DNA of 61,046 bases from Thermodesulfobacteriaceae bacterium (GTDB lineage: Bacteria; Desulfobacterota; Thermodesulfobacteria; Thermodesulfobacteriales; Thermodesulfobacteriaceae), in NCBI GenBank assembly GCA_025062245.1, contig JANXAD010000005.1:1-61046 (forward strand), given 5' to 3'. The notes beneath the pieces are model-generated. The model was not told where the DNA came from, ran no database searches, and saw only the letters and a list, made by a program, of their open reading frames with translations. A program made the translations under genes and the position numbers. Positions 1-61,046 of this stretch are shown here, in pieces; the first letter of the stretch is position 1; every line of letters starts with the position of its first letter.

Positions 1-479
1 ATACCTCCTAACTCCATCCAAAAAATACACAATCGCATCCATCTCCTACCAACTCTATAACGCTTACTCTTCCTCTTCTCCCTCTCAATAAACCTTCCCC
101 TCCTCCCATAATAACTGAAGCTTCTTTACTACCTCCCCTCAAACTTACCCCCTTTCTTTCAAATACTTTATCATCCTTCCAATCGTAGATACTGACACCA
201 AAGCTATACCCCTTTGCCTACAAAATCTATCCACCAAGGGCTTAAAGCTTCTCTTTTCGAGGATGTTCTCTCTTTAAGAAGTTTCTTCCATCTATAGATG
301 GTAGCTCTACAGATACCAAAAGCTTTGCCTGTGGCTTTTTTGCCAAAGGAGTTGTGAAACTTGATGACCTTTAGTCTAAAGGCGACTTCTTTTCTTTGGG
401 ATGCATCTTTGATTGCTTCAAGTCTTTGTAGCATTTTTAAGTCTTTGATGGAAGAAGGGGTTAGTGAGAAGCTAAACAA
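1..479 (-). pseudogene. Broken IS481-like transposase, cut by the window edge
   Basis: Reading from 479 leftwards, the first ~70 codons give an HTH region (ATGKAFGICRATIYRWKK) typical of integrase-core transposases. The frame then slips: a second frame between about 245 and 147 reads KPLVDRFCRQRGIALVS followed by STIGRMIKYLKERG, a segment that follows the HTH in IS481-type enzymes. A third frame at about 45-1 reads EMDAIVYFLDGVRRY, like the first DDE strand. The spacer normally found between HTH and the VDRFC segment is missing, and there are at least two frameshifts, so the gene is dead. The family name comes from motif recall, not a search. The element continues beyond the left edge. Confidence 0.75.
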
Positions 480-852
480 TTGATTTTCAATTTGAACACC
501 TTTTTTCCTTCTAAAAAGACCTTGAACTTATGCAGGGGGGATGAAACTTTTGAGATAATGAAACAATCTACTTAAAACTCGTAATATTACAAGTGTTTAC
601 ATCATCTTATAAAAGGAGACCCTTTTAAAAATTCGCCTCTCTCTTGGCTATCTCTTATCTACTCTCACCTTGCTCCTGTTTTCTGTGATTTTATCTTAAA
701 AACTTCGTTAGAGTATTTAATTTCGTAAAAGTGTTTTTTTAATTAAAGGCCGTTTAATAATTTCAAAATAGTTTGTTTCAAGGTCTTGACAAATTAAAAT
801 TTAATATTAAATTAATTTTTAATTTAAAATTTTTATAAAATAGGAGGTAAGT
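480..852. other. Intergenic region upstream of dfx
   Basis: These 373 bases contain no credible reading frame. The right end, from about 780, holds the dfx promoter region described separately. The left ~300 bases are probably flank or debris of the transposon remnant; I see no clear terminal inverted repeat. Confidence 0.6.
786..848 (+). promoter_or_regulatory. dfx operon promoter, operator candidate and RBS
   Basis: A perfect -35 hexamer TTGACA lies at 786-791. Downstream, 798-813 is a perfect 16-bp palindrome (AATTTAATATTAAATT) that covers the position expected for the -10 box. An AT-rich palindrome over the promoter of a superoxide-reductase operon is what a Fur/PerR-type repressor site would look like, but the very AT-rich background makes chance palindromes likely. 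A strong Shine-Dalgarno AGGAGGT at 842-848 precedes the ATG at 853. Confidence 0.45.
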
Positions 853-1254
853 ATGGCTGAAAGACTTCAACTTTATAAGTGTGATGTATGTGGAAACATT
901 GTTTTAGTTATGCATGCAGGTAAGGGAGGTTTAGTTTGTTGTGGACAACCTATGAGAATGTTGAAAGCAGCTTCTATTGATGCTTCAGTAGAGAAACATG
1001 TGCCAGTTATTGAAAAGGAAGGAAAGGTTTACAGAGTAAAGGTAGGAAGTGAGCCCCATCCTATGACAGAAGAACATTATATAGAATGGATTGAGCTTCA
1101 CGCAGATGAAGATAAAGTTTATATTCAGTTTTTAAAACCCAAGCAAGAGCCTAAGGCAACCTTTGAGGTTCAAGCTGAAAAGGTTTTAGCTAAGGAATAC
1201 TGTAATCTTCATGGACTTTGGGAATCTTCCAAGGTTTGTGAACCTTCGAAATAA
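853..1254 (+). CDS. dfx: Desulfoferrodoxin (2Fe superoxide reductase)
   Basis: Reduces superoxide to hydrogen peroxide in the cytoplasm without releasing O2, using electrons from rubredoxin. The N-terminal desulforedoxin-like domain has C10-x2-C13 and the C29-C30 pair that bind the structural Fe(SCys)4. The C-terminal neelaredoxin domain carries the catalytic iron ligands H49, H69, H75, C117 and H120 in the expected order, with E47-K48 next to H49 as in known enzymes. Length of 133 aa is normal for the two-domain class. First gene of an operon with three rubredoxins and a flavodiiron protein, so electron donors are encoded alongside. Confidence 0.97.
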
Positions 1255-1274
1255 ACTTTCAAGGGGGGTAAAGG

Positions 1275-1436
1275 ATGAAAAAGTATAAGTGTAATATCTG
1301 TGGTTATGTTTACGATCCTCAAGCTGGAGATCCAAGTAGTAATATTCCTCCGGGAACACCCTTTGAAAATCTGCCAGATAATTGGACTTGTCCAGTATGT
1401 GGTGCCTCCAAAGAGGACTTTAGCCCTGAAGATTAA
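1275..1436 (+). CDS. rub: Rubredoxin 1
   Basis: A 53-aa protein with both rubredoxin knuckles, C6-N-I-C9-G and C39-P-V-C42-G, separated by the usual 29 residues, plus the conserved Y-x-Y-D-P and P-P-G-T-P-F segments. It is a one-electron Fe(SCys)4 carrier. It starts 20 bases after dfx with a G-rich RBS (AAGGGGGGTAAAGG), so it is the obvious electron donor for desulfoferrodoxin and the downstream flavodiiron protein. First of three rubredoxins in this operon. Confidence 0.96.
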
Positions 1437-1450
1437 AGGGAGGTTAATTT

Positions 1451-1609
1451 ATGAGAAAGTATAGATGTAGTATTTGTGATAATGTTTACGATCCAGAACT
1501 GGGAGATCCTAAGGGAGGAATACCTCCTGGAACACCCTTTGAAAAGTTACCTGATAACTGGAGATGTCCCAGATGCGGAAATCCTAAAAATTTCTATTAT
1601 CCTGATTAG
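1451..1609 (+). CDS. Rubredoxin 2, variant knuckle
   Basis: A 52-aa rubredoxin with all four iron ligands (C6, C9, C39, C42). Two things differ from its neighbours. The glycine after the first Cys pair is Asp (CSICD), and the C-terminal segment is [11 protein letters not shown] instead of the usual CGA-x-K-x-x-F. The glycine normally donates backbone NH...S bonds in the knuckle, so a charged residue there may shift redox potential or partner choice (inference). RBS is GGGAGG, 14 bases after rubredoxin 1. Confidence 0.93.
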
Positions 1610-1624
1610 ATAGGAGAAAATTTT

Positions 1625-1972
1625 ATGAAAAAAGTAGTAATCTTTGCTTTTAGAGGAGAAAGTATGTGTTTTATTCATGTACTGTTGAATGCTATAGATA
1701 TGAAAGAAAAAAATATGGAAGTTAAAGTAGTTTTAGAAGGAGAGTCTACCAAAATTATTCCAGAACTTTTTTCAGAAAAAAGTACGCTTTATAATTTGTT
1801 TCAAAAAGCTTGGGAGATGGACCTTATTGCTGGGATATGTAAAGCCTGTGCTCAGAAGATGGGAACTTTAGAATTAGCTAAACAAAAAAACTTTACCATA
1901 CTTGAGGATATGTATGGCCATGCAGGAATGGCAAGTTTTATAAAAGAGGGTTATGAAGTGATTACTCTTTAA
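1625..1972 (+). CDS. DsrE-like small cytoplasmic protein
   Basis: A 115-aa protein with the Rossmann-like DsrE/DsrF fold signature: an N-terminal KKVVIFAFRGE strand-turn, an E-x-x-x-I-x-P-E-L helix start and a G-I-C72-K-A-C75 pair near residue 72. DsrE-family proteins carry sulfur or take part in thiol redox chemistry; the C-x-x-C here could be redox active or hold a persulfide. No clear specific function. It lies between rubredoxins 2 and 3 in the oxygen-defence operon, 15 bases after the former, so a role in repair or sulfur handling under oxidative stress is a reasonable guess only. Confidence 0.7.
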   Translation: MKKVVIFAFRGESMCFIHVLLNAIDMKEKNMEVKVVLEGESTKIIPELFSEKSTLYNLFQKAWEMDLIAGICKACAQKMGTLELAKQKNFTILEDMYGHAGMASFIKEGYEVITL

Positions 1973-2004
1973 AATTTAAAATTTTAACTAAGGAGGGGTA
2001 AACT

Positions 2005-2166
2005 ATGATAAAATATGTATGTTTGATATGTGGTTATATTTATGATCCCCATGAGGGAGATTTAGAAAACAATATTCCACCTGGAACTCCTTTTGAGATG
2101 TTACCAGAAGATTGGACTTGTCCTTCCTGTGGAGCTCCTAAAAGTGAATTTGAGCCTAAAATATAA
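2005..2166 (+). CDS. rub: Rubredoxin 3
   Basis: A 53-aa canonical rubredoxin: ligands C6-L-I-C9-G and C39-P-S-C42-G, the Y-I-Y-D-P and P-P-G-T-P-F core and an acidic C-terminus (KSEFEP). RBS AGGAGGGG lies just upstream. It sits 20 bases before the flavodiiron protein, the arrangement expected for a dedicated donor to rubredoxin:oxygen oxidoreductase. It resembles rubredoxin 1 more than rubredoxin 2, so the operon holds two ordinary and one divergent copy. Confidence 0.96.
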
Positions 2167-2186
2167 CTTCAGCATCGGAGGTCCTT

Positions 2187-3386
2187 ATGGAGGCAGTAAA
2201 AATTAAGGAAGGCATTTACTGGGTCGGAGCTATAGACTGGAATATTAGAAATTTTCACGGATACTCTACCATCAGAGGAACCACTTATAACACTTACTTA
2301 GTAATAGATGAAAAGATTACCCTTTTTGATACGGTTAAACACGGTTTTGAAGAAGAAATGTTAGCAAGAATTAGAAGTGTAATTGAGCCAGAAAAGATTG
2401 ACTACTTGGTTGTGAATCATATAGAACCTGATCATGCAGGAGGTTTTCTCCATATAGTAAAGGTCATAAAACCTGAAAAGATTTTTTTAACCCCTAACGC
2501 TAAAGCCGGACTTTTAGAGTATTTTCATATTCAAGATTTGCCTTTTGAGGAGGTAAAAACTGGAAAGGAGGTAAAAATTGGTAAGAGAACTATCAAGTTT
2601 TTTGAAACTCCGATGATCCATTGGCCAGATAGTATGATAAGTTACCTTCCAGAAGAAAAACTTCTTATCTCTCAAGATGCTTTTGGAGCCCATTATGCTA
2701 CAAGTGGTCGTTTTGATGATGAGGTTGACCATTGTGAGCTAATTCAAGAGTGTGCCAAATATTATGCTAATATAGTTCTTCCTTACTCTCCCCAGGTAAA
2801 TAAACTTTTAAAAACCGTAAAAGAAATGAACTTAGCTATAGATATGATCTGTCCCGATCATGGAATAATCTGGAGAAAAAATGTAGGAGAAATTGTGGGT
2901 CTTTACGAAAGGTGGAGTAGTTATATTGCAGACCAAAAGGTGCTTATTGTCTATGATACTATGTGGAAAAGCACTGAAAAAATGGCTTATGCTATTTTAG
3001 AAGGAGTAGTAAAAGAAGGTATAGCAGCTAAACTTTGTAAGCTTTCGGTTTCTGATCTTACAGAGGTTATGGCTGAGGTTATGCTCTCTAAAGGTATAAT
3101 ATTAGGTTCTCCAACCCTTAACAATGGGCTTTTACCTACGGTGGCAGGTTTTACAGCTTATATGAAAGGCTTAAGACCGAGAGGTAAAATTGGGGCTTCC
3201 TTTGGATCCTACGGATGGAGTGGTGAGGCAGTTAAGATTTTAAATGAGGTTTTAAAGGATATGAAAGCTGAAGTGGTGCACGAAGGTATTAGATGTAAGT
3301 ATAGTCCTGATAAGGAAACCCTTGAGAGGTGTACCGAATTAGGAAAAACTGTAGCTAAAAAAGTAAAGGAAGTTCTTGGGTTATAG
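2187..3386 (+). CDS. roo: Flavodiiron protein (rubredoxin:oxygen oxidoreductase)
   Basis: Reduces O2 to water (or NO to N2O) with electrons from rubredoxin. The beta-lactamase-like diiron domain (about 1-250) has the full ligand set H78-x-E80-x-D82-H83, H145, D164 and H225. The C-terminal flavodoxin domain starts near residue 250 (KVLIVYDTMWKSTEKMA) and binds FMN. The 399-aa length fits the class A enzyme without a fused rubredoxin, consistent with the separate rubredoxin genes before it. It completes the superoxide-plus-oxygen removal set of this operon. Its stop overlaps the next gene by 11 bases. Confidence 0.96.
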   Translation: MEAVKIKEGIYWVGAIDWNIRNFHGYSTIRGTTYNTYLVIDEKITLFDTVKHGFEEEMLARIRSVIEPEKIDYLVVNHIEPDHAGGFLHIVKVIKPEKIFLTPNAKAGLLEYFHIQDLPFEEVKTGKEVKIGKRTIKFFETPMIHWPDSMISYLPEEKLLISQDAFGAHYATSGRFDDEVDHCELIQECAKYYANIVLPYSPQVNKLLKTVKEMNLAIDMICPDHGIIWRKNVGEIVGLYERWSSYIADQKVLIVYDTMWKSTEKMAYAILEGVVKEGIAAKLCKLSVSDLTEVMAEVMLSKGIILGSPTLNNGLLPTVAGFTAYMKGLRPRGKIGASFGSYGWSGEAVKILNEVLKDMKAEVVHEGIRCKYSPDKETLERCTELGKTVAKKVKEVLGL

Positions 3387-4083
3387 TTTAAAGGAAACTG
3401 TCTTAAAAATTCTTGAAAATGAAGGGCTTGAAAGTTTAGAGAAAGCTTTCAAGCCCTATCCTCCTAATAAAGTCGTAAGCTTCTTAATAGGAGCTTTCCT
3501 TCATCCTAAGGAAGAGGTTGGCTGGAAGGCTATTTTATCTTTTGGAAAACTTATTTCTCAGATTGCTAAAGAAGATATAGAAAGGGCTCGGATACTAATC
3601 AGAAGACTTATGTGGATGTTAAACGAAGAATCTGGAAGTATGCCCTGGGGAGTTTCAGAAGCCTTTGCTGAAGCCCTCTATCAGTGTGAAATCCTTAAAA
3701 AAGAGTATCTTAATATATTTACTTCCTATATTTGGAAAGAGGGAAATTACTTGGAATTTCCCTTAGCTCAAAGAGGAGTTATCTGGGGAGTTTCAAGACT
3801 GGCCCCTAAATATAAAGAAGAACTTTATCAGATAGGAACTCCTTGGCATATATATGAACATTTAAATTCCTCAGATGAGGGAGTTAAATTTTTAGTAATC
3901 TGGTGTTTAACTAAATTAAAACCCTTTCCCTCAAACTTTAAAGTTTCCCTAATTAAAATTAAGGAAGTTTTAGAAGAGCTAATTCAAAAAGGTTATCAGT
4001 ATTATCTATTTGATGGTCAAAAAATAGGATGGAAAACCTCCTCAGAATTAGCTCAGGAATTCCTCTTCATTGCAAATTTTTAG
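3376..4083 (+). CDS. DVU0298-family protein (HEAT-like helical repeats)
   Basis: A 235-aa helical protein without signal peptide. It contains the block W-M-L-N-E-E-S-G-S-M-P-W-G-V-S-E-A near residues 80-95 and repeated helix pairs, which I recognise as the DVU0298 family found in sulfate reducers. Function unknown. The start is a TTG inside the 3' end of the flavodiiron gene (11-base overlap), with AAAGGAAG upstream; there is no usable ATG near the N-terminus. Translational coupling suggests it serves the same oxygen-response unit. Confidence 0.75.
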   Translation: MGYSLKETVLKILENEGLESLEKAFKPYPPNKVVSFLIGAFLHPKEEVGWKAILSFGKLISQIAKEDIERARILIRRLMWMLNEESGSMPWGVSEAFAEALYQCEILKKEYLNIFTSYIWKEGNYLEFPLAQRGVIWGVSRLAPKYKEELYQIGTPWHIYEHLNSSDEGVKFLVIWCLTKLKPFPSNFKVSLIKIKEVLEELIQKGYQYYLFDGQKIGWKTSSELAQEFLFIANF

Positions 4084-4112
4084 TTTAAGTTTTAATTTAT
4101 TATTATAAGTTT

Positions 4113-5921
4113 ATGAAATTGAAACCTAAATTTGTTTTAGCAAGTCTATTTCTTTTAACAATTTTTTTGATTTCAAGTTTACTTCTTTACCAATTTTTTT
4201 TAAAAGAAATTCTACTTGAGCTGGAGAAAAAATTTGTAACTAACAGAATTAAGCAGTTATTAACCTATTTAGAGATAGAAAAGGAAGGGCTCTTAGGGTT
4301 TACCAAAGATTGGGCAGCTTGGAGTGAGGCTTATCTGTTTTTAAAGGGTAAAAATCCTAATTTTCCTAAGGTTAATCTTACAGTTGAGTCTTGGACTAAT
4401 AATAACCTAAGTATTCTTCTTTATGTAGATAGAAGTGGAAATCCTCTGGCAGGAGGCTTTTATGATAAAAAAATTCAAAAAGTAATTCCGATTGATAAAA
4501 GCTGGGTTAAAGAACATTGGAGTACTTTCTTAAAGTTTTATCCTGAGCCTGGGCCTCAAACAGGATATGTGGGACTAAGTTTTTATGGAGATTTACCCTG
4601 TATAGTAGCTATTCATTCCGTAACCACTTCAGATTTTAGAGCCCAACCTGTGGGATTCCTAATTACTGCCCGAGGTTTTACTCAAGAGGTGCTTGACCTT
4701 TGGATAAAACTTTTTGAATTTCAAACCCTAAAGTTTGATAAAATTCCTAAGGAAAAGAGAGAACTCTTTGAAATTAGTTTTAAGGAGGAGTTTATCTATG
4801 AAGGCAAAATCTTTTTGGAAGATTTTTCTCAAACCCTATTCTTGGTTATTTCTTTTCAAATCTTTAAAATCCTTCCTTTAGAAAGTTATCTTTTAAAGCT
4901 TATTTTTTTGCAAGTAGCTTTCCTGTTCTTTTTCTTTTTAGTTTTCTTTTTTTACTTTAAGGAATTTTTAGTGGATAGATTGTTAAGTTTGGTTAAACAA
5001 ATAAGTGAGCTAAGAGAAGGTAGAAAAGAAAAAATTTTCTTTGAAGGAAAGGATGAGATAGGGCTTATAGTTCAAGAGTTAAATCAGCTTTACGAAAAGG
5101 TTAAAACTCAGATAAAAGAAATAGAAGAGGCTAAAAAGATTTATCAAATTATAGCTGAAAGAGCTAATATGCTAATTGCCCTTTTAGACGAAAGAAAAGA
5201 AATAGTTTATCTAAATCCTTTAGCTAAAAGGTATTTAGATTCCGAGACTTTAAAGAGACTCTTAACTCGAGATAAAATAGAAAAAGATTCTTATTTTCAA
5301 ATCTGTTCTCTTAACGGGAACTTTCTTCAAGTTGAAGTTATACCTGTTAAAGAGTTAAGTTCTTACTATTTATTAATAGGTTATGATGTAACTTACTTTA
5401 AAGAAAAAATAGACCAGCTTTTTGAAATGTCTATTAAGGACTTTTTAACTGAGGTCTATAACCGAAGATATTTAGAAGAAATCTTAAAAAAACTTCACCC
5501 TTTAGTTAAAAGAGGTGAGGAAAAATATGCAGTGCTTTTTATCGATTTAGACGACTTAAAAAAGATAAATGATACTTTTGGACATTTAGCAGGAGATGTG
5601 GTTTTAAAGAGGGTAGCTAAGGTTATAAGCGAAAATATAAGAGAGAGTGATTGGGTGGGAAGATGGGGTGGTGATGAGTTTTTGGTAGTCATAAAAGGCT
5701 CCTTAGATGAGGCTAAGACCGTAGCAGAAAGAATCTTAAAAATGGTTAAAGACTTAAAGTTTACTTTTAGAGACCAAGTAATTCAGACCTCGGTTAGTAT
5801 AGGAATTGCTCCCTTAGAGAAAGACCGAGGAATTGAAGAGACTATTAAAATTGCCGATAAATTGGCTTATGAGTCCAAAAGGGCGGGTAAAGGGGGCGTA
5901 AAGGTGGCTAATTTCTTGTAA
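4113..5921 (+). CDS. Membrane diguanylate cyclase (CHASE4-HAMP-PAS-GGDEF)
   Basis: Makes cyclic di-GMP in response to an external or internal signal. Order of parts: N-terminal TM helix (about 8-30); an extracytoplasmic sensor about 45-230 with the W-A-A-W-S-E-A-Y pattern of CHASE4; a second TM near 258-283; a HAMP-like linker; a PAS-like domain near 345-420; and the GGDEF domain. The catalytic motif GGDEF (519-523) is intact, and RESD five residues before it forms the inhibitory I-site (R-x-x-D). It follows the oxygen-defence operon after 29 bases and may be cotranscribed, hinting at a redox or oxygen cue, which is inference. Confidence 0.92.
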   Translation: MKLKPKFVLASLFLLTIFLISSLLLYQFFLKEILLELEKKFVTNRIKQLLTYLEIEKEGLLGFTKDWAAWSEAYLFLKGKNPNFPKVNLTVESWTNNNLSILLYVDRSGNPLAGGFYDKKIQKVIPIDKSWVKEHWSTFLKFYPEPGPQTGYVGLSFYGDLPCIVAIHSVTTSDFRAQPVGFLITARGFTQEVLDLWIKLFEFQTLKFDKIPKEKRELFEISFKEEFIYEGKIFLEDFSQTLFLVISFQIFKILPLESYLLKLIFLQVAFLFFFFLVFFFYFKEFLVDRLLSLVKQISELREGRKEKIFFEGKDEIGLIVQELNQLYEKVKTQIKEIEEAKKIYQIIAERANMLIALLDERKEIVYLNPLAKRYLDSETLKRLLTRDKIEKDSYFQICSLNGNFLQVEVIPVKELSSYYLLIGYDVTYFKEKIDQLFEMSIKDFLTEVYNRRYLEEILKKLHPLVKRGEEKYAVLFIDLDDLKKINDTFGHLAGDVVLKRVAKVISENIRESDWVGRWGGDEFLVVIKGSLDEAKTVAERILKMVKDLKFTFRDQVIQTSVSIGIAPLEKDRGIEETIKIADKLAYESKRAGKGGVKVANFL

Positions 5922-5952
5922 GGTTTTTAAAAGATGTTAAAATTCCTTTTTG

Positions 5953-6480
5953 ATGGAGGAGTATTCTCAAGGGTTTATTCAAATTTATACTGGAGAGGGA
6001 AAGGGTAAAACTACTGCTGCTATAGGTTTGGCAGTAAGAGCCTTAGGAGCAGGTTTAAAAGTAGCCTTTTTACAGTTTTTGAAGCCGGATACTTCAAGTG
6101 AGGTCTTAATTTTAAAACAATTTGAACCTAATCTTTTTTATCAAAACTTTGGAGAAGGAAAGTTTGTAAGAGGTAAGGTTAATCAATCCTTAAAAGATAA
6201 TCTTCTAAAGGGTTGGACCTTAGCTAAGAAGTTAATTAAAGAGGGTAGTTATGATTTAGTAATTTTAGATGAAATTTTTTATGCCTTAGAATGGGGAATT
6301 ATTAATTTGAAAGAATTTTTAGAGGTTTTAAAAGAAAAGGCTGATAAAGTAGAGGTTGTTCTTACGGGAAGGAAGGCTCCTCAGGAAATTGTAGAGATGG
6401 CAGATTTAGTAAGTGAGGTTAAAAAGGTAAAACACTATTTCGATAGGGGAGTTTTAGCCAGAAAGGGTATAGAAAAGTGA
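5953..6480 (+). CDS. cobO: Corrinoid ATP adenosyltransferase
   Basis: Transfers the 5'-deoxyadenosyl group of ATP to Co(I) corrinoids, giving adenosylcobalamin. The CobA/CobO/BtuR P-loop variant GEGKGKTTAA lies near residues 14-22, followed by the family segments KVAFLQFLK and DLVILDEIFYAL, and near the C-terminus the E-V-V-L-T-G-R conserved block. I prefer the ATG at 5953; a TTG one codon earlier is also possible. The stop overlaps the GTG start of mqnC, so it is coupled to the menaquinone genes although the pathways differ. No cobalamin riboswitch fits in the 28-base gap before it. Confidence 0.93.
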   Translation: MEEYSQGFIQIYTGEGKGKTTAAIGLAVRALGAGLKVAFLQFLKPDTSSEVLILKQFEPNLFYQNFGEGKFVRGKVNQSLKDNLLKGWTLAKKLIKEGSYDLVILDEIFYALEWGIINLKEFLEVLKEKADKVEVVLTGRKAPQEIVEMADLVSEVKKVKHYFDRGVLARKGIEK

Positions 6481-7532
6481 AAAATTTAGAGGAAAAAATT
6501 TTAGAAGGAGAAAGGCTAAATAAAAGTGAGGCTTTAGAGCTTTTTAAACTTCCTCTTTGGAAGTTGGGAGAACTTGCCCAAAAAGTTCGTTTTAGGTTAA
6601 ATCCCGAAAGAATAGTAACCTATGTAGTAGACAGAAACATCAATTATACTAATATCTGTATCTCGGGTTGTAAGTTTTGTGCTTATTATAAAACTCCTGG
6701 AAGTCCTGAGGGTTATGTTTTAAGCTTTGAAGAGTTAGAAAAAAAGATAAAGGAAACGGTTGATCTGGGAGGGTATCAAATTTTACTTCAAGGAGGGCTT
6801 CATCCTGAACTTCCCTTAGAATTTTATGAAAGTATGCTAAGTTTTATAAAAAATAATTTTCCTCAAATTCATGTTCATGCCTTTTCTCCTCCGGAGATAG
6901 TTCATTTGAGTAAGATTTCAGGTTTTTCCATAAGAGAGGTTTTAGAAAGACTTATTAAAGCTGGCCTTAACTCTATTCCTGGAGGGGGAGCAGAAATTTT
7001 AGTAGATCGGGTAAGAAAGCTTATTTCTCCTAATAAGTGTTCTGCTGAGGAATGGTTAAAGGTTATGGAGACGGCCCATGATTTAGGTCTTAAAACTACA
7101 GCTACTATGATGTTTGGACATCTTGAAACTAAGGAAGAAATTGTGGAACATCTTTTTAAAATAAGGGATCTTCAGGATAAAACAAAAGGTTTTACGGCTT
7201 TTATACCTTGGACTTTTCAACCTAAAAATACAGCTTTAAACTTTATATCCAAGGCTAAAGCAGCAACTTACTTAAGAGTTTTAGCCATTTCAAGAATAGT
7301 TTTAGATAATATTAGAAATATTCAAGTTTCTTGGGTTACCCAAGGACCGGAAGTAGCTCAATTAGCTCTTGAATTTGGAGGAAACGATTTTGGAAGCACC
7401 ATGATAGAAGAAAATGTAGTTTCTGCTGCAGGGGTTTCCCATCGCTTAAGTGAAAAGGAAATAAGGTCTTATATTAGTTCAGCCGGTTATCTTCCTAAAA
7501 AGAGAAAAATGGACTATACCCTACTTGAATGA
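6477..7532 (+). CDS. mqnC: Cyclic dehypoxanthinyl futalosine synthase
   Basis: A radical SAM enzyme of the futalosine menaquinone pathway that cyclises dehypoxanthine futalosine. The [4Fe-4S] motif C61-x3-C65-x2-C68 sits in CISGCKFCAYY. Diagnostic blocks of MqnC rather than MqnE are SPEGYVLS, QILLQGGLHP, HAFSPPEI, SIPGGGAEIL and TATMMFGH. Start is GTG overlapping the cobO stop; the stop overlaps the next ATG (ATGA). Length 351 aa is normal. It shows this organism uses the futalosine rather than the MenFDHCEB pathway. Confidence 0.95.
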   Translation: MKNLEEKILEGERLNKSEALELFKLPLWKLGELAQKVRFRLNPERIVTYVVDRNINYTNICISGCKFCAYYKTPGSPEGYVLSFEELEKKIKETVDLGGYQILLQGGLHPELPLEFYESMLSFIKNNFPQIHVHAFSPPEIVHLSKISGFSIREVLERLIKAGLNSIPGGGAEILVDRVRKLISPNKCSAEEWLKVMETAHDLGLKTTATMMFGHLETKEEIVEHLFKIRDLQDKTKGFTAFIPWTFQPKNTALNFISKAKAATYLRVLAISRIVLDNIRNIQVSWVTQGPEVAQLALEFGGNDFGSTMIEENVVSAAGVSHRLSEKEIRSYISSAGYLPKKRKMDYTLLE

Positions 7533-8761
7533 TAGAAGAAATAAGACTTCAGCCCTATCATCATTATTTAATCAAAGCTAAGTGGATTTTACCCATAGTC
7601 TCTCCTCCTCTCTTAGAGGGAGGAATTGAAATTGGTGGAGGTAAAATTTTAAGGGTTGGTCCTTTTAAAGAACTTCAAAAGGAGTTTCCTAAATTTAAAG
7701 TCTTAAATTTTGAAAATCTCATCATTATGCCCTGTTTAGTCAATGTCCATACCCATTTGGAACTTTCGGCTTTAAGATTTAAGATTCTTTCAGTAGGTTC
7801 TTTTGTGCTTTGGGTAAGAAATGTGATTAAGAAGAAGGAAACTTTAAGTTTGCCAGAAATGAGAGAATATGCCAGAAGAGCTATAGATGAGCTCTGGAAA
7901 GATGGAGTAGGAGTAGTTGGAGATGTAGGAAATACAGGTCTAACTTTAGATTTACTGAACAATTCTAATTTTTATGGTTATTTTTTTAATGAAATAATCA
8001 ATTTTAAGGGAGATTCTTCTTTAAAAGATTTTAAGGATTGGCAAATTTCTTCACCTCGCTTTAAAATTACCTATTCAGCCCATTCGCCTTATACAGTAGC
8101 CCCTCTCTTAATCCAAGCTCTTAAGAGTTTTAATAAAAAAAGAAAAAAGATTTTTTCTATTCACTGTGCGGAATCTAAAGAAGAGGTGGAATTTTTGCAA
8201 ACCGGCAAAGGTCCTATCTCGGCTCTTCTAAAAGAAAGAGGTCAGTGGAATGAGAGTTTTGTTTGTCCTAAATTAAGTCCAGTTAAGTATTTACATTCCT
8301 TAGGAGTGTTAGACGAAAACACCCTTTTAATACATGCCGTTTATGTAGATAGGGAGGATTTGGAAATTATTAGAGAAACCAAAGCTAAGGTTGGTTTTTG
8401 TCCCAGAAGCAATCTTTTTACAGGAGTTGGTCTTCCCAAAGTTCCAGAGTTTTTAAAGGCTGGAATAGAGGTTGCTCTCGGAACGGACTCCTTAGCCAGC
8501 AATGATAAACTTTCTATCTGGGAAGAAATAAAAACCCTTTACCTGTTTTTCCCTCAAATATCTCCTGAGACTTTTTTGAAGATGGCTACTTTTTGGGGAG
8601 CTAAAGCCTTAGGTTTCAATTATTTAGGAGCTATTAAAGAAGAATATTTAGTTAACCTAATAGGTTTAAAGTTTAGTGAAGACCTTCCAGAGGACATTAA
8701 AAATTTGGGAGAATTCATAATAAATAAAGAAAAAAAGGTAAGGCTTAGAATTTATGCCTAA
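7529..8761 (+). CDS. Amidohydrolase, probable aminodeoxyfutalosine deaminase
   Basis: A metal-dependent amidohydrolase with H74-x-H76 (NVHTHLE), IHCAES, the later LIHAVYV His and the metal-binding Asp in LGTDSLASND. These features are shared by S-adenosylhomocysteine/methylthioadenosine deaminases, chlorohydrolases and the aminodeoxyfutalosine deaminase (MqnX-type) that converts aminodeoxyfutalosine to futalosine. Position between mqnC and mqnA, with overlaps of 4 and 8 bases, argues for the last. Substrate cannot be decided from sequence alone. 410 aa is the usual size. Confidence 0.82.
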   Translation: MIEEIRLQPYHHYLIKAKWILPIVSPPLLEGGIEIGGGKILRVGPFKELQKEFPKFKVLNFENLIIMPCLVNVHTHLELSALRFKILSVGSFVLWVRNVIKKKETLSLPEMREYARRAIDELWKDGVGVVGDVGNTGLTLDLLNNSNFYGYFFNEIINFKGDSSLKDFKDWQISSPRFKITYSAHSPYTVAPLLIQALKSFNKKRKKIFSIHCAESKEEVEFLQTGKGPISALLKERGQWNESFVCPKLSPVKYLHSLGVLDENTLLIHAVYVDREDLEIIRETKAKVGFCPRSNLFTGVGLPKVPEFLKAGIEVALGTDSLASNDKLSIWEEIKTLYLFFPQISPETFLKMATFWGAKALGFNYLGAIKEEYLVNLIGLKFSEDLPEDIKNLGEFIINKEKKVRLRIYA

Positions 8762-9581
8762 ATTAAAAATAGGCTTCCCTCTTTACCTTAATACTTTACC
8801 CCTTCTTTTTTTTCTACCCCAAAATTCAAAAATAGAAATTATAGTAGATATTCCCAAAAATCTTAACTTCAAACTTAAAAAAAATCTACTTCAAGGAGGA
8901 TTAGTTTCAAGCACCCATTATGCTAAAAATTTTGAAGAATATTTTCTTCTCCCAGATATTTCTATAAGTGCAGTAGGAAAGGTAAAAAGTGTTATTCTTT
9001 TTCATCATCTTCCTTTAGAAAAACTACAGAATCAAAAAATAGGAATAACTCCTGAAACAGAAAGTTCCTACGCACTTTTAAGGGTTCTCTTAGAAGATTT
9101 CCTGAAAATACACCCTGCTGAATATGTGGAGCTTTCTCATAATTTAAAGGAACTTTCCTGGGAAAAAAGAAAATCCTTAGCAGCCTATTTAGCTATAGGA
9201 GATGAAGCACTAACTTTAACCCAAGAACATATTTTTCCCTATCATACTGATTTGGCTGAGCTGTGGTTAAAATACACTAATCTTCCCTTTGTTTTTGCTC
9301 TTATAGCTGTTAGAAAGGAAATAGTTGAAAAATTTAGAGATGAATTAAAATTTCTATGTTACGAACTTTATCAAGCCAGAGCTAAGGCTTTTTCTAACTT
9401 AAAGGAAATTGTAGAAAAGAGCCACTTAAAAATTGATAAAGAGGTGGCTTATAACTACTTAACCCATTTAGAACACGATTTTTCTCCTCTAAAACAAAAA
9501 GCCTTTTTGACCTTTTGTAATTTTCTATATAATAAAAAAATTATTCCAAAAGTTCCACAACTTAATTTTTTTAATCTTTAA
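8754..9581 (+). CDS. mqnA: Chorismate dehydratase
   Basis: First enzyme of the futalosine route, dehydrating chorismate to 3-[(1-carboxyvinyl)oxy]benzoate. The periplasmic-binding-protein-like fold shows the family start KIGFPLYLNTLPLLF, then GLVSSTHYA, LLPDISISAVGKVKSVILF and ITPETESSYALLRVLL, all matching MqnA. 275 aa is normal. Starts 8 bases before the end of the deaminase gene and ends the operon. MqnB, MqnD and MqnE are not in this window and must lie elsewhere. The N-terminus has KIGFPLYLN where many homologues have R-x-G-x-V-x-Y-L-N. Confidence 0.9.
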   Translation: MPKLKIGFPLYLNTLPLLFFLPQNSKIEIIVDIPKNLNFKLKKNLLQGGLVSSTHYAKNFEEYFLLPDISISAVGKVKSVILFHHLPLEKLQNQKIGITPETESSYALLRVLLEDFLKIHPAEYVELSHNLKELSWEKRKSLAAYLAIGDEALTLTQEHIFPYHTDLAELWLKYTNLPFVFALIAVRKEIVEKFRDELKFLCYELYQARAKAFSNLKEIVEKSHLKIDKEVAYNYLTHLEHDFSPLKQKAFLTFCNFLYNKKIIPKVPQLNFFNL

Positions 9582-9692
9582 AAGAGATCTTTGAAAAATT
9601 AAATGGTTTAAAGAAGATTTTAAGATAGAATTACAAAAAATAAGAAAGGTATCTCAAAGTTTAGGACTTGGTGAGGAACGGCAAGAATTGTA
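9582..9692. other. Intergenic gap with a short open stretch
   Basis: Between mqnA and the convergent nuclease gene, the plus strand stays open for 33 codons from about 9595 to 9696 and ends ...KVSQSLGLGEERQELY-stop. There is no start codon and a TGA precedes it in frame. It reads like the end of a lost gene, but I cannot name it. No terminator hairpin is evident. Confidence 0.3.
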
Positions 9693-10799
9693 CTAATCTA
9701 AACTATAGCCAAAGTTAAGAAGAGTTTTTTCAGGATCTAAAGAAATTACTAATTCCCTAAGAAGTCTTCTTAGTTTTTCTCTATCTTGTTCTGCTTTAAT
9801 CTCTCTTTTTAACACCTCAGGCACCCTCCCAAGCTTAACCTCTACCACCTCAAGCACCATCTCTTGAGCATCTCTTAATAATCCCTGCTGTATCCCCTGC
9901 TGTAATCCCTGTTGTAACCCTTGCTGGATCCCCTTTTGTAATCCCTCTTGTATCCCCTTTTGTAATCCCTCTTGTATCCCCTTTTGTAATCCCTCTTGTA
10001 TCCCCTTTTGTAATCCCTCCTGTAATCCCTGCTCATATTTTCTCTCTGAATAGGTCTTCAATTCAAACTCCACCTTCTCACCCCCTACTTCCCTTAATTT
10101 AATCCATACTTCCTCCTCGTCAAGCCCCTTCTCCTTAGATACTATCAACAAAAATAACTCCACATACCACCTCTCCCTCTCACCTAACTTCCCCACCACC
10201 TCCACAAATCTTACCACCCCCCTCAATAACTCCTCAAGAGGTCTATCAAGACTCCTAAGAAGATAAAGATAGGCATACACCACACTATAGAGTTCAACCC
10301 TTCTCAAAAGCTCCTCTCGGTTAAGTCTCACCAAGTCAAGAAGTAAGACCCTGTAGTTTAAAAAGTAAGACCTAATCTCAGAAGGTATCTCAAAAAGGTC
10401 AATAAGCTCAACAGGATAGAGCCAAGGCCTCTCTCCGTGATAAAAAATAAAGGGCAACACAGGAATAGGTTTTGAGCCTTCTTTGAGGGATTTATCAAAA
10501 AGAGAAGAAATATAGTTTAAGATTTGAGCATAAACTGAGACATCTTGATAGGACTTGTGTTCAAGTAAAATGTAGAGGTGAAGAGGTTTTCCAAGAAGAG
10601 GAACTTGGACGATAATATCTGGAAGAAGGCGCTTTTCTTTGGAGAGAGAAACCTGTTCTTCAGGGACAAGAACAAGTTGGGAGAGGTCTAAGTGAGAGAG
10701 AATCTCCTTGGGTAAGAACTCTTTGAGGAAGGCTTTAAGGTTCTCAGAGTCCTTAAGTATAGCTTTAGCATAAAGGTCATAGGACTTTGGTTCAGACAT
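9693..10799 (-). CDS. Rpn-family PD-(D/E)XK nuclease (transposase-like) with Gln repeat
   Basis: Rpn proteins are recombination-promoting DNA nucleases of the PDDEXK superfamily. The start SEPKSYDLYAKAILKD is typical, and the catalytic triad is visible as D61 (LLPDIIVQV) and E80-x-K82 (LLEHKSY). Residues about 255-305 are a coiled, low-complexity run of GLQKGIQE units encoded by a near-perfect DNA repeat. The tail DAQEMVLEVVEVKLGRVPEVLK is the usual Rpn C-terminal helix. Base use looks richer in C on the plus strand than its neighbours, consistent with a mobile origin. 368 aa, no frameshift. Probably a selfish or defence-linked gene; biological role unclear. Confidence 0.9.
   Translation of the reverse strand: MSEPKSYDLYAKAILKDSENLKAFLKEFLPKEILSHLDLSQLVLVPEEQVSLSKEKRLLPDIIVQVPLLGKPLHLYILLEHKSYQDVSVYAQILNYISSLFDKSLKEGSKPIPVLPFIFYHGERPWLYPVELIDLFEIPSEIRSYFLNYRVLLLDLVRLNREELLRRVELYSVVYAYLYLLRSLDRPLEELLRGVVRFVEVVGKLGERERWYVELFLLIVSKEKGLDEEEVWIKLREVGGEKVEFELKTYSERKYEQGLQEGLQKGIQEGLQKGIQEGLQKGIQEGLQKGIQQGLQQGLQQGIQQGLLRDAQEMVLEVVEVKLGRVPEVLKREIKAEQDREKLRRLLRELVISLDPEKTLLNFGYSLD
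9930..10021 (-). repeat. 24-bp tandem repeat inside the Rpn gene
   Basis: Three identical 24-bp units at 9930-9953, 9954-9977 and 9978-10001 are followed by a fourth, partial one that differs at its end. Each encodes eight residues (GLQKGIQE). Flanking degenerate 12-bp half-units (GLQQGIQQ type) extend the periodic region from about 9889 to 10031. The unit length keeps the frame, so copy-number change lengthens the linker without breaking the protein. Confidence 0.93.
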
Positions 10800-11320
10800 A
10801 AAGGGAAGTATAAAGGAGATTTGTTAAGTAAGCAAGAGGAGTATCTTTAGTGATTTAACTCTTTATAGGCTTAAACAAAGTTTCCTTGGCAAGGTAAAAT
10901 ACTTAAGAAAGATACTTGTAAAACTTAAGTCTTTCTTCTTTAAGAAGACCAAGGTTAATTAGATTCCCAATAAAGAGACTGAACTTATACAAAAAAGGGG
11001 TATCTTAAGAAGATAGAAAAAGACTTCTAAATGGTTAATAGAAGAAAATCTTTTCTATCAGGAGTTTTCTAAAGAGATACCTTAGCCAAATTAAATGAAC
11101 TTATTAATTGAAACTCTTTAAGAAAATTCTCTCTAAGTTTCATTTAGGAATATAGTAAACAGAGGGACTTAGGAAGTTACACTAGACCGAATTTTTCAAA
11201 GGTCGCTTTCTTATCCAACCCAAGATGTCTAAAAGAGGAAAACTTCAAAATTTTTAAAGCTATCGAGTTTAAAAGATAATAGGTTTAGTAAAAAGAGGAT
11301 ACAAATAAAAACAAAAAATT
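10800..11320. other. 521-base gap, probably decayed coding DNA
   Basis: No intact gene. Short open pieces occur on the plus strand, for example RPNFSKVAFLSNPRCLKEE near 11190-11250, interrupted by stops. The texture is that of an old degraded gene, possibly another transposase, but no motif allows a family call. The Rpn promoter should lie near its left end; no strong -35/-10 pair stands out. Confidence 0.35.
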
Positions 11321-12190
11321 TCATCTTTTTTTAATGAAATTTAATAAATCTTCTATAGTTTTAATATCAATTAAATAAATTTCTCTACAAAAGTTACAAA
11401 TTACTTCTAAGGATTTTCCCTCTTTTAAAATATCTTCCAATTCCTTTTTACCTAAAGCTATAAGCATGCCCTTTACTCTTTCCAAATTACAAGCACATTG
11501 ATAAGTTAGGGGTCTTTTTTCTAAAATTCTTATATCCTCAAAAATTTCTGCTAAAATTTTTTCAGGAGTATAACCTTGGGATAAAAGTTGAGTTATGTAA
11601 GGAAGTTTTTTAATTTTTTCTTCTAAGTTTTGAACTTCCTCTTCACTGGCTTCTGGAAGTTTTTGGATTAAAAAACCTCCAGCTGCAAGAATACTTCCGT
11701 CAGTGTCTACCAGAACTCCTAAGGACACCGCAGAAGGTATTTGTTCTGAAACAGTAAGATAGTAAGCTAAGTCTTCAGCTATTTCTCCAGAAACAAGTTG
11801 AGTTGAACTTTGATAAACCTCTTTTAATCCTAAGTCTTTAACTACCGAGATATATCCCTTTTTACCTACCGCTTTTCCTACAGGAAGTTTTTTATTTTCC
11901 GGTTTTAAGTAAACTTCTGGATTTCTTACTGTTCCTCTTAAGTATCCTTCCCAGTTACCCTCTGCTAAAATTTCTCCCAAGGGACCTCCTCCGTTTATTT
12001 GAAGTAAAACCTTTCCTATTTTTAAATCTCCTGAAAGGAGAGCTACTCCAGCCAAGGCTCTTCCCAAAGCAGCTGAAGCTACAGGACTTAATCCTTGAAG
12101 CTTTCTTACCGTTTCTACGACCTCCTTACATTCTACAGCAAAGGCTCTAAAATTTTTAGAAGAAGAAACAGCCTTAATAAGATAACCCAT
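11321..12190 (-). CDS. hslO: Redox-regulated chaperone Hsp33
   Basis: A holdase chaperone activated by oxidative unfolding. The C-terminal zinc redox switch is complete: C232-x-C234 and C265-x2-C268. The N-terminal core has the family blocks ALGRALAGVALLSGDLK and INGGGPLGEILAEG, then TVSEQIPSAVSLGVLV. 289 aa is normal. Its start overlaps the end of pyrD by 17 bases; it is the last gene of the cytochrome-ykgJ-pyrK-pyrD-hslO unit. It adds a further oxidative-stress gene to this window. Confidence 0.96.
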   Translation of the reverse strand: MGYLIKAVSSSKNFRAFAVECKEVVETVRKLQGLSPVASAALGRALAGVALLSGDLKIGKVLLQINGGGPLGEILAEGNWEGYLRGTVRNPEVYLKPENKKLPVGKAVGKKGYISVVKDLGLKEVYQSSTQLVSGEIAEDLAYYLTVSEQIPSAVSLGVLVDTDGSILAAGGFLIQKLPEASEEEVQNLEEKIKKLPYITQLLSQGYTPEKILAEIFEDIRILEKRPLTYQCACNLERVKGMLIALGKKELEDILKEGKSLEVICNFCREIYLIDIKTIEDLLNFIKKR

Positions 12191-13049
12191 AAGTTTTCAG
12201 TAATTTTTCTAACTCTTCCATAATTTCTGCTACACTTTTAGGATTGATAAGATTAGCAGTTCCTATCTGGACTGCCTTAGCTCCGCAGATTAAATATTCT
12301 AAAGCATCCTTTCCTGTAATTATACCTCCACATCCTATAATAGGAAGTCCTACTCTTTGAGAGAGTTCCCAAACCAAACGCAAAGTTAAGGGTTTAATAG
12401 CTGGGCCAGAAAGACCTCCTTTTAAAATTTTTAAAGGTTTAAAGCTTAAAACTGTTAAAGCTGGATAGGTATTGGCAACCACTAAAGCATCACTTTCAGC
12501 CCTTTCACAACTTTTAGCTACCTCAAAAACTGGTCCTACAGGAGAGAGTTTAACTGCTAAAAAACTATTCCAAATCTTTCTTACTTCCCTTACCAAATCT
12601 TTTACTAACTTAGGATTATCAGAAAAAAGAATACCTCCCTTTTCCACATTAGGGCAGGAAATATTAAGTTCTATTCCAGATACCTCTTCCTTAAGCTCTT
12701 CTGCCAGTCCTACAAAGTCTTCTATTTTTTCTCCGAATAAATTCACTATAACTGGAATTTCGTAGAGTTTTATTGGAGGCAGATATTTAGCTTTAAATTC
12801 CTTTATCCCAGGATTTTCAAGGCCTATAGAATTAATAAGCCCACAGGGGGTTTCTGCAATTCTTGGAGGAGGATTTCCTTCCTTAGGTTCTAAGGAAACC
12901 CCTTTAGTAACCAGAGCTCCTATTGAATATTTGATTTCTGCTAAACTTAAAAATTTACTTAAATTTTCTCCCCATCCCCAAGTTCCGGAGGATAACATTA
13001 AAGGAGTATTTAATTTAAGGTTTCCTAAATTAAGAAAAAACTCTTTCAA
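12174..13049 (-). CDS. pyrD: Dihydroorotate dehydrogenase B, catalytic subunit
   Basis: FMN-dependent oxidation of dihydroorotate to orotate in pyrimidine synthesis, class 1B. The active-site base C132 lies in ELNISCPNVEKGG; SSGTWGWG at the N-terminus and GCGGIITGKDALEYLICGA near the C-terminus bind FMN. 291 aa. It overlaps pyrK by 20 bases, the usual PyrDB-PyrK pairing that makes a heterotetramer passing electrons to NAD+. Confidence 0.96.
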   Translation of the reverse strand: MKEFFLNLGNLKLNTPLMLSSGTWGWGENLSKFLSLAEIKYSIGALVTKGVSLEPKEGNPPPRIAETPCGLINSIGLENPGIKEFKAKYLPPIKLYEIPVIVNLFGEKIEDFVGLAEELKEEVSGIELNISCPNVEKGGILFSDNPKLVKDLVREVRKIWNSFLAVKLSPVGPVFEVAKSCERAESDALVVANTYPALTVLSFKPLKILKGGLSGPAIKPLTLRLVWELSQRVGLPIIGCGGIITGKDALEYLICGAKAVQIGTANLINPKSVAEIMEELEKLLKTYGLSY

Positions 13050-13806
13050 GGTCTAATTCCTCAGCCAAAAAGGTTGGTCCCTCTATACAAAGATGGGTAT
13101 ACCCACCCTTTCTCAGGGGTATTACACACCCTCGACAAAACCCTGTTCCACAAGCTAAAAAAGTTTCTAATACTAGAAAAGTTTTTAGTTGATATTTTTT
13201 AGCAACCTTTAAGACACTTTTAAGCATTGGCAAAGGACCACAGGCTAAAAGACAGGGTTTGTATTTTTTAAATTTATTTTCCAGTTCCTCTTCTAAAGCC
13301 TCTGTCACTAATCCTTTTGTTCCGTAAGAACCATCTTCTGTAACTAAAGTTAAGGATACATGAAATTTTTCATAAAAATTAACTCTTACTAATTCCTCTT
13401 TAGTTCTAACTCCATAAAAAATTTTTAAAGGTAAATGGGAGGTTTTTTGAAGAAGATAACCAAAACCTGCAATTCCTGCCCCTCCAGCACAAATAATATA
13501 GGGCTCTTTTATTTCTGGAAAAGGCTTTCCCAAGGGACCCAAAATTTTAAGTTCCTCTTCGGGTAAAATCTTACTTAAAATTTGCGTTCCCTTACCAACC
13601 ACACGATAAAGAAGATAAAGTTTACTTCCTTCTATGGCATGAATGGTAAAAGGTCTTGGAAAAAGGGGATCTAAGGTTGAACTTACCCTAATTTTGAGAA
13701 ATTGTCCTGGTAAAAACTTTTTAGCTAAATTTTCAGAAACTCTAAGTCCTAAAAGATAGTATTCTCCTCCTTCTCTTTGATTGATAAATACCTTGGCCTC
13801 AAACAT
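13030..13806 (-). CDS. pyrK: Dihydroorotate dehydrogenase electron-transfer subunit
   Basis: FAD/[2Fe-2S] subunit of dihydroorotate dehydrogenase B. The FAD-binding region has FPRPFTIHAIEG (R-P-F-T/S) and the NAD-binding region ICAGGAGIAGFGYLL. The 2Fe-2S ligands are C219, C224, C227 and C240 (CGTGFCRGC ... C). 258 aa, normal. It begins right after the YkgJ-like gene with no gap and overlaps pyrD. Confidence 0.95.
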   Translation of the reverse strand: MFEAKVFINQREGGEYYLLGLRVSENLAKKFLPGQFLKIRVSSTLDPLFPRPFTIHAIEGSKLYLLYRVVGKGTQILSKILPEEELKILGPLGKPFPEIKEPYIICAGGAGIAGFGYLLQKTSHLPLKIFYGVRTKEELVRVNFYEKFHVSLTLVTEDGSYGTKGLVTEALEEELENKFKKYKPCLLACGPLPMLKSVLKVAKKYQLKTFLVLETFLACGTGFCRGCVIPLRKGGYTHLCIEGPTFLAEELDLERVFS

Positions 13807-14553
13807 TTAAAGAAGGTCCCTAAGAAAGTTAAGTTTTTGATACTTTTCAAAGTCCTTTCTAAGTTTTTGCCAAAGTTCTCTAAAGGTATAGGATGTTCCT
13901 TTAACTGGGGCTCTATAAAGTTCTCCTAACCATCTTTTTAATTCCCGTTCTTCAGGTAAGATGGGAAACTCCTCCAATTCTACATTACTTAAAAGTTCCT
14001 CTGGAACCTCTTTTACAAGTCCTTCTTGATATCTTTTCAAGAACTTTAACAGATCAAAGAAACTTCCGTAAACCCCTCCTATATCAATATTTTCTACTAT
14101 CTGAAAAGCTAAGGTGCTTACTTGAAAAAGAAAGGGAGGAAGCTCAGCAAAATCTTTACAAATTTTCACTGAAGCCATAACCCTACACATAAGGGGTCTT
14201 CTCTCGTAAAATTTGCAAAGGGCCTCTGGAGTTAAAAAGGGACAGGGTTTAAGACCTTCGTAAGCTGGTTCTAAAGGAGGTTCCCCCCCTTGAAGATAAC
14301 ATAAAGCCAGTTGATTGGTGGTTAAAACCGGACGAGGATAACCTTCTTTGGCCCAGGTTTCTAAAAAATTGTATTCTTCTTCTGAGAGAACATCTAAAAG
14401 ATAATAGGCTTCTAAGCTAGTTGCCCAAATTCTTTCTGTGCAACAAAGTTTACAACCAGGGACACAAGCTAAAGGAAAATTTCTATAGGTAGCTTCAATA
14501 AATTCGTATAAAGTCTCTAATAACTTTCTTTTTTCCTCTAAGGCAAAACCCAA
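13807..14553 (-). CDS. YkgJ-type cysteine-cluster protein
   Basis: Contains the zinc/iron-chelating pattern of the YkgJ (UPF0153) family: C-V-P-G-C-K-L-C-C near residues 30-38, then CPFLTPEALCKFYERRPLMC. Family members are thought to bind an Fe-S cluster or zinc, and no reaction is established for this one. Starts 27 bases after the end of the octaheme cytochrome gene and abuts pyrK without a gap, so it may assist maturation of one of these redox proteins (inference). Confidence 0.82.
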   Translation of the reverse strand: MGFALEEKRKLLETLYEFIEATYRNFPLACVPGCKLCCTERIWATSLEAYYLLDVLSEEEYNFLETWAKEGYPRPVLTTNQLALCYLQGGEPPLEPAYEGLKPCPFLTPEALCKFYERRPLMCRVMASVKICKDFAELPPFLFQVSTLAFQIVENIDIGGVYGSFFDLLKFLKRYQEGLVKEVPEELLSNVELEEFPILPEERELKRWLGELYRAPVKGTSYTFRELWQKLRKDFEKYQKLNFLRDLL

Positions 14554-14580
14554 AACTACATTAATAAGAAATAGACCTCC

Positions 14581-15993
14581 TTATTTAGCAGAGGTTAAAA
14601 GAAATTTTAGCCAATCATACATTTTGTTCAAATTCATAGCCAACTGCCATCTTCCCTCTTCAAAGACTCCGTTATCTACGCCTGCCATAGCAGAGGCAAA
14701 TCTTACAGAATTAGAGTAAAAAAGCCATGTTTCTACCCACATCTTTTCTATGGCTTCATTGAAAAGTCCATCACTTTGATTGGCTACTCCCTTTTGCCAA
14801 GCAGTTAAAAGAAGCTGAGTGGCGCTTAAAGTCATAGCATTAGTAGTTCTTATAGCTTCCTCTAATCTTGCAAAGTGCTCTTCAACCCAAGAAGTGCTAT
14901 GACAAGATAAACAAATGGCTTTCATATTATTAAGTCTTTGAAGTTTTTCCTTTTCATCAATTAAAAATTCCTTTACAGGTTCCCCCGTAAGCTCTGAAGG
15001 TAAAGGAAGGCCAGCTTTATTTTTAATTATGGTAGTATCAGGAGACTTAGGATGGGGGGTAGCATAGATAAGTCCAAAAAGACGATGGGCTAAACGGTCG
15101 CTCATTTGATGAGTTCTCTTAGCTACCACTTTACCTTCTACATAAACTTCACTTATGTGACATACAGCACAAGTGGGGGTAAGATAGTCCTCTCCTAACT
15201 TCCAAGGTTTGCTTCCAAAATTCCACTTTTCCTTTAAGGAAGCATAGGTGGTTCCATGTCTACTTACGGTATAAACCTTATAGGCTGGAACATCCTTTCC
15301 TTTATGGCATGTAGCGCAGGTCTCTGGCTTTCTGGCAACCTCTATAGAAAAACTATGCCTTGGATGACAGGCTGAACAAGAACCTTTGGAATCATCCGGA
15401 TTTAATCTTCCTACTCCTATATTTGACCAACCAGTAAATTCAGGAAAAGTCATAGGACCCATAACAGTATTTCTCGTTTTAAAACCTTTAACTTCCACTT
15501 TACTTCCGTGACAATAAAAACAGGAATCTTGATTACTAAGTTGAGAGGGGGGTTCTATTTTAAAACCCTTTTCTTGTAAAAGATAAATTCCATTGACAGC
15601 TTCCATAAGCTGTTTGTAGATAGGATTTGATACTAAGTTTACATGAGCATAGGCCATAAGATTTTGACTATACTCCTTAGCTTCTTTAGGATGACATTTA
15701 GCGCAATCTAAAGGGGTAACCACAGTATGAACTTTGTACCCTTGATGATTAAAGGTGTCTTTATGCTTTTCAGGATCCAGAGTGTGACATTCTGCACAAC
15801 CTATTATTTTTCCATTGTTAACTGCCTTAGCATGTTTAGATTTTTTCCAGTCAGATACTATTCCAGGGGTAACTACTTGATGACAACTTAAACAAACCTG
15901 AGTTTGAGGACTTATCTTTTCTTGAGCCATAAGCTCAGAAATTTGCAAAAAAATTAAGCCTAAAATTAAAAAGAATAAATAAAATCTTTTCAT
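14581..15993 (-). CDS. Octaheme c-type cytochrome, hydroxylamine oxidoreductase family
   Basis: Signal peptide (about 1-23) then eight C-x2-C-H heme sites at C34, C66, C97, C158, C206, C226, C275 and C361. The spacing and the blocks TPTCAVCHISE, THQMSDRLAH, CLSCHSTSW and MWVETWLFYSNS match HAO-like octaheme proteins. In anaerobes (the epsilon-HAO type) these more likely reduce nitrite or hydroxylamine than oxidise hydroxylamine. The residue matching the Tyr that cross-links heme P460 in Nitrosomonas HAO could not be placed; the C-terminal segment reads AGVDNGVFEEG. Periplasmic. No membrane quinol-oxidising partner is adjacent; the next genes are ykgJ-like and pyrKD. Confidence 0.87.
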   Translation of the reverse strand: MKRFYLFFLILGLIFLQISELMAQEKISPQTQVCLSCHQVVTPGIVSDWKKSKHAKAVNNGKIIGCAECHTLDPEKHKDTFNHQGYKVHTVVTPLDCAKCHPKEAKEYSQNLMAYAHVNLVSNPIYKQLMEAVNGIYLLQEKGFKIEPPSQLSNQDSCFYCHGSKVEVKGFKTRNTVMGPMTFPEFTGWSNIGVGRLNPDDSKGSCSACHPRHSFSIEVARKPETCATCHKGKDVPAYKVYTVSRHGTTYASLKEKWNFGSKPWKLGEDYLTPTCAVCHISEVYVEGKVVAKRTHQMSDRLAHRLFGLIYATPHPKSPDTTIIKNKAGLPLPSELTGEPVKEFLIDEKEKLQRLNNMKAICLSCHSTSWVEEHFARLEEAIRTTNAMTLSATQLLLTAWQKGVANQSDGLFNEAIEKMWVETWLFYSNSVRFASAMAGVDNGVFEEGRWQLAMNLNKMYDWLKFLLTSAK

Positions 15994-16080
15994 CTCGCCT
16001 CCTCCTGCTATTTTTTATTTATATTTATAATAAAAGCGTGTTTTACCTTAAAATTAGAGGGACAAGAACCCCTTGCCTCC

Positions 16081-16365
16081 TTAAGCTATAAAGCTCCAAA
16101 AGGAATCTATCCTTAAACTCCCAATAAGTTGGTTGGGCTTGAAATTAAGGAATCCTCTTAAATCATTTTCACCCACAACTTTTCCCAAAACTTTAAGAAA
16201 TTTACTAATTTCCTCTCTATCCTTAACTCCTATCAACCTGCTATTATTCTTATGGAATTCTCTGGCAGATATCATCTCCCTCTTTTCTACTTCCTCATCT
16301 CTCATGGCTTCCAACCCATTATCATCAACCCTAAATTCACTTCCCAGTTCATCAAATTCATCCAA
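16081..16365 (-). CDS. Small unknown protein after the Lon gene
   Basis: A 94-codon frame beginning 11 bases after the Lon-like stop on the same strand. The N-terminal third is strongly acidic (MDEFDELGSEF), the rest mixed charged and hydrophobic with REEISKFLKVLGKVVGEN. Composition looks protein-like, but there is no clear Shine-Dalgarno before the ATG, and I recognise no family. It could be a genuine small gene or the end of a decayed one. Both opposite-strand frames here are Ser/Leu-rich shadows. Confidence 0.35.
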   Translation of the reverse strand: MDEFDELGSEFRVDDNGLEAMRDEEVEKREMISAREFHKNNSRLIGVKDREEISKFLKVLGKVVGENDLRGFLNFKPNQLIGSLRIDSFWSFIA

Positions 16366-16376
16366 GCTAATCTTTT

Positions 16377-18749
16377 TTATTTTTTTGATTTTTTGGAATT
16401 TTTAGAAGTTCCTTTCTTTTTATTTTTTTCTTCCTTAGTAATTTCATAAAATTTACGAAGTTCTTTTAAGACCTTTTTATGAAACTCCTCTGGTTTACAT
16501 TCACTTAAAATTTCTATTACATCGTCTATGGTTTCAACAGTCCATAGGTGAAACTTTTGGGCTTTAATATCCTCTAAAACCTCTTCATCCAGAAGGATGT
16601 TATCAAAGTTTTTAGCTGGAACAATTACTCCTTGAGTTCCAGTAAATTTGGTAAGTTTACAAACTTTATAAAAACCCTCTATTTTTTCTTTAATTCCTCC
16701 TACGGGTTGAATGTTTCCAAACTGGTCAATAGAACCCGTAATAGCTATATCTTGTCTTAAAGGAATTTGAGAAATAGCAGAAAGAACTGCCATAAGCTCT
16801 GCTGCAGAGGCACTATCTCCTTCAACTGGTTCATAGGTTTGTTCAAAGGTTAAAGTGCAAGAAAGTTGAAGAGGAAAGTCAGAACTATATTTATTATAAA
16901 GGTAGGAAGAAAGGATAAGAACTCCCTTGGAATGGATAGGTCCACTCATATCTATTTCTCTTTCAATATTGACCACTCCCTTGGTTCCTGGAGAGACGTT
17001 AGCTGTAATTCTGGAAGGTTTTCCAAAACTATAATCTCCTAAAAGATAAACACTTAAACCATTTACTTGACTAACCCTTTTACCCTCAAGTTCAATTATA
17101 ATCTTCCCTTCCTTTATAAGTTCTCTAATTTTTTCCTCTATAAGATTTACTCTAAAAAATTTCTCCTTTATGGCCTTCTTAATAGACTTTTCCGTAATAT
17201 TTTCTTCTGAAGATAGGGCATGGGCTTCTCTTAAAAGATCTATAGTTTTAGAAAGAATCACATTAACTTTCTTACGGTCATTAGCTGAGTAAATAATGTA
17301 CTTTAAAACCTCAGAAAGGGCCTCAGAAGTTAGGTCCTTCAAATTTTCTTCTTTAACAATTTTCTTAACAATTTTAGGAAAGGCTTCTAAGAAGGTTTGG
17401 TCTAAGTCTACTACCGGATTGAACTCAGCTTTAATCTTAAAAAGTTCTCTAAACTCAGGATCATAAAGACTTAAAAGTTGATACAAATAGGGATCTCCGA
17501 TAAGGAAAACCTTAGCTGAAAAATTAATAGGTTCAGGTAAAAGTCCTATATGGGGAACGGGAATTTCTTCTATCATCCCTCCCATAATATAGAGTTTTTT
17601 ATGTAGAAGGGTTCTTTTTAAAATAAGCCAGAGATAGGGATTTTTAAGAACTTCCCAAAGGTTTAATATTATATAACCACCATTAGCTCGGTGAAGACTT
17701 CCAGGAGTAAGACTTAAATGATCAGCATAAAGAATACCCATTTCAGCTCTGTAATTAATTTGGCCAAAAAGCCCCTTTAAGGTAGGAATTTTTTCATAAA
17801 TTACAGGACATCCTTGGGTTTCCGTGTTATCTATAAGAACATTTACTCTAAAAATATTAAGAGCTCTGTTAATACTATTTTGAAGAATAAGGTTCCCCTT
17901 AGATTTTTCCCAATCAATAAAAATATTAATATTTTTAACCAGTTCTTTCTTAAAAACCTCTAGGTATTCTTTTACTTCTGGAATAGAACCAAATTCACTT
18001 TCTAATTTTTGACAGGCTCTATTTACCAACTCTTTAGCAAATTTTTCTCTTAATTTAGAAACCTCTTCTCCTAAGGAATTATCAAGTTCCCTTAATCTTC
18101 TCATATGTTCACGAAAGATAGGTTCAAATTGAGACAAATTTCTTTGATATTCTTCTCTTATAGCAGGTTCCCTTAAAAGTTCTTGTTCAGAAAGGGGAGT
18201 TTCAACCTTAAAAATAGGAAGAATCTGAATCCCTGAGGGACCAAAAAGAACCATTAAGTTATACTCCTTAGCTTTTTCTGTGAGTTCATTTATAACTTGA
18301 TCCTTTTTTTCCCCTATTTCCTTAGTAAGTTTGGCTAAAGCTTCCTCATATTCTTTACTTTCATAAGTCTTAAGGGTTTCTCTTTTCAAAAATTCTAAGA
18401 CCTCTTCCACATACTCAGCAAATTTTTTCCCTGTTCCAGAAGGTAAAATTAAGGCTTTAGGTTTGGCAAAATCAGAAAAATTATAAACATAACATACATC
18501 TGAAGGGGTAGGCTTATTCTTAGCTTCCTTTTCTATTCTTTTTAAAGTATAATAGGTTCTCCCAATTCCGTTAGGACCACATACATAAACATTATAACCC
18601 TCTTTATCTAACTTTAGAGCTAAATCAAAGGCTTTTTCTACTCTTTCTTGATTAGGAAAGAGATCTTCTTCAGGATAAGAAGAAGTTCCTTCGGTAAAGG
18701 AAAAATTTATATTTAAATCTTCAAAGGTTAATTTTTTTCCACTCACCAC
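16377..18749 (-). CDS. Lon-like ATP-dependent protease (YcbZ/LonH type)
   Basis: A 790-aa S16-family protease with an N-terminal AAA+ module. The Walker A loop is GPNGIGRT near residues 58-65, with Arg where Lys is usual. Residues about 130-290 form the family's long helical insert. The C-terminal protease domain has the catalytic dyad S646 (EGDSASAAE) and K687 (VGGIKEK). The tail is lysine-rich (KEEKNKKKGTSKNSKKSKK). The domain order fits the YcbZ/LonH class rather than classical LonA, which has a larger N-domain. Start is GTG, followed by a second GTG codon. A sigma32-like -10 lies upstream. Confidence 0.9.
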   Translation of the reverse strand: MVSGKKLTFEDLNINFSFTEGTSSYPEEDLFPNQERVEKAFDLALKLDKEGYNVYVCGPNGIGRTYYTLKRIEKEAKNKPTPSDVCYVYNFSDFAKPKALILPSGTGKKFAEYVEEVLEFLKRETLKTYESKEYEEALAKLTKEIGEKKDQVINELTEKAKEYNLMVLFGPSGIQILPIFKVETPLSEQELLREPAIREEYQRNLSQFEPIFREHMRRLRELDNSLGEEVSKLREKFAKELVNRACQKLESEFGSIPEVKEYLEVFKKELVKNINIFIDWEKSKGNLILQNSINRALNIFRVNVLIDNTETQGCPVIYEKIPTLKGLFGQINYRAEMGILYADHLSLTPGSLHRANGGYIILNLWEVLKNPYLWLILKRTLLHKKLYIMGGMIEEIPVPHIGLLPEPINFSAKVFLIGDPYLYQLLSLYDPEFRELFKIKAEFNPVVDLDQTFLEAFPKIVKKIVKEENLKDLTSEALSEVLKYIIYSANDRKKVNVILSKTIDLLREAHALSSEENITEKSIKKAIKEKFFRVNLIEEKIRELIKEGKIIIELEGKRVSQVNGLSVYLLGDYSFGKPSRITANVSPGTKGVVNIEREIDMSGPIHSKGVLILSSYLYNKYSSDFPLQLSCTLTFEQTYEPVEGDSASAAELMAVLSAISQIPLRQDIAITGSIDQFGNIQPVGGIKEKIEGFYKVCKLTKFTGTQGVIVPAKNFDNILLDEEVLEDIKAQKFHLWTVETIDDVIEILSECKPEEFHKKVLKELRKFYEITKEEKNKKKGTSKNSKKSKK

Positions 18750-18787
18750 TTTTTAATTTTAATTGAAAAAATATTAAAAACAAGTCT

Positions 18788-18798
18788 ATTATATGGGG
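18788..18798 (-). promoter_or_regulatory. Heat-shock-like -10 element of the Lon-like gene
   Basis: On the minus strand 18798-18788 reads CCCCATATAAT, which joins the sigma32 -10 consensus (CCCCAT-T-T type) to a perfect sigma70 TATAAT. It lies 39 bases before the GTG start. No good CTTGAAA -35 is present at the standard spacing; the nearest resemblance, TTCAAA, is about 18 bases upstream. Heat-shock control of a Lon-type protease would be expected biology. Confidence 0.45.
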
Positions 18799-19107
18799 TC
18801 TATATTGCCCTCATTTTTTGAATACCTTGAAGGTTAGGGTAAATATTATAGCCTTCCAAAGACCAAAAAACCTAAAGAAAAGTTTTTTAAAGAAAGGATA
18901 GAGGAGGGGTCAGAGCTATTCCAAGAGGGTTTTGAGAATATGACAAGGAGAAGTGAGCTTTTTAATAGGGTAGGGGCAAATTTGGCAGGGAAACTCTTTA
19001 GGGCTTTGGATTTTATTTATGACCAGCTTGAAAGTGGGAGGAAATTTAGGGTTTTAGAAAGTTTTTCACAGGGTTTTAAGGAGGGAGTGTTTGGAGGAAA
19101 TGGATAA
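18793..19107 (+). pseudogene. Unknown open frame with in-frame TAG
   Basis: One frame runs 105 codons from an ATG at 18793 to TAA at 19105, but codon 15 is TAG (18835-18837). After it, 89 codons stay open and read like a charged helical protein (ERIEEGSELFQEGFENM, RALDFIYDQLESGRKF, ending SQGFKEGVFGGNG). No start codon follows the TAG until ATG at codon 54 of the frame. Either the gene is broken or the true start is unusual. I recognise no family. It lies in transposon debris and overlaps the Lon promoter. Confidence 0.5.
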
Positions 19108-19129
19108 AAGGGGTGCGAAAAATTCCACA

Positions 19130-19480
19130 CTCTAAGATTTTAAGGGTCCAAATTTTGGAGCCCCTCAAGTCTCTCAAGTCCATAGTATTTAGGACTGTGT
19201 GTTATTTTTATAAACTCTTCACCATACCATCTTAACGGTGACTTATTATTTAAGTTAAAATTTACCTTCCCTATCCGAGGTCTCTCCTTCCTGAATCGCA
19301 AAATAAATTCCACTACTTAAGCTCTTAACGACCTCTGTCTTCCTCTTTCATCTATATTATAGTGGTCTTTGAAACTTCAAAGGTCTTTTTAGTAGCTTCA
19401 GGCTTCTTTTATAAAGTTTAACCTTTCTAACCTTTTAGCTTCTTTGATAAGGGGAAGTTTTAAGGGTATTGATTTTAATC
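19130..19480 (-). pseudogene. Decayed transposase fragment
   Basis: Reading the minus strand gives broken pieces of an integrase-type transposase N-terminus: KEAKRLERLNFIKEA, then VVEFILRFRKERPRIGKVN around 19320-19255, in separate frames with several stops. The FRKERPRIGK segment is what precedes the catalytic core in IS481-like enzymes. Bases 19301-19321 match 42111-42131 at 19 of 21 positions, so the two remnants share an ancestor. Confidence 0.55.
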
Positions 19481-19481
19481 C

Positions 19482-19521
19482 ATTTATGAAATAATTTTTT
19501 GAAAAAAATTTTTTCATAAAT
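19482..19521. repeat. 40-nt near-perfect inverted repeat before the HdrA-MvhD gene
   Basis: Outer arms ATTTATGAAA (19482-19491) and TTTCATAAAT (19512-19521) are exact complements. The inner bases (T-rich then A-rich) also pair, so almost the whole 40 nt can fold, with one mismatch. It ends 13 bases before the ATG at 19535, next to the RBS GGGAGAGGG. It may be an operator, a 5' UTR stem, a terminator for upstream transcripts, or the end of the decayed insertion element. Confidence 0.7.
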
Positions 19522-19534
19522 AGGGAGAGGGAAG

Positions 19535-21844
19535 ATGAATAAGGTGGGGATAGTTTTTTGCACCTGTGGAGAAACTCTTAGAGAAAAAATAGACTTTAAA
19601 GCCTTAGAAGAGGTGGCCCAAGGTTTAGAGGGTGTTTCAGAAGTTTTAACTGTTTCCCTTCTTTGTAAAAATCCAGAAAAAATTTTAGATCCTTGGAAAG
19701 GTAAAGTGACCCATCTCTTAATTGGAGCTTGTTCTGAACGTTCTTCTCTAAATTTTTCAGAGGAGCGTATTTTAAAACTTTTAGATTATTTAGGTATAAA
19801 TCAAGGCTTTTTTGAAACTGTAAACTTAAGAGAACAGTGTGCTTGGATCCATAGGTCTCAACCTATATCTAAGGTAACAGGAAAAGCTATAGATATGCTT
19901 CTTATGGCTCATGCAAAACTGCTTCTTAATCAGCCTGCAGTAGAAATTAGAAATTTAGTTCCTAAAGTTTTGGTTGTAGGAGGAGGAGTATCAGGGCTTT
20001 CTGCAGCTTTAGGTTTAGCAAATTTAGAATTAAAGGTCACCTTAGTGGAAAAGGAACCCTATTTGGGGGGTACAGCCTGTAAAATCCCTTTTCTTTGGCA
20101 AAGTGAGGGTAGTTACAGTTTTTGCACCTCAGAATGTGTAATACCTGTTTTAACCAAAGAGGTTCTCTTTTCTGATAAAGTAGAAGTTTTTACTTCTACT
20201 CAAGTGAGAAAAGTTTCCAAGGAAGATGGAAATTTTAAGGTAACCCTTTTAAAAGCTCCTGAATATGTAAATCCTGAAAGATGTATTTCCTGTGGAAAGT
20301 GTAAAGAGGTCTGTCCTGTAACAGTTCCTAATCCCTTTGAATTTGGAAATAAAGAAAAAAAAGCCATAGATAAAGAATTTTTTTTACATGTCCCTGATAT
20401 CTATTTTTTAGATTCAGAAGCTTGCAATTTTTGTGGAAATTGTGTAGAGGTTTGTCCAACCCAAGCTATTAATTTGAAGGCTAAACCTAAGGTGATGGAA
20501 AAAACCGTGGGAGCTATAATTGTGGCCTCTGGATTTTATCCAGCAACCTTAGATGAAACTTTAAAAACCTATCCCCAGATAAAATTAAAAAGTTCTAAAA
20601 TAATTACTCTTACTCAGTTTGAGCGCTTGATAGCCTATAGATTTTTTGGAAAACCACCCCTTAGTATAGTTTTTATTCTTTGTTCTAAGGATCAAGTAGG
20701 TTACTGTTCTAAGTTATGTTGTAATATTGTGGCTAAGCATGCTTTTAGACTGGCAAACTTTTATCCAGGAACTCAAGTAACCGTTGTTTATCAGGAATTA
20801 GCTCCTCTGGGGCGTCATGGAGAGTTCTTTTTAAAGACAGCTCTCCAAAAGGGAGTTGAACTGATTAAAACCACGGTTGAAGGAATAGAAGAAGGACAAG
20901 AGGGTTGGTTAGTGATTAAGACTCCTGAAGGAGATTATGAAGCAGATTTGGTAGTCTTAGCTGAACCTCTGGTTTATGCTGCATCTGAAATTTTGAAACA
21001 GCTTCAAGTTCCTACGGATAGTTCTGGATTTCCAATAGAATCTCAAGAACCTAAGATAATAAGACCAGGAGAAACCTATGTAGATAGAGTTTTTATAACG
21101 GGGGCTGCTAAAGGATTTAAGGATGTTCAAGAAAGTGTTGAATCAGGAGCATATGTAGCTTGGAAAGCCTATGTTTCTTTAAAAGGAGAGGTTAAAAAAT
21201 TTGTTTCTCAGATAGATCCCCTTAGGTGTTGTAAATGCCTGACCTGTACAAGAATTTGCCCTCACGGAGCTATAGAAGTTAGGAAAAAAACTTTTCAAAT
21301 TTACATAGATCCTGCTTTCTGTAAGGGATGTGGTCTTTGTGTAAGTGTTTGTCCTACTAAGTCTATTTCTCTGAGAAATTTAACAGAGATTCAACTTTTA
21401 AATATGTTAGATAAAGCTTTTGTCCATGCTGATTCAGAGGAAGCTCGTGTAGTAGCCTTTCTTTGTTACTGGTGTGCCTATGCTGCAGCAGATTTAGCTG
21501 GTCCTAAAGGTTTTGAGTTTCCTATTAATTCTCGCACTATTAAAATTCGCTGCTCCGCCTCAATTGATCCTTCAGTTTTAATTAAAATTTTAGCCTCCCA
21601 AAAGGCAGACAAAATTTTAATTGCAGGGTGTCCCCCTCAAAACTGCCATCACCTAAAAGGAAACTACCTGGCAGATAGGAGAATCAATTTTTTAAAGGAA
21701 ACCTTAGAAACTATAGGATTATCTAAAGAACTTTTAAGATACGAACCCATAGGAGTGGTTCTCTCAGACCAATTAACTAAAATTTTAATTAGTATGATTA
21801 AAAAGGAGGAAAAACTTAAGAGAAAAGTTGGTAGAGCTCCTTAG
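19535..21844 (+). CDS. HdrA-MvhD fusion flavoprotein (QmoB-like)
   Basis: A 769-aa soluble iron-sulfur flavoprotein. N-terminal domain with C9, C11, C44, C66 and C102, as in HdrA. FAD fold at VLVVGGGVSGLSAALGLA (about 145-162). Four [4Fe-4S] motifs at C250-C260, C297-C307, C565-C575 and C596-C606. C-terminal MvhD domain (from about 638) with FLCYWCAYAAADLAG and AGCPPQNCHHLKGN. The order HdrA then MvhD is that of QmoB, which passes electrons between menaquinol and APS reductase, and of HdrA-MvhD fusions in electron-bifurcating complexes. No qmoA, qmoC, aprAB, hdrBC or hydrogenase gene is adjacent, so the partner is unknown. Convergent with rsmI, 29-base overlap. Confidence 0.9.
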   Translation: MNKVGIVFCTCGETLREKIDFKALEEVAQGLEGVSEVLTVSLLCKNPEKILDPWKGKVTHLLIGACSERSSLNFSEERILKLLDYLGINQGFFETVNLREQCAWIHRSQPISKVTGKAIDMLLMAHAKLLLNQPAVEIRNLVPKVLVVGGGVSGLSAALGLANLELKVTLVEKEPYLGGTACKIPFLWQSEGSYSFCTSECVIPVLTKEVLFSDKVEVFTSTQVRKVSKEDGNFKVTLLKAPEYVNPERCISCGKCKEVCPVTVPNPFEFGNKEKKAIDKEFFLHVPDIYFLDSEACNFCGNCVEVCPTQAINLKAKPKVMEKTVGAIIVASGFYPATLDETLKTYPQIKLKSSKIITLTQFERLIAYRFFGKPPLSIVFILCSKDQVGYCSKLCCNIVAKHAFRLANFYPGTQVTVVYQELAPLGRHGEFFLKTALQKGVELIKTTVEGIEEGQEGWLVIKTPEGDYEADLVVLAEPLVYAASEILKQLQVPTDSSGFPIESQEPKIIRPGETYVDRVFITGAAKGFKDVQESVESGAYVAWKAYVSLKGEVKKFVSQIDPLRCCKCLTCTRICPHGAIEVRKKTFQIYIDPAFCKGCGLCVSVCPTKSISLRNLTEIQLLNMLDKAFVHADSEEARVVAFLCYWCAYAAADLAGPKGFEFPINSRTIKIRCSASIDPSVLIKILASQKADKILIAGCPPQNCHHLKGNYLADRRINFLKETLETIGLSKELLRYEPIGVVLSDQLTKILISMIKKEEKLKRKVGRAP

Positions 21845-22652
21845 AAGAAAGACCATACTTTTGAGCTAAAAGTTTAATTCTTTCTTTCAATTTAAAGCCT
21901 TGATTTTTCAAAAGTTCAAATTCTTTCTTTATAACCTCTAAGAGCTCTCCATCCTTTATATTTATGAGATCGGTTTTTAAAAAGGAATTTTCCTCAGGCA
22001 TAATTATTAGAGTTATTTCTCCTAAAAACTCTTCTCTTTCAAGTAAGCTTTTAAAATCAGACCAAGTAAGTTCTTCATAAATCTTAGTTAATTCTCGAGC
22101 TAAAAAACACTTCCTATTTCCTAAAATTTCTAAAAGTTCCTTTAAAGTCTTTTTAAAACGGTGAGGAGCTTCAAAAATAACCAATGGTAGATCTATCGGA
22201 ACTTTACTTAAAAGTTTTATCTTTTCTAACTTTTTTCGAGGAAGAAATCCGAGGAAAAGAAAACCCTTTTCTAAAAAAATCCCTGAAACGCTTAGGGCAC
22301 AGGTTAAAGCTGAAACCCCAGGAACAGGAACTATTTTAATACGGTTTTGATAAACTTCTTTTACTAAAAGTGCTCCTGGATCGGAAAGAAGAGGAGTTCC
22401 TGCTTCACTTACTAAAGCTACTTCTTCTCCTTTCTTTAAAAGTTCTAAAATTTTAGGAATCCTTTTCTTTTCGATATTTTTATAAAAACTTATCAAGTTT
22501 TTTTCTCCTAACTGGTAATAGTTTATAAGTTTTTTAAAAGAACGGGTATCCTCACAAACTACATACCTAACCCTTTTTAATACCTCTAAAGCCCTTAGGG
22601 TAATATCTTTAAGATTTCCGATAGGAAGTCCAACTACAAAAAGACAACTCAT
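21816..22652 (-). CDS. rsmI: 16S rRNA 2'-O-methyltransferase RsmI
   Basis: SAM-dependent methylation of C1402 ribose in 16S rRNA. Tetrapyrrole-methylase fold with LFVVGLPIGNLKDITLRALE, VVCEDTRSFKKL, SEAGTPLLSDPGALLV and VIFEAPHRFKKTL, all diagnostic for RsmI. 278 aa is normal. Starts 4 bases inside dnaE, closing the ten-gene operon. The 3' end overlaps the convergent HdrA-MvhD gene. Confidence 0.96.
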   Translation of the reverse strand: MSCLFVVGLPIGNLKDITLRALEVLKRVRYVVCEDTRSFKKLINYYQLGEKNLISFYKNIEKKRIPKILELLKKGEEVALVSEAGTPLLSDPGALLVKEVYQNRIKIVPVPGVSALTCALSVSGIFLEKGFLFLGFLPRKKLEKIKLLSKVPIDLPLVIFEAPHRFKKTLKELLEILGNRKCFLARELTKIYEELTWSDFKSLLEREEFLGEITLIIMPEENSFLKTDLINIKDGELLEVIKKEFELLKNQGFKLKERIKLLAQKYGLSSKELYQLFS

Positions 22653-25600
22653 GAATCTGGGCTATTTTGAACTACTTTTAGCTTAACTTCTGGAAAAGTT
22701 GAAAGAAAAAGACTTACTTTTTCATAGCTTGGATTTAATCTATATCCATTAACCTCAAAAACAACTTTACAATCGGGATAAAAAAGGTGAAAGTTTACAG
22801 GTAGTCCCTCTTCTTTTTGTAAAAATTCACTTAATTGATAGAGAAACTCTTCTTTAACCTTTTCATAAGAAAAATGAATTTCTACTACACCCCTTTTAAA
22901 AAAATTCATACTTTCTAAGTATTCTAAATCCTCTATCAATAAAATAGTTTCTTCCTCATTTTTATCTATTTCTCCTTTAAACCAAAGTAAAGTCCCTTCT
23001 TTCATTTTTTCCATCCTTTGTCTATACACTTCTTGAAAGACAAGGGCTTTTATAAAGGAAGTTTCATCTTCTATTTTTAGAAGGGCTATTTTTTCACCGC
23101 TTTTAGTATTTTTGAGTTTTAATTCAGAAATCAATCCTGCAACTATAGCTTTGTAACCTTCTGGAAGAGTTTTAAGAGTTTCTAAGTTGGTTAAAGTAAA
23201 GATATTTATCCAAGGTCTGTATTTTCTCAAGGGATGATCGGTTAAATAGAATCCTAAGGCCTCCCTTTCAAAGTTTAAAGTTTCTTCCCAGCTCCAGGGA
23301 GGAATTTCTTCTAATTTTATACTGGAATCCAGGTTTAATAAAGTTGTCTGTCCAAAAAGGGTAGAATATCTGCTTTGAGAAGAAAAAGAAAGAACTGAAG
23401 ATAGATGGTACAAAAGTTTAGCTCTATTAGAGTCTAAACTATCAAAGGCTCCTGATTTAATTAAAAATTCTATAGTCTTTTTGTTTACCTTCTTAGTGTC
23501 TACCTTTTTACAAAAGTCTATAAAAGAGGTGTAGGGTCTTTTTTTAAGAATTTCTTGAACCGCTTCTTCTCCCACATTCTTAATAGCTTGGAGCCCTATT
23601 CTTATCTTATTTTCTTCTATAGAAAATCCTAATTCACTTTTATTTATCTCAGGAGGTAAAATAGAAATTCCCATTTCACGGGAAACTCTTAGATATTTGC
23701 TTACTTCTTCACTTTTCCCTGCTTCATAGGTAAGAATAGAAGCCATAAAGTAAATGGGATAGTGGGCTTTTAAGTAAGCTGTTTGATAGGCTAAAAGAGC
23801 ATAGGCTGCCGAATGACTTTTATTGAAACCATAATCCGCAAACTTTTCTATTAGTTCAAAAACCTTAAGAGCAATTTCTTGAGGAATATTTCTTTCTAAA
23901 GATCTTTTTACGAACTCCTCTCTCAAGCTTTCCATAAGTTTTTTTTCTTTTTTACCGATAGCTCTTCTTATAAGGTCTGCTTCTCCCAGAGAATAACCTG
24001 CAAAGGCTCTGGCAATCTCCATAACCTGTTCTTGATAAACAATTACTCCGTAAGTTTCTTTTAAAATAGGCTCAAGTAAGGGATGAAGATATTCAGGAAT
24101 TCTTTTCCCCTGTTTAGTTTCAATGTATTGCTCAACTAAGCCACCCTCTAACGGACCAGGTCTATATAAAGCTAAAACTGCTATAAGATCGTTAAAATCG
24201 GTAGGCTTAAGTTTTTTTAGAAGCTCTTTCATCCCAGGAGATTCTAACTGAAAGACTCCATCCGTATTTCCTTCCCTTAAGAGTTCAAAGGTTTTTTCAT
24301 CATCTAAAGGGATTTCATCTAAGTTTAGTTCTTTACCTTCATATTTTTTAATCAATTTTAGGGTATGATTGATAATGGTTAGAGTTTTTAGACCTAAAAA
24401 GTCAAATTTAATTAAGCCTACTGTTTCACAAGCTTTCATATCAAACTGAACCAAAGTTTCATTTTCATCAATTTTAAGAAGAGGAGCCACCTCTGTAATG
24501 GGTTTACCGCTTATTACCACACCAGCTGCATGTTGACTTACATGTCTCGGAAGGCCTTCAAGTTTACTGGCTAATTCAAAAAGCTCTCTTACCTTTTCAT
24601 TTTTTTGCATTAATTCTTGAATTTCAGGTCTTTTAAGTTCCTTTTCTAAAGTAACATTTGAACCAAGAGTTATCATTTTGGCTAAGGTGTCAACTTCCTT
24701 AGGCTTAAAACCAAGAACTCTTCCTACATCCCTTACTACTTGACGAGCTTTAAGTTGGCCAAAGGTTGCAATTTTAGCTATCCTATCCCTTCCATAGGTT
24801 TGAGCTACATATTCTATAACTTCATCTCTTCTTTCCATACAAAAATCTACATCTATGTCAGGTAAACTTGGTCTTTCCTTATTTAGAAATCTTTCAAAAA
24901 GTAGACCCCAACGAAGGGGATCTAAATTGGTAATTCCAAGGGCATAGGCACAAAGAGAACCTGCAGCTGAACCTCTTCCAGGTCCTACAGGAATACCACG
25001 AGATTTAGCCCATTCAATAAAGTCGGAAACTATTAAAAAGTAGCCACTGTAACCCTTTTCTATAATGACTTCTAATTCCTCTTCCAATCTTTTCTCGTAG
25101 TTTTCCTTTAAAGTCCAAAGTTCTCCTCTTTTTTCTAACTCCTTAAGTCTTTTCTCCAATCCAGAGTAAGCCTTTTTTTTCAGATAACTCTCTTCTGTTT
25201 CTCCCGGAGGAACCTTAGCCTTTGGGAAAAGAGGCTCTTCTAACTTAAGCTCTAAGTTTACCTTTTCAAAAATTTCAAGGGTATGGCTCAACACTTCCAA
25301 AGGATAATTTTTAAACCTTTCCCTTAGGTCTTCTTCAGGGGCCAAGTAAAGCTTATTCGTATTAAATCTAAATCTATTAGGGTCAGTAATTTTATGTCCA
25401 GTTTGAATACAAAGAAGAACTTCGTGAGCTAAGGCATCTTCAGGATTAAGATAGTGACAATCTGCAGTGGCTACAACCTTGATTTTCAACTTTTCAGAAA
25501 TTTCCATCATAATTTGATTTACCCTTTTTTGCTCAGGAATTTCGTTTTCTTGAATTTCCAAATAAAAGTCTTCTCCTAAAACTTCCTTATATTCCTTAGC

Positions 25601-26077
25601 TACAGTGTAAGCTTTATCTATTTGTCCCTCCAAAATAAGTCTTGAGATTTCTCCCTCTAAACAACCGGAAAGAACTATAAGTCCCTCTTTATAGGTTTCT
25701 AAAAGTTTTTTATCTATTCGAGGTCTATAGTAAAAACCCTCTAAATAAGCTAAAGTAGCAAGTTTTAATAGATTTTTATAACCAGTTTCGTTTTTAGCTA
25801 TAACTACTAAATGGGTTCCCGCTTCACCTCTCTTAGAACTCTTCTTTTCTTTATAAGAAGTCTCAGCTACATAAAACTCACATCCCAAAATAGGTTTTAA
25901 GTTAGCTTCTTTAAGTTTAAGATAAAAAGGAATAATTCCATAAAGAGTTCCATGGTCAGTGATAGCACAACCTGGCATTTTAAATTCTAAAAGTTTTTTA
26001 ACTAATTCTTCAATCTTAATAGCTCCGTCAAGTAAGCTCCATTCTGTATGTAGGTGTAAATGTATAAAATTACCCAT
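22649..26077 (-). CDS. dnaE: DNA polymerase III alpha subunit
   Basis: Replicative C-family polymerase, 1142 aa (E. coli 1160). N-terminal PHP domain begins FIHLHLHTEWSLLDG. The palm has GPGRGSAAGSL and the catalytic Asp pair in PDIDVDFC (near 409-411). Fingers FADYGFNKSHSAAYALLAYQ and a C-terminal OB fold near 970-1060 follow. This is the DnaE1 type with no exonuclease insert. Two bases after proB and overlapping rsmI by 4. Confidence 0.97.
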   Translation of the reverse strand: MGNFIHLHLHTEWSLLDGAIKIEELVKKLLEFKMPGCAITDHGTLYGIIPFYLKLKEANLKPILGCEFYVAETSYKEKKSSKRGEAGTHLVVIAKNETGYKNLLKLATLAYLEGFYYRPRIDKKLLETYKEGLIVLSGCLEGEISRLILEGQIDKAYTVAKEYKEVLGEDFYLEIQENEIPEQKRVNQIMMEISEKLKIKVVATADCHYLNPEDALAHEVLLCIQTGHKITDPNRFRFNTNKLYLAPEEDLRERFKNYPLEVLSHTLEIFEKVNLELKLEEPLFPKAKVPPGETEESYLKKKAYSGLEKRLKELEKRGELWTLKENYEKRLEEELEVIIEKGYSGYFLIVSDFIEWAKSRGIPVGPGRGSAAGSLCAYALGITNLDPLRWGLLFERFLNKERPSLPDIDVDFCMERRDEVIEYVAQTYGRDRIAKIATFGQLKARQVVRDVGRVLGFKPKEVDTLAKMITLGSNVTLEKELKRPEIQELMQKNEKVRELFELASKLEGLPRHVSQHAAGVVISGKPITEVAPLLKIDENETLVQFDMKACETVGLIKFDFLGLKTLTIINHTLKLIKKYEGKELNLDEIPLDDEKTFELLREGNTDGVFQLESPGMKELLKKLKPTDFNDLIAVLALYRPGPLEGGLVEQYIETKQGKRIPEYLHPLLEPILKETYGVIVYQEQVMEIARAFAGYSLGEADLIRRAIGKKEKKLMESLREEFVKRSLERNIPQEIALKVFELIEKFADYGFNKSHSAAYALLAYQTAYLKAHYPIYFMASILTYEAGKSEEVSKYLRVSREMGISILPPEINKSELGFSIEENKIRIGLQAIKNVGEEAVQEILKKRPYTSFIDFCKKVDTKKVNKKTIEFLIKSGAFDSLDSNRAKLLYHLSSVLSFSSQSRYSTLFGQTTLLNLDSSIKLEEIPPWSWEETLNFEREALGFYLTDHPLRKYRPWINIFTLTNLETLKTLPEGYKAIVAGLISELKLKNTKSGEKIALLKIEDETSFIKALVFQEVYRQRMEKMKEGTLLWFKGEIDKNEEETILLIEDLEYLESMNFFKRGVVEIHFSYEKVKEEFLYQLSEFLQKEEGLPVNFHLFYPDCKVVFEVNGYRLNPSYEKVSLFLSTFPEVKLKVVQNSPDS

Positions 26078-26079
26078 AT

Positions 26080-27192
26080 TTAATCCAAAAGCACTAAATT
26101 ATCTCTATGAATAATTTCTTTATTTGTTCTTTCTTTAGAACCCATCAAAGTTTCTAAATCTTGATTTGAGAAATTAACTAATCCCTTAGCTAAAGGTTTT
26201 CCCTCTAAATTTAAACATTCTACACAGGCTCCTTTAGAAAATTCTCCCTCTACCTTTTTAACTCCACCTATAAGAAGACTTTTTCCATTATAGAGAAGAG
26301 CTCTTTCTGCTCCCTCATCGATGTATATCTTTCCTTCAGGTTTAATATAGTATTTTATCCAGAATTTGCGTAAACTCAAATGTTTTTCTTGAGGCCAAAA
26401 AACTGTTCCTATCTCTTCTTCCCCCTTCAAAAATCTTTCTATTATTTGGGGAACTCTTCCAGGAAGAATAGCCATGGGTATCCCCATGGAAGTTACTATC
26501 TGAGCAGCCTTTAATTTGGAATACATCCCCCCTCTCCCAAGTTTGCCAGGTTTACTTCCAGCCATAGCCAAAATTTCAGGACTAACTTTTTCTACCTCTG
26601 TAATTTTCTCTGCTAAAGGATTTTCCCGAGGATCTTCCCTATAGAGAGCATCTACATCGGAAAGTATGATTAAGAAATCTGCTTCTATGGCTCCTGTAAC
26701 TAAGGCAGAAAGTAAGTCGTTGTCTCCAAATTTTATTTCCTCAGTAGCCACGGTATCGTTTTCATTAATAATAGGAATAATGTCCCACTTAAGAAGGGTT
26801 TGAAGGGTAGCTTTAGCATTTAAATATCTTAAACGATGAGAAAGATCTTCTGAAGTTAAAAGGACTTGGGCTACCTTAATTTGATATTTTTCAAAGATTT
26901 CTTCATAAGCTTGAATTAAAGTAGCCTGTCCAATGGAAGCTAAAGCTTGTTTTTCCGATAAGGAAAGAGGTTTTTTATAATACCTTAGCTTAACTCTTCC
27001 ACAGGCTATAGCTCCAGAGGAAACTAAAATAAGTTTATATCTCTGTTTAAGTTTAACTACCTCACTTACTATATTTTCCAAAACTTCATAATTTAAACCT
27101 ACATCTTCCTGGGTTATAACTGCGCTTCCTATTTTAATAACTAACTTTTTGGCCCTATCAAGATAGGGTTTTAACCTTTCCTTCCTCTTCAT
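26080..27192 (-). CDS. proB: Glutamate 5-kinase
   Basis: First enzyme of proline synthesis. Amino-acid-kinase domain with VIKIGSAVIT, LVSSGAIACGR, INENDTVA and FGDNDLLSALV, then GRGGMYSKLKAA. A C-terminal PUA domain (from about 285, IYIDEGAERALLYNGKSLL) matches full-length ProB. 370 aa. The ATG lies inside the 3' end of obg (35-base overlap). Its pathway partner proA opens the same operon seven genes upstream. Confidence 0.96.
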   Translation of the reverse strand: MKRKERLKPYLDRAKKLVIKIGSAVITQEDVGLNYEVLENIVSEVVKLKQRYKLILVSSGAIACGRVKLRYYKKPLSLSEKQALASIGQATLIQAYEEIFEKYQIKVAQVLLTSEDLSHRLRYLNAKATLQTLLKWDIIPIINENDTVATEEIKFGDNDLLSALVTGAIEADFLIILSDVDALYREDPRENPLAEKITEVEKVSPEILAMAGSKPGKLGRGGMYSKLKAAQIVTSMGIPMAILPGRVPQIIERFLKGEEEIGTVFWPQEKHLSLRKFWIKYYIKPEGKIYIDEGAERALLYNGKSLLIGGVKKVEGEFSKGACVECLNLEGKPLAKGLVNFSNQDLETLMGSKERTNKEIIHRDNLVLLD

Positions 27193-28204
27193 TTTCTTCT
27201 TTCTCCTTTATCTCCTTTATTATGTTCCATAGAGCATAGAGAAGTTCTATCACTCCCTGTCCAGTTACTGCAGAGATAATATAAATCTTATCCTTTTCTG
27301 AAGAAAAAAGTTTTAAAATTTCTTCAAGTTTTTCTAAGTTAGGGATAAGGTCCACCTTATTAAGAGCTATGAGATAGGGTTTTTCTAATAACTTAGGGTT
27401 GTAAAGTCTTAATTCCTCTTTAAGAACTAAAAAATCTTTTATAGCTTCCTTCTCTCTAAGGAGATCAAGCACATAAAGAAGAACTCGGGTTCTTTCTATA
27501 TGCTTTAAAAATTCGTGTCCTAATCCAAGCCCTTTATGGGCTCCTTCAATAAGTCCTGGTAAATCTGCTACTACAAAGGTATAACCTTCCCAAAGTCTAA
27601 CTACTCCCAGATTAGGTTCTAAAGTGGTAAAGGGGTAATCGGCTATTTTAGGTTTAGCTGCAGAGATTCTACTAAGTAAAGTTGATTTTCCTGCATTAGG
27701 GAAGCCTACCAACCCCACATCTGCAATAAGTTTTAACTCTAAGATAAGCCATTTTTCTTCTCCAGGTTTTCCAGGTTCAGCCATGCGAGGAGCCTGTCTG
27801 GTAGGAGTTGCAAAATGGGCATTTCCTTTACCCCCCTTACCTCCTTTAGCTACCACTAAGGTTTGCCCATGTTTTGTCAAATCTCCTAAAACTTCTTGAG
27901 TTACAGCATCCTTAACTATGGTTCCTACCGGAACTTTTAACACTAAATCTTCTCCATCTCTACCTTTCATCTTTTTTCCCATTCCATGTTTTCCATTTTC
28001 TGCTCTAAAATGGGTCTGATGATAAAAATCATAAAGAGTGTGAATTTGAGAATCAGCCATTAAAATTACATCTCCTCCATCTCCTCCGTCTCCCCCATCA
28101 GGTCCTCCCCTTGGAACATACTTTTCCCTTCTAAAACTTATACAACCTGAGCCTCCATTTCCAGCTTTCACTAAAATTTTAACCTGGTCTATAAAACGAG
28201 CCAT
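27158..28204 (-). CDS. obg: Obg GTPase
   Basis: Essential 50S-assembly and stress GTPase. N-terminal glycine-rich Obg fold (GGSGCISFRREKYVPRGG, GGDGGDGGDV), then the G domain with Walker A GFPNAGKST, switch II DLPGLIEGA and ALNKVD specificity motif. C-terminal acidic tail KEKEENEEEGK. 348 aa, lacking the extra C-terminal OCT domain. Starts 24 bases after the DHH gene, the largest gap in the ten-gene operon. Confidence 0.97.
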   Translation of the reverse strand: MARFIDQVKILVKAGNGGSGCISFRREKYVPRGGPDGGDGGDGGDVILMADSQIHTLYDFYHQTHFRAENGKHGMGKKMKGRDGEDLVLKVPVGTIVKDAVTQEVLGDLTKHGQTLVVAKGGKGGKGNAHFATPTRQAPRMAEPGKPGEEKWLILELKLIADVGLVGFPNAGKSTLLSRISAAKPKIADYPFTTLEPNLGVVRLWEGYTFVVADLPGLIEGAHKGLGLGHEFLKHIERTRVLLYVLDLLREKEAIKDFLVLKEELRLYNPKLLEKPYLIALNKVDLIPNLEKLEEILKLFSSEKDKIYIISAVTGQGVIELLYALWNIIKEIKEKEENEEEGKVKTLS

Positions 28205-28228
28205 AAGAATTTTTTCTAAAAAAACCTT

Positions 28229-29293
28229 TTAGATAATAGGTGCTTCTTTGAGATACCTATGAGAGAAAGATTTAGGTTCTTTAAAATATTTTTTAAAAAT
28301 TTTTATAAGGGTAGAGGTAGTAAAATCTTCAGGTTCTATATTCAAATTGGTGAAAGGAATTTCTGCTCGGGCCTTTTCTTTATGTCCACCTGCTAAACCA
28401 AGATTTTTAAAAACTTTCACCGCCAATTTTCCAGCATCCTTTCTATAACCATCGCATCTTATAATGACAATAAGCTTTTTTTTATATTCCCCAGCTACAA
28501 AAACCCAGGAGGTTTCATAAATCCTATTTAAAAAATCTGCTATCAAAACTAAAATATCCGCACTGGTAACCTTACCTATATATACAAAAGCTTTATTTCT
28601 TTTAAATTTTAAATTATTAAGTGCCATTTTAAAATATTTAAGTTCTGAGCGCCTAAGAGAGGAAGCTTCTATCTTTTTTAAAAGATGTTTATTAACATAC
28701 TTGAAAAGACTATGAAAGGCTATAACGTCATGCAAATTAGCACTTTTCTCAAAGTTATCTGTATCGGTTTTAATTCCATAAACTAAAGCCGTAGCTAAAT
28801 TTAACCTAATTTTAATTTTTAAGGTTTTTAGATATTCAAATAAAATAGTAGAGGTAGCTCCATAATCAGGTCTTATATCAGTAAATTCTGCGGAGAAATT
28901 ATTTAAAGTAGGATGATGATCTATGATGGCATTAAAATGGATATTTTTAAATTCTTCCCTATGGGAGGGTTGGGAATCTACCAAAATCACTTTATTAAAG
29001 TTTTTTAAGAGCTCAGGAGAAAATTTTTGTAAAGGAATTTGCAAAAGCTTAACCATTACTTGGTTATTAAGACGAGAAATTTCATTTACATTAGAAATAA
29101 CTACCCTTTCTACTCGATTTTGTAGAATCCTTTTTATAGCTAAAGCACTGGCTAAGGCATCAGGATCAGCCCATATTAAAATAAGCACTCGGTCCTTCTT
29201 GTTAAAAAGGCTTAAGAAATAGGTAACCCTTTCTTTATTGGAACGAAACTTTCCTACTTTTTTATTATTGGATTCTCCCTTTTTAGTTATCAT
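28229..29293 (-). CDS. DHH-family phosphoesterase (NrnA-like)
   Basis: A 354-aa DHH/DHHA1 protein. The metal-binding motifs are ADPDALASALA, VDSQPSHR, IDHHPT (the DHH signature) and KTDTDNF; GLAGGHKEKARAEIP is the C-terminal substrate-binding motif. Family members degrade nanoRNA or cyclic dinucleotide products. The second half (KRNKAFVYIGKV) fits the DHHA1 part, but the first 20 residues are an unusual charged extension (KKGESNNKKVGKFRSNKER). The exact substrate cannot be read from sequence. Confidence 0.85.
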   Translation of the reverse strand: MITKKGESNNKKVGKFRSNKERVTYFLSLFNKKDRVLILIWADPDALASALAIKRILQNRVERVVISNVNEISRLNNQVMVKLLQIPLQKFSPELLKNFNKVILVDSQPSHREEFKNIHFNAIIDHHPTLNNFSAEFTDIRPDYGATSTILFEYLKTLKIKIRLNLATALVYGIKTDTDNFEKSANLHDVIAFHSLFKYVNKHLLKKIEASSLRRSELKYFKMALNNLKFKRNKAFVYIGKVTSADILVLIADFLNRIYETSWVFVAGEYKKKLIVIIRCDGYRKDAGKLAVKVFKNLGLAGGHKEKARAEIPFTNLNIEPEDFTTSTLIKIFKKYFKEPKSFSHRYLKEAPII

Positions 29294-30458
29294 ATAAGTA
29301 AAATTCTTTAATTTCTTCTTTATATTTTTTTAAATTATAATACAAATAAAAATCAAGGTCAATTTCCTCTTTTCCTTCAATCCAGTTTAGGACTGCAGAA
29401 TTTCCTATTAAAATTTCTATGGGTTTTAAATTTTTTTCAAATTCATAAGGAGGTTCTAAAAATCTAAACTCTGGATAGGTTTCCTTTAAAAACTTTATGA
29501 GAATTAGAGAAAACTTTACAGGTTGAAATTGAGCGGGATTTATAAGATGGATTTGAAATCCATAGCATCTCTGATTTTTCCATTTACTGAAGGTTGGTTC
29601 AAAGACCACCGGTCTTAAAAGGCAACCTGTTTTTTCAGGAGGAAAAAGGGACTGTAAAACTTTAAAGGTTTCTTTTATTTGAAGAAAGGGTGCTCCAAAA
29701 ATTAAGAAAGGAAGAGTAGTTCCTCTTCCCTCTGAAAGATTGGTTCCTTCAAGTAAAACCTGTCCTGGATAAACTAAGGCAACTTCCCAAAAGGGAATAT
29801 TGGGAGAAGAAAAAACCCAACTTCTTTCGGTATCCTTAAAAAACATCCTTCCTCTATAACCTATCATCTTAATTACTTCTAATTCAAGATTAGGAAATTT
29901 CCTTTTTTTAAAAAGAAGGGATAGTTCACCTATGGTAAGTCCATATCTTAAGGGGAGTTCTTCCATCCCAATTAAAGAAAAATATTTAGACTCAAGAAGG
30001 GGGCCCTCTATAATTCTTCCTATAGGATTGGGCCTATCTAAAATCACTACCTTTTTCCCCCATCTTTCACAACTTTCCATCATCAGATATAAAGTCCATA
30101 TGTAGGTATAGACCCTACAACCTACCTCTTGTAAATCTACGAAAATTATTTCTACTTCATCTAAATGCTTCTTTTCTGGGGATAGTCTTGGACCGTAAAG
30201 GCTTACTACAGGAGTATGGGTAAAGGGTTCTATTTCATCTTCAGAGCCTATCATGTTAGCCTGTTTTTCAGCAAAGAGTCCGTGTTGGGGAGAAAAAAGA
30301 AGTTTCAAATGGGAACCAAAAATCTCTTTAAACCAAATAAAGGAGGGCTTAAAGTGCGCATCAACAGATGCCTGATTACAAAGAAGAGCAATTCTTTTTC
30401 CTAAATATTTTTTAAAAAGTTCCTCTTTTATAAAAACTTCTAAACCGTAGTAAACCAC
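29283..30458 (-). CDS. DUF1343 protein, probable NamZ-type exo-muramidase
   Basis: Matches DUF1343: RIALLCNQASVD, LFSPQHGLFAEKQANM, VSLYGPRLSPEK, DLQEVGCRVYTYIWTL, DRPNPIGR and EGTNLSEGRGTTLPF. Founding members (NamZ) remove terminal N-acetylmuramic acid from peptidoglycan fragments. Starts with GTG three bases after the amidase gene, so both would act on peptidoglycan. No signal peptide is evident, suggesting cytosolic action on recovered fragments, unless the true start differs. 391 aa. Confidence 0.85.
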   Translation of the reverse strand: MVYYGLEVFIKEELFKKYLGKRIALLCNQASVDAHFKPSFIWFKEIFGSHLKLLFSPQHGLFAEKQANMIGSEDEIEPFTHTPVVSLYGPRLSPEKKHLDEVEIIFVDLQEVGCRVYTYIWTLYLMMESCERWGKKVVILDRPNPIGRIIEGPLLESKYFSLIGMEELPLRYGLTIGELSLLFKKRKFPNLELEVIKMIGYRGRMFFKDTERSWVFSSPNIPFWEVALVYPGQVLLEGTNLSEGRGTTLPFLIFGAPFLQIKETFKVLQSLFPPEKTGCLLRPVVFEPTFSKWKNQRCYGFQIHLINPAQFQPVKFSLILIKFLKETYPEFRFLEPPYEFEKNLKPIEILIGNSAVLNWIEGKEEIDLDFYLYYNLKKYKEEIKEFYLYDN

Positions 30459-30461
30459 CCT

Positions 30462-32753
30462 TTAAGAACCCTTACCATTTTGAGAGGGATTTAAGGAAAA
30501 TTTTAAAGACTGAACATAGGCCTCTATTCCTTTTATTATTCCTTCAGCTATCTTTTCCAAAAATTCTTCTTTTTTAAAGAGTTCTGCTTCTGAAGGATTA
30601 GAAATGAAACCAGCCTCTACTAAAATAGCTGGCATTCTGGTTCCTACCAAAACTAAGAAGGGAGCATACTTAACTCCACGGTCTTCTACATAGGGATAGT
30701 TACGGGAAAGATTTCTTACCAATTCCCGTTGAACCTTTTCTGCCAAAAGTTTAGATTCTGAGAGCTTAGTATTAGCTAAAACCGCCCTTACTAAATCATA
30801 AAGATCACTTAGTCCCTTATCTGACATAGCGTTTTCTAAGGCAGCCACTCTCATAGCTTCTGGATCGGTAGTAAAATTTAAGTAATAGGTTTCTATTCCT
30901 TTAGCTTTAGGGTCAGGAGAAGCATTAAGATGAAGGGATATAAAAAGATCTGCCTTTTTGCTATTAGCTATAGCTGTTCTCTGGGTAAGAGGAATAAATA
31001 CGTCCCTATCTCGGGTTAAAATTACCTCCACTCCCAGCTCCTTTTGTAATCTTTCTGCCAAAATTTTAGCTAACCTTAGAGTTACTTCCTTTTCCTTTAA
31101 TCCATTAGAGGAATTTACAGCTCCAGGGTCTTCTCCTCCATGGCCAGGATCTATAACCACCCTTTTTACTCCTAAACCCAATTGACGGGCTAAATTGATA
31201 TACCTTTGAGAATCTAATTTTTGTGAGTCTCCTCTGACAACTCTACTTCCTTTATGGGTTTTTAGTCTATCCTTCGGGACAACCTTAGAAATTTTAACCT
31301 CTTCTTTTCCTACTAAGTCTAAAATAAGTTGATAGGGTTCCTCTAAGGAGAAAATCTTATAAGAGGTAAGACTATTTAAGTCTAAAACTACTCTTACGGT
31401 ATTTTTGTCAAATTGTCCCACCCTTATTTTAGTAAGATGGGCATCTTTGATCTCTAATTCCTTAGGAAAGGAAGAGTCTACAGAGGCAGGAAAAAGGTCA
31501 ATATATATTCGAGGGGGTTTTCCCTTACTTTCTTTCAAAATATTAGCTTGATACTCAAGTTTTCCTGAACTTTCAATGATAACCCGGGTATAATCCTCTC
31601 CAGAAATAGGCTTTATGTTAGTAATCCTTTTTTTATCTGCAACTAAGGAGGGTTCTTTTGGGCTTGGTATTTGAGAAGTTTGATTAGAAACCACTTCTAA
31701 GGATTTTTTAACTTCCTCTTTTGCAATTTCTTTTTTCGGAACTTCTTTAAGCCTTTGTGTTTCCTCTCTTTTGGCTTCCTCCTTCCTTATTCCTTCCTTT
31801 CTTGGTTCTTCAAGCTTAAAAGTAGTTTTTTTAGAAGTAATTTTGGGAGATTCCTTTAAACTAACTAAATACCTACTTTTAGGAAATTCTTTTTCTAATT
31901 TTTCTGCCCAGTATTTAGCCCTTTCTAAATTATTTAAATCCTTTTTATAAATTTGGGCTAACTGAAAGTAAACCTGTTCTACCTCTTCAGCCTTAGGATA
32001 CCTATTAACAAGCATTTCATATCTTTGAATAGCTTCATTTAAGTCTCTTTTACTACCAAAATCTTTATAGAGTTTGTAGTGTAATTCCGCAATCTTTAAT
32101 AAACATTTAGGAGCTTGTTTACTTCCTGGATACAAAAGATAGAGTCTTCTATACTCACTAATTATTTCTAACCAAGCTTTTTTATTTTTAGAAGATTGGG
32201 CTTCTAACTTTTTAACTCGCTCTTCTAAGCTTTTTAGGGATTTTTCAATATCCGAAAGAGCTTCTTCCCTTTCTTCTCCTTCATCCCTTTTTTCTCCGAG
32301 TTTTCCTCTTTTTCTCGGGGTTTCCTCTTTTTTAGTTTTTTCTGGAATTAAAATTTTTTGCCCTACTTGGATTTGATTTTTTTTCAAACGGTTAGCTTCC
32401 TTTATTTCCTCTACGGTAACACCATAAGTTTTAGCTATTCTTTCTAAGGTTTCTCCTTTCTTGACAGTGTGAGAAATAAAATTTTGAGAAGATCTTTCCT
32501 TTGGACTTTCTTTAGCTCGTTCCCGAGATTCTACGACTAATTTTTGTCCTATTTTTAAGCGATTGGTCTTTAAGTTGTTAAGTTTTTTAATTTCCTCTAC
32601 CGTAGTATTATAACTCTTGGCTATACTTTCTAAGGTTTCTCCCTTTTTTACAGTATGAAATACCTTTTCTTTAGCCCAAGCTGAGGATAGGGTAATAATG
32701 AAACAAACTACCCATAGAGATATAAAAATTTCTAAAAAATAATTTTTTTTCAT
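30462..32753 (-). CDS. amiC: N-acetylmuramoyl-L-alanine amidase with LysM, TPR-like and AMIN domains
   Basis: Cleaves the amide bond between MurNAc and the stem peptide during septation. Signal peptide about 1-28; two LysM peptidoglycan-binding repeats (FHTVKKGETLESIAKSY and SHTVKKGETLERIAKTY); charged coiled linker about 140-190; TPR-like helices about 195-300; Lys/Glu-rich linker; AMIN domain about 375-480; Amidase_3 about 530-750 with VIDPGHGGEDPGAV, SLHLNAS and the catalytic Glu in AILVEAGFISNPSEA. At 763 aa it is longer than typical AmiC because of the added LysM and TPR-like parts. Overlaps mutS by 4 bases. Confidence 0.92.
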   Translation of the reverse strand: MKKNYFLEIFISLWVVCFIITLSSAWAKEKVFHTVKKGETLESIAKSYNTTVEEIKKLNNLKTNRLKIGQKLVVESRERAKESPKERSSQNFISHTVKKGETLERIAKTYGVTVEEIKEANRLKKNQIQVGQKILIPEKTKKEETPRKRGKLGEKRDEGEEREEALSDIEKSLKSLEERVKKLEAQSSKNKKAWLEIISEYRRLYLLYPGSKQAPKCLLKIAELHYKLYKDFGSKRDLNEAIQRYEMLVNRYPKAEEVEQVYFQLAQIYKKDLNNLERAKYWAEKLEKEFPKSRYLVSLKESPKITSKKTTFKLEEPRKEGIRKEEAKREETQRLKEVPKKEIAKEEVKKSLEVVSNQTSQIPSPKEPSLVADKKRITNIKPISGEDYTRVIIESSGKLEYQANILKESKGKPPRIYIDLFPASVDSSFPKELEIKDAHLTKIRVGQFDKNTVRVVLDLNSLTSYKIFSLEEPYQLILDLVGKEEVKISKVVPKDRLKTHKGSRVVRGDSQKLDSQRYINLARQLGLGVKRVVIDPGHGGEDPGAVNSSNGLKEKEVTLRLAKILAERLQKELGVEVILTRDRDVFIPLTQRTAIANSKKADLFISLHLNASPDPKAKGIETYYLNFTTDPEAMRVAALENAMSDKGLSDLYDLVRAVLANTKLSESKLLAEKVQRELVRNLSRNYPYVEDRGVKYAPFLVLVGTRMPAILVEAGFISNPSEAELFKKEEFLEKIAEGIIKGIEAYVQSLKFSLNPSQNGKGS

Positions 32754-35335
32754 TTATAGGATTCCTTTTTCAATTCCCTCTGAAACTCCCAAAGAAGATT
32801 AAGGGCAGAAAGGGGAGTCATTTCTTCCAATTTTAAACTCTTTAGCCTTTCTAAGATGGGATGAAGATTTTCAAATATAGACAACTGAAAAACCCTTTTT
32901 TTGGGAGATAAACAAAGTTCAGTTGGTTTTTCTAAATCTCTTTTTTCTAATTTATAAAGGATTTCTTTAGCTCTGTCAAGAACTTCCTTAGGGATTCCAG
33001 CTAATTTAGCAACCTCTATTCCATAGGATTCATTAATAGCACCAGGTAATACCTTATACAAAAAGAGAATTTCTTCTTTCCATTCCTTTACAGCTACATG
33101 AAAATTCTTTACTCCTGAATAATTTTTAGAAAGCTCTGTTAATTCAAAATAATGGGTAGCTAAGAGGGTAAAAATTTTTTTAGAATAAAGGTATTCAGCT
33201 ATAGCCCAGGCTAAGGATAGCCCATCATAGGTGCTGGTTCCTCTTCCTATTTCATCTAAGATTACTAAACTTCTTGAAGTAGCATGCTTTAAAATATAGG
33301 CACATTCTCCCATCTCAACCATGAAGGTGCTTCTTCCTCTCACTAATTCATCACTGGCACCTATGCGGGTAAAAATTTGGTCTAAAATTCCTATTTTGGC
33401 AAAACTTGCTGGAACAAAACTTCCCATATGGGCTAAAATAACTATTAAGGCATTTTGTCTAAGATAGGTTGACTTGCCTCCCATATTAGGACCAGTGATA
33501 ATCAGTAAAACATTTTCTTCCTTATCAAGCTTTAAAGAATTAGGAACAAAATTTTCTTGCCCCTGCACCTTCTCTAAAACAGGATGTCTTCCCTTTTCTA
33601 TGTAAATTAGAGGCTCATCAACTATTTCTGGACAAACATAATTATTTTCTGAAGCAGTCTGAGCTAAGGCTAAAAGGACATCTAAAATAGCTATGCTTTG
33701 AGCAGTCTCCTTTAAAGTTTCTCCATAAGAGGAAACCCTATTTCTAAGCTCTAAAAATAACTCGTACTCTAACTCTCTTATCTTAGTTTCAGCTGAAAGA
33801 ATTTTAGTTTCTAATTCCTTTAATTCCTGAGTTACATATCTTTCAGCATTAACTAAGGTTTGTTTTCTTTCAAAATAAGAAGGCACCTGTTTGAGATAAC
33901 TTTTAGACACCTCAAGATAATAACCGAAAACTTTATTGTAACCAAGCTTTAAAGTAGGGATGCCTGTTTTAGTCTTTTCCCTTTTTTCAAGTTCTAAAAG
34001 GTATTTGAGAGCATTTTCCTTTAAGTCCCTTAGTTCATCAAGTTGAGAAAAAAAACCCTTTTTAAAAATTCCCCCCTCCTTTAAAGTAGGAGGAGGACTT
34101 TCAACCAAAGCCTTTTTAAGTTCTTCATAAAGAGTTTCAAAGGTGTTAATCTGAGAAAGTAAATTTTTTAAGTACTCTGGGAAGCCAAAACTTTCTTCTT
34201 TTAGTAAATTTTTAATTTGAGGAAGATAGGATAAAGAATCTCTTAAAAGAGCTAATTCCCTGGGAGTTGCCAAATTTAAACTACAGCGCACACTTAATCT
34301 TTCAAGATCTGAAACCTTTTTTAAAATTTCTTTTAAAGCCTCTCTTAATTCTTTTTTTTCTACCAAAAATTTTATTGCTTCTTGACGAAGTTTTATCTGA
34401 TTTATTTTCCTTAAAGGATAAAGAATCCATTCCTTAAGTAGACGCGCTCCCATAGGAGTTACAGTTTTATTTAAAACCCAGTAAAGAGAATACTTCTCAG
34501 TTCCATCCCAAAGATTTCTAATTAATTCAAGGTTTCTTTTAGTTCCTGCCTCTAAAAAAAGAAAATCTTGAGGAAAGTAAAATTTAGGTTGAGAAAGTCT
34601 TTCTTTTAAAAAGGGTTGATACTCACTTATGTATTTTAAAATAGCTGAAACAGCCTTGATTCCATAGGGATAAAGTTCGGAATAGCTTGATTTTAGATTT
34701 TCCAATTCTTCTTTAAAAAAAGTCTCTTCAACCCAGCTTAAATGAATCTTAGGAAGACTTTGCTTTAATTGTTTAGCTATCTCTGAATCAGAAAGTTCTT
34801 GGCTAAGAATTACTTCCTTAGGTTCCTTTTTTAAGATTTCATTTAAAAAGAGTTCTTTTTCTAATTCAGTAAAGAGAAACTCTCCACAAGAAAGTTCAAG
34901 AAAGGCCAGTCCTATCTTTTTACCTTTATAGAGACTGGATAGGTAATTTTTTTCTCCCTCCCCAAGAGCTTCTGATTCTATAAAAAGCCCTGGGGTATAT
35001 AGTTTTACCACCTCTCTTTTTACTAAGCCCTTAACAAGAGCTGGGTCTTCAACTTGTTCACAAATAGCCACTTTAAAGCCCATTTCTATAAGCTTTTTTA
35101 TATAAAAGGAACTCCTATCAACCGGAATTCCACACATAGGAGCAGTCAGGTTTTTTCCAGCTTCTCTTTTAGTTAAAACCAGACCTAAAAGGGGAGCCAC
35201 AGTTTCTGCATCTTCAAAAAACATCTCGTAAAAATCCCCTAACCTAAAAAAAAGTATGGCCTCAGGATATTTATTTTTGATCTCTAAATATTGTTTAAAC
35301 ATAGGAGTAATTTCAGTCTTAACCGAGCCTCTCAT
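32750..35335 (-). CDS. mutS: DNA mismatch repair protein MutS
   Basis: Recognises mismatches. The N-terminal mismatch-binding motif is in FFRLGDFYEMFFEDA, with the conserved F-x-E; the ATPase has Walker A ITGPNMGGKSTYLRQ, VILDEIGRGTSTYDG and ATHYFELTEL. MutS1 architecture, about 861 aa. I chose the ATG at 35335 (MRGSVKTEITPMFKQY), matching where homologues begin. A TTG at 35362 would add nine residues and deepen the overlap with nadD from 17 to 44 bases. Confidence 0.95.
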   Translation of the reverse strand: MRGSVKTEITPMFKQYLEIKNKYPEAILFFRLGDFYEMFFEDAETVAPLLGLVLTKREAGKNLTAPMCGIPVDRSSFYIKKLIEMGFKVAICEQVEDPALVKGLVKREVVKLYTPGLFIESEALGEGEKNYLSSLYKGKKIGLAFLELSCGEFLFTELEKELFLNEILKKEPKEVILSQELSDSEIAKQLKQSLPKIHLSWVEETFFKEELENLKSSYSELYPYGIKAVSAILKYISEYQPFLKERLSQPKFYFPQDFLFLEAGTKRNLELIRNLWDGTEKYSLYWVLNKTVTPMGARLLKEWILYPLRKINQIKLRQEAIKFLVEKKELREALKEILKKVSDLERLSVRCSLNLATPRELALLRDSLSYLPQIKNLLKEESFGFPEYLKNLLSQINTFETLYEELKKALVESPPPTLKEGGIFKKGFFSQLDELRDLKENALKYLLELEKREKTKTGIPTLKLGYNKVFGYYLEVSKSYLKQVPSYFERKQTLVNAERYVTQELKELETKILSAETKIRELEYELFLELRNRVSSYGETLKETAQSIAILDVLLALAQTASENNYVCPEIVDEPLIYIEKGRHPVLEKVQGQENFVPNSLKLDKEENVLLIITGPNMGGKSTYLRQNALIVILAHMGSFVPASFAKIGILDQIFTRIGASDELVRGRSTFMVEMGECAYILKHATSRSLVILDEIGRGTSTYDGLSLAWAIAEYLYSKKIFTLLATHYFELTELSKNYSGVKNFHVAVKEWKEEILFLYKVLPGAINESYGIEVAKLAGIPKEVLDRAKEILYKLEKRDLEKPTELCLSPKKRVFQLSIFENLHPILERLKSLKLEEMTPLSALNLLWEFQRELKKESYK

Positions 35336-35966
35336 CTTCCTTATAAAGCCCCTTTTTTTCAATATAAAAATAAACTTCCTCCGGAACCAAGTATCTTATA
35401 GATTGTTTTTTCTTTTTAAATTCTCTTAACTTAGTAGAGGAAATTTCTAAGGGAAAAACCCTTAGGAAATAAACCTTTTTATCAAGATTTTCAACTTTAG
35501 GCCATAACTCCTTAGCTTTTTGATAAAAGCTTTCATAAATATTTTCCCAATTTCTGTAGCCTCGTGAAACTACTACGAGATGGGTAAAGTCTAAGAATTC
35601 TTCATAATGCCACCAGGTCTGAAATTCCTCAAAGGAATCCCATCCTATAATTAAAAAAAATTTATAATTGGGATAGGAAACCTTTAATTTTTTTAAGGTT
35701 TTTAAAGTATAGGAAGGCTTTTCTTCCCTTTCTAAGTCTAAAACTTTAAAATAGGGATTGTCTTTTATCGAAAGGAAAAGCATATGATAACGATCTTCAA
35801 AGGAAGCTAAAAGTTCTTTCTTATGAGGAGGAAATCCAGCAGGAATAAACCACACTTCATCTAAGGAAAAATTTACTCTTACCTCTTCAGCAATTCTTAG
35901 GTGAGCTAGGTGAGGAGGATCAAAGGTTCCTCCTAAAATTCCTATCTTAGGTCCTAATTTGTCCAT
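35319..35966 (-). CDS. nadD: Nicotinate-nucleotide adenylyltransferase
   Basis: Makes deamido-NAD from nicotinate mononucleotide. IGILGGTFDPPHLAHL carries the nucleotidyltransferase (H-x-G-H-like) motif, and EISSTKLREF is the C-terminal ISST motif. About 215 aa. I prefer the ATG at 35966; a TTG at 35978 is also possible. The start lies inside proA (20-base overlap, or 32 with the TTG), consistent with translational coupling. Confidence 0.94.
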   Translation of the reverse strand: MDKLGPKIGILGGTFDPPHLAHLRIAEEVRVNFSLDEVWFIPAGFPPHKKELLASFEDRYHMLFLSIKDNPYFKVLDLEREEKPSYTLKTLKKLKVSYPNYKFFLIIGWDSFEEFQTWWHYEEFLDFTHLVVVSRGYRNWENIYESFYQKAKELWPKVENLDKKVYFLRVFPLEISSTKLREFKKKKQSIRYLVPEEVYFYIEKKGLYKEDERLG

Positions 35967-37212
35967 TTCCAAAGGCAATAAATTTGGTAGTAGTTAATTC
36001 TTCAAGTCCCATAGGTCCATAAGCGTGAATTTTAGTGGTAGAAATGCCTATCTCAGCTCCTAATCCCAATTCCCCTCCATCGTTAAATCTGGTAGAAGCA
36101 TTAACTAAGACCAAACTGGCATCAACTTCCTTTAAAAATCTTAAGGCTTTGTAATAATTTTGAGTAACTATAGCTTCAGTATGATTACTTCCATATTTAC
36201 TTATATGGGCTATAGCTTCATCAAGATCTCTTACCACCTTAACTGCTAAAATTAAATCTAAATACTCTGCATACCAGTCCTCTTCGGTAGCCCTTTTAGC
36301 CCAAGGAAGGTATTTTAAAGTTTCAGAACAACCTCTGAGCTCAACCTCATACTTTTTATATTCTTCAGCTATTTGGGGTAAAAAAATGGGGGCTATTTTT
36401 TCATGCACCAAAAGGGTTTCCATAGCATTACAGACTCCAGGCCTTTGACATTTGGCATTAATAGCAATAGTTTTAGCCATCTCTAAATCCGCTTCTTCAT
36501 CTACATATACATGACACACTCCTTTATAGTGTTTAATAACTGGAATTTTTGACTTTTCAGTTACAAATCTAATTAAACCTTCTCCTCCGCGTGGAATAAC
36601 AAGGTCTATATAGTCCTCTAATTCTAAAAGATATTCCATAGCCCTTCTATCAGGGGTAGGAAGGACCTGAACAGCTTCTGGCGGAAAATTAAACTCTTTA
36701 AGAGTTTCTCTGAAAATTTCTCCTAAGGCTAAATTAGATTTTAAAGCCTCTTTACCCCCTCTCAAAATAGTGCTATTTCCACTTTTAAAACAAAGACCTG
36801 CAGCATCCATAGTCACATTAGGTCTACTTTCATAGATTATAGCAATAACTCCTAAGGGAATTCTCATTTTTCCAACCAAGAGCCCATTAGGTCTTTTCCA
36901 CATTTTAACTATTTCTCCTACAGGATCCGGAAGGGCTGCTACTTCTTCTAACCCTTTAGCCATACCCTCTATAACTTTATCACTTAAGCTTAAACGGTCT
37001 ATAAAGGCTTTACTTTGACCCTGAGCTAAAGCCTCTTCTACCTCTTGAGCATTAATTCTTTTGAGTTCCTCTTTTCTTTCTCTTAATTTCTGAGCTACCT
37101 TTCTAAGCACGGCATTTTTTTCTTCAGAACTAAGTTTAGCTAACTTAAAACTTGCTTCTTTAGCTTTCTTAGCTATCTCCACTACAAGTTCCCGCAAATC
37201 TTGATCTTTCAT
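35947..37212 (-). CDS. proA: Gamma-glutamyl phosphate reductase
   Basis: Second enzyme of proline synthesis, NADPH-dependent reduction of glutamyl phosphate to the semialdehyde. Aldehyde-dehydrogenase fold with the catalytic Cys in CQRPGVCNAMETLL, and IIYESRPNVTMDAAGLC and GSNHTEAIVTQN. 421 aa. Strong RBS AAGGAGG before the ATG. First gene of the 15.4-kb minus-strand operon; the 83-base gap to the divergent HDOD gene must hold both promoters. Confidence 0.96.
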   Translation of the reverse strand: MKDQDLRELVVEIAKKAKEASFKLAKLSSEEKNAVLRKVAQKLRERKEELKRINAQEVEEALAQGQSKAFIDRLSLSDKVIEGMAKGLEEVAALPDPVGEIVKMWKRPNGLLVGKMRIPLGVIAIIYESRPNVTMDAAGLCFKSGNSTILRGGKEALKSNLALGEIFRETLKEFNFPPEAVQVLPTPDRRAMEYLLELEDYIDLVIPRGGEGLIRFVTEKSKIPVIKHYKGVCHVYVDEEADLEMAKTIAINAKCQRPGVCNAMETLLVHEKIAPIFLPQIAEEYKKYEVELRGCSETLKYLPWAKRATEEDWYAEYLDLILAVKVVRDLDEAIAHISKYGSNHTEAIVTQNYYKALRFLKEVDASLVLVNASTRFNDGGELGLGAEIGISTTKIHAYGPMGLEELTTTKFIAFGNGQIRT

Positions 37213-37295
37213 AAAAAAACCTCCTTACAACAGATTTTCAAAAAATAAAAAGTTCTGGTATTATTAAAGCTATATTTTAAATTAAATCTTTAAAA
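37213..37295. promoter_or_regulatory. Divergent promoter region between proA and the HDOD gene
   Basis: An 83-base, very AT-rich gap between two divergently transcribed genes. proA has AAGGAGG at the expected distance. On the plus strand TATATT near 37271 could be a -10 for the HDOD gene, but no convincing -35 partner can be fixed. By position it must contain the promoter of the ten-gene operon. Confidence 0.4.
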
Positions 37296-38876
37296 ATGGG
37301 AGAGATAGAAGCTCTTCTTAAAAACTTAAATAGGGAACTTCCCCCTTTTCCAGAGGTAGGGGTAAAGATTTTACAAAATCTTCTTTTTAAGGAAGAAAGA
37401 GAACTTTTTGAATTTTTAAATACTGAAGAAGAACTTTGGAATTTTATTATTTCTGTTTCTAATTTACCTAAGTTTAGAAAGGCTTCACCCCCTATAGAAG
37501 ACCTAAGAAAGGCTTTTTTAGTTTTAGGAGATGATCTTATTAAAAACTTACTCTTAGGCTATATAACTTTTAAAATAAGGAAAGAAACCTTTGACAGTTT
37601 TTCCTTTCCCAAATTTTGGGCTCGTGCTATTCTTAATCTTTCTCTTTCCCATCTTTTATCTTCCCTCCTTACTCCCTATCCTTTTCATCTTCATGTAGCC
37701 TCCTTTCTTATGGATTTTGGAATAGTAGTGCTTTATTTAATCTCTCCTGAAGGCTATTTAAAGGTTTTAAGTCTTAAAAGTATGGGAAAAGATACCCTCT
37801 CAGCTGAAAAAGAGGTCTTTGGGTTTACCCATCCAGAGGTTTCTGCAGAATATTTGGAAAATTTTTCTCTTCCCAGAAGACTTATCTTAGATCTTTACTA
37901 TCATCATTATCCTTTAGAGGATTTGCCTGAGGAGGTTCCTTTTTATATCTTAGAGGATTTAAAAATTTTAAAATTGATAGACTATGGAGTAGGGGCATAC
38001 TTTGGTAAAGATAGAGAGGAAAATTACGAAAATTTTAAAAATTTAGCTAAACTTTGGTTTAACTTAGATGAAAGAGAAAATTTTAAACTTATAGAAACTT
38101 TACCAGCTATAGGGAATCTATATTTTGAAATATTTAAACTTGAAGAATTTTTTCTTATTCCCTATAGTAAGTGGCTTGAAGAAAAGGAAAGGGAAATAAA
38201 AAAAATAACTGAAGAACTTCAAAAGGAAGCTCAAAAGGGAGCAGAACTTTTAAAAAGTTATGAGAGGGAAATTTATAAGCTTTGGAAAGAAAAAGAAAAT
38301 CTTCTTAACCAAATAAAGATTACAGAAAAAAAATTAAAAGAAGTAAACCCTTTTCACGAATTAACCGGACTTTATAATGAAGGTTATTTTAAAAAAAGAC
38401 TAAAAGAAGAAATTTTAAGAGCTAAAAGATATAAGAGAATCTTAAGTGTGTTATTAGTAAATCTTGAAGATTTAGAAGAACTGATTAAAAAATTTGATTT
38501 TTCCGTAGAGGATACTTTTTTAAAAAAACTTTCTCAAAACCTTCTTAAGAATTTGAGAAGGGTTGATATAATTGCCCATTTTAAGGATCCTTCTTTCTTA
38601 GGAATTATCTTGCCTGAGACACCTTCTTCAGGTGCGGTAGTGGTAGCCAGAAAAATTTTAAAAGTTATAGAAACCGTCTACCTGGAAGTTTTTAAGGAAA
38701 AAAAGTCTGCCTTTATAAGTATCTTAACCTACGATTCTGCCCATTTAGATCCTAAAAAGGAACCCTCAGTAGAAATTATTCTAAAACTTTTAAATTCAGG
38801 CCTTAATCTTCTTAAAAATACCAAACAAAGCCGATTTTTAGTGCTTCGCTTAGACCGGGAACTTGAAAGTCGCTAA
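37296..38876 (+). CDS. HDOD-domain protein with degenerate GGDEF domain
   Basis: A 526-aa two-part signalling protein. Residues about 10-230 form an HDOD domain (LPPFPEVGVKILQNLL start), a helical HD-related module without the metal-binding HD pair, used for protein-protein signalling. A coiled coil of about 295-345 (KEREIKKITEELQKEAQ) leads to a GGDEF fold beginning ELTGLYNEGYFKKRL. Where the GGDEF motif should be, near 430-436, the sequence is FKDPSFLGII, so it cannot be a cyclase. Probably a c-di-GMP or partner-binding adaptor. Overlaps tlyA by 14 bases. Confidence 0.85.
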   Translation: MGEIEALLKNLNRELPPFPEVGVKILQNLLFKEERELFEFLNTEEELWNFIISVSNLPKFRKASPPIEDLRKAFLVLGDDLIKNLLLGYITFKIRKETFDSFSFPKFWARAILNLSLSHLLSSLLTPYPFHLHVASFLMDFGIVVLYLISPEGYLKVLSLKSMGKDTLSAEKEVFGFTHPEVSAEYLENFSLPRRLILDLYYHHYPLEDLPEEVPFYILEDLKILKLIDYGVGAYFGKDREENYENFKNLAKLWFNLDERENFKLIETLPAIGNLYFEIFKLEEFFLIPYSKWLEEKEREIKKITEELQKEAQKGAELLKSYEREIYKLWKEKENLLNQIKITEKKLKEVNPFHELTGLYNEGYFKKRLKEEILRAKRYKRILSVLLVNLEDLEELIKKFDFSVEDTFLKKLSQNLLKNLRRVDIIAHFKDPSFLGIILPETPSSGAVVVARKILKVIETVYLEVFKEKKSAFISILTYDSAHLDPKKEPSVEIILKLLNSGLNLLKNTKQSRFLVLRLDRELESR

Positions 38877-39615
38877 AAAGAGACTGGATCAACTTTTAGT
38901 GGAAAAAAAGTTCTGTGAAAGTAGAGAAAAGGCTCGGGCTTTAATTTTAGCTAAAAAGGTCTTAATTTCCTTTAACGGAAAAAGTTTTCAAACAGCTCAA
39001 AAGCCAGGAACCTTAGTTCCTGAAAATGTGAAGATACAAATTCAAGAAGAAATTCCCTATGTCTCAAGAGGAGGCTTAAAGTTAGAAGAAGCCTTAAGGG
39101 TATTTGATTTGAAGGTAAAGGATTGGGTTTGTTTAGATGTAGGTGCTTCAACAGGTGGTTTTACCCATTGTCTTCTCTTAAAAGGAGCTCAAAGAGTCTA
39201 CGCTTTAGATGTGGGAAAAGGACAACTCCATTACTCCCTAAGAAAGGACCCAAGAGTTATTTCTATGGAAGGTATCAATGCCAGATACCTTAAAGAAGAC
39301 ATGTTTCCAGAAAAATTTGACCTTATTACTGTGGATGTTTCCTTTATTTCTTTAAAGAAAGTCTTGCCTTCTCTGGTTTTCCTTCTTAAAGAGGAAGGAT
39401 ACATTTTAGCTTTGATTAAACCTCAGTTTGAAGTAGGACCTAAATTTTTAAAAAAAGGAGTAGTAAAGGACTCCTTTTTACATAAAAAGGTGGTAGACGA
39501 GATTTGGGAATTTGCTAAAAACTTAAGACTTAATCCCTTAGGAGTCGTTCAAAGTCCCCTTTTGGGACCTAAAGGTAATCAAGAGTTTTTTATTCTCTTA
39601 AAAAGAAATTTTTAA
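38863..39615 (+). CDS. tlyA: TlyA-type rRNA 2'-O-methyltransferase
   Basis: N-terminal S4 RNA-binding domain (KKRLDQLLVEKKFCESREKA) and an FtsJ-like methyltransferase domain (CLDVGASTGGFTHCLL as SAM motif I, LITVDVSFISLKKVL and ALIKPQFEVGP). Modifies the ribose of 16S and/or 23S rRNA cytidines. 250 aa, normal. The start is TTG inside the end of the HDOD gene; no other start fits. Sometimes annotated hemolysin A, which is misleading here. Confidence 0.93.
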   Translation: MKVAKKRLDQLLVEKKFCESREKARALILAKKVLISFNGKSFQTAQKPGTLVPENVKIQIQEEIPYVSRGGLKLEEALRVFDLKVKDWVCLDVGASTGGFTHCLLLKGAQRVYALDVGKGQLHYSLRKDPRVISMEGINARYLKEDMFPEKFDLITVDVSFISLKKVLPSLVFLLKEEGYILALIKPQFEVGPKFLKKGVVKDSFLHKKVVDEIWEFAKNLRLNPLGVVQSPLLGPKGNQEFFILLKRNF

Positions 39616-39653
39616 ACTTATTCTGTGATTTAGACTACTACTAAGTTTAAAAA
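39609..39653. terminator. Inverted repeat between convergent tlyA and EAL gene
   Basis: Arms at 39609-39620 and 39642-39653 are 12-bp exact complements, AT-only apart from one C/G pair each, separated by 21 bases. The site sits at the shared 3' ends of two convergent genes and has T/A runs on both sides, so it could stop transcription from both directions. The stem is weak for a thermophile. Confidence 0.4.
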
Positions 39654-41291
39654 TCTTTCTAAAGGAAGGGGTTTACAAAATAAAAAACCCTGGGCATAAT
39701 CACACTTTAGTGATTTTAAAAAACTTAATTGGGCTTGATTTTCTACCCCCTCTCCTATAATCCTTAAGTTTAAACTTTGAGCTAATTTAATAATTCCCTC
39801 TACTAATTTTCTTATTTTATCTTCAAAAATTCCCTGAACAAAGGTTTTATCTATTTTAAGGTAATTAGCCGAAAGTTTTATTAAATAACTTAAAGAAGAA
39901 TATCCGGTTCCAAAATCGTCTAAAGCAAGAAGAAGCTCTAATTTTTCAAGCTCTTTTAAAACTTCGAAAACCCTTTCTTCTAAGTAGACCTTTTCAGTAA
40001 CCTCTATGACTAAAGGCCGATTTAGTTCCTCTCTAACTTCCCTTAAAAGGGTTAATAAATAGGGATCTAAAAAACTCTGATAAGAAAGGTTTATAAAAGG
40101 AAGAAGCTTTTCAGGAAGCTTATTTTTTAAATTTTTAAGGTTTTCCAACACAAAAAATTCTACCTCCTTAATTAATCCTTGATCCTCTAAAATATTTAAA
40201 AAAAATGAAGGGGAAACAATTTGACCATTTTCTCCTAAAAGCCTTAACAAAATTTCAAATCCCATTATCTTTAAAGAAGAGAGCTTATAAATAGGTTGGA
40301 CATAAAAAATAAATCTTTTTTCTTTTAAGGCTCTAAAATACCTATCTCTAAGTTGAAACAAAGTAAGTAAATGTTGATTACACTCTTCATTAAAAAACAA
40401 AAAGTGATTAGGTCCTCTTTTCTTAGATAAATCTAAAGCTAAAAAACTTTTATTGTAAAGTTCCTCAGCAGAGGCTCCATCTTCTGGATAAGTAGAACCT
40501 CCTAAGTTAATAGAAACCTTTTCTACTTTGTCTTCGATAATAAAAGGTATGGAAAAAATCCTAAAAATAGTATCTACAATTTTAGGTATTTGGCTTTTTC
40601 CCTGGTCTAAAAAGATTAGAAAAAAGTCATCCGTTCCACTTCTTCCAATTAAGGCTTCCTTTTCAAAGGCTTCTCTAAGTCTTTCTCCTACTCTTTTAAG
40701 TAATTGGTCGGTCCATTTTAATCCATAATAAGAAGTATAAAGTGAAAACTTATCTAAGTCTAACACCATAAAAATAATAGGATTTTCAGGAGAATGGTAA
40801 ATATGAAAATCAACTATCTTTAAAAGGTATTTTAAACTTTTAAGTCCTGTAACTTTATCCTCTTCTTCTAAGAGGTCTAACTTTAAGGGTTTTTCTTTTA
40901 TTCCTAAGGGTATAATTAGAAAAAAGTAGCCCTTTAGGGCTTCTCCTTCTATTAAGGGAAAGGCAGTGATTTCGCAGCGAAAGGTAGTATAGTCCTTTTT
41001 TCTTAAAGGTAAAACTCCACTATAGCTTTTCCTTTCCTTTAAACTTTTCCACATTTCTTCAAAATAGGGCTCAAACTCCAAAGGACCTGTTAAAATAGAA
41101 AAACTCTTATTTAAAACCTCTGTCTCTGAAAATTTAGTGATTTCAAAGAGAACTGGGTTAGCATAAACTATTTTTCTATAACTATCGGTTATAACAATTA
41201 TTTTATTAAAAAGGGTTAAACTTTGAGGTAAAAGATGAAAAAATTTAAGAGGAATCTGATTATTAATTTGGATGTTTGTATGGGGATTCAT
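39630..41291 (-). CDS. PAS-GGDEF-EAL c-di-GMP phosphodiesterase
   Basis: A 553-aa cytoplasmic protein. PAS domain about 25-125; degenerate GGDEF with SGTDDF at 218-223 in place of GGDEF; EAL domain from about 320. The EAL catalytic residues are all present: E346 (FEILLR), N401, E430 and E433 (EVTE), D458-D459 (DDFGTGYSS), K479, E514/E517 (EGVEN) and Q534. So it most likely hydrolyses c-di-GMP, with the GGDEF half possibly an allosteric GTP-binding site. It would oppose the diguanylate cyclase at 4113. Confidence 0.92.
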   Translation of the reverse strand: MNPHTNIQINNQIPLKFFHLLPQSLTLFNKIIVITDSYRKIVYANPVLFEITKFSETEVLNKSFSILTGPLEFEPYFEEMWKSLKERKSYSGVLPLRKKDYTTFRCEITAFPLIEGEALKGYFFLIIPLGIKEKPLKLDLLEEEDKVTGLKSLKYLLKIVDFHIYHSPENPIIFMVLDLDKFSLYTSYYGLKWTDQLLKRVGERLREAFEKEALIGRSGTDDFFLIFLDQGKSQIPKIVDTIFRIFSIPFIIEDKVEKVSINLGGSTYPEDGASAEELYNKSFLALDLSKKRGPNHFLFFNEECNQHLLTLFQLRDRYFRALKEKRFIFYVQPIYKLSSLKIMGFEILLRLLGENGQIVSPSFFLNILEDQGLIKEVEFFVLENLKNLKNKLPEKLLPFINLSYQSFLDPYLLTLLREVREELNRPLVIEVTEKVYLEERVFEVLKELEKLELLLALDDFGTGYSSLSYLIKLSANYLKIDKTFVQGIFEDKIRKLVEGIIKLAQSLNLRIIGEGVENQAQLSFLKSLKCDYAQGFLFCKPLPLERFLNLVVV

Positions 41292-41639
41292 TGTTTTTCA
41301 ACTTTTTATTTTTAATTATATCACATTTTGTGCTAAGTAGATATATGACGAATTGCCTCATTAAAAATCTAAGGGAAAAACCTATGGTTGCCCCATTTAA
41401 AATCCTAAATAAAAATTAATCCCCCAAAAAAATTTACTCTAACTTACCAAAGCTCTTGCCAAACGCTACAAAAAAGCCTCCCCATCACATCCTATAATCG
41501 CTCATACGCTTACTTTCCCCTCTCTCGACAGGCTAAAATCATCTACCTCAATCCCTTAACTCGTTATAGAACTAAATGCTAAAACAAAATTTAAAAGAAA
41601 AAGAAAGAAAATAGGCTTATTTTCCCTGTGGTAAAAGAT

Positions 41640-41951
41640 TAAAAGCTATGCTTTTCCAACTAATCTATAAAGCAAACTCCGTATAAGCCCAGCTACTATG
41701 GATAGATTACTTAAAGAAGAGAGAGGCAGGCTGAGAAGTAGAAGTAAGACCAAACCAGGGAGCTTATTAAAGAGGGAGATTACGGTGTGAGAAGCTTTAA
41801 TGAATGGGATGAGAATAGAGTAAGTTTTTTGGAAATTGATTTAGTTGTGCATACTACAGATATGTTTATAGGAGGGATAATTATCTTTAGAAAATTAAAT
41901 GAGGCCATGAAAGAGATTTCCTTTAGAATTTTAAATGAGGCATTACGATGA
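41640..41951 (+). pseudogene. Decayed integrase-core transposase
   Basis: One frame reads PATMDRLLKEERGRLRSRSK then TKPGSLLKREITV and stops at 41788-41790. A frame shifted by one continues VRSFNEWDENRVSFLEIDLV and VHTTDMFIGGI, ending at 41951. This matches the region of DDE integrase-type transposases around the first catalytic Asp (W-x-E-x-R-x-G-F-x-E-I-D-L-V). Only a short middle part survives and the rest of the DDE core is gone. It differs from the IS481-like remnant at the left edge. Confidence 0.75.
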
Positions 41952-42054
41952 AACCATAGAATTAGGAATTTTGTATTATATCAGGTAGTTCATTAGTTAC
42001 CTATTAAACAAATCCAAATCTCCATTTTCCCTAAAACCTTTACTTTATCTCAAT

Positions 42055-42135
42055 TTACACTCCAACTTTCTTGGTTTAAAGCTTTATAAGTCTTTTCCTT
42101 CTAAACTGCCAAATAAATTCAATTACTTAAGGTTT
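42055..42135 (-). pseudogene. Short transposase remnant
   Basis: The minus strand reads VIEFIWQFRRKRLIKL then a stop, paralleling VVEFILRFRKERPRIGK in the remnant at 19130-19480. Bases 42111-42131 and 19301-19321 agree at 19 of 21 positions. Only a few tens of codons remain. Confidence 0.45.
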
Positions 42136-42223
42136 TTAAAGGACCTTTTCCTTTTATTAGCTTAAAGTGCTGTATCGGTTACCTATTTTGGATAAGATGA
42201 GATTATTTTTAGATTTGAAAAAA

Positions 42224-42245
42224 TAATGTTCCACGTGGAACATTA
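42224..42245. other. parS: parS-like centromere site (ParB-binding palindrome)
   Basis: Bases 42227-42242 read TGTTCCACGTGGAACA, a perfect 16-bp palindrome identical in form to the bacterial parS consensus (TGTT-N-CACGTG-N-AACA). Symmetry extends to 22 bp (42224-42245). In an AT-rich genome such a GC-containing exact match is very unlikely by chance. ParB spreads from such sites to segregate the chromosome, and they usually lie near the replication origin. It is 14 bases beyond the dciA stop codon. parA/parB are not in this window. Confidence 0.9.
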
Positions 42246-42259
42246 AAATAAAAAAATAT

Positions 42260-42715
42260 TTAGAATTTTTTCAATTTTACATAACTTTTAAACATTTTTA
42301 CAAAAACTTTTTTAATTTCAGGATCCCTAATTTCCTCACAAAATCTTAAAAAAATTTTTAAGTTTTGAGAATTAGAAGGAATAGTTTTAAGGGTCTTTTT
42401 ATGACTTAAAGTTTCTAAGGACGGATTAATTTTAAAGCGAAGATTTTTAATAGAATTTTTGAGTTTTTCAGGTAAAACTTCCTTTATCTTTTCCAAAAGG
42501 ACTAAGGTTTTTCCTGAAAGATTTTGTAACACATAGTGATTAGGAACTTCAATCCAAAGGGTTTCCTCCTGAATTAAGGTGGGAAAGGTTTTAGGACTAA
42601 ACTCTTTTTCTACAATTTTTTCCCAATTTTTTTGAAGAAACTCTAATAAAAGGAGATTTTTTTTAATTTGAGTAGAAAGATTCAGACTTAAAAAAATATC
42701 CTTAACAGGCTTCAT
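42260..42715 (-). CDS. dciA: DUF721/DciA-type helicase loader
   Basis: A 151-aa protein matching the DUF721 pattern: LEFLQKNWEKIVEKEFSPKT, LIQEETLWIEVPNHYVLQNL, then LLEKIKEV and LRFKINP. DciA is the ancestral bacterial factor that loads the DnaB replicative helicase in species without DnaC/DnaI. The C-terminal 45 residues (FLRFCEEIRDPEIKKVFVKM) are an added helical tail. Last gene of the radical SAM - phosphomannomutase - dciA unit, three bases after the mutase, and directly beside the parS site, a replication/segregation context. Confidence 0.75.
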   Translation of the reverse strand: MKPVKDIFLSLNLSTQIKKNLLLLEFLQKNWEKIVEKEFSPKTFPTLIQEETLWIEVPNHYVLQNLSGKTLVLLEKIKEVLPEKLKNSIKNLRFKINPSLETLSHKKTLKTIPSNSQNLKIFLRFCEEIRDPEIKKVFVKMFKSYVKLKKF

Positions 42716-42718
42716 AAT

Positions 42719-44083
42719 TTAAAATTCCTTTAACACCTTTTCTAAGGTTGAGTATACTCTATCTTGAAGTTCTTTTAGGAAGGCTTCATTTTCTGCTTCA
42801 AAACGAAGCACTAACACTGGCTGGGTATTAGAAGCTCTAACCAAAGCCCATCCCTCTTTAAATTCAATTCTTGCTCCATCAACCTCAATTACTTGAAGCC
42901 CCTCTTTTTTAAAAGTTTGAACTAATTTATTGACTACTTGAAATTTTATTTCATCAGGGCATTCCTTTCTTATTTCAGGAGTAGAATACATTTTGGGAAG
43001 TTCTTCTAAGTAAGCAGAGAGGGGTTTATCACTTTCTGAGAGAATCTCAGAGAGCCTCAAAGAAGCATAAACTCCGTCGTCAAAACCAAACCATCTATCT
43101 CCAAAAAAGATATGTCCACTCATCTCCCCAGCTAAAATAGCCTTTTCTTCCTTCATTTTGTTTTTTATAAGGGAGTGCCCTGTTTTCCACATAATAGGAA
43201 TACCGCCAAACTTAGCAATGCTTTCATAAAGAATACGAGAACATTTCACTTCTCCTATAATTTTAGCTTGAGGGTGTTTTTTAAGAAGTTCTTTGGCAAA
43301 GATTACTAAAAGCTCATCTCCCCAGATAATATTTCCCTTTTCGTCAATCACTCCCAGTCTATCCCCATCTCCATCGTATCCAAATCCTACCTCATATCCC
43401 TTACTTAAAACCCTTTCTTTTAAAAAGCGTAAATTTTCAGGAACTACAGGATCAGGAAAGTGATGGGGAAAATTCCCATCTATTTCACAAAACAAACATT
43501 CCACTTCACATCCCAATCTTTTAAAAATCTCTGGCGCCGTTAAAGCACAAACTCCGTTTCCAGGATCTAAAGCTACTTTTAAACTTCTTTTCAATTTTAT
43601 ATTCTGAGAAACATATTCAATATAGCTACTTAAGATTTCCTTTTGATCTAAACATCCCTCTCCCTTTTCATAATCTTCCTTTTCTATAATCTTTCTTATT
43701 TCTTGAATTTGTTCTCCAAAAAGGGTATCCTTCCCAATACAAATTTTTAAACCATTAAACTCAGGAGGATTATGAGAACCTGTTACTTGAATACCTCCAT
43801 CTAATCCTTCTAAGGTAAAGAGGGAAAAATACATAACCGGAGTGGGACACATTCCTATTTCTACTACATCTATTCCGGTTTCTAAAATTCCTTCTATCAG
43901 GTTTTGTTGCAGAAGAGGGCTTGAGAGTCTTCCATCTCTTCCACAGGCTACCTTTTTTCCTCCCTTTCTTCTAACCAGAGTCCCATAGGCTCTACCAATT
44001 TCCTTTACTACCTCTGGTGTAAAATCTACCCCAACCTTTCCTCTTATATCGTATTCTCTAAAAATATAGGGACTTACCTTCAT
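42719..44083 (-). CDS. manB: Phosphomannomutase/phosphoglucomutase
   Basis: Interconverts mannose-6-P and mannose-1-P (and the glucose pair), feeding GDP-mannose synthesis. Alpha-D-phosphohexomutase architecture: FREYDIRGKVG start, catalytic Ser S103 in TGSHNPPEFNGLK, the metal-binding loop YDGDGDRLGVID, GEMSGHIFF for sugar binding and RASNTQPVLVLRFEA as the phosphate loop. 454 aa, AlgC-like. The matching guanylyltransferase manC is about 5 kb away on the other strand. Confidence 0.94.
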   Translation of the reverse strand: MKVSPYIFREYDIRGKVGVDFTPEVVKEIGRAYGTLVRRKGGKKVACGRDGRLSSPLLQQNLIEGILETGIDVVEIGMCPTPVMYFSLFTLEGLDGGIQVTGSHNPPEFNGLKICIGKDTLFGEQIQEIRKIIEKEDYEKGEGCLDQKEILSSYIEYVSQNIKLKRSLKVALDPGNGVCALTAPEIFKRLGCEVECLFCEIDGNFPHHFPDPVVPENLRFLKERVLSKGYEVGFGYDGDGDRLGVIDEKGNIIWGDELLVIFAKELLKKHPQAKIIGEVKCSRILYESIAKFGGIPIMWKTGHSLIKNKMKEEKAILAGEMSGHIFFGDRWFGFDDGVYASLRLSEILSESDKPLSAYLEELPKMYSTPEIRKECPDEIKFQVVNKLVQTFKKEGLQVIEVDGARIEFKEGWALVRASNTQPVLVLRFEAENEAFLKELQDRVYSTLEKVLKEF

Positions 44084-44105
44084 CTCTTACCTCTTTTTAG
44101 TTTTT

Positions 44106-45473
44106 TTAGATAGCCAATTTAAAAATTTCCTTAGTTTCAACTTCCCAATCTTTCCACAAATAGATCTCTTCTTTACCTTCAGCAATTAGCTTAAAGGCAT
44201 ATCTTATGAGTTCTTCATAAAAGGCACAATAGGGACTGGGAGCTTTTAGGCTTCCTTTAAAAGCATAAACTTCAGCAGGACAAGGAGCTCCACAAAAGTT
44301 TCTAAGGGCGCATCTATAGCAGGGAATAATATCCTCTACTTTTCTTTGAGTAACCTCTTTAAAGGGAAAACTTTCTAAAATTTCTGAAAGATCTTCTTTA
44401 AACAAATTTCCCCCTTTAAACTCTTCAAAACCTATGAATTCACTGCAAGGAAAAACCTCTCCTTTGGCAGAGACTGCAAAAAAGCATCTGCCTCCTCCAC
44501 AGGGTGAAATATCACACATAAGCTTTCTGGTAGTTGGGCCAATAATTCCTGCAAGGAGATTAGCAAAGTTGGTTACTACTATTTTTTTTCCTTTTTTTTC
44601 AAAAATTTCGTAAATTTTTTCTAAAGCCTTTATGAAATAATAGGTTAATTTTTCGTCCTCAGGTTTTAATTCCTGTCCTCCCTTTTGGGTTAAACGAACA
44701 GGGTTTAACATAATAAAGGAAAGGCCTTCCTTTTCACTAAAATCTATCATTTCAGGCAAGTAATTTACATTAACCTTAGTTATGGTAGCAATTACATTAA
44801 AGGCTGGATAATCTCTTAATTCACCAAGAACCTTAGATATTTTTTCAAAGGCCCCCTTTCCAGCCCAGTTTTTTCTGGTAAGATCTGCCACCTCTTTAAA
44901 AGGAGCATCTAAGGAAAGACCAAGGCTTACTCCTTTTTCCTTTAAAAACTTTATATCATCCTTTTCAAGTAAAGTACCATTAGTCTGAATTCCAAAAATA
45001 AAATCTTTAGAAAAGCATTCTATAGCGTAAAAAACTTCTTCTTTAGTAAGTAAAGGTTCGCTTCCATGAAAAATAACCTGAGGTTTAAAATTTGTTAATT
45101 TCAGCTCTTCGTAAAAGTAAAACTTTAATTTTCCTAAAGCTTCTAAAATTTCTTCTCTTTTCATAGTTTTTCCGTTTTTTCTAATTTCCTCAGGAATATA
45201 ACAATAGGGACAATTAAAGTTACACCTTTCTGTAGGATTAAAATAAACTGCTGAAGGTTTTAGACCAAATCTTAAATAATCTATTTCCTTTTGAAAGTCT
45301 TCCTTCTTTTTTTCAAATTCTTCAATCAATTCTCCCTTTAAAACTTCAGAAAGGGAATCTTTTTCAACCAGAGCCCAAAAGGCTGTATCTGGTTCTACTG
45401 TAACCACATAATCCTTAGCTCCTATTTCTAAAAATAAAAAATTGGGACCATACCCTGTATTAGCATACTTCAT
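44106..45473 (-). CDS. Radical SAM/SPASM peptide maturase, CbpB-like
   Basis: A 455-aa radical SAM protein with C-x3-C-x2-C in CNFNCPYCY and a SPASM-type C-terminal cysteine set (CDISPCGGGRC, FPCSEF, CYRC, FCGAPCP, PYC) for auxiliary clusters. The overall pattern, including NTGYGPNFLFLEIG, EPDTAFWALV and PSAVYFNPTERC, resembles the peptide-modifying enzyme CbpB of Desulfobacterota as I remember it. Such enzymes modify a short precursor usually encoded next door, but none is seen here: the upstream 130 bases carry only a promoter, and the downstream gap is 22 bases. Substrate unknown. Confidence 0.72.
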   Translation of the reverse strand: MKYANTGYGPNFLFLEIGAKDYVVTVEPDTAFWALVEKDSLSEVLKGELIEEFEKKKEDFQKEIDYLRFGLKPSAVYFNPTERCNFNCPYCYIPEEIRKNGKTMKREEILEALGKLKFYFYEELKLTNFKPQVIFHGSEPLLTKEEVFYAIECFSKDFIFGIQTNGTLLEKDDIKFLKEKGVSLGLSLDAPFKEVADLTRKNWAGKGAFEKISKVLGELRDYPAFNVIATITKVNVNYLPEMIDFSEKEGLSFIMLNPVRLTQKGGQELKPEDEKLTYYFIKALEKIYEIFEKKGKKIVVTNFANLLAGIIGPTTRKLMCDISPCGGGRCFFAVSAKGEVFPCSEFIGFEEFKGGNLFKEDLSEILESFPFKEVTQRKVEDIIPCYRCALRNFCGAPCPAEVYAFKGSLKAPSPYCAFYEELIRYAFKLIAEGKEEIYLWKDWEVETKEIFKLAI

Positions 45474-45525
45474 TTATACTTTTCCTCCTATTTTCTTTTG
45501 AAATCTTTGCAAGAGTATCAAGACA

Positions 45526-45554
45526 AAAATAAAGCAAGCTTGAAATTTTGTCAA
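45526..45554 (-). promoter_or_regulatory. Promoter of the radical SAM operon
   Basis: On the minus strand TTGACA (45554-45549), a 17-base spacer and TATTTT (45531-45526) form a good sigma70-type promoter. A start near 45519 would give a 5' leader of about 45 bases with AGGAGG before the ATG at 45473. There is no room for a precursor peptide between promoter and gene. Confidence 0.65.
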
Positions 45555-45602
45555 CTTAAAAGTAAAATCTTTTAAAAATAAGACTTTAAAGGAAGATCTA
45601 AT

Positions 45603-46757
45603 GTGGAAAAGTTTTGGTTAGAGGTTAGTCTCTGGTTTGTAATAATTTTAATTTCCAGTCTTATTTCTTTAAGATTAGGACTTACCGCTGCTTTAGTAGA
45701 ATTAATAGTAGGAATTTTAGTTGGTAATACTATTTCATTGGAAATTACCTCCTGGGTAAAGTTTTTGGCAAGTTTTGGAGCAGTGGTTTTAACTTTTTTG
45801 GCAGGAGCTGAATTAGAAAGTGAGGTAGTAAGAAGTTTTTGGAAAGAAGCCATAATTTTAGGGGTCATTAGTTTTTTAGCTCCCTTTTTAGGAGTATGGT
45901 TTTTAGCTCAGTTTTTATTAGGATGGGAAATTAAAGAAGCTCAAATTGCAGGTCTTGCTCTTTCAACTACCTCTGTGGCCGTAGTCTATGCGGTAATGAT
46001 AGAAACTGGTCTTAATGAAAAACCCTTCGGCAAGTTAATCTTAGCAGCCACCTTCATAACTGACTTAGGAACAGTTATCTTTTTGGGACTTCTTTTTACT
46101 GAATTAGGGTTGGCCTTTTGGCTTTTTGTAATCCTAACCTTAGTGGTTCTTTTTATTCTTCCCTCTTTTACTAAAAGATATTTTAGTTATGTTAAAAATC
46201 ATCCCAGTGAACCGGAAGTTAAGTTTATCTTTTTAGTTTTAGCTCTCTTAGGATATTTAGCAGCCAAAGCAGGAAGTGAAGCTGTCCTTCCTGCCTATTT
46301 AACGGGAGCAGTTTTAGCTAATCTCTTTATTCACAATAGAGAATTAGTTAAACGAATGAGAGCCACTACCATAGCCCTCTTAACCCCCTTTTTTTTTATT
46401 AAAGCAGGAAGCTTAGTAGATCTAAGAGTGGTCTGGCAAAGTTTTGGATTATTAGCCCTCTTTTTCTTAGCTAAATGTCTTTGTAAATTTATAGGACTTT
46501 TTCCAGCAGGAATGCTTTTTAAGTTTTCCTTTAAAGCCAATATGTATAATACTCTTCTTATGTGCACAGGACTTACCTTTGGAACCATTTCAGCCCTTTA
46601 CGGATTTAATATGGGGATTATAACTAAGGATCAGTATTCCATTTTAGTAGTAGCTGTAATTTCCACAGCTATTATACCCACCCTTATAGCTCAAAAGTTT
46701 TTCTCTCCCAAGGAAGAAGAACTTCCTGTCTTTCAAAATCCAAAAAGGGAGATTTAA
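45603..46757 (+). CDS. Cation:proton antiporter (CPA2/Kef-type membrane domain)
   Basis: A 384-aa membrane protein of about 11-12 helices, including VIILISSLISLRLGLTAALVE and AGLALSTTSVAVVYAVMIE, the region where CPA2 proteins have ion-path residues. It lacks the C-terminal TrkA-N/RCK domain of KefB/KefC. Ends two bases before a uspA gene, so the universal stress protein may be its nucleotide-sensing regulator (inference). The start is GTG at 45603; an overlapping ATG at 45601 is out of frame. Confidence 0.85.
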   Translation: MEKFWLEVSLWFVIILISSLISLRLGLTAALVELIVGILVGNTISLEITSWVKFLASFGAVVLTFLAGAELESEVVRSFWKEAIILGVISFLAPFLGVWFLAQFLLGWEIKEAQIAGLALSTTSVAVVYAVMIETGLNEKPFGKLILAATFITDLGTVIFLGLLFTELGLAFWLFVILTLVVLFILPSFTKRYFSYVKNHPSEPEVKFIFLVLALLGYLAAKAGSEAVLPAYLTGAVLANLFIHNRELVKRMRATTIALLTPFFFIKAGSLVDLRVVWQSFGLLALFFLAKCLCKFIGLFPAGMLFKFSFKANMYNTLLMCTGLTFGTISALYGFNMGIITKDQYSILVVAVISTAIIPTLIAQKFFSPKEEELPVFQNPKREI

Positions 46758-46759
46758 AA

Positions 46760-47179
46760 ATGTTTAAAAAAATCCTTTTAGGCTATGATGGCTCAGAACA
46801 TGCTAAAAAAGCCTTAGCTAAGGCTATAGAATTAGCTAAAATTTGTAATTCCGAACTTATTCTTCTTTCAGTAGGAACTATACCTGCTTATGCAGAAACT
46901 ATTTCTGAGATAGAAGAAGCTAAAGAACAGGCCTTAAATTACTATGAAAAAATTCAAAGAGAGATTCTTGATTGGGCAAGTAAAGAAAATCTGAAATTAG
47001 TCCCTTTGATTAGGTTTGGTAAACCTGCAGAGGCCATCGTAAATACTGCTGAAGAATTAAAGGTAGATTTGATAATAGTAGGTGCTGGGGAACACCCCTA
47101 TCTGGTGAGACGAATTTTAGGAAGCACTGCAGATAGAGTAGTAGATAGTGCTTCCTGTTCCGTTCTGGTGGTAAGATAA
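46760..47179 (+). CDS. uspA: Universal stress protein A family
   Basis: A 139-aa single UspA domain: KKILLGYDGSEHAKKALAKA at the start, VDLIIVGAGEHP and ILGSTADRVVDSASCSVLVV at the end, giving the G-x2-G-x9-G-S/T ATP-binding pattern. ATP-binding type. Coupled to the antiporter gene before it (2-base gap), a common arrangement for transporters controlled by a Usp domain. Confidence 0.92.
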   Translation: MFKKILLGYDGSEHAKKALAKAIELAKICNSELILLSVGTIPAYAETISEIEEAKEQALNYYEKIQREILDWASKENLKLVPLIRFGKPAEAIVNTAEELKVDLIIVGAGEHPYLVRRILGSTADRVVDSASCSVLVVR

Positions 47180-47183
47180 GCCA

Positions 47184-48071
47184 ATGATCTGGTTTTTATT
47201 TGCTATCCTATCGGGTTTTTTTATTGCCTTAAGTGATGCTTTAAATAAAAAATATTTTTCTTCAGAAGGTTTTCCCTCTATGTTAACAGCCCGTCTCTTG
47301 GGAAGTTTTCCCTTTCTTTTTCCAATTTTTCTCTATCTAACCTTTTTTAAAAAACCCTTCTCTTACCTTACCTTAGACTTAGCCTTTACTACCTTAATTC
47401 TTTTGTTTTTAGAAATTATAGCTAACATTCTTTACATGAAAGGTATTCAAGTCTCACCCCTGTCTTTAAGTTTACCCTTTTTGTCTTTTACTCCCATTTT
47501 CATTATCTTTACAGGTTATTTGATTTTGGGAGAAAAGATATCCCTTTTAGGAAGTATTGGAATTGCCTTTATTGTTATGGGAAGCTATACTATAAACCTA
47601 CCTATCATCAGAGAAGGTTTTACTGCTCCTATAAAGGCTATTTTTAGGGAAAAGGGAAGTTTTTTGCTTCTCCAAGTAGCCCTTATCTATTCTTTGACTG
47701 CCGTCTTAGGGAAAAAGGGACTTTTGCTTACCGATCCTCTGTGGTTTGCTTCCTTTTTATTTTCTCTTTTAGGAATAGTAGGAAGTTTGATGGTAAAGTT
47801 TTTATACCCAATAAACCTCTTTAAATTAATAAAAGACAATTTTAAAGCCTTTTTAGCTGTTGGCTTAACCCATGCCCTTATGTGTATATTTCAAATGATA
47901 GCCCTAAGCGGAATAGAGACAGCCTACATGATAGCTTTAAAAAGAACCAGTATTCTTTTTGCAGTAATATTAGGATATTTTTTCTTTAAAGAAAAACATT
48001 TTTGGATTAGAATTTTAGCCTCTTCCCTTATGTTTGTGGGAATTATTTTCATAACTTTAGCTAAAAGTTAA
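47184..48071 (+). CDS. EamA/DMT-family transporter
   Basis: A 295-aa polytopic protein of about ten TM helices in two EamA halves: FLFAILSGFFIALSDALN... LILGEKISLLGSIGIAFIVMG in the first, LLLQVALIYSLTAVLG... FFFKEKHFWIRILASSL in the second. The G-E-K-I/K-E-K-H loop near the end of each half is characteristic. Drug/metabolite exporter family; substrate not predictable. Confidence 0.85.
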   Translation: MIWFLFAILSGFFIALSDALNKKYFSSEGFPSMLTARLLGSFPFLFPIFLYLTFFKKPFSYLTLDLAFTTLILLFLEIIANILYMKGIQVSPLSLSLPFLSFTPIFIIFTGYLILGEKISLLGSIGIAFIVMGSYTINLPIIREGFTAPIKAIFREKGSFLLLQVALIYSLTAVLGKKGLLLTDPLWFASFLFSLLGIVGSLMVKFLYPINLFKLIKDNFKAFLAVGLTHALMCIFQMIALSGIETAYMIALKRTSILFAVILGYFFFKEKHFWIRILASSLMFVGIIFITLAKS

Positions 48072-48075
48072 GGGA

Positions 48076-49233
48076 ATGGAAAGAATAATTCTTAATTCTA
48101 AGGGATTGTCTAAATATTTAAAATCAAGCCTCTGGTTTACTTTACAAGATATTAAAAATCCGCAGAAAGTTTCCCTTGAACCAGGAGGCTTGGTAAAGAT
48201 ATATTCTGAGGAGGGACACTTTTTAGGAAAGGGCTACTTCAATCCTAATACCTATTATTCTTTAAAAATTTTAACTAAGGAAGATACTCCTATCGATAAA
48301 GAATTTTTTAAAAAGAAATTTCTTAAAGCTTTAGAACTTAGAAAACGGCTTTATCCTGGGGAAAAGACTTTTAGACTCATTTTTTCTGAAGGAGATCTTC
48401 TACCTGGTCTTATGGTAGATGTCTTTGGAAAGGTGGTGGTAGTTCAGATTCAAACCTTAGGAATGGAAAAACTCAAAGAGCACATCATTTCTGCCCTAAA
48501 GGAACTTTTAGAACCTCAAGCTATAGTCTTAAGAAATGACTTTGTAAAAAGAAGAGAAGAAGCTCTGGATCTTTACGTAGAGATTGGGTATGGCAAAGTA
48601 GAGGATCCTTTGGTAGTAGAAATAGATGAAATAAAGTTTTTAGTTTCTGTCTTAAAAGGACAAAAAACAGGCTTTTTTTTAGACCAAAGAGAAAATAGAA
48701 GATGGATTAGTAATTTAGCCAAGGAGGCTATAGTTTTAGATGTTTTTTCTTACACCGGAGCTTTTTCCTTTTATGCCCTAAAAGGAGGAGCTCAAAGGGC
48801 TTTTCTCATAGAAAGCTCTGAAGAAGCTCTTAATTTAGCCAAAGAAATTGCTAAACTTAATAACTTCACTCCCAGGGTAGTTTTTTTACAAGGAGAAGCT
48901 CTAAACCTTCTTAGAAATCCTCCTAAAGCGGATTTAATCGTCGTTGATCCTCCTGCTTTTATAAAATCCCACAAGCATTTTGAAAGTGGGATAAGAAAGT
49001 ATAAATCCCTTTATCTTTTAAGTCTAAAAGCTATAGAAAGGGGTTTAGTGTTCCTTTTTTCTTGTTCCTATTTTTTAAAAAGAGAGCTTTTTTTAACTTT
49101 GATCAAAGATCTTTTACAAAACCTTCAAAAGGAGGGAAGAATTATTTTTGAGGGAAGACAAGCAGGGGATCACCCAGTAAATCCCTTTGTAGAAGAAACT
49201 TTCTACCTAAAGGGAGTAGGAATAGCTATATAA
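48076..49233 (+). CDS. rlmI: RlmI-type 23S rRNA cytosine methyltransferase
   Basis: A 385-aa class I methyltransferase with an N-terminal PUA domain (about 1-75), an RlmI-specific middle (VEIDEIKFLVSVLKGQKTGFFLDQREN), SAM motif VLDVFSYTGAFSFYAL and catalytic-region motif IVVDPPAFIKS. The Cys in LFSCSYFL is the likely nucleophile. Predicted to make m5C1962 in 23S rRNA. Five bases after the transporter gene. Confidence 0.92.
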   Translation: MERIILNSKGLSKYLKSSLWFTLQDIKNPQKVSLEPGGLVKIYSEEGHFLGKGYFNPNTYYSLKILTKEDTPIDKEFFKKKFLKALELRKRLYPGEKTFRLIFSEGDLLPGLMVDVFGKVVVVQIQTLGMEKLKEHIISALKELLEPQAIVLRNDFVKRREEALDLYVEIGYGKVEDPLVVEIDEIKFLVSVLKGQKTGFFLDQRENRRWISNLAKEAIVLDVFSYTGAFSFYALKGGAQRAFLIESSEEALNLAKEIAKLNNFTPRVVFLQGEALNLLRNPPKADLIVVDPPAFIKSHKHFESGIRKYKSLYLLSLKAIERGLVFLFSCSYFLKRELFLTLIKDLLQNLQKEGRIIFEGRQAGDHPVNPFVEETFYLKGVGIAI

Positions 49234-49285
49234 AAAATTTTATATTATATTGAATTTGAACAAAAGAATTAAAGAGAGGTTTTTT

Positions 49286-50704
49286 ATGGTTCAAACTTAT
49301 TTTCTTATTTTAGCAGGGGGTTCTGGAACCAGGCTTTGGCCCCTTTCCAGAAAACATTTTCCTAAACAATTTATTAAGCTAAAACTTCCTGACTCAGAAA
49401 GGGAAGAAAGCTTTTTTCAGAAAACCCTTCGCAGATGTTTAAATTTTCCGCAATCTAAAATTATAGTCCTAACTAACGAAAGATATAAGTTTTATGTTTT
49501 AACTCAAGCAAGAGAAATTAATTCTTCTAAAATTTCTTTAGAAATAGTATTAGAACCTGTAATAAAAAATACCGCCCCGGCTATTGCCTTAGGTATAAGG
49601 TATGCCCTGGAGAAGGGAGCCTCTTTAGAGGATGTATTTATAGTGTTACCTTCAGATCATCTTATTTTTCCAGAAGAAAAGTTTAGAGAATACTTAACTC
49701 AAGCTGTTAAAGTGGCTAATCAAGGGTTTATTGTGACCTTTGGAATAAAACCTACTTCCCCTGAAACGGGTTATGGATACATAAAAGCTAAGGTAGATAA
49801 GGAAGAAAGGCTTTATTTCGAAGTGGAAAGTTTTGTTGAAAAACCTGATTTAGAAAAGGCTCTAAGATATTTAAGAGAAGGAAACTATTTTTGGAATTCA
49901 GGAATGTTTGCCTTTAAGGGGGAAACTATTTTAGAGGAGTTCAAAAGATTTTTACCTGAGGTAGTAGAAATTTTTAGCTTCCCCTTAACCAAAGTTTTAG
50001 AAAAATTTCTTGAGCTTCCAGAAATTTCTATAGACTATGCTGTAATGGAAAAAACAGATAGAGCAGTAGTTTTACCTCTTAATCTTTTTTGGTCTGATAT
50101 TGGATCTTGGGAGGCCCTTTTGGAAAATTTTCCTAAGGATAAAGAGGGAAATCTTTTTTTAGGAGATATTTTAAGCATAGATTCCCGCAATTCCTTTGTT
50201 CTTTCCAGTAAAAGACTTATTTCTCTCTTAGGAGTTGAAGATTTAGTGGTTGTAGAAACAGAAGATGCCCTTCTTATTAGCAAAAAAGGTATGTCTCAGA
50301 AAGTTAAAGACTTGGTTAAGGAACTTCAAAAGAGAAAAAGAATAGAAGCAGATGAGCATTTAACAGTTTATAGACCCTGGGGAAGTTATACCCTTCTTGA
50401 AAGGGGAGAAAGATACAAAATTAAACGTATCACGGTAAATCCTGGAGAGACTCTTTCTCTTCAACTTCATCATCATAGATCTGAACATTGGGTAGTAGTA
50501 AAGGGCACAGCTAAGGTGAGAATTGGGGATAGAGAAATCTTTTTACACGAGAATGAGTCTATCTATGTTCCCAAAAGTACTCCCCATCGTTTAGAAAATC
50601 CAGGAAAGATTCCCTTAGAAATCATAGAGGTTCAAGTAGGAGAGTATGTAGAAGAGGACGACATAGTAAGATTGGAAGACCTTTACGGAAGGCTTGAAAA
50701 ATAA
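49286..50704 (+). CDS. manC: Mannose-1-phosphate guanylyltransferase/mannose-6-phosphate isomerase
   Basis: Bifunctional enzyme giving GDP-mannose. Nucleotidyltransferase domain: LILAGGSGTRLWPLSRKHFPKQF, VLPSDHL, FVEKPD and WNSGMFAF. C-terminal cupin isomerase domain: VYRPWGSYTLLERG, LQLHHHRSEHWVVVKGTAKV, IYVPKSTPHRLEN. I place the start at ATG 49286 with AAAGAGAGG upstream, because homologues start near the FLILAGGSG strand; a TTG at 49250 would add 12 residues. Confidence 0.95.
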   Translation: MVQTYFLILAGGSGTRLWPLSRKHFPKQFIKLKLPDSEREESFFQKTLRRCLNFPQSKIIVLTNERYKFYVLTQAREINSSKISLEIVLEPVIKNTAPAIALGIRYALEKGASLEDVFIVLPSDHLIFPEEKFREYLTQAVKVANQGFIVTFGIKPTSPETGYGYIKAKVDKEERLYFEVESFVEKPDLEKALRYLREGNYFWNSGMFAFKGETILEEFKRFLPEVVEIFSFPLTKVLEKFLELPEISIDYAVMEKTDRAVVLPLNLFWSDIGSWEALLENFPKDKEGNLFLGDILSIDSRNSFVLSSKRLISLLGVEDLVVVETEDALLISKKGMSQKVKDLVKELQKRKRIEADEHLTVYRPWGSYTLLERGERYKIKRITVNPGETLSLQLHHHRSEHWVVVKGTAKVRIGDREIFLHENESIYVPKSTPHRLENPGKIPLEIIEVQVGEYVEEDDIVRLEDLYGRLEK

Positions 50705-50707
50705 AAA

Positions 50708-51781
50708 ATGTTAAAATACGCCTCCTTAGCCTTTTTTTTATCTTTTTTAATATGTATACTTATTATAAAACTTTCTAAAAAAATAACTTTTTTTATCACT
50801 GACCACTTACATTTAGGACCTCAGACCTTTCATAGTACTCCAACTCCAAGAACGGGAGGCTTAGCTATTTTCTTAGGAATTTTTTGTTCTCTTATTATAG
50901 CTTTTTTAATAGGTGAACCCTTTTCCTCTTCTTTCCTTTATATAGCTTTTTTTTCCTTTCCGGTCTTTTTAGCAGGTTTTCTTGAAGACCTAACAGGAAA
51001 ACTTAATCCCAAGCTTCGCATGCTACTTTTAAGTGGTTCTGGGATCTTAGCTTTTTTTATATTAGAGGTAAGAGTAATAAGATTAGATTTACCTTTGGTA
51101 GATCCTCTTTTTCAGATAAAAATTTTTTCCCTATTTTTTACTCTTTTTGCTTTGGTGGGTATTTCTAATGCTATAAATATTATAGATGGTTTTAATGGGC
51201 TAGCTAGCATGGTTTCTATGATGATTCTTATGGCTATAGCCTATGTAGCTTATAAGTTGGGAGATTATGAAATTACCAGCTTGTGTGTTATCTCAGCCTT
51301 TGCTTTGCTTGGATTTTTTTTACTTAATTATCCCTTTGGACTGATTTTTTTAGGAGATGGAGGAGCCTATCTTTCAGGCTTTTTGATAGGAATAGCAAGT
51401 ATTCTTTTGGTTAAGAAACATCCTCAAGTCTCTGCTTGGTTTGCCCTTATGGTAAATATTTATCCAGTTTATGAAACTCTTTTTTCTATTTATAGAAGAA
51501 AATTTCTTAGAAAAAGACCAGCTATGAGTCCAGATGCTCTTCACTTACATAGCCTCATTTATCAAATCTTTATTAAGAGGTTTTTTAATATCCATTCTTC
51601 TTATCTAAGAAATCCTTTAACCTCAGTTTTTATGTGGGTTTTAAATGCCATAGGCATGGTTCCTGCTTTACTTTTTTGGAATAGTACTTTAATTTTAGTC
51701 TTGTGTTGTATATTTTTTGCTATTCTATATAATTATCTTTACTGGAAAGTTTTAAAACTTAAGTTGATAAAAATTAATTAA
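50708..51781 (+). CDS. WecA/MraY-like undecaprenyl-phosphate sugar-1-phosphate transferase
   Basis: A 357-aa integral membrane protein with about ten TM helices. Family motifs: TPRTGGLAIFLG (substrate loop), FLEDLTGK in place of D-D, NAINIIDGFNGLASMVSMM (the catalytic N-x-x-N-x-x-D-G), LIFLGDGGAYLSGFLIG, and HLHSLIY near the C-terminus (the H-L-H motif of WecA). It starts polyisoprenoid-linked surface glycan synthesis. Three bases after manC, so GDP-mannose is likely a donor for that glycan. Confidence 0.9.
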   Translation: MLKYASLAFFLSFLICILIIKLSKKITFFITDHLHLGPQTFHSTPTPRTGGLAIFLGIFCSLIIAFLIGEPFSSSFLYIAFFSFPVFLAGFLEDLTGKLNPKLRMLLLSGSGILAFFILEVRVIRLDLPLVDPLFQIKIFSLFFTLFALVGISNAINIIDGFNGLASMVSMMILMAIAYVAYKLGDYEITSLCVISAFALLGFFLLNYPFGLIFLGDGGAYLSGFLIGIASILLVKKHPQVSAWFALMVNIYPVYETLFSIYRRKFLRKRPAMSPDALHLHSLIYQIFIKRFFNIHSSYLRNPLTSVFMWVLNAIGMVPALLFWNSTLILVLCCIFFAILYNYLYWKVLKLKLIKIN

Positions 51782-51822
51782 ACTTAAAATTTTTTATTTT
51801 TTAGGAAGAAGGAGGTATCTGT

Positions 51823-52332
51823 ATGAATCGGAAATTTAAACTTTTTTCTATTATCGGATTTTTAGTTTTTCTTTCATCTTGTTTAGGGGTTGGAAGGGGT
51901 ATAATCGCACAGGAAACTTTAAAACCTATGCCCTACGAATATACCTTTGAGGTTGCTCTTAAGAGTGCAGAAAAAATGTTGGAAGAATGTAAAAGAATTA
52001 ATCCTTTTAATTTTCCAAATATAGTTTCCATTGGAACAAGCAAAGAAAGAGGGTTAATAACACTTTACTACAGGTTTGATCCAGAAGCAGGAAGTATATG
52101 CACCAAACCACCGATAGACCTTACCTCTTTTGTTAAAAGGACTTTTGTACCCCATTTTGGAGCAGAATTTTATATGTATATAAGAATTAAAAAAGAAGAA
52201 GATAAAGCAACAGGGATAAATATTGAGATTACTCAGACCAAAGGATTAAAAAAAGATATCTTTGATAAAGAAATGGAAAGACTAAGAGAAGTTTATAAAA
52301 ACTACTTTAATAGGATGCTAAAAAATCTTTAA
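51823..52332 (+). CDS. Putative lipoprotein of unknown function
   Basis: A 169-aa protein with a basic-hydrophobic signal (about 1-20) and lipobox L-S-S-C at the Cys near residue 20, so a lipoprotein. The mature part has YEYTFEVALKSAEKMLEECK, an alpha-beta start seen in several small periplasmic domains, and one further Cys pair-like position (CTKPP). No family recognised. 41 bases separate it from the glycosyl transferase; RBS AAGGAGG is strong. Confidence 0.75.
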   Translation: MNRKFKLFSIIGFLVFLSSCLGVGRGIIAQETLKPMPYEYTFEVALKSAEKMLEECKRINPFNFPNIVSIGTSKERGLITLYYRFDPEAGSICTKPPIDLTSFVKRTFVPHFGAEFYMYIRIKKEEDKATGINIEITQTKGLKKDIFDKEMERLREVYKNYFNRMLKNL

Positions 52333-52347
52333 AAAGGGAGGTAAGGG

Positions 52348-52707
52348 GTGATTTTTAGAAATTACGAAGAGTATTTTCAAGAATTAAAAAAAATAACTCA
52401 AGAGTATAAAGGCAAGATGGGCTGTATAGTTGAATTTAACGGTTTTGTAAGAGAATACGATCTTAAAGAGGGGAAAAAGGTTCCTGCGGTAGGTTTAAAA
52501 ATAGAAGAAATGATTTTGGAAAAATTACAAGATATAAGAGAGAAGGCTATAAAAAATTATGAGCTTATTGAAGTAGTTATTTATCACAATGTAGGTTTCT
52601 TAGGTATTGGGGAAAGGATAGCCTCTATAGCCATTTTAGCTAAACACAGATGGGAAGCCTTTGAAGCTATAAAGTTTATTATTGAAGAAATGAAAAAGTA
52701 TCATTAA
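52348..52707 (+). CDS. moaE: MoaE-like molybdopterin synthase subunit, shortened
   Basis: A 119-aa MoaE-fold protein: GCIVEFNGFVREYD (the G-A-x-x-x-F-x-G-x-V-R-type core), VGLKIEEMILEKLQDI, then HNVGFLGIGERIASIAILAKHR and WEAFEAIKFIIEEMK. Canonical MoaE has H-R-V-G at the first position, here Y-H-N-V-G, and a C-terminal extension with P-x-W-K-x-E. This protein stops at MKKYH, so the catalytic Lys in W-K is missing. Either a divergent MoaE or a paralogue with another task. Start is GTG with GGGAGG upstream. Confidence 0.72.
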   Translation: MIFRNYEEYFQELKKITQEYKGKMGCIVEFNGFVREYDLKEGKKVPAVGLKIEEMILEKLQDIREKAIKNYELIEVVIYHNVGFLGIGERIASIAILAKHRWEAFEAIKFIIEEMKKYH

Positions 52708-52718
52708 TTTTTAAAATT

Positions 52719-53261
52719 CTATTTGAGTTTTTTGTAATATCTTTCTTCTTCGCTAAAGATACATCCGCAATATCCTTGAAGGTAAAGGCCTAATTTTTTA
52801 GCTTCCTCTAAACCCTCTTTAAAACCCTTTCTAAAATCTTCATAAAAAAAAGGAATTTTATAGTGATTACTTAAATCTTCTGCTATTTCTTTTATAAGTT
52901 CATGTTTCTGATAAATACTATAAAGGAGAGTGGTAGTGAAGGCTTCAGCCTTTATTTCTAAAGCCTTTTTAACTGTAGCTTTTAATCTCCAAGTATAACA
53001 AATTTCGCACCTTTTTTCCGGTTTATCCTTAAACTCAAAGGTCTTCTCTAAAAAATCTCTAAGCCCATAACCTTTATCCCAGATAATTTCCAGTTCCTTA
53101 ATTTTTTGTACCGTTTCTAAGGCTTTAATTCGTTCCCTAAATTCCCTATAGGGATGAAGGTTAGGATTGTAAAAAAACCCTTTAAAGGAAATTCTTCTTG
53201 CCCTCAAAACTTTTATAGGATATAAACTACAGGGGCCACAGCAAAGGTGCATTAAAATCAT
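52719..53261 (-). CDS. queH: Epoxyqueuosine reductase QueH
   Basis: Last step of queuosine synthesis, reducing the epoxide of oQ in tRNA. DUF208 pattern: MHLCCGPCSLYP, FFYNPNLHPYREF, CEICYTWRL, then FTTTLLYSIYQKHELI and LYLQGYCGCIFSEEER; the Cys set binds [4Fe-4S] and a second metal. 180 aa, the usual QueH size. Convergent with moaE across 11 bases. Confidence 0.94.
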   Translation of the reverse strand: MILMHLCCGPCSLYPIKVLRARRISFKGFFYNPNLHPYREFRERIKALETVQKIKELEIIWDKGYGLRDFLEKTFEFKDKPEKRCEICYTWRLKATVKKALEIKAEAFTTTLLYSIYQKHELIKEIAEDLSNHYKIPFFYEDFRKGFKEGLEEAKKLGLYLQGYCGCIFSEEERYYKKLK

Positions 53262-53324
53262 AAAAATTTTTTTCTTTCTCTAAACTTTTATAAATTTTAG
53301 CAGAATGTTATATTTTAAGGAAGA

Positions 53325-53894
53325 ATGAAGGATATAAATCTTAAAGACCTTTTAAAAATTCCTAATCTTTTAAGTTTTTACAGACTTATTATTTCCTTTA
53401 TTATACCAGGGCTTTGGATTAAGAATCCTAAAAGTTCAGCTATTTTATATTTAATTATTTCAGGAGTTTTGAGTGATACCTTAGATGGAAATTTAGCTAG
53501 AATTCTTAAACAAAAGACCTCTCTGGGAAAATTTTTGGATCCTTTGGCAGACAAGTGTTTTATAAATATGCTTTTTTTTCTTCTTTACTTACAGAAAAAA
53601 TTTTCGGCCTACTTTTTTTTCCTAATTTTATTTAGAGATCTTTTTATTTTAATTGGTTCTTTTCTACTTATACAGAAAGTTAAAATTATGCTCTCTCCTT
53701 CTATCTTAGGTAAAGCCTCTACTGTCTCTCAACTCATAACTCTACTTACTCTCTATCTTCATTTTTACTTAATTTCTTTAAATCCTATTTTTGTTAGTAT
53801 GGTAATCCATTTAACCTTGTTTTTGACTTTTTTATCTGGACTACATTATGGTTGGCTTTTTGTAAGGGTGTGGATTAAATCTCCGGTAAAATAA
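53325..53894 (+). CDS. CDP-alcohol phosphatidyltransferase (PgsA-like)
   Basis: A 189-aa membrane enzyme with the family signature D-x2-D-G-x2-A-R-x8-G-x3-D-x3-D, seen as DTLDGNLARILKQKTSLG followed by KFLDPLADK. Start IPNLLSFYRLIISFIIPGL matches phosphatidylglycerophosphate synthases, but the acceptor alcohol (glycerol-P, inositol-P or other) is not certain. RBS AAGGAAG. Its 3' end overlaps convergent mtaB by 49 bases. Confidence 0.88.
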   Translation: MKDINLKDLLKIPNLLSFYRLIISFIIPGLWIKNPKSSAILYLIISGVLSDTLDGNLARILKQKTSLGKFLDPLADKCFINMLFFLLYLQKKFSAYFFFLILFRDLFILIGSFLLIQKVKIMLSPSILGKASTVSQLITLLTLYLHFYLISLNPIFVSMVIHLTLFLTFLSGLHYGWLFVRVWIKSPVK

Positions 53895-55219
53895 AGATCT
53901 TTAACTTCTAAAAGTTTTATTTTTACAACCTTTTTAATTAAAAAATTTGAATTGGGATTTTCTGTTTTTGTTTTTACTTCAATATAGTTTTCTGTAAGCC
54001 CCTTTAAAAGATTTTGATTTTCTAAACTTTCTATAACTGCTTTTCTAATTTTTCCTTTTTCACTTTCCAAGAAGGCTTTTCTTTTGTTTAAAATTAAATT
54101 TTGAAGAATTTTTTTTCTATTTTCAACTATCCAAGAGGGCACTTTTGGAGACCATTTTTTTTCAGCTAAAGTGCCAGGACGAAAAGAAAAGGGGAAAATA
54201 TGTAACCAATTTAGAGGTGAATTTTTAACTACTTTTACAGTATCTTCAAAATCTTTTTCTTCCTCTTCAGGAAAACCTACTATTACATCTGCTCCGAAGG
54301 TAGCCTGAGGAAATAATTGATAAAGTTTTTCCAAAACTCTAAGATAAAATTCAGAGGTATAAGTTCTATTCATAAGCTTTAAAATTTTATTTGAACCACT
54401 TTGAAGGGGTATGTGAAAATGGGGAGCTAAGAAGTGACTATGTTTAGCAAATTCTAAAAAGTCTTCCCCTATTTCTGTTACCTCTAAGGAAGAAAGTCTT
54501 AAAATAAACTCCCCTTTAAATTGACTTAAAAATTTTTCTACTTGCCAGAGAAGCTCTACCAGTTTTTGACGGGGAACCAGATCTTCTCCCCAATTTCCTA
54601 AGTGGATACCTGTAAGAAGGATTTCTTCGTAGCCCTTTTCGATAAAAGTTTCTATTTGCTTAAGTACTTGCTTTATAGGCAAACTTCGCGATTTTCCTCT
54701 GGCATAAGGAACTAGGCAGTAACTGCAAAACTGATTACATCCGTCTTGAATTTTTACAAAAGCCCTTGAATGTTGAAAAAAGTCTTCTATAAAGAGGTCT
54801 TCAAACTTAGTAAATTCCTTAGGATTTGAAATTTTGATAAAAGATCTATTTTCGCTTTCTAAATCAAAAAAGTTCCTAAGAAGGTAGGCTATTTCAAATT
54901 TTTCTTTATGCCCTAAAATAACCAAATTTTCGATTTCTTCTTTTTTAGCCCAGTTTAAGATTTCTTGAGGATAAACTTGGGCATAGCATCCCGTAATAAC
55001 TATAAGCTGGGGATTAAATTTTTTCCATCTTTTCACAAGTTTCCTACTTTCCTGAGTAGCCTTATGAGTTACTGCACAACTATTTAAAATGAATATTTGA
55101 GCAGTCCTTTCTTCACTTAAGATGAAACCCTCCTTAGAAAGAGTTTCCACCATAAAGGCACTTTCTACTTGATTAACCTTACAACCTAAGGTCTTAACAA
55201 AGAATCGGATAGGTTTCAT
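53846..55219 (-). CDS. mtaB: tRNA t6A37 methylthiotransferase MtaB
   Basis: Radical SAM methylthiotransferase making ms2t6A37. UPF0004 domain TLGCKVNQVESAFM, SCAVT and ITGCYAQV give three cluster Cys; radical SAM motif DGCNQFCSYCLVPYARGKSRS (C-x3-C-x2-C); FGADVIVGFPEEEEKDF; C-terminal TRAM domain. Protein start KTLGCKVNQ fits MtaB rather than MiaB or RimO. 457 aa. Confidence 0.93.
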   Translation of the reverse strand: MKPIRFFVKTLGCKVNQVESAFMVETLSKEGFILSEERTAQIFILNSCAVTHKATQESRKLVKRWKKFNPQLIVITGCYAQVYPQEILNWAKKEEIENLVILGHKEKFEIAYLLRNFFDLESENRSFIKISNPKEFTKFEDLFIEDFFQHSRAFVKIQDGCNQFCSYCLVPYARGKSRSLPIKQVLKQIETFIEKGYEEILLTGIHLGNWGEDLVPRQKLVELLWQVEKFLSQFKGEFILRLSSLEVTEIGEDFLEFAKHSHFLAPHFHIPLQSGSNKILKLMNRTYTSEFYLRVLEKLYQLFPQATFGADVIVGFPEEEEKDFEDTVKVVKNSPLNWLHIFPFSFRPGTLAEKKWSPKVPSWIVENRKKILQNLILNKRKAFLESEKGKIRKAVIESLENQNLLKGLTENYIEVKTKTENPNSNFLIKKVVKIKLLEVKDLYFTGDLIHTLTKSQP

Positions 55220-55261
55220 AAAGGTTTACACCATATAAAAGGTAAGGTCAAACTTTTAAGC

Positions 55262-55290
55262 TTGCAAGGTGGTTAAGAATATTTTAATAT
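55262..55290 (+). promoter_or_regulatory. radC promoter, possibly leaderless transcript
   Basis: TTGCAA (55262-55267), 17 bases, TAATAT (55285-55290). Transcription would begin about 7 bases on, near 55297, one base before the radC ATG at 55298. No Shine-Dalgarno lies before that ATG, so a leaderless mRNA is likely if the promoter is real. Confidence 0.45.
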
Positions 55291-55297
55291 AACACCA

Positions 55298-56038
55298 ATG
55301 GATAATAGGAAGTTAATTTCTTTTTATGAAAAAGCTAAGGGACATAGAGAAAGGGTTAAAAAGAGATTTTTAGAAGAGGGACCTCAAAGTTTTACCGATG
55401 AAGACCTTTTAGAGCTTCTTCTTTTTTTTAACTTACCTTTTAGAGATACCAGAAAATTAGCTCGAGAGCTTTTACAAAATTTTAAAAGTTTAGATAAAGT
55501 CTTAGATGCCAGCTTTGAAGAATTGGTAAAAATTAAAGGTTTAGGATCCAAGGCGGTTTTACCCTTAAAGGTAATTCACGAAGTAGCTAAAAGATATCTA
55601 AAATCTAAGGCTTTACAAAGTGAATACCTTCGTTCTCCTCAAGAAGTTTATCAGTACTTACAGTATGAGATGAAAAATCTTTCCAAGGAAGTTTTTAAAG
55701 TAATCTTTTTAGATGCCCTTTCCAGAGTTTTAGGAATAGAAACTCTATTTGAAGGCACCTTAACGGAAAGTGTAGTTTATCCTCGTGAAATTTTTGCCAA
55801 GGTTCTTGAAAAAAGAGCTGTAAGCTTAATTTTGGTTCACAATCATCCCTCTGGAAATTTGAAGCCCTCTAAAGCAGATTTAGCTATTACTAAAAAATTA
55901 ATTTTAGCAGGAAATCTTTTACAATTTAAGATTCTTGACCATTTAATTATAAGTAAAGAGGGATATTTCAGTATGGCTGAAGAAGGAATTATGGAAAAGT
56001 TAGAGAGAGAACTTGAAGCTGAAGGATTATGGAAATAA
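55298..56038 (+). CDS. radC: RadC family JAB/MPN protein
   Basis: A 246-aa RadC protein: N-terminal helix-hairpin-helix (LVKIKGLGSKAVLPLK) and the JAMM metalloprotease-like core with HNHPSGNLKPSKADLAI, E further upstream in VIFLDALSRVLGIETLFEG and HLIISKEGYFSMAEEG. Name implies DNA repair, but the enzymatic role is not established. 10-base overlap with ispH. Confidence 0.92.
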   Translation: MDNRKLISFYEKAKGHRERVKKRFLEEGPQSFTDEDLLELLLFFNLPFRDTRKLARELLQNFKSLDKVLDASFEELVKIKGLGSKAVLPLKVIHEVAKRYLKSKALQSEYLRSPQEVYQYLQYEMKNLSKEVFKVIFLDALSRVLGIETLFEGTLTESVVYPREIFAKVLEKRAVSLILVHNHPSGNLKPSKADLAITKKLILAGNLLQFKILDHLIISKEGYFSMAEEGIMEKLERELEAEGLWK

Positions 56039-57669
56039 AAATTGCTAAAAAAGCTGGTTTTTGTATGGGAGTAAGAAGGGCTTTAAATTTGGTTTTGAAG
56101 GCTTTAAAGGAGGAAAAAAAACCTATTTATACCTTTGGACCACTTATTCATAATCCCCAAACTTTGGAACTCTTAAAAAAATTGGGAGTAGAAATTTTAA
56201 AAAAACCTGAAGAGGAAGTTCCCTCTGGAATCTGTATTATAAGGGCCCACGGAATACCTCCTGAAGAAAGGGAACTTTTGAAAAAAAAACACCTTCTGGT
56301 AGATGGGACCTGTCCTCGAGTATTGAAAGTTCAGGCTTTAGCTAAAAATGCCGTAGAACAAGGAAAAGAGGTGGTTATTGTTGGAGATAAAGACCATGCT
56401 GAAGTAAAAGGAATTCTTGGATTTTGTAAGGGTAAAGGTTATGTAGTTAGTTCCTGGGAAGATCTTGAAAAATTGCCTCCTTTAAAGGAGTATTTAATTC
56501 TTTCTCAGACTACTCAAGACCAAGAACTTTTTAATACCTTAGCCTCTGCCTTAAAAGCTAAATATCCCCAAGGTGAAGTAATCAACACTATTTGTAAAGC
56601 CACAGAAGTTCGTCAAAGAGAAGTAAGACGCCTTTGTAAAGAATGTTCTACCATTATAGTAATCGGAGGAAAATTTAGTGCTAATACTAAAAGATTGGCT
56701 CAAATTGCAGAAGAAGAAGGAGCTAAAGTCTACTTGATAGAAAAACCAGAAGAATTACCTCTTTCCCAAATTGAAAAGCTTTCTAAAGTAGGAATTACAG
56801 CTGGAGCCTCAACCCCCAATTGGTTAATTAATGAAGTAGTTAATAAAATTAAAACTCAACATCTACTTTTTAGAATTTTTCAGATCCTTTCCTTTCTTTC
56901 CTTTACTCAGGTCTTAAGTTTTCTCCTTTTAATTTTAAGTTTAGTAAATTTTCTAATTTCTAATCCTGATAAAAATACCTTTCTTTTAATTTTGTTCTCA
57001 GGTTTTTTATTACTCTTTCATTATAACTTTTATGCCTTACAAAATAATTTCTCTTTCCTATTTTACTATCCTTCTAAACAAACCTTTTTTTTGGAAAATT
57101 CCCCTCTTATTAAAGCTTTTTTAATTTTTTTACTTTTTTTAATCCTTCTTACAGGATTTTTGGTAGAACCTAAATGGGTCTTTTTCTTTTTATGCTGTTT
57201 AATTTTAGAAAAACTTTTTCTTAAAAATTTTGCTTATTTTCTTTTGGAAATCCTCCTCCTTTTCCTTTTATTTTTTAGTTTTCCTATAAATTATAATCTT
57301 TTAAGTTTTAATTTGTTATTACAACTTATTCTTATTTTAATTTTTTTAAGATTATACTTAGAATTAGTTTACTTACAGACCGATGGTTTTTTACCTAAGG
57401 AATTTTGGATAGGTTTTTTTTCTTTTGACGAAAAAAAGATTTTAAAGGGATTAAAAATTTTTTTAGGGTTAGGAATTCTTTTAAACTTTCTTCTTATCTT
57501 AGAGAATCCCTTCTTCTTTTCAAACTTCCTAACTTGGTTTTTAGCCTATTTTATACTTTTTCTCTTAACTAAAAAACCTTTAGGACAAATCTTTTACTTA
57601 GAGTTTTTACTTTTTGTTCCCTCTGTTTCTCTTTTTATTTTAAGTATAATTTTTAAAACTCTTTTTTAA
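56029..57669 (+). CDS. ispH: IspH fused to a C-terminal multi-spanning membrane domain
   Basis: Residues 1-275 are a complete HMBPP reductase, the last MEP-pathway step giving IPP and DMAPP. Cluster ligands C12, C95 and C189, and H41, H74, H123, E125, T161/T162, N219 and S261 are in place (CMGVRRA, DGTCPRV, TICKATEVRQ, SANTKRL, GASTPNWLI). Residues 281-546 add about eight very hydrophobic helices, which IspH normally lacks; the usual protein is about 280-310 aa. The segment RLYLELVYLQTDGFLPKE near 441-458 faintly recalls UbiA-type prenyltransferases, but no Asp-rich motif is present. The frame is continuous, so a real fusion. Between radC and tadA. Confidence 0.9.
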   Translation: MEIKIAKKAGFCMGVRRALNLVLKALKEEKKPIYTFGPLIHNPQTLELLKKLGVEILKKPEEEVPSGICIIRAHGIPPEERELLKKKHLLVDGTCPRVLKVQALAKNAVEQGKEVVIVGDKDHAEVKGILGFCKGKGYVVSSWEDLEKLPPLKEYLILSQTTQDQELFNTLASALKAKYPQGEVINTICKATEVRQREVRRLCKECSTIIVIGGKFSANTKRLAQIAEEEGAKVYLIEKPEELPLSQIEKLSKVGITAGASTPNWLINEVVNKIKTQHLLFRIFQILSFLSFTQVLSFLLLILSLVNFLISNPDKNTFLLILFSGFLLLFHYNFYALQNNFSFLFYYPSKQTFFLENSPLIKAFLIFLLFLILLTGFLVEPKWVFFFLCCLILEKLFLKNFAYFLLEILLLFLLFFSFPINYNLLSFNLLLQLILILIFLRLYLELVYLQTDGFLPKEFWIGFFSFDEKKILKGLKIFLGLGILLNFLLILENPFFFSNFLTWFLAYFILFLLTKKPLGQIFYLEFLLFVPSVSLFILSIIFKTLF

Positions 57670-57678
57670 GAGGAAACA

Positions 57679-58137
57679 ATGTTTACTGAGAAGGACTTTT
57701 ATTTTATGAAAATTGCCTTAGAGGAGGCTGAAAAAGCTTTTAAAGAAGAAGAAGTCCCTGTAGGTGCCGTAGTGGTAAGTAGTCAAGGTGAACTTTTATC
57801 TCAAGCTCATAATCAAATCCTTAAGTTAAAGGATCCTACCGCCCATGCAGAAATTTTAGCTCTTCGTTTAGCAGCTTTAAAAATGGGTAATTATCGTCTT
57901 TTGGGATGTAAACTTTATGTTACCTTAGAACCCTGCCCTATGTGTGCCTATGCCATGGTTCTTGCCCGGATAGAGGAACTAATCTTTGCTACTCAAGATC
58001 CCAAAACTGGAGCTTGTGAAAGTATCTACCATATAACTAATGACCAAAGATTAAATCATCAAATAAAGGTTAAAAAAGGACTTTTCAAAGAAGAAGCTAG
58101 CTTTCTTTTAAAAAAGTTTTTTCAAAGTAAAAGATAA
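57679..58137 (+). CDS. tadA: tRNA adenosine(34) deaminase TadA
   Basis: Converts A34 to inosine in tRNA-Arg(ACG). Zn site HAEI (catalytic E) and PCPMCAYAMVLARI; VPVGAVVVSSQGELL start and ACESIYHITND C-terminal. 152 aa. Nine bases after ispH with GAGGAAAC before the ATG. Its stop abuts the convergent zinc-ribbon gene; both stop codons fall in the palindrome AAGATAATTATCTT (58131-58144). Confidence 0.95.
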   Translation: MFTEKDFYFMKIALEEAEKAFKEEEVPVGAVVVSSQGELLSQAHNQILKLKDPTAHAEILALRLAALKMGNYRLLGCKLYVTLEPCPMCAYAMVLARIEELIFATQDPKTGACESIYHITNDQRLNHQIKVKKGLFKEEASFLLKKFFQSKR

Positions 58138-58491
58138 TTATCTTAAAGAATAACAGTCTTTGTCCTCTACCTTACAAAGATTTACTAATTCCATGTGGAA
58201 GAGAGGAATGATATTATTTTTTAGTTCTTCTGAGGTAACTCCCAGAGCTGAGATTAATTCTTCTTCGGTTAGGGTTCCCTTTTCTTTAAGTAAAGCTAAA
58301 ATCTTTTCTTGTAGAGGAGTTAAGGTTACGGATTCCTTAGTATGAAATTTAGCTGTAAAGGTAGCCCAAGGATCGCAAGTTTTAGGAGCACTCATTAATT
58401 CTAAATAACAATTTTCACAGAGATGTTTACCTTCATACTCATAAGAATCTTCCTTTTTTTCAATTACTACTCCACATTTTTCACAATTCAT
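58138..58491 (-). CDS. Small zinc-ribbon/winged-helix protein
   Basis: A 117-aa protein. Residues 3-32 hold a LIM-like pair of C-x2-C knuckles (CEKCGVVIEKKED and CENCYLEL) for one zinc. Residues about 55-110 look like a winged helix (LTPLQEKILALLKEKGTLTEEELISALGVTSEELK). This resembles small regulators seen near redox genes in sulfate reducers. DNA binding plausible, target unknown. Stop codons of this gene and tadA abut. Confidence 0.7.
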   Translation of the reverse strand: MNCEKCGVVIEKKEDSYEYEGKHLCENCYLELMSAPKTCDPWATFTAKFHTKESVTLTPLQEKILALLKEKGTLTEEELISALGVTSEELKNNIIPLFHMELVNLCKVEDKDCYSLR

Positions 58492-58634
58492 TTTTTACCC
58501 CCGCTAATATAAATATTTAATTCTTTTAAAATAAAAATTAATCTCAACTTAAATTTTGTCAAGATAAAAGATTTTCCCTTTTTATTTTAAATATGCCTAA
58601 GATAGAAGGCTTAAAAGATGTTATTACTTTCTTT

Positions 58635-59405
58635 TTAGGTGTGGAAATATATTAAGGGGAGCCGATTATAAAGTAAGGAACTTATAATTCCCATTAACAC
58701 TAAGGAAGCTGTTTCTGCTTTTAAAATATAGGGAGAAAGGGAAAGCTTTTTAAACTCAAGTTTTTCTAAAAGTTCCTTTTCTTCCGGACTAAAATCTCCC
58801 TCAGGACCCGAAAGAATTAAAATTTCTTTAGTTTTTTTAATTTGCTCAAGTAAATCTTCAACTGAGATTTCTCCTTTAGGATAGGCTAATATTTTAAGAA
58901 TGTTTGGAGAAGAAAGGGAGCTTAGAAAATTGGATAAGTAAACTGGAGCTACAATTTCGGGAAGAAATAATCTTCCTGACTGTTTTAAAGCAGAAAGGAC
59001 TTTAAGATGGGCTTTTTTTAGAAAATTTGAAGAGGGTTTTTTGACAGAGTAGGTGCTATAAAAAGGAATAAGATGGGTAAAACCTAATTCTGTGGCTTTT
59101 TCAATCAGAAATTCCGTTTTATTTCCCTTTAACATAGGAATTAAAGCTTTTAAAGTAAAGGGAGGTTTTTCTTCACAGCGAAGAATTTTTAAGAGTCTGA
59201 TTTTGACCAGAAGTTTTTTACCCTTTTCTTTTGTTTCTAAGATTTCTCCCTCAAATTCTTTTCCCTTTCCATTGATAAGTTTTATTTTTTCTCCCGGTTT
59301 TTTTCTTAAAACTTTTACTAAATGAAAGGCCTCTTCTTGAGAGAGAAATCCTTCTTCTTCTTCAAAGTCAAAAAAGAACCTTTCTCCAGCTTTCAAAGGA
59401 TTCAC
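58635..59405 (-). CDS. rsmE: 16S rRNA m3U1498 methyltransferase RsmE
   Basis: SPOUT-class methyltransferase. N-terminal PUA-like domain with HLVKVLRKKPGEKIKLING; knot region LIPMLKGNKTEFLIEKATELG, ILSGPEGDFSPEEKELL and LSPYILKAETASLVLMGI. The usual GPEGG-F loop is GPEGDF here. 256 aa. Third gene of the polyprenyl synthase - HAD - rsmE unit. Confidence 0.94.
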   Translation of the reverse strand: MNPLKAGERFFFDFEEEEGFLSQEEAFHLVKVLRKKPGEKIKLINGKGKEFEGEILETKEKGKKLLVKIRLLKILRCEEKPPFTLKALIPMLKGNKTEFLIEKATELGFTHLIPFYSTYSVKKPSSNFLKKAHLKVLSALKQSGRLFLPEIVAPVYLSNFLSSLSSPNILKILAYPKGEISVEDLLEQIKKTKEILILSGPEGDFSPEEKELLEKLEFKKLSLSPYILKAETASLVLMGIISSLLYNRLPLIYFHT

Positions 59406-59415
59406 CTTTAAAACT

Positions 59416-60057
59416 TTAGGAAGGCCTTGGGCTAAATTTGAAATTTTTTTCTATGATTTCCTTTAATTCTAAATAGCTATGGACATAAAAATCTGCTTTA
59501 AGATGGGGATTCTTGTAAGCTACTAATTTTACTTTACAGCTTTCACAAAGCCTTTGATCTACTTCCGAATCTCCTATGTAAAGAGCTTCATCGTTTTTAA
59601 CTTTTAAGGTTTCAAGAATAGAAAGTAAGGCTTTAGGATCTGACTTAGGGGTATGAAGGGCACACATTATATAATCAAAAAAGGTCTTTAAGGAAAAGTG
59701 TTCCAAAACCGGTTCGGTGGAAGTGGTTCGGTTAGTGCAAATAGCAAGGTAAAAGTAATTTTTAGCCCATTTTAAAAATTCCCTTATACCTTCTTCTAAA
59801 ACTAAGTAATCAAAAAATAAGCTGTAAGAGGTTTCTTTAGCAATTTTTTTAGCTTGGCTTAATTTTTCGGGAAAGTCTTTTAAAAGATACTCTAAGGCTT
59901 CCCAAACGGTGTGCATATGCACATATTCTACTTCTTGGAGTAAAAGAGGCTTGCGGTTAACCCTTTCTAAAATATAATTATAAAATTGAATATTAGCCAA
60001 TTTAGAATCAAAGATTACCCCATCACAATCAAAAATGAGAAGTTTCAAAAAACTCAT
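59416..60057 (-). CDS. HAD-family phosphatase (phosphoglycolate-type)
   Basis: HAD motifs I FDCDGVIFDS, II ICTNRTT, III K in TPKSDPK and IV YIGDSEVDQRL. A cap domain with an acidic/aromatic helix about 20-90 fits the phosphoglycolate phosphatase subfamily. Substrate not certain. 4-base overlap with the polyprenyl synthase gene upstream, 10-base gap to rsmE. Confidence 0.85.
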   Translation of the reverse strand: MSFLKLLIFDCDGVIFDSKLANIQFYNYILERVNRKPLLLQEVEYVHMHTVWEALEYLLKDFPEKLSQAKKIAKETSYSLFFDYLVLEEGIREFLKWAKNYFYLAICTNRTTSTEPVLEHFSLKTFFDYIMCALHTPKSDPKALLSILETLKVKNDEALYIGDSEVDQRLCESCKVKLVAYKNPHLKADFYVHSYLELKEIIEKNFKFSPRPS

Positions 60058-61040
60058 TTTTTTCTTTCTAAAAGATAATCTGAGATGAATAGGAGAAGTG
60101 TTTTGTAAAAGTTTTCGGGAATCGGATGTAAAGATTCTTTAGCCTTATTTACATAGTATTTAGCCCTTTTTAGAGTTTCTAAAAAACCTTTATTTTTTTC
60201 TATCAAAAATTTAGCTTCTAAGAAATCCTTTTCAGAGGTATTTTGATTTTTTAAAAGATAGAGAAGTCTTTTCTTTTCTTCTGGAAGTGCATTTTCTAAA
60301 GCATAAATTAATGGAAGGGTAACCTTTCCCTCTTTAAAGTCTTTACCCAATTCTTTTCCGGTTTCCAAGCTGGTATAATCTAAAAGGTCATCTATAATTT
60401 GAAAAGCCATTCCTAAGGCTTTACCGTATTCTTTAAGAGCCTTTCTTTCTTTTAAATTAGCTCCTCCCAGGATACTTCCTACTTCACAACAAGCAGAGAT
60501 AAGAACAGCAGTTTTTCTAAAAATTACCTCTTCATAATCTTTTACAGTTAAGGAAGTATTATCTAAGTTTAGAAGTTGTAAAATTTCTCCCTCACTCATA
60601 AGAAGAGTGGTTTCGGTAATAACTTCCATGAGTTCGGAGTTTTTAAGAGAGCTGGCTATTCTTAGAGACTTAGCGTAGAGATAGTCTCCTACTAAAATGG
60701 TAGCTTGATTACCCCAGAGATTTCTGGCTGCCTTTCTTCCTCTTCTGAATTCAGCAGAATCTACTACATCATCGTGAAGAAGAGTGGCAGCATGAAGATA
60801 TTCAAAAATTATAGAAGTTTGATAAATTAAAGCTTCATTTTTAAGGTCTTTTTTTGAATCTAAAAAAAGCTTAGCTGAAAGGACACTTAAAAGGGGTCTT
60901 ATTCTTTTACCACCGGAAAAAATTATGTATTCACTTACTTGGTTAATAAAAGGGTAGTGGGAATTTAAGTAAAATTTAAGGGTTTTTTCAATATGAGTTA
61001 GTTCAGCTTTAATAGCTTCTAAAATTTGGGCTTTCTCCAT
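60054..61040 (-). CDS. ispB: Long-chain polyprenyl diphosphate synthase
   Basis: Builds the isoprenoid tail of menaquinone from farnesyl or geranylgeranyl diphosphate and IPP. First Asp-rich motif LLHDDVVDSAEFRRG, second FQIIDDLLDYTS; GGKRIRPLL near the start. 328 aa, typical of octaprenyl/heptaprenyl synthases. Chain length is not readable with confidence. Complements the mqn genes and IspH in this window. Confidence 0.92.
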   Translation of the reverse strand: MEKAQILEAIKAELTHIEKTLKFYLNSHYPFINQVSEYIIFSGGKRIRPLLSVLSAKLFLDSKKDLKNEALIYQTSIIFEYLHAATLLHDDVVDSAEFRRGRKAARNLWGNQATILVGDYLYAKSLRIASSLKNSELMEVITETTLLMSEGEILQLLNLDNTSLTVKDYEEVIFRKTAVLISACCEVGSILGGANLKERKALKEYGKALGMAFQIIDDLLDYTSLETGKELGKDFKEGKVTLPLIYALENALPEEKKRLLYLLKNQNTSEKDFLEAKFLIEKNKGFLETLKRAKYYVNKAKESLHPIPENFYKTLLLFISDYLLERKK

Positions 61041-61046
61041 TTAAAA

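Follow-up and report, generated by a model that had tools for sequence, protein, structure and literature searches.

The stretch of DNA that we analysed (the window) comprises the 61,046 nucleotides of contig JANXAD010000005.1, which belongs to the draft genome of a Thermodesulfobacteriaceae bacterium (GCA_025062245.1; 1,627,487 bp in 89 contigs, 93% complete; here G000). Two adjoining genes on its minus strand, pgm, encoding a phosphoglucomutase/phosphomannomutase (42719..44083), and dciA, encoding a replicative helicase loader/operator (42260..42715), lead up to the site studied here. The dciA assignment rests on a weak match to PF05258 (DciA/DUF721) that is over the cut-off (26 bits, gathering score 24, E 1.1e-5). 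Past the 3' end of dciA, where the window reads AAAAAATAATGTTCCACGTGGAACATTAAAAT, lies the 16-mer TGTTCCACGTGGAACA (42227-42242, no strand assigned), an exact perfect palindrome whose symmetry extends to 22 bp, TAATGTTCCACGTGGAACATTA (42224-42245), followed directly on the dciA strand by a T6 tract (42218..42223, minus strand; A6 on the plus strand). The 16-mer stands 17 bp from the dciA 3' end, and in the nearest relative that we found the corresponding distance is about 4 bp. Scanning the window against Rfam and for tRNAs gave no matches.

The 16-mer exactly matches the 16-bp palindrome that defines parS, TGTTYCACGTGRAACA, so that the earlier description of the site as a perfect palindrome of parS form with 22 bp of symmetry is exact. 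No other palindrome of at least 22 bp was found in the window, and dinucleotide-preserving shuffles give 0.07. A search of the whole draft for the 16-mer returned it once; no other sequence came within one or two mismatches of it, and at three mismatches there were 6 further places, as compared with 3 when the pattern was reversed as a control. The base composition of the genome would predict 1.5e-4 exact occurrences, which bears out the earlier note's view that a chance match is improbable. The rarity of a chromosomal parS is thus observed here, and the random scatter that would have spoken against one was not seen. Note that the clustering of several sites, which had also been predicted, did not materialize, since G000 carries one site only; one or two per genome is normal in this group.

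Since the dciA protein as query gave no relatives among the genome contigs searched, we used pgm to place the genome. By the named relatives of its pgm, G000 appears to fall in or next to Thermodesulfobacterium, a genus of heat-loving bacteria, and its nearest relative is a sister species (G005, contig JAUQQL010000018; 87% pgm identity). With up to one mismatch allowed, the parS motif occurs at one or two sites in 14/14 genomes of the genus and in 52/60 relatives, and the reversed control gives almost none. Where a relative has a pair of sites these are mostly close together, and in many congeners the two lie 0.4-8 kb apart. In G010 (L131 6693-14846) the members of the pair are separated by 8.1 kb and several additional genes, compared with 0.97 kb in G013, as if an island had been inserted within the pair.

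Next, we searched G000 for the proteins that would read such a site. A single clear parB is present (C21:7913-8440; 184 bits to TIGR00180, cut-off 58), so the lack of parB that had been named as a refuting outcome is not the case, and a ParA-type ATPase was also found (C10:26487-27278; 185 bits to AAA_31), which shares 55% identity with the ParA of genus g5, where parA adjoins parB in a clustered operon. The ParB aligns to Caulobacter ParB (6T1F) and to Spo0J (1VZ0). In a manual reading of the alignment to 6T1F, whose chain numbering is shifted by 10, the four specificity positions carry R, L, K and G, with R and G at the equivalents of R173 and G201. These two residues are fixed in parS-binding ParBs and are Q and R in Noc (PMC7383237). 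G000 thus encodes a chromosomal-type ParB with parS recognition residues of the R173/G201 type, the predicted reader of the palindrome.

The closest characterized counterparts are parS2 and parS3 of Pseudomonas aeruginosa (TGTTCCAC/GTGGAACA), which share the same 16 bp, are perfect palindromes and have a canonical ParB partner (PMC4368675). They are proven ParB sites, bound preferentially among the ten P. aeruginosa sites (PMC4368675). P. aeruginosa differs in having four sites close to oriC, whereas G000 has one known site, with parA and parB elsewhere (PMC4368675). The Noc-binding site (NBS, TATTTCCCGGGAAATA) is also a 16-bp palindrome bound by a ParB paralogue, but its core differs; it is excluded here because the switch residues of the G000 ParB are R and G, not Q and R, and because this protein scores below the Noc cut-off. 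A LexA-type box, whose half-sites run GAAC...GTTC, is excluded by that opposite order.

Judged from sequence, therefore, the palindrome is very probably a chromosomal parS, that is, a bacterial centromere of known kind, in a Thermodesulfobacterium species. It is almost certainly a segregation site of this chromosome, and probably its sole one; the draft, at 93% completeness, could lack a second one. By analogy with the studied ParABS systems, ParB dimers would load with CTP on the site, extend over the DNA on either side of it, recruit SMC and be pulled apart by ParA, so that the origin domain would segregate first. Points against this identity are that G000 has one site only, with neither an oriC nor a DnaA-box cluster beside it, that parA and parB are unlinked to parS both here and in the closed congeners, that the sole site of the sister species carries one mismatch inside the CACGTG core, and that in the congener G004 the parS lies 130-280 kb from the skew minimum.

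Another possibility could be that the palindrome is a chance occurrence or a relic, unused, and that the chromosome is segregated through another, unrecognised site or without ParB-parS. The mismatched core in the sister species, the unlinked parA and parB and the presence of just one site would suit this idea. We consider it highly improbable, since the palindrome is retained in perfect form although the site that relatives carry beside dapA is absent, ParB and ParA are intact and without stops, G000 holds no other candidate site, and a single parS suffices in other bacteria (PMC7333895, PMC4368675).

The position of the parS at the end of a gene raises the question of a role in transcription. 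The RNA of the dciA strand would form a 9-bp stem with an ACGU loop, followed by the T6 tract. Its folding energy is -10.4 kcal/mol (z -3.7), and 0 of 200 shuffles folded as well. The palindrome thus has the features expected of an intrinsic terminator, a stable stem-loop and a T tract behind the end of a gene, but its stem contains only three G-C pairs and the shuffled region yields 1.2 such patterns by chance; no second terminator-like site was found in 41-43 kb. Elsewhere in the genus, the dapA-side parS of G013 makes up the top of a stem of 17 bp, after which comes a T9 tract, and the flanks in G010 and G004 have other sequences yet still pair. At the gene-end parS sites (n=11) the flanks pair at 59/88 positions, against a mean of 37.9 with shuffled partners (P 0.0006), whereas at the second sites, which mostly lack T tracts or long stems, they pair at 26/56 against 21.3 (P 0.075). 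Note that this test used one site per near-identical group, so that relatedness is only partly controlled. In the sister species (L126 7098-7113), the core change gives a U-G pair on the dciA strand; the RNA stem survives and the DNA symmetry is broken.

Could the palindrome, then, be only an intrinsic terminator of pgm-dciA, with a coincidental likeness to parS? The 22-bp palindrome with its T6 tract, alone of its kind in 41-43 kb, and the pairing of gene-end flanks across the genus above the shuffled level are what such an explanation would predict. A stem, however, need not keep 16 exact bases, and between species the flanks vary while the 16-mer stays constant. Moreover, the motif occurs in one or two copies per genome, the second sites are mostly devoid of T tracts and long stems, and the 16-mer is identical to a site at which ParB binding is proven, while G000 encodes a parS-type ParB. 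A terminator and nothing else is thus very unlikely. Since the two functions are compatible, we regard termination as a second role of the parS and not as a rival identity. The gene-end parS is nested within a more extended hairpin, with T6 behind it in G000, and probably doubles as a terminator, which in G000 would end the pgm-dciA transcript.

In the other Thermodesulfobacterium genomes the parS has the same 16-mer, occurs in one or two copies per genome and has a similar placement, one site usually lying 0-22 bp past a gene 3' end and linked to dnaE; the neighbouring gene differs. In most congeners, as well as in genus g6, the site follows the stop codon of dapA by 0-22 bp, whereas in G000 and the sister species it is found at dciA. 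The pgm-dciA pair itself is kept in most of the genus. In G000 and G005 dapA is still present and is followed by what is apparently the same crp-like gene as in g6, and the interval between these two genes contains no parS-like sequence with fewer than 5 mismatches. The idea that parS simply follows dapA is ruled out, since dapA and its next gene occur without parS in these two genomes. In the DapA tree, G000 and G005 are sisters (99/97) and stand beside G002, which also lacks a parS at dapA. The simplest history is that the dapA-side site was lost in this clade and that a new site was gained or a second one retained.

A genus-wide marker of the parS domain is the gene for the dnaE-type DNA polymerase III alpha (22649..26077 in the window, minus strand), whose distance from the site is 16 kb in G000 and 4.6-30 kb in eight more congeners (G001, G004, G005, G006, G008, G009, G010 and G013); in G002, dnaE and parS are on different contigs. 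As a second linkage marker radC failed, being near parS only in G000, G005 and G004. Since the wider dnaE domain is kept across congeners, the genes surrounding the centromere seem to have shifted more than its own position along the chromosome. Between a GGDEF-EAL gene and the parS, the window also carries fragments of a DDE-type transposase in two frames (41640-41950), and tblastn of both finds annotated transposases; the sister species is without this insert, and its tlyA directly abuts parS.

The earlier note had placed the window near the replication origin. Because the origin of the G000 draft is unmappable and the skew of the window mostly follows gene orientation, this proposal rests on relatives. 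The GC-skew plot around 42 kb does give a cumulative minimum, at about 46-48 kb, but this largely tracks the switch of gene orientation at 45.5 kb. We therefore sampled the GC skew of closed relatives in 20-kb stretches, raw and corrected for gene strand, and compared it with the origin position by which a parS is defined (PMC7022226). In G013 the skew origin is at 1510-1590 kb, with a finer local minimum at about 1516-1520 kb, and parS is at 1505 kb; in G010 the origin lies between 1650 and 1830 kb and parS at 1746 kb. In both genomes, parS coincides with the skew minimum or is no more than about 90 kb away. G018 fits roughly (origin 1200-1280 kb, parS 1132 kb; 70-150 kb off), and in G004 the site is displaced by the distance given above (origin 180-250 kb, up to 330 kb when corrected; parS 457 kb). 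Orthologues of window genes, dnaE and its neighbours, adjoin parS in congeners. With G013 and G010 in agreement and G004 at odds, the parS of G000 is likely to be near the origin, as judged from these relatives.

A search for oriC by DnaA boxes gave no cluster in the window, including beside parS; the window has a single TTATNCACA. Nor did the stretches read in G004, G010, G013 and G018, about their parS and skew minimum, show any grouping of at least four boxes per 600 bp. In these same four genomes dnaA is about 180 kb or more, and mostly more than 500 kb, from the skew minimum; parS would mark the likely origin region in a group with so distant a dnaA. Near 9 kb in the window, the skew polarity flips by a YhgA-like gene (PF04754; 8754-10799) that has a tail of QEGLQKGI repeats; this may be an inversion border.

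Finally, we compared the arrangement of the ParABS parts. According to a review, what is conserved in such systems is that the ori domain contains the par operons and parS (PMC7022226), and in G016, G017, G030 and G032, which belong to other genera of the order, parA and parB are adjacent and near parS, the three lying within about 1-4 kb. This canonical locus is not what is found in G000, where parS, parB and parA are on three contigs, nor in the closed Thermodesulfobacterium and g6 genomes, where they are 137-726 kb apart. With the parS positions as given above, parA and parB are at 996 and 792 kb in G013, at 210 and 595 kb in G004, at 314 and 642 kb in G010, and at 943 and 1509 kb in G018. 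The site itself is ordinary; its setting, with separate parA and parB and changed neighbours, is unusual.

That parS and parAB lie together close to oriC is regarded as nearly a rule for the segregation of bacterial chromosomes, and the Thermodesulfobacterium setting breaks this linkage. We tentatively propose, as a possibility still open to considerable doubt, that the genus may have a fully dispersed ParABS, with parA, parB and the centromere in separate and shifting positions and the centromere inside gene-end terminators, from where in one lineage it would have passed from dapA to dciA and so come to adjoin the gene of the replicative helicase loader. For such a dispersal we claim no priority, our literature search for exceptions having been narrow. 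With cultured species, three separated parts and a centromere whose neighbour changes between close relatives, the genus lends itself to a comparative study of how centromeres are retained. Several congeners (L044, L045, L046 and L060) carry a lone parA 6-8 kb 3' of pgm-dciA, and the parA of G000 is on another contig.
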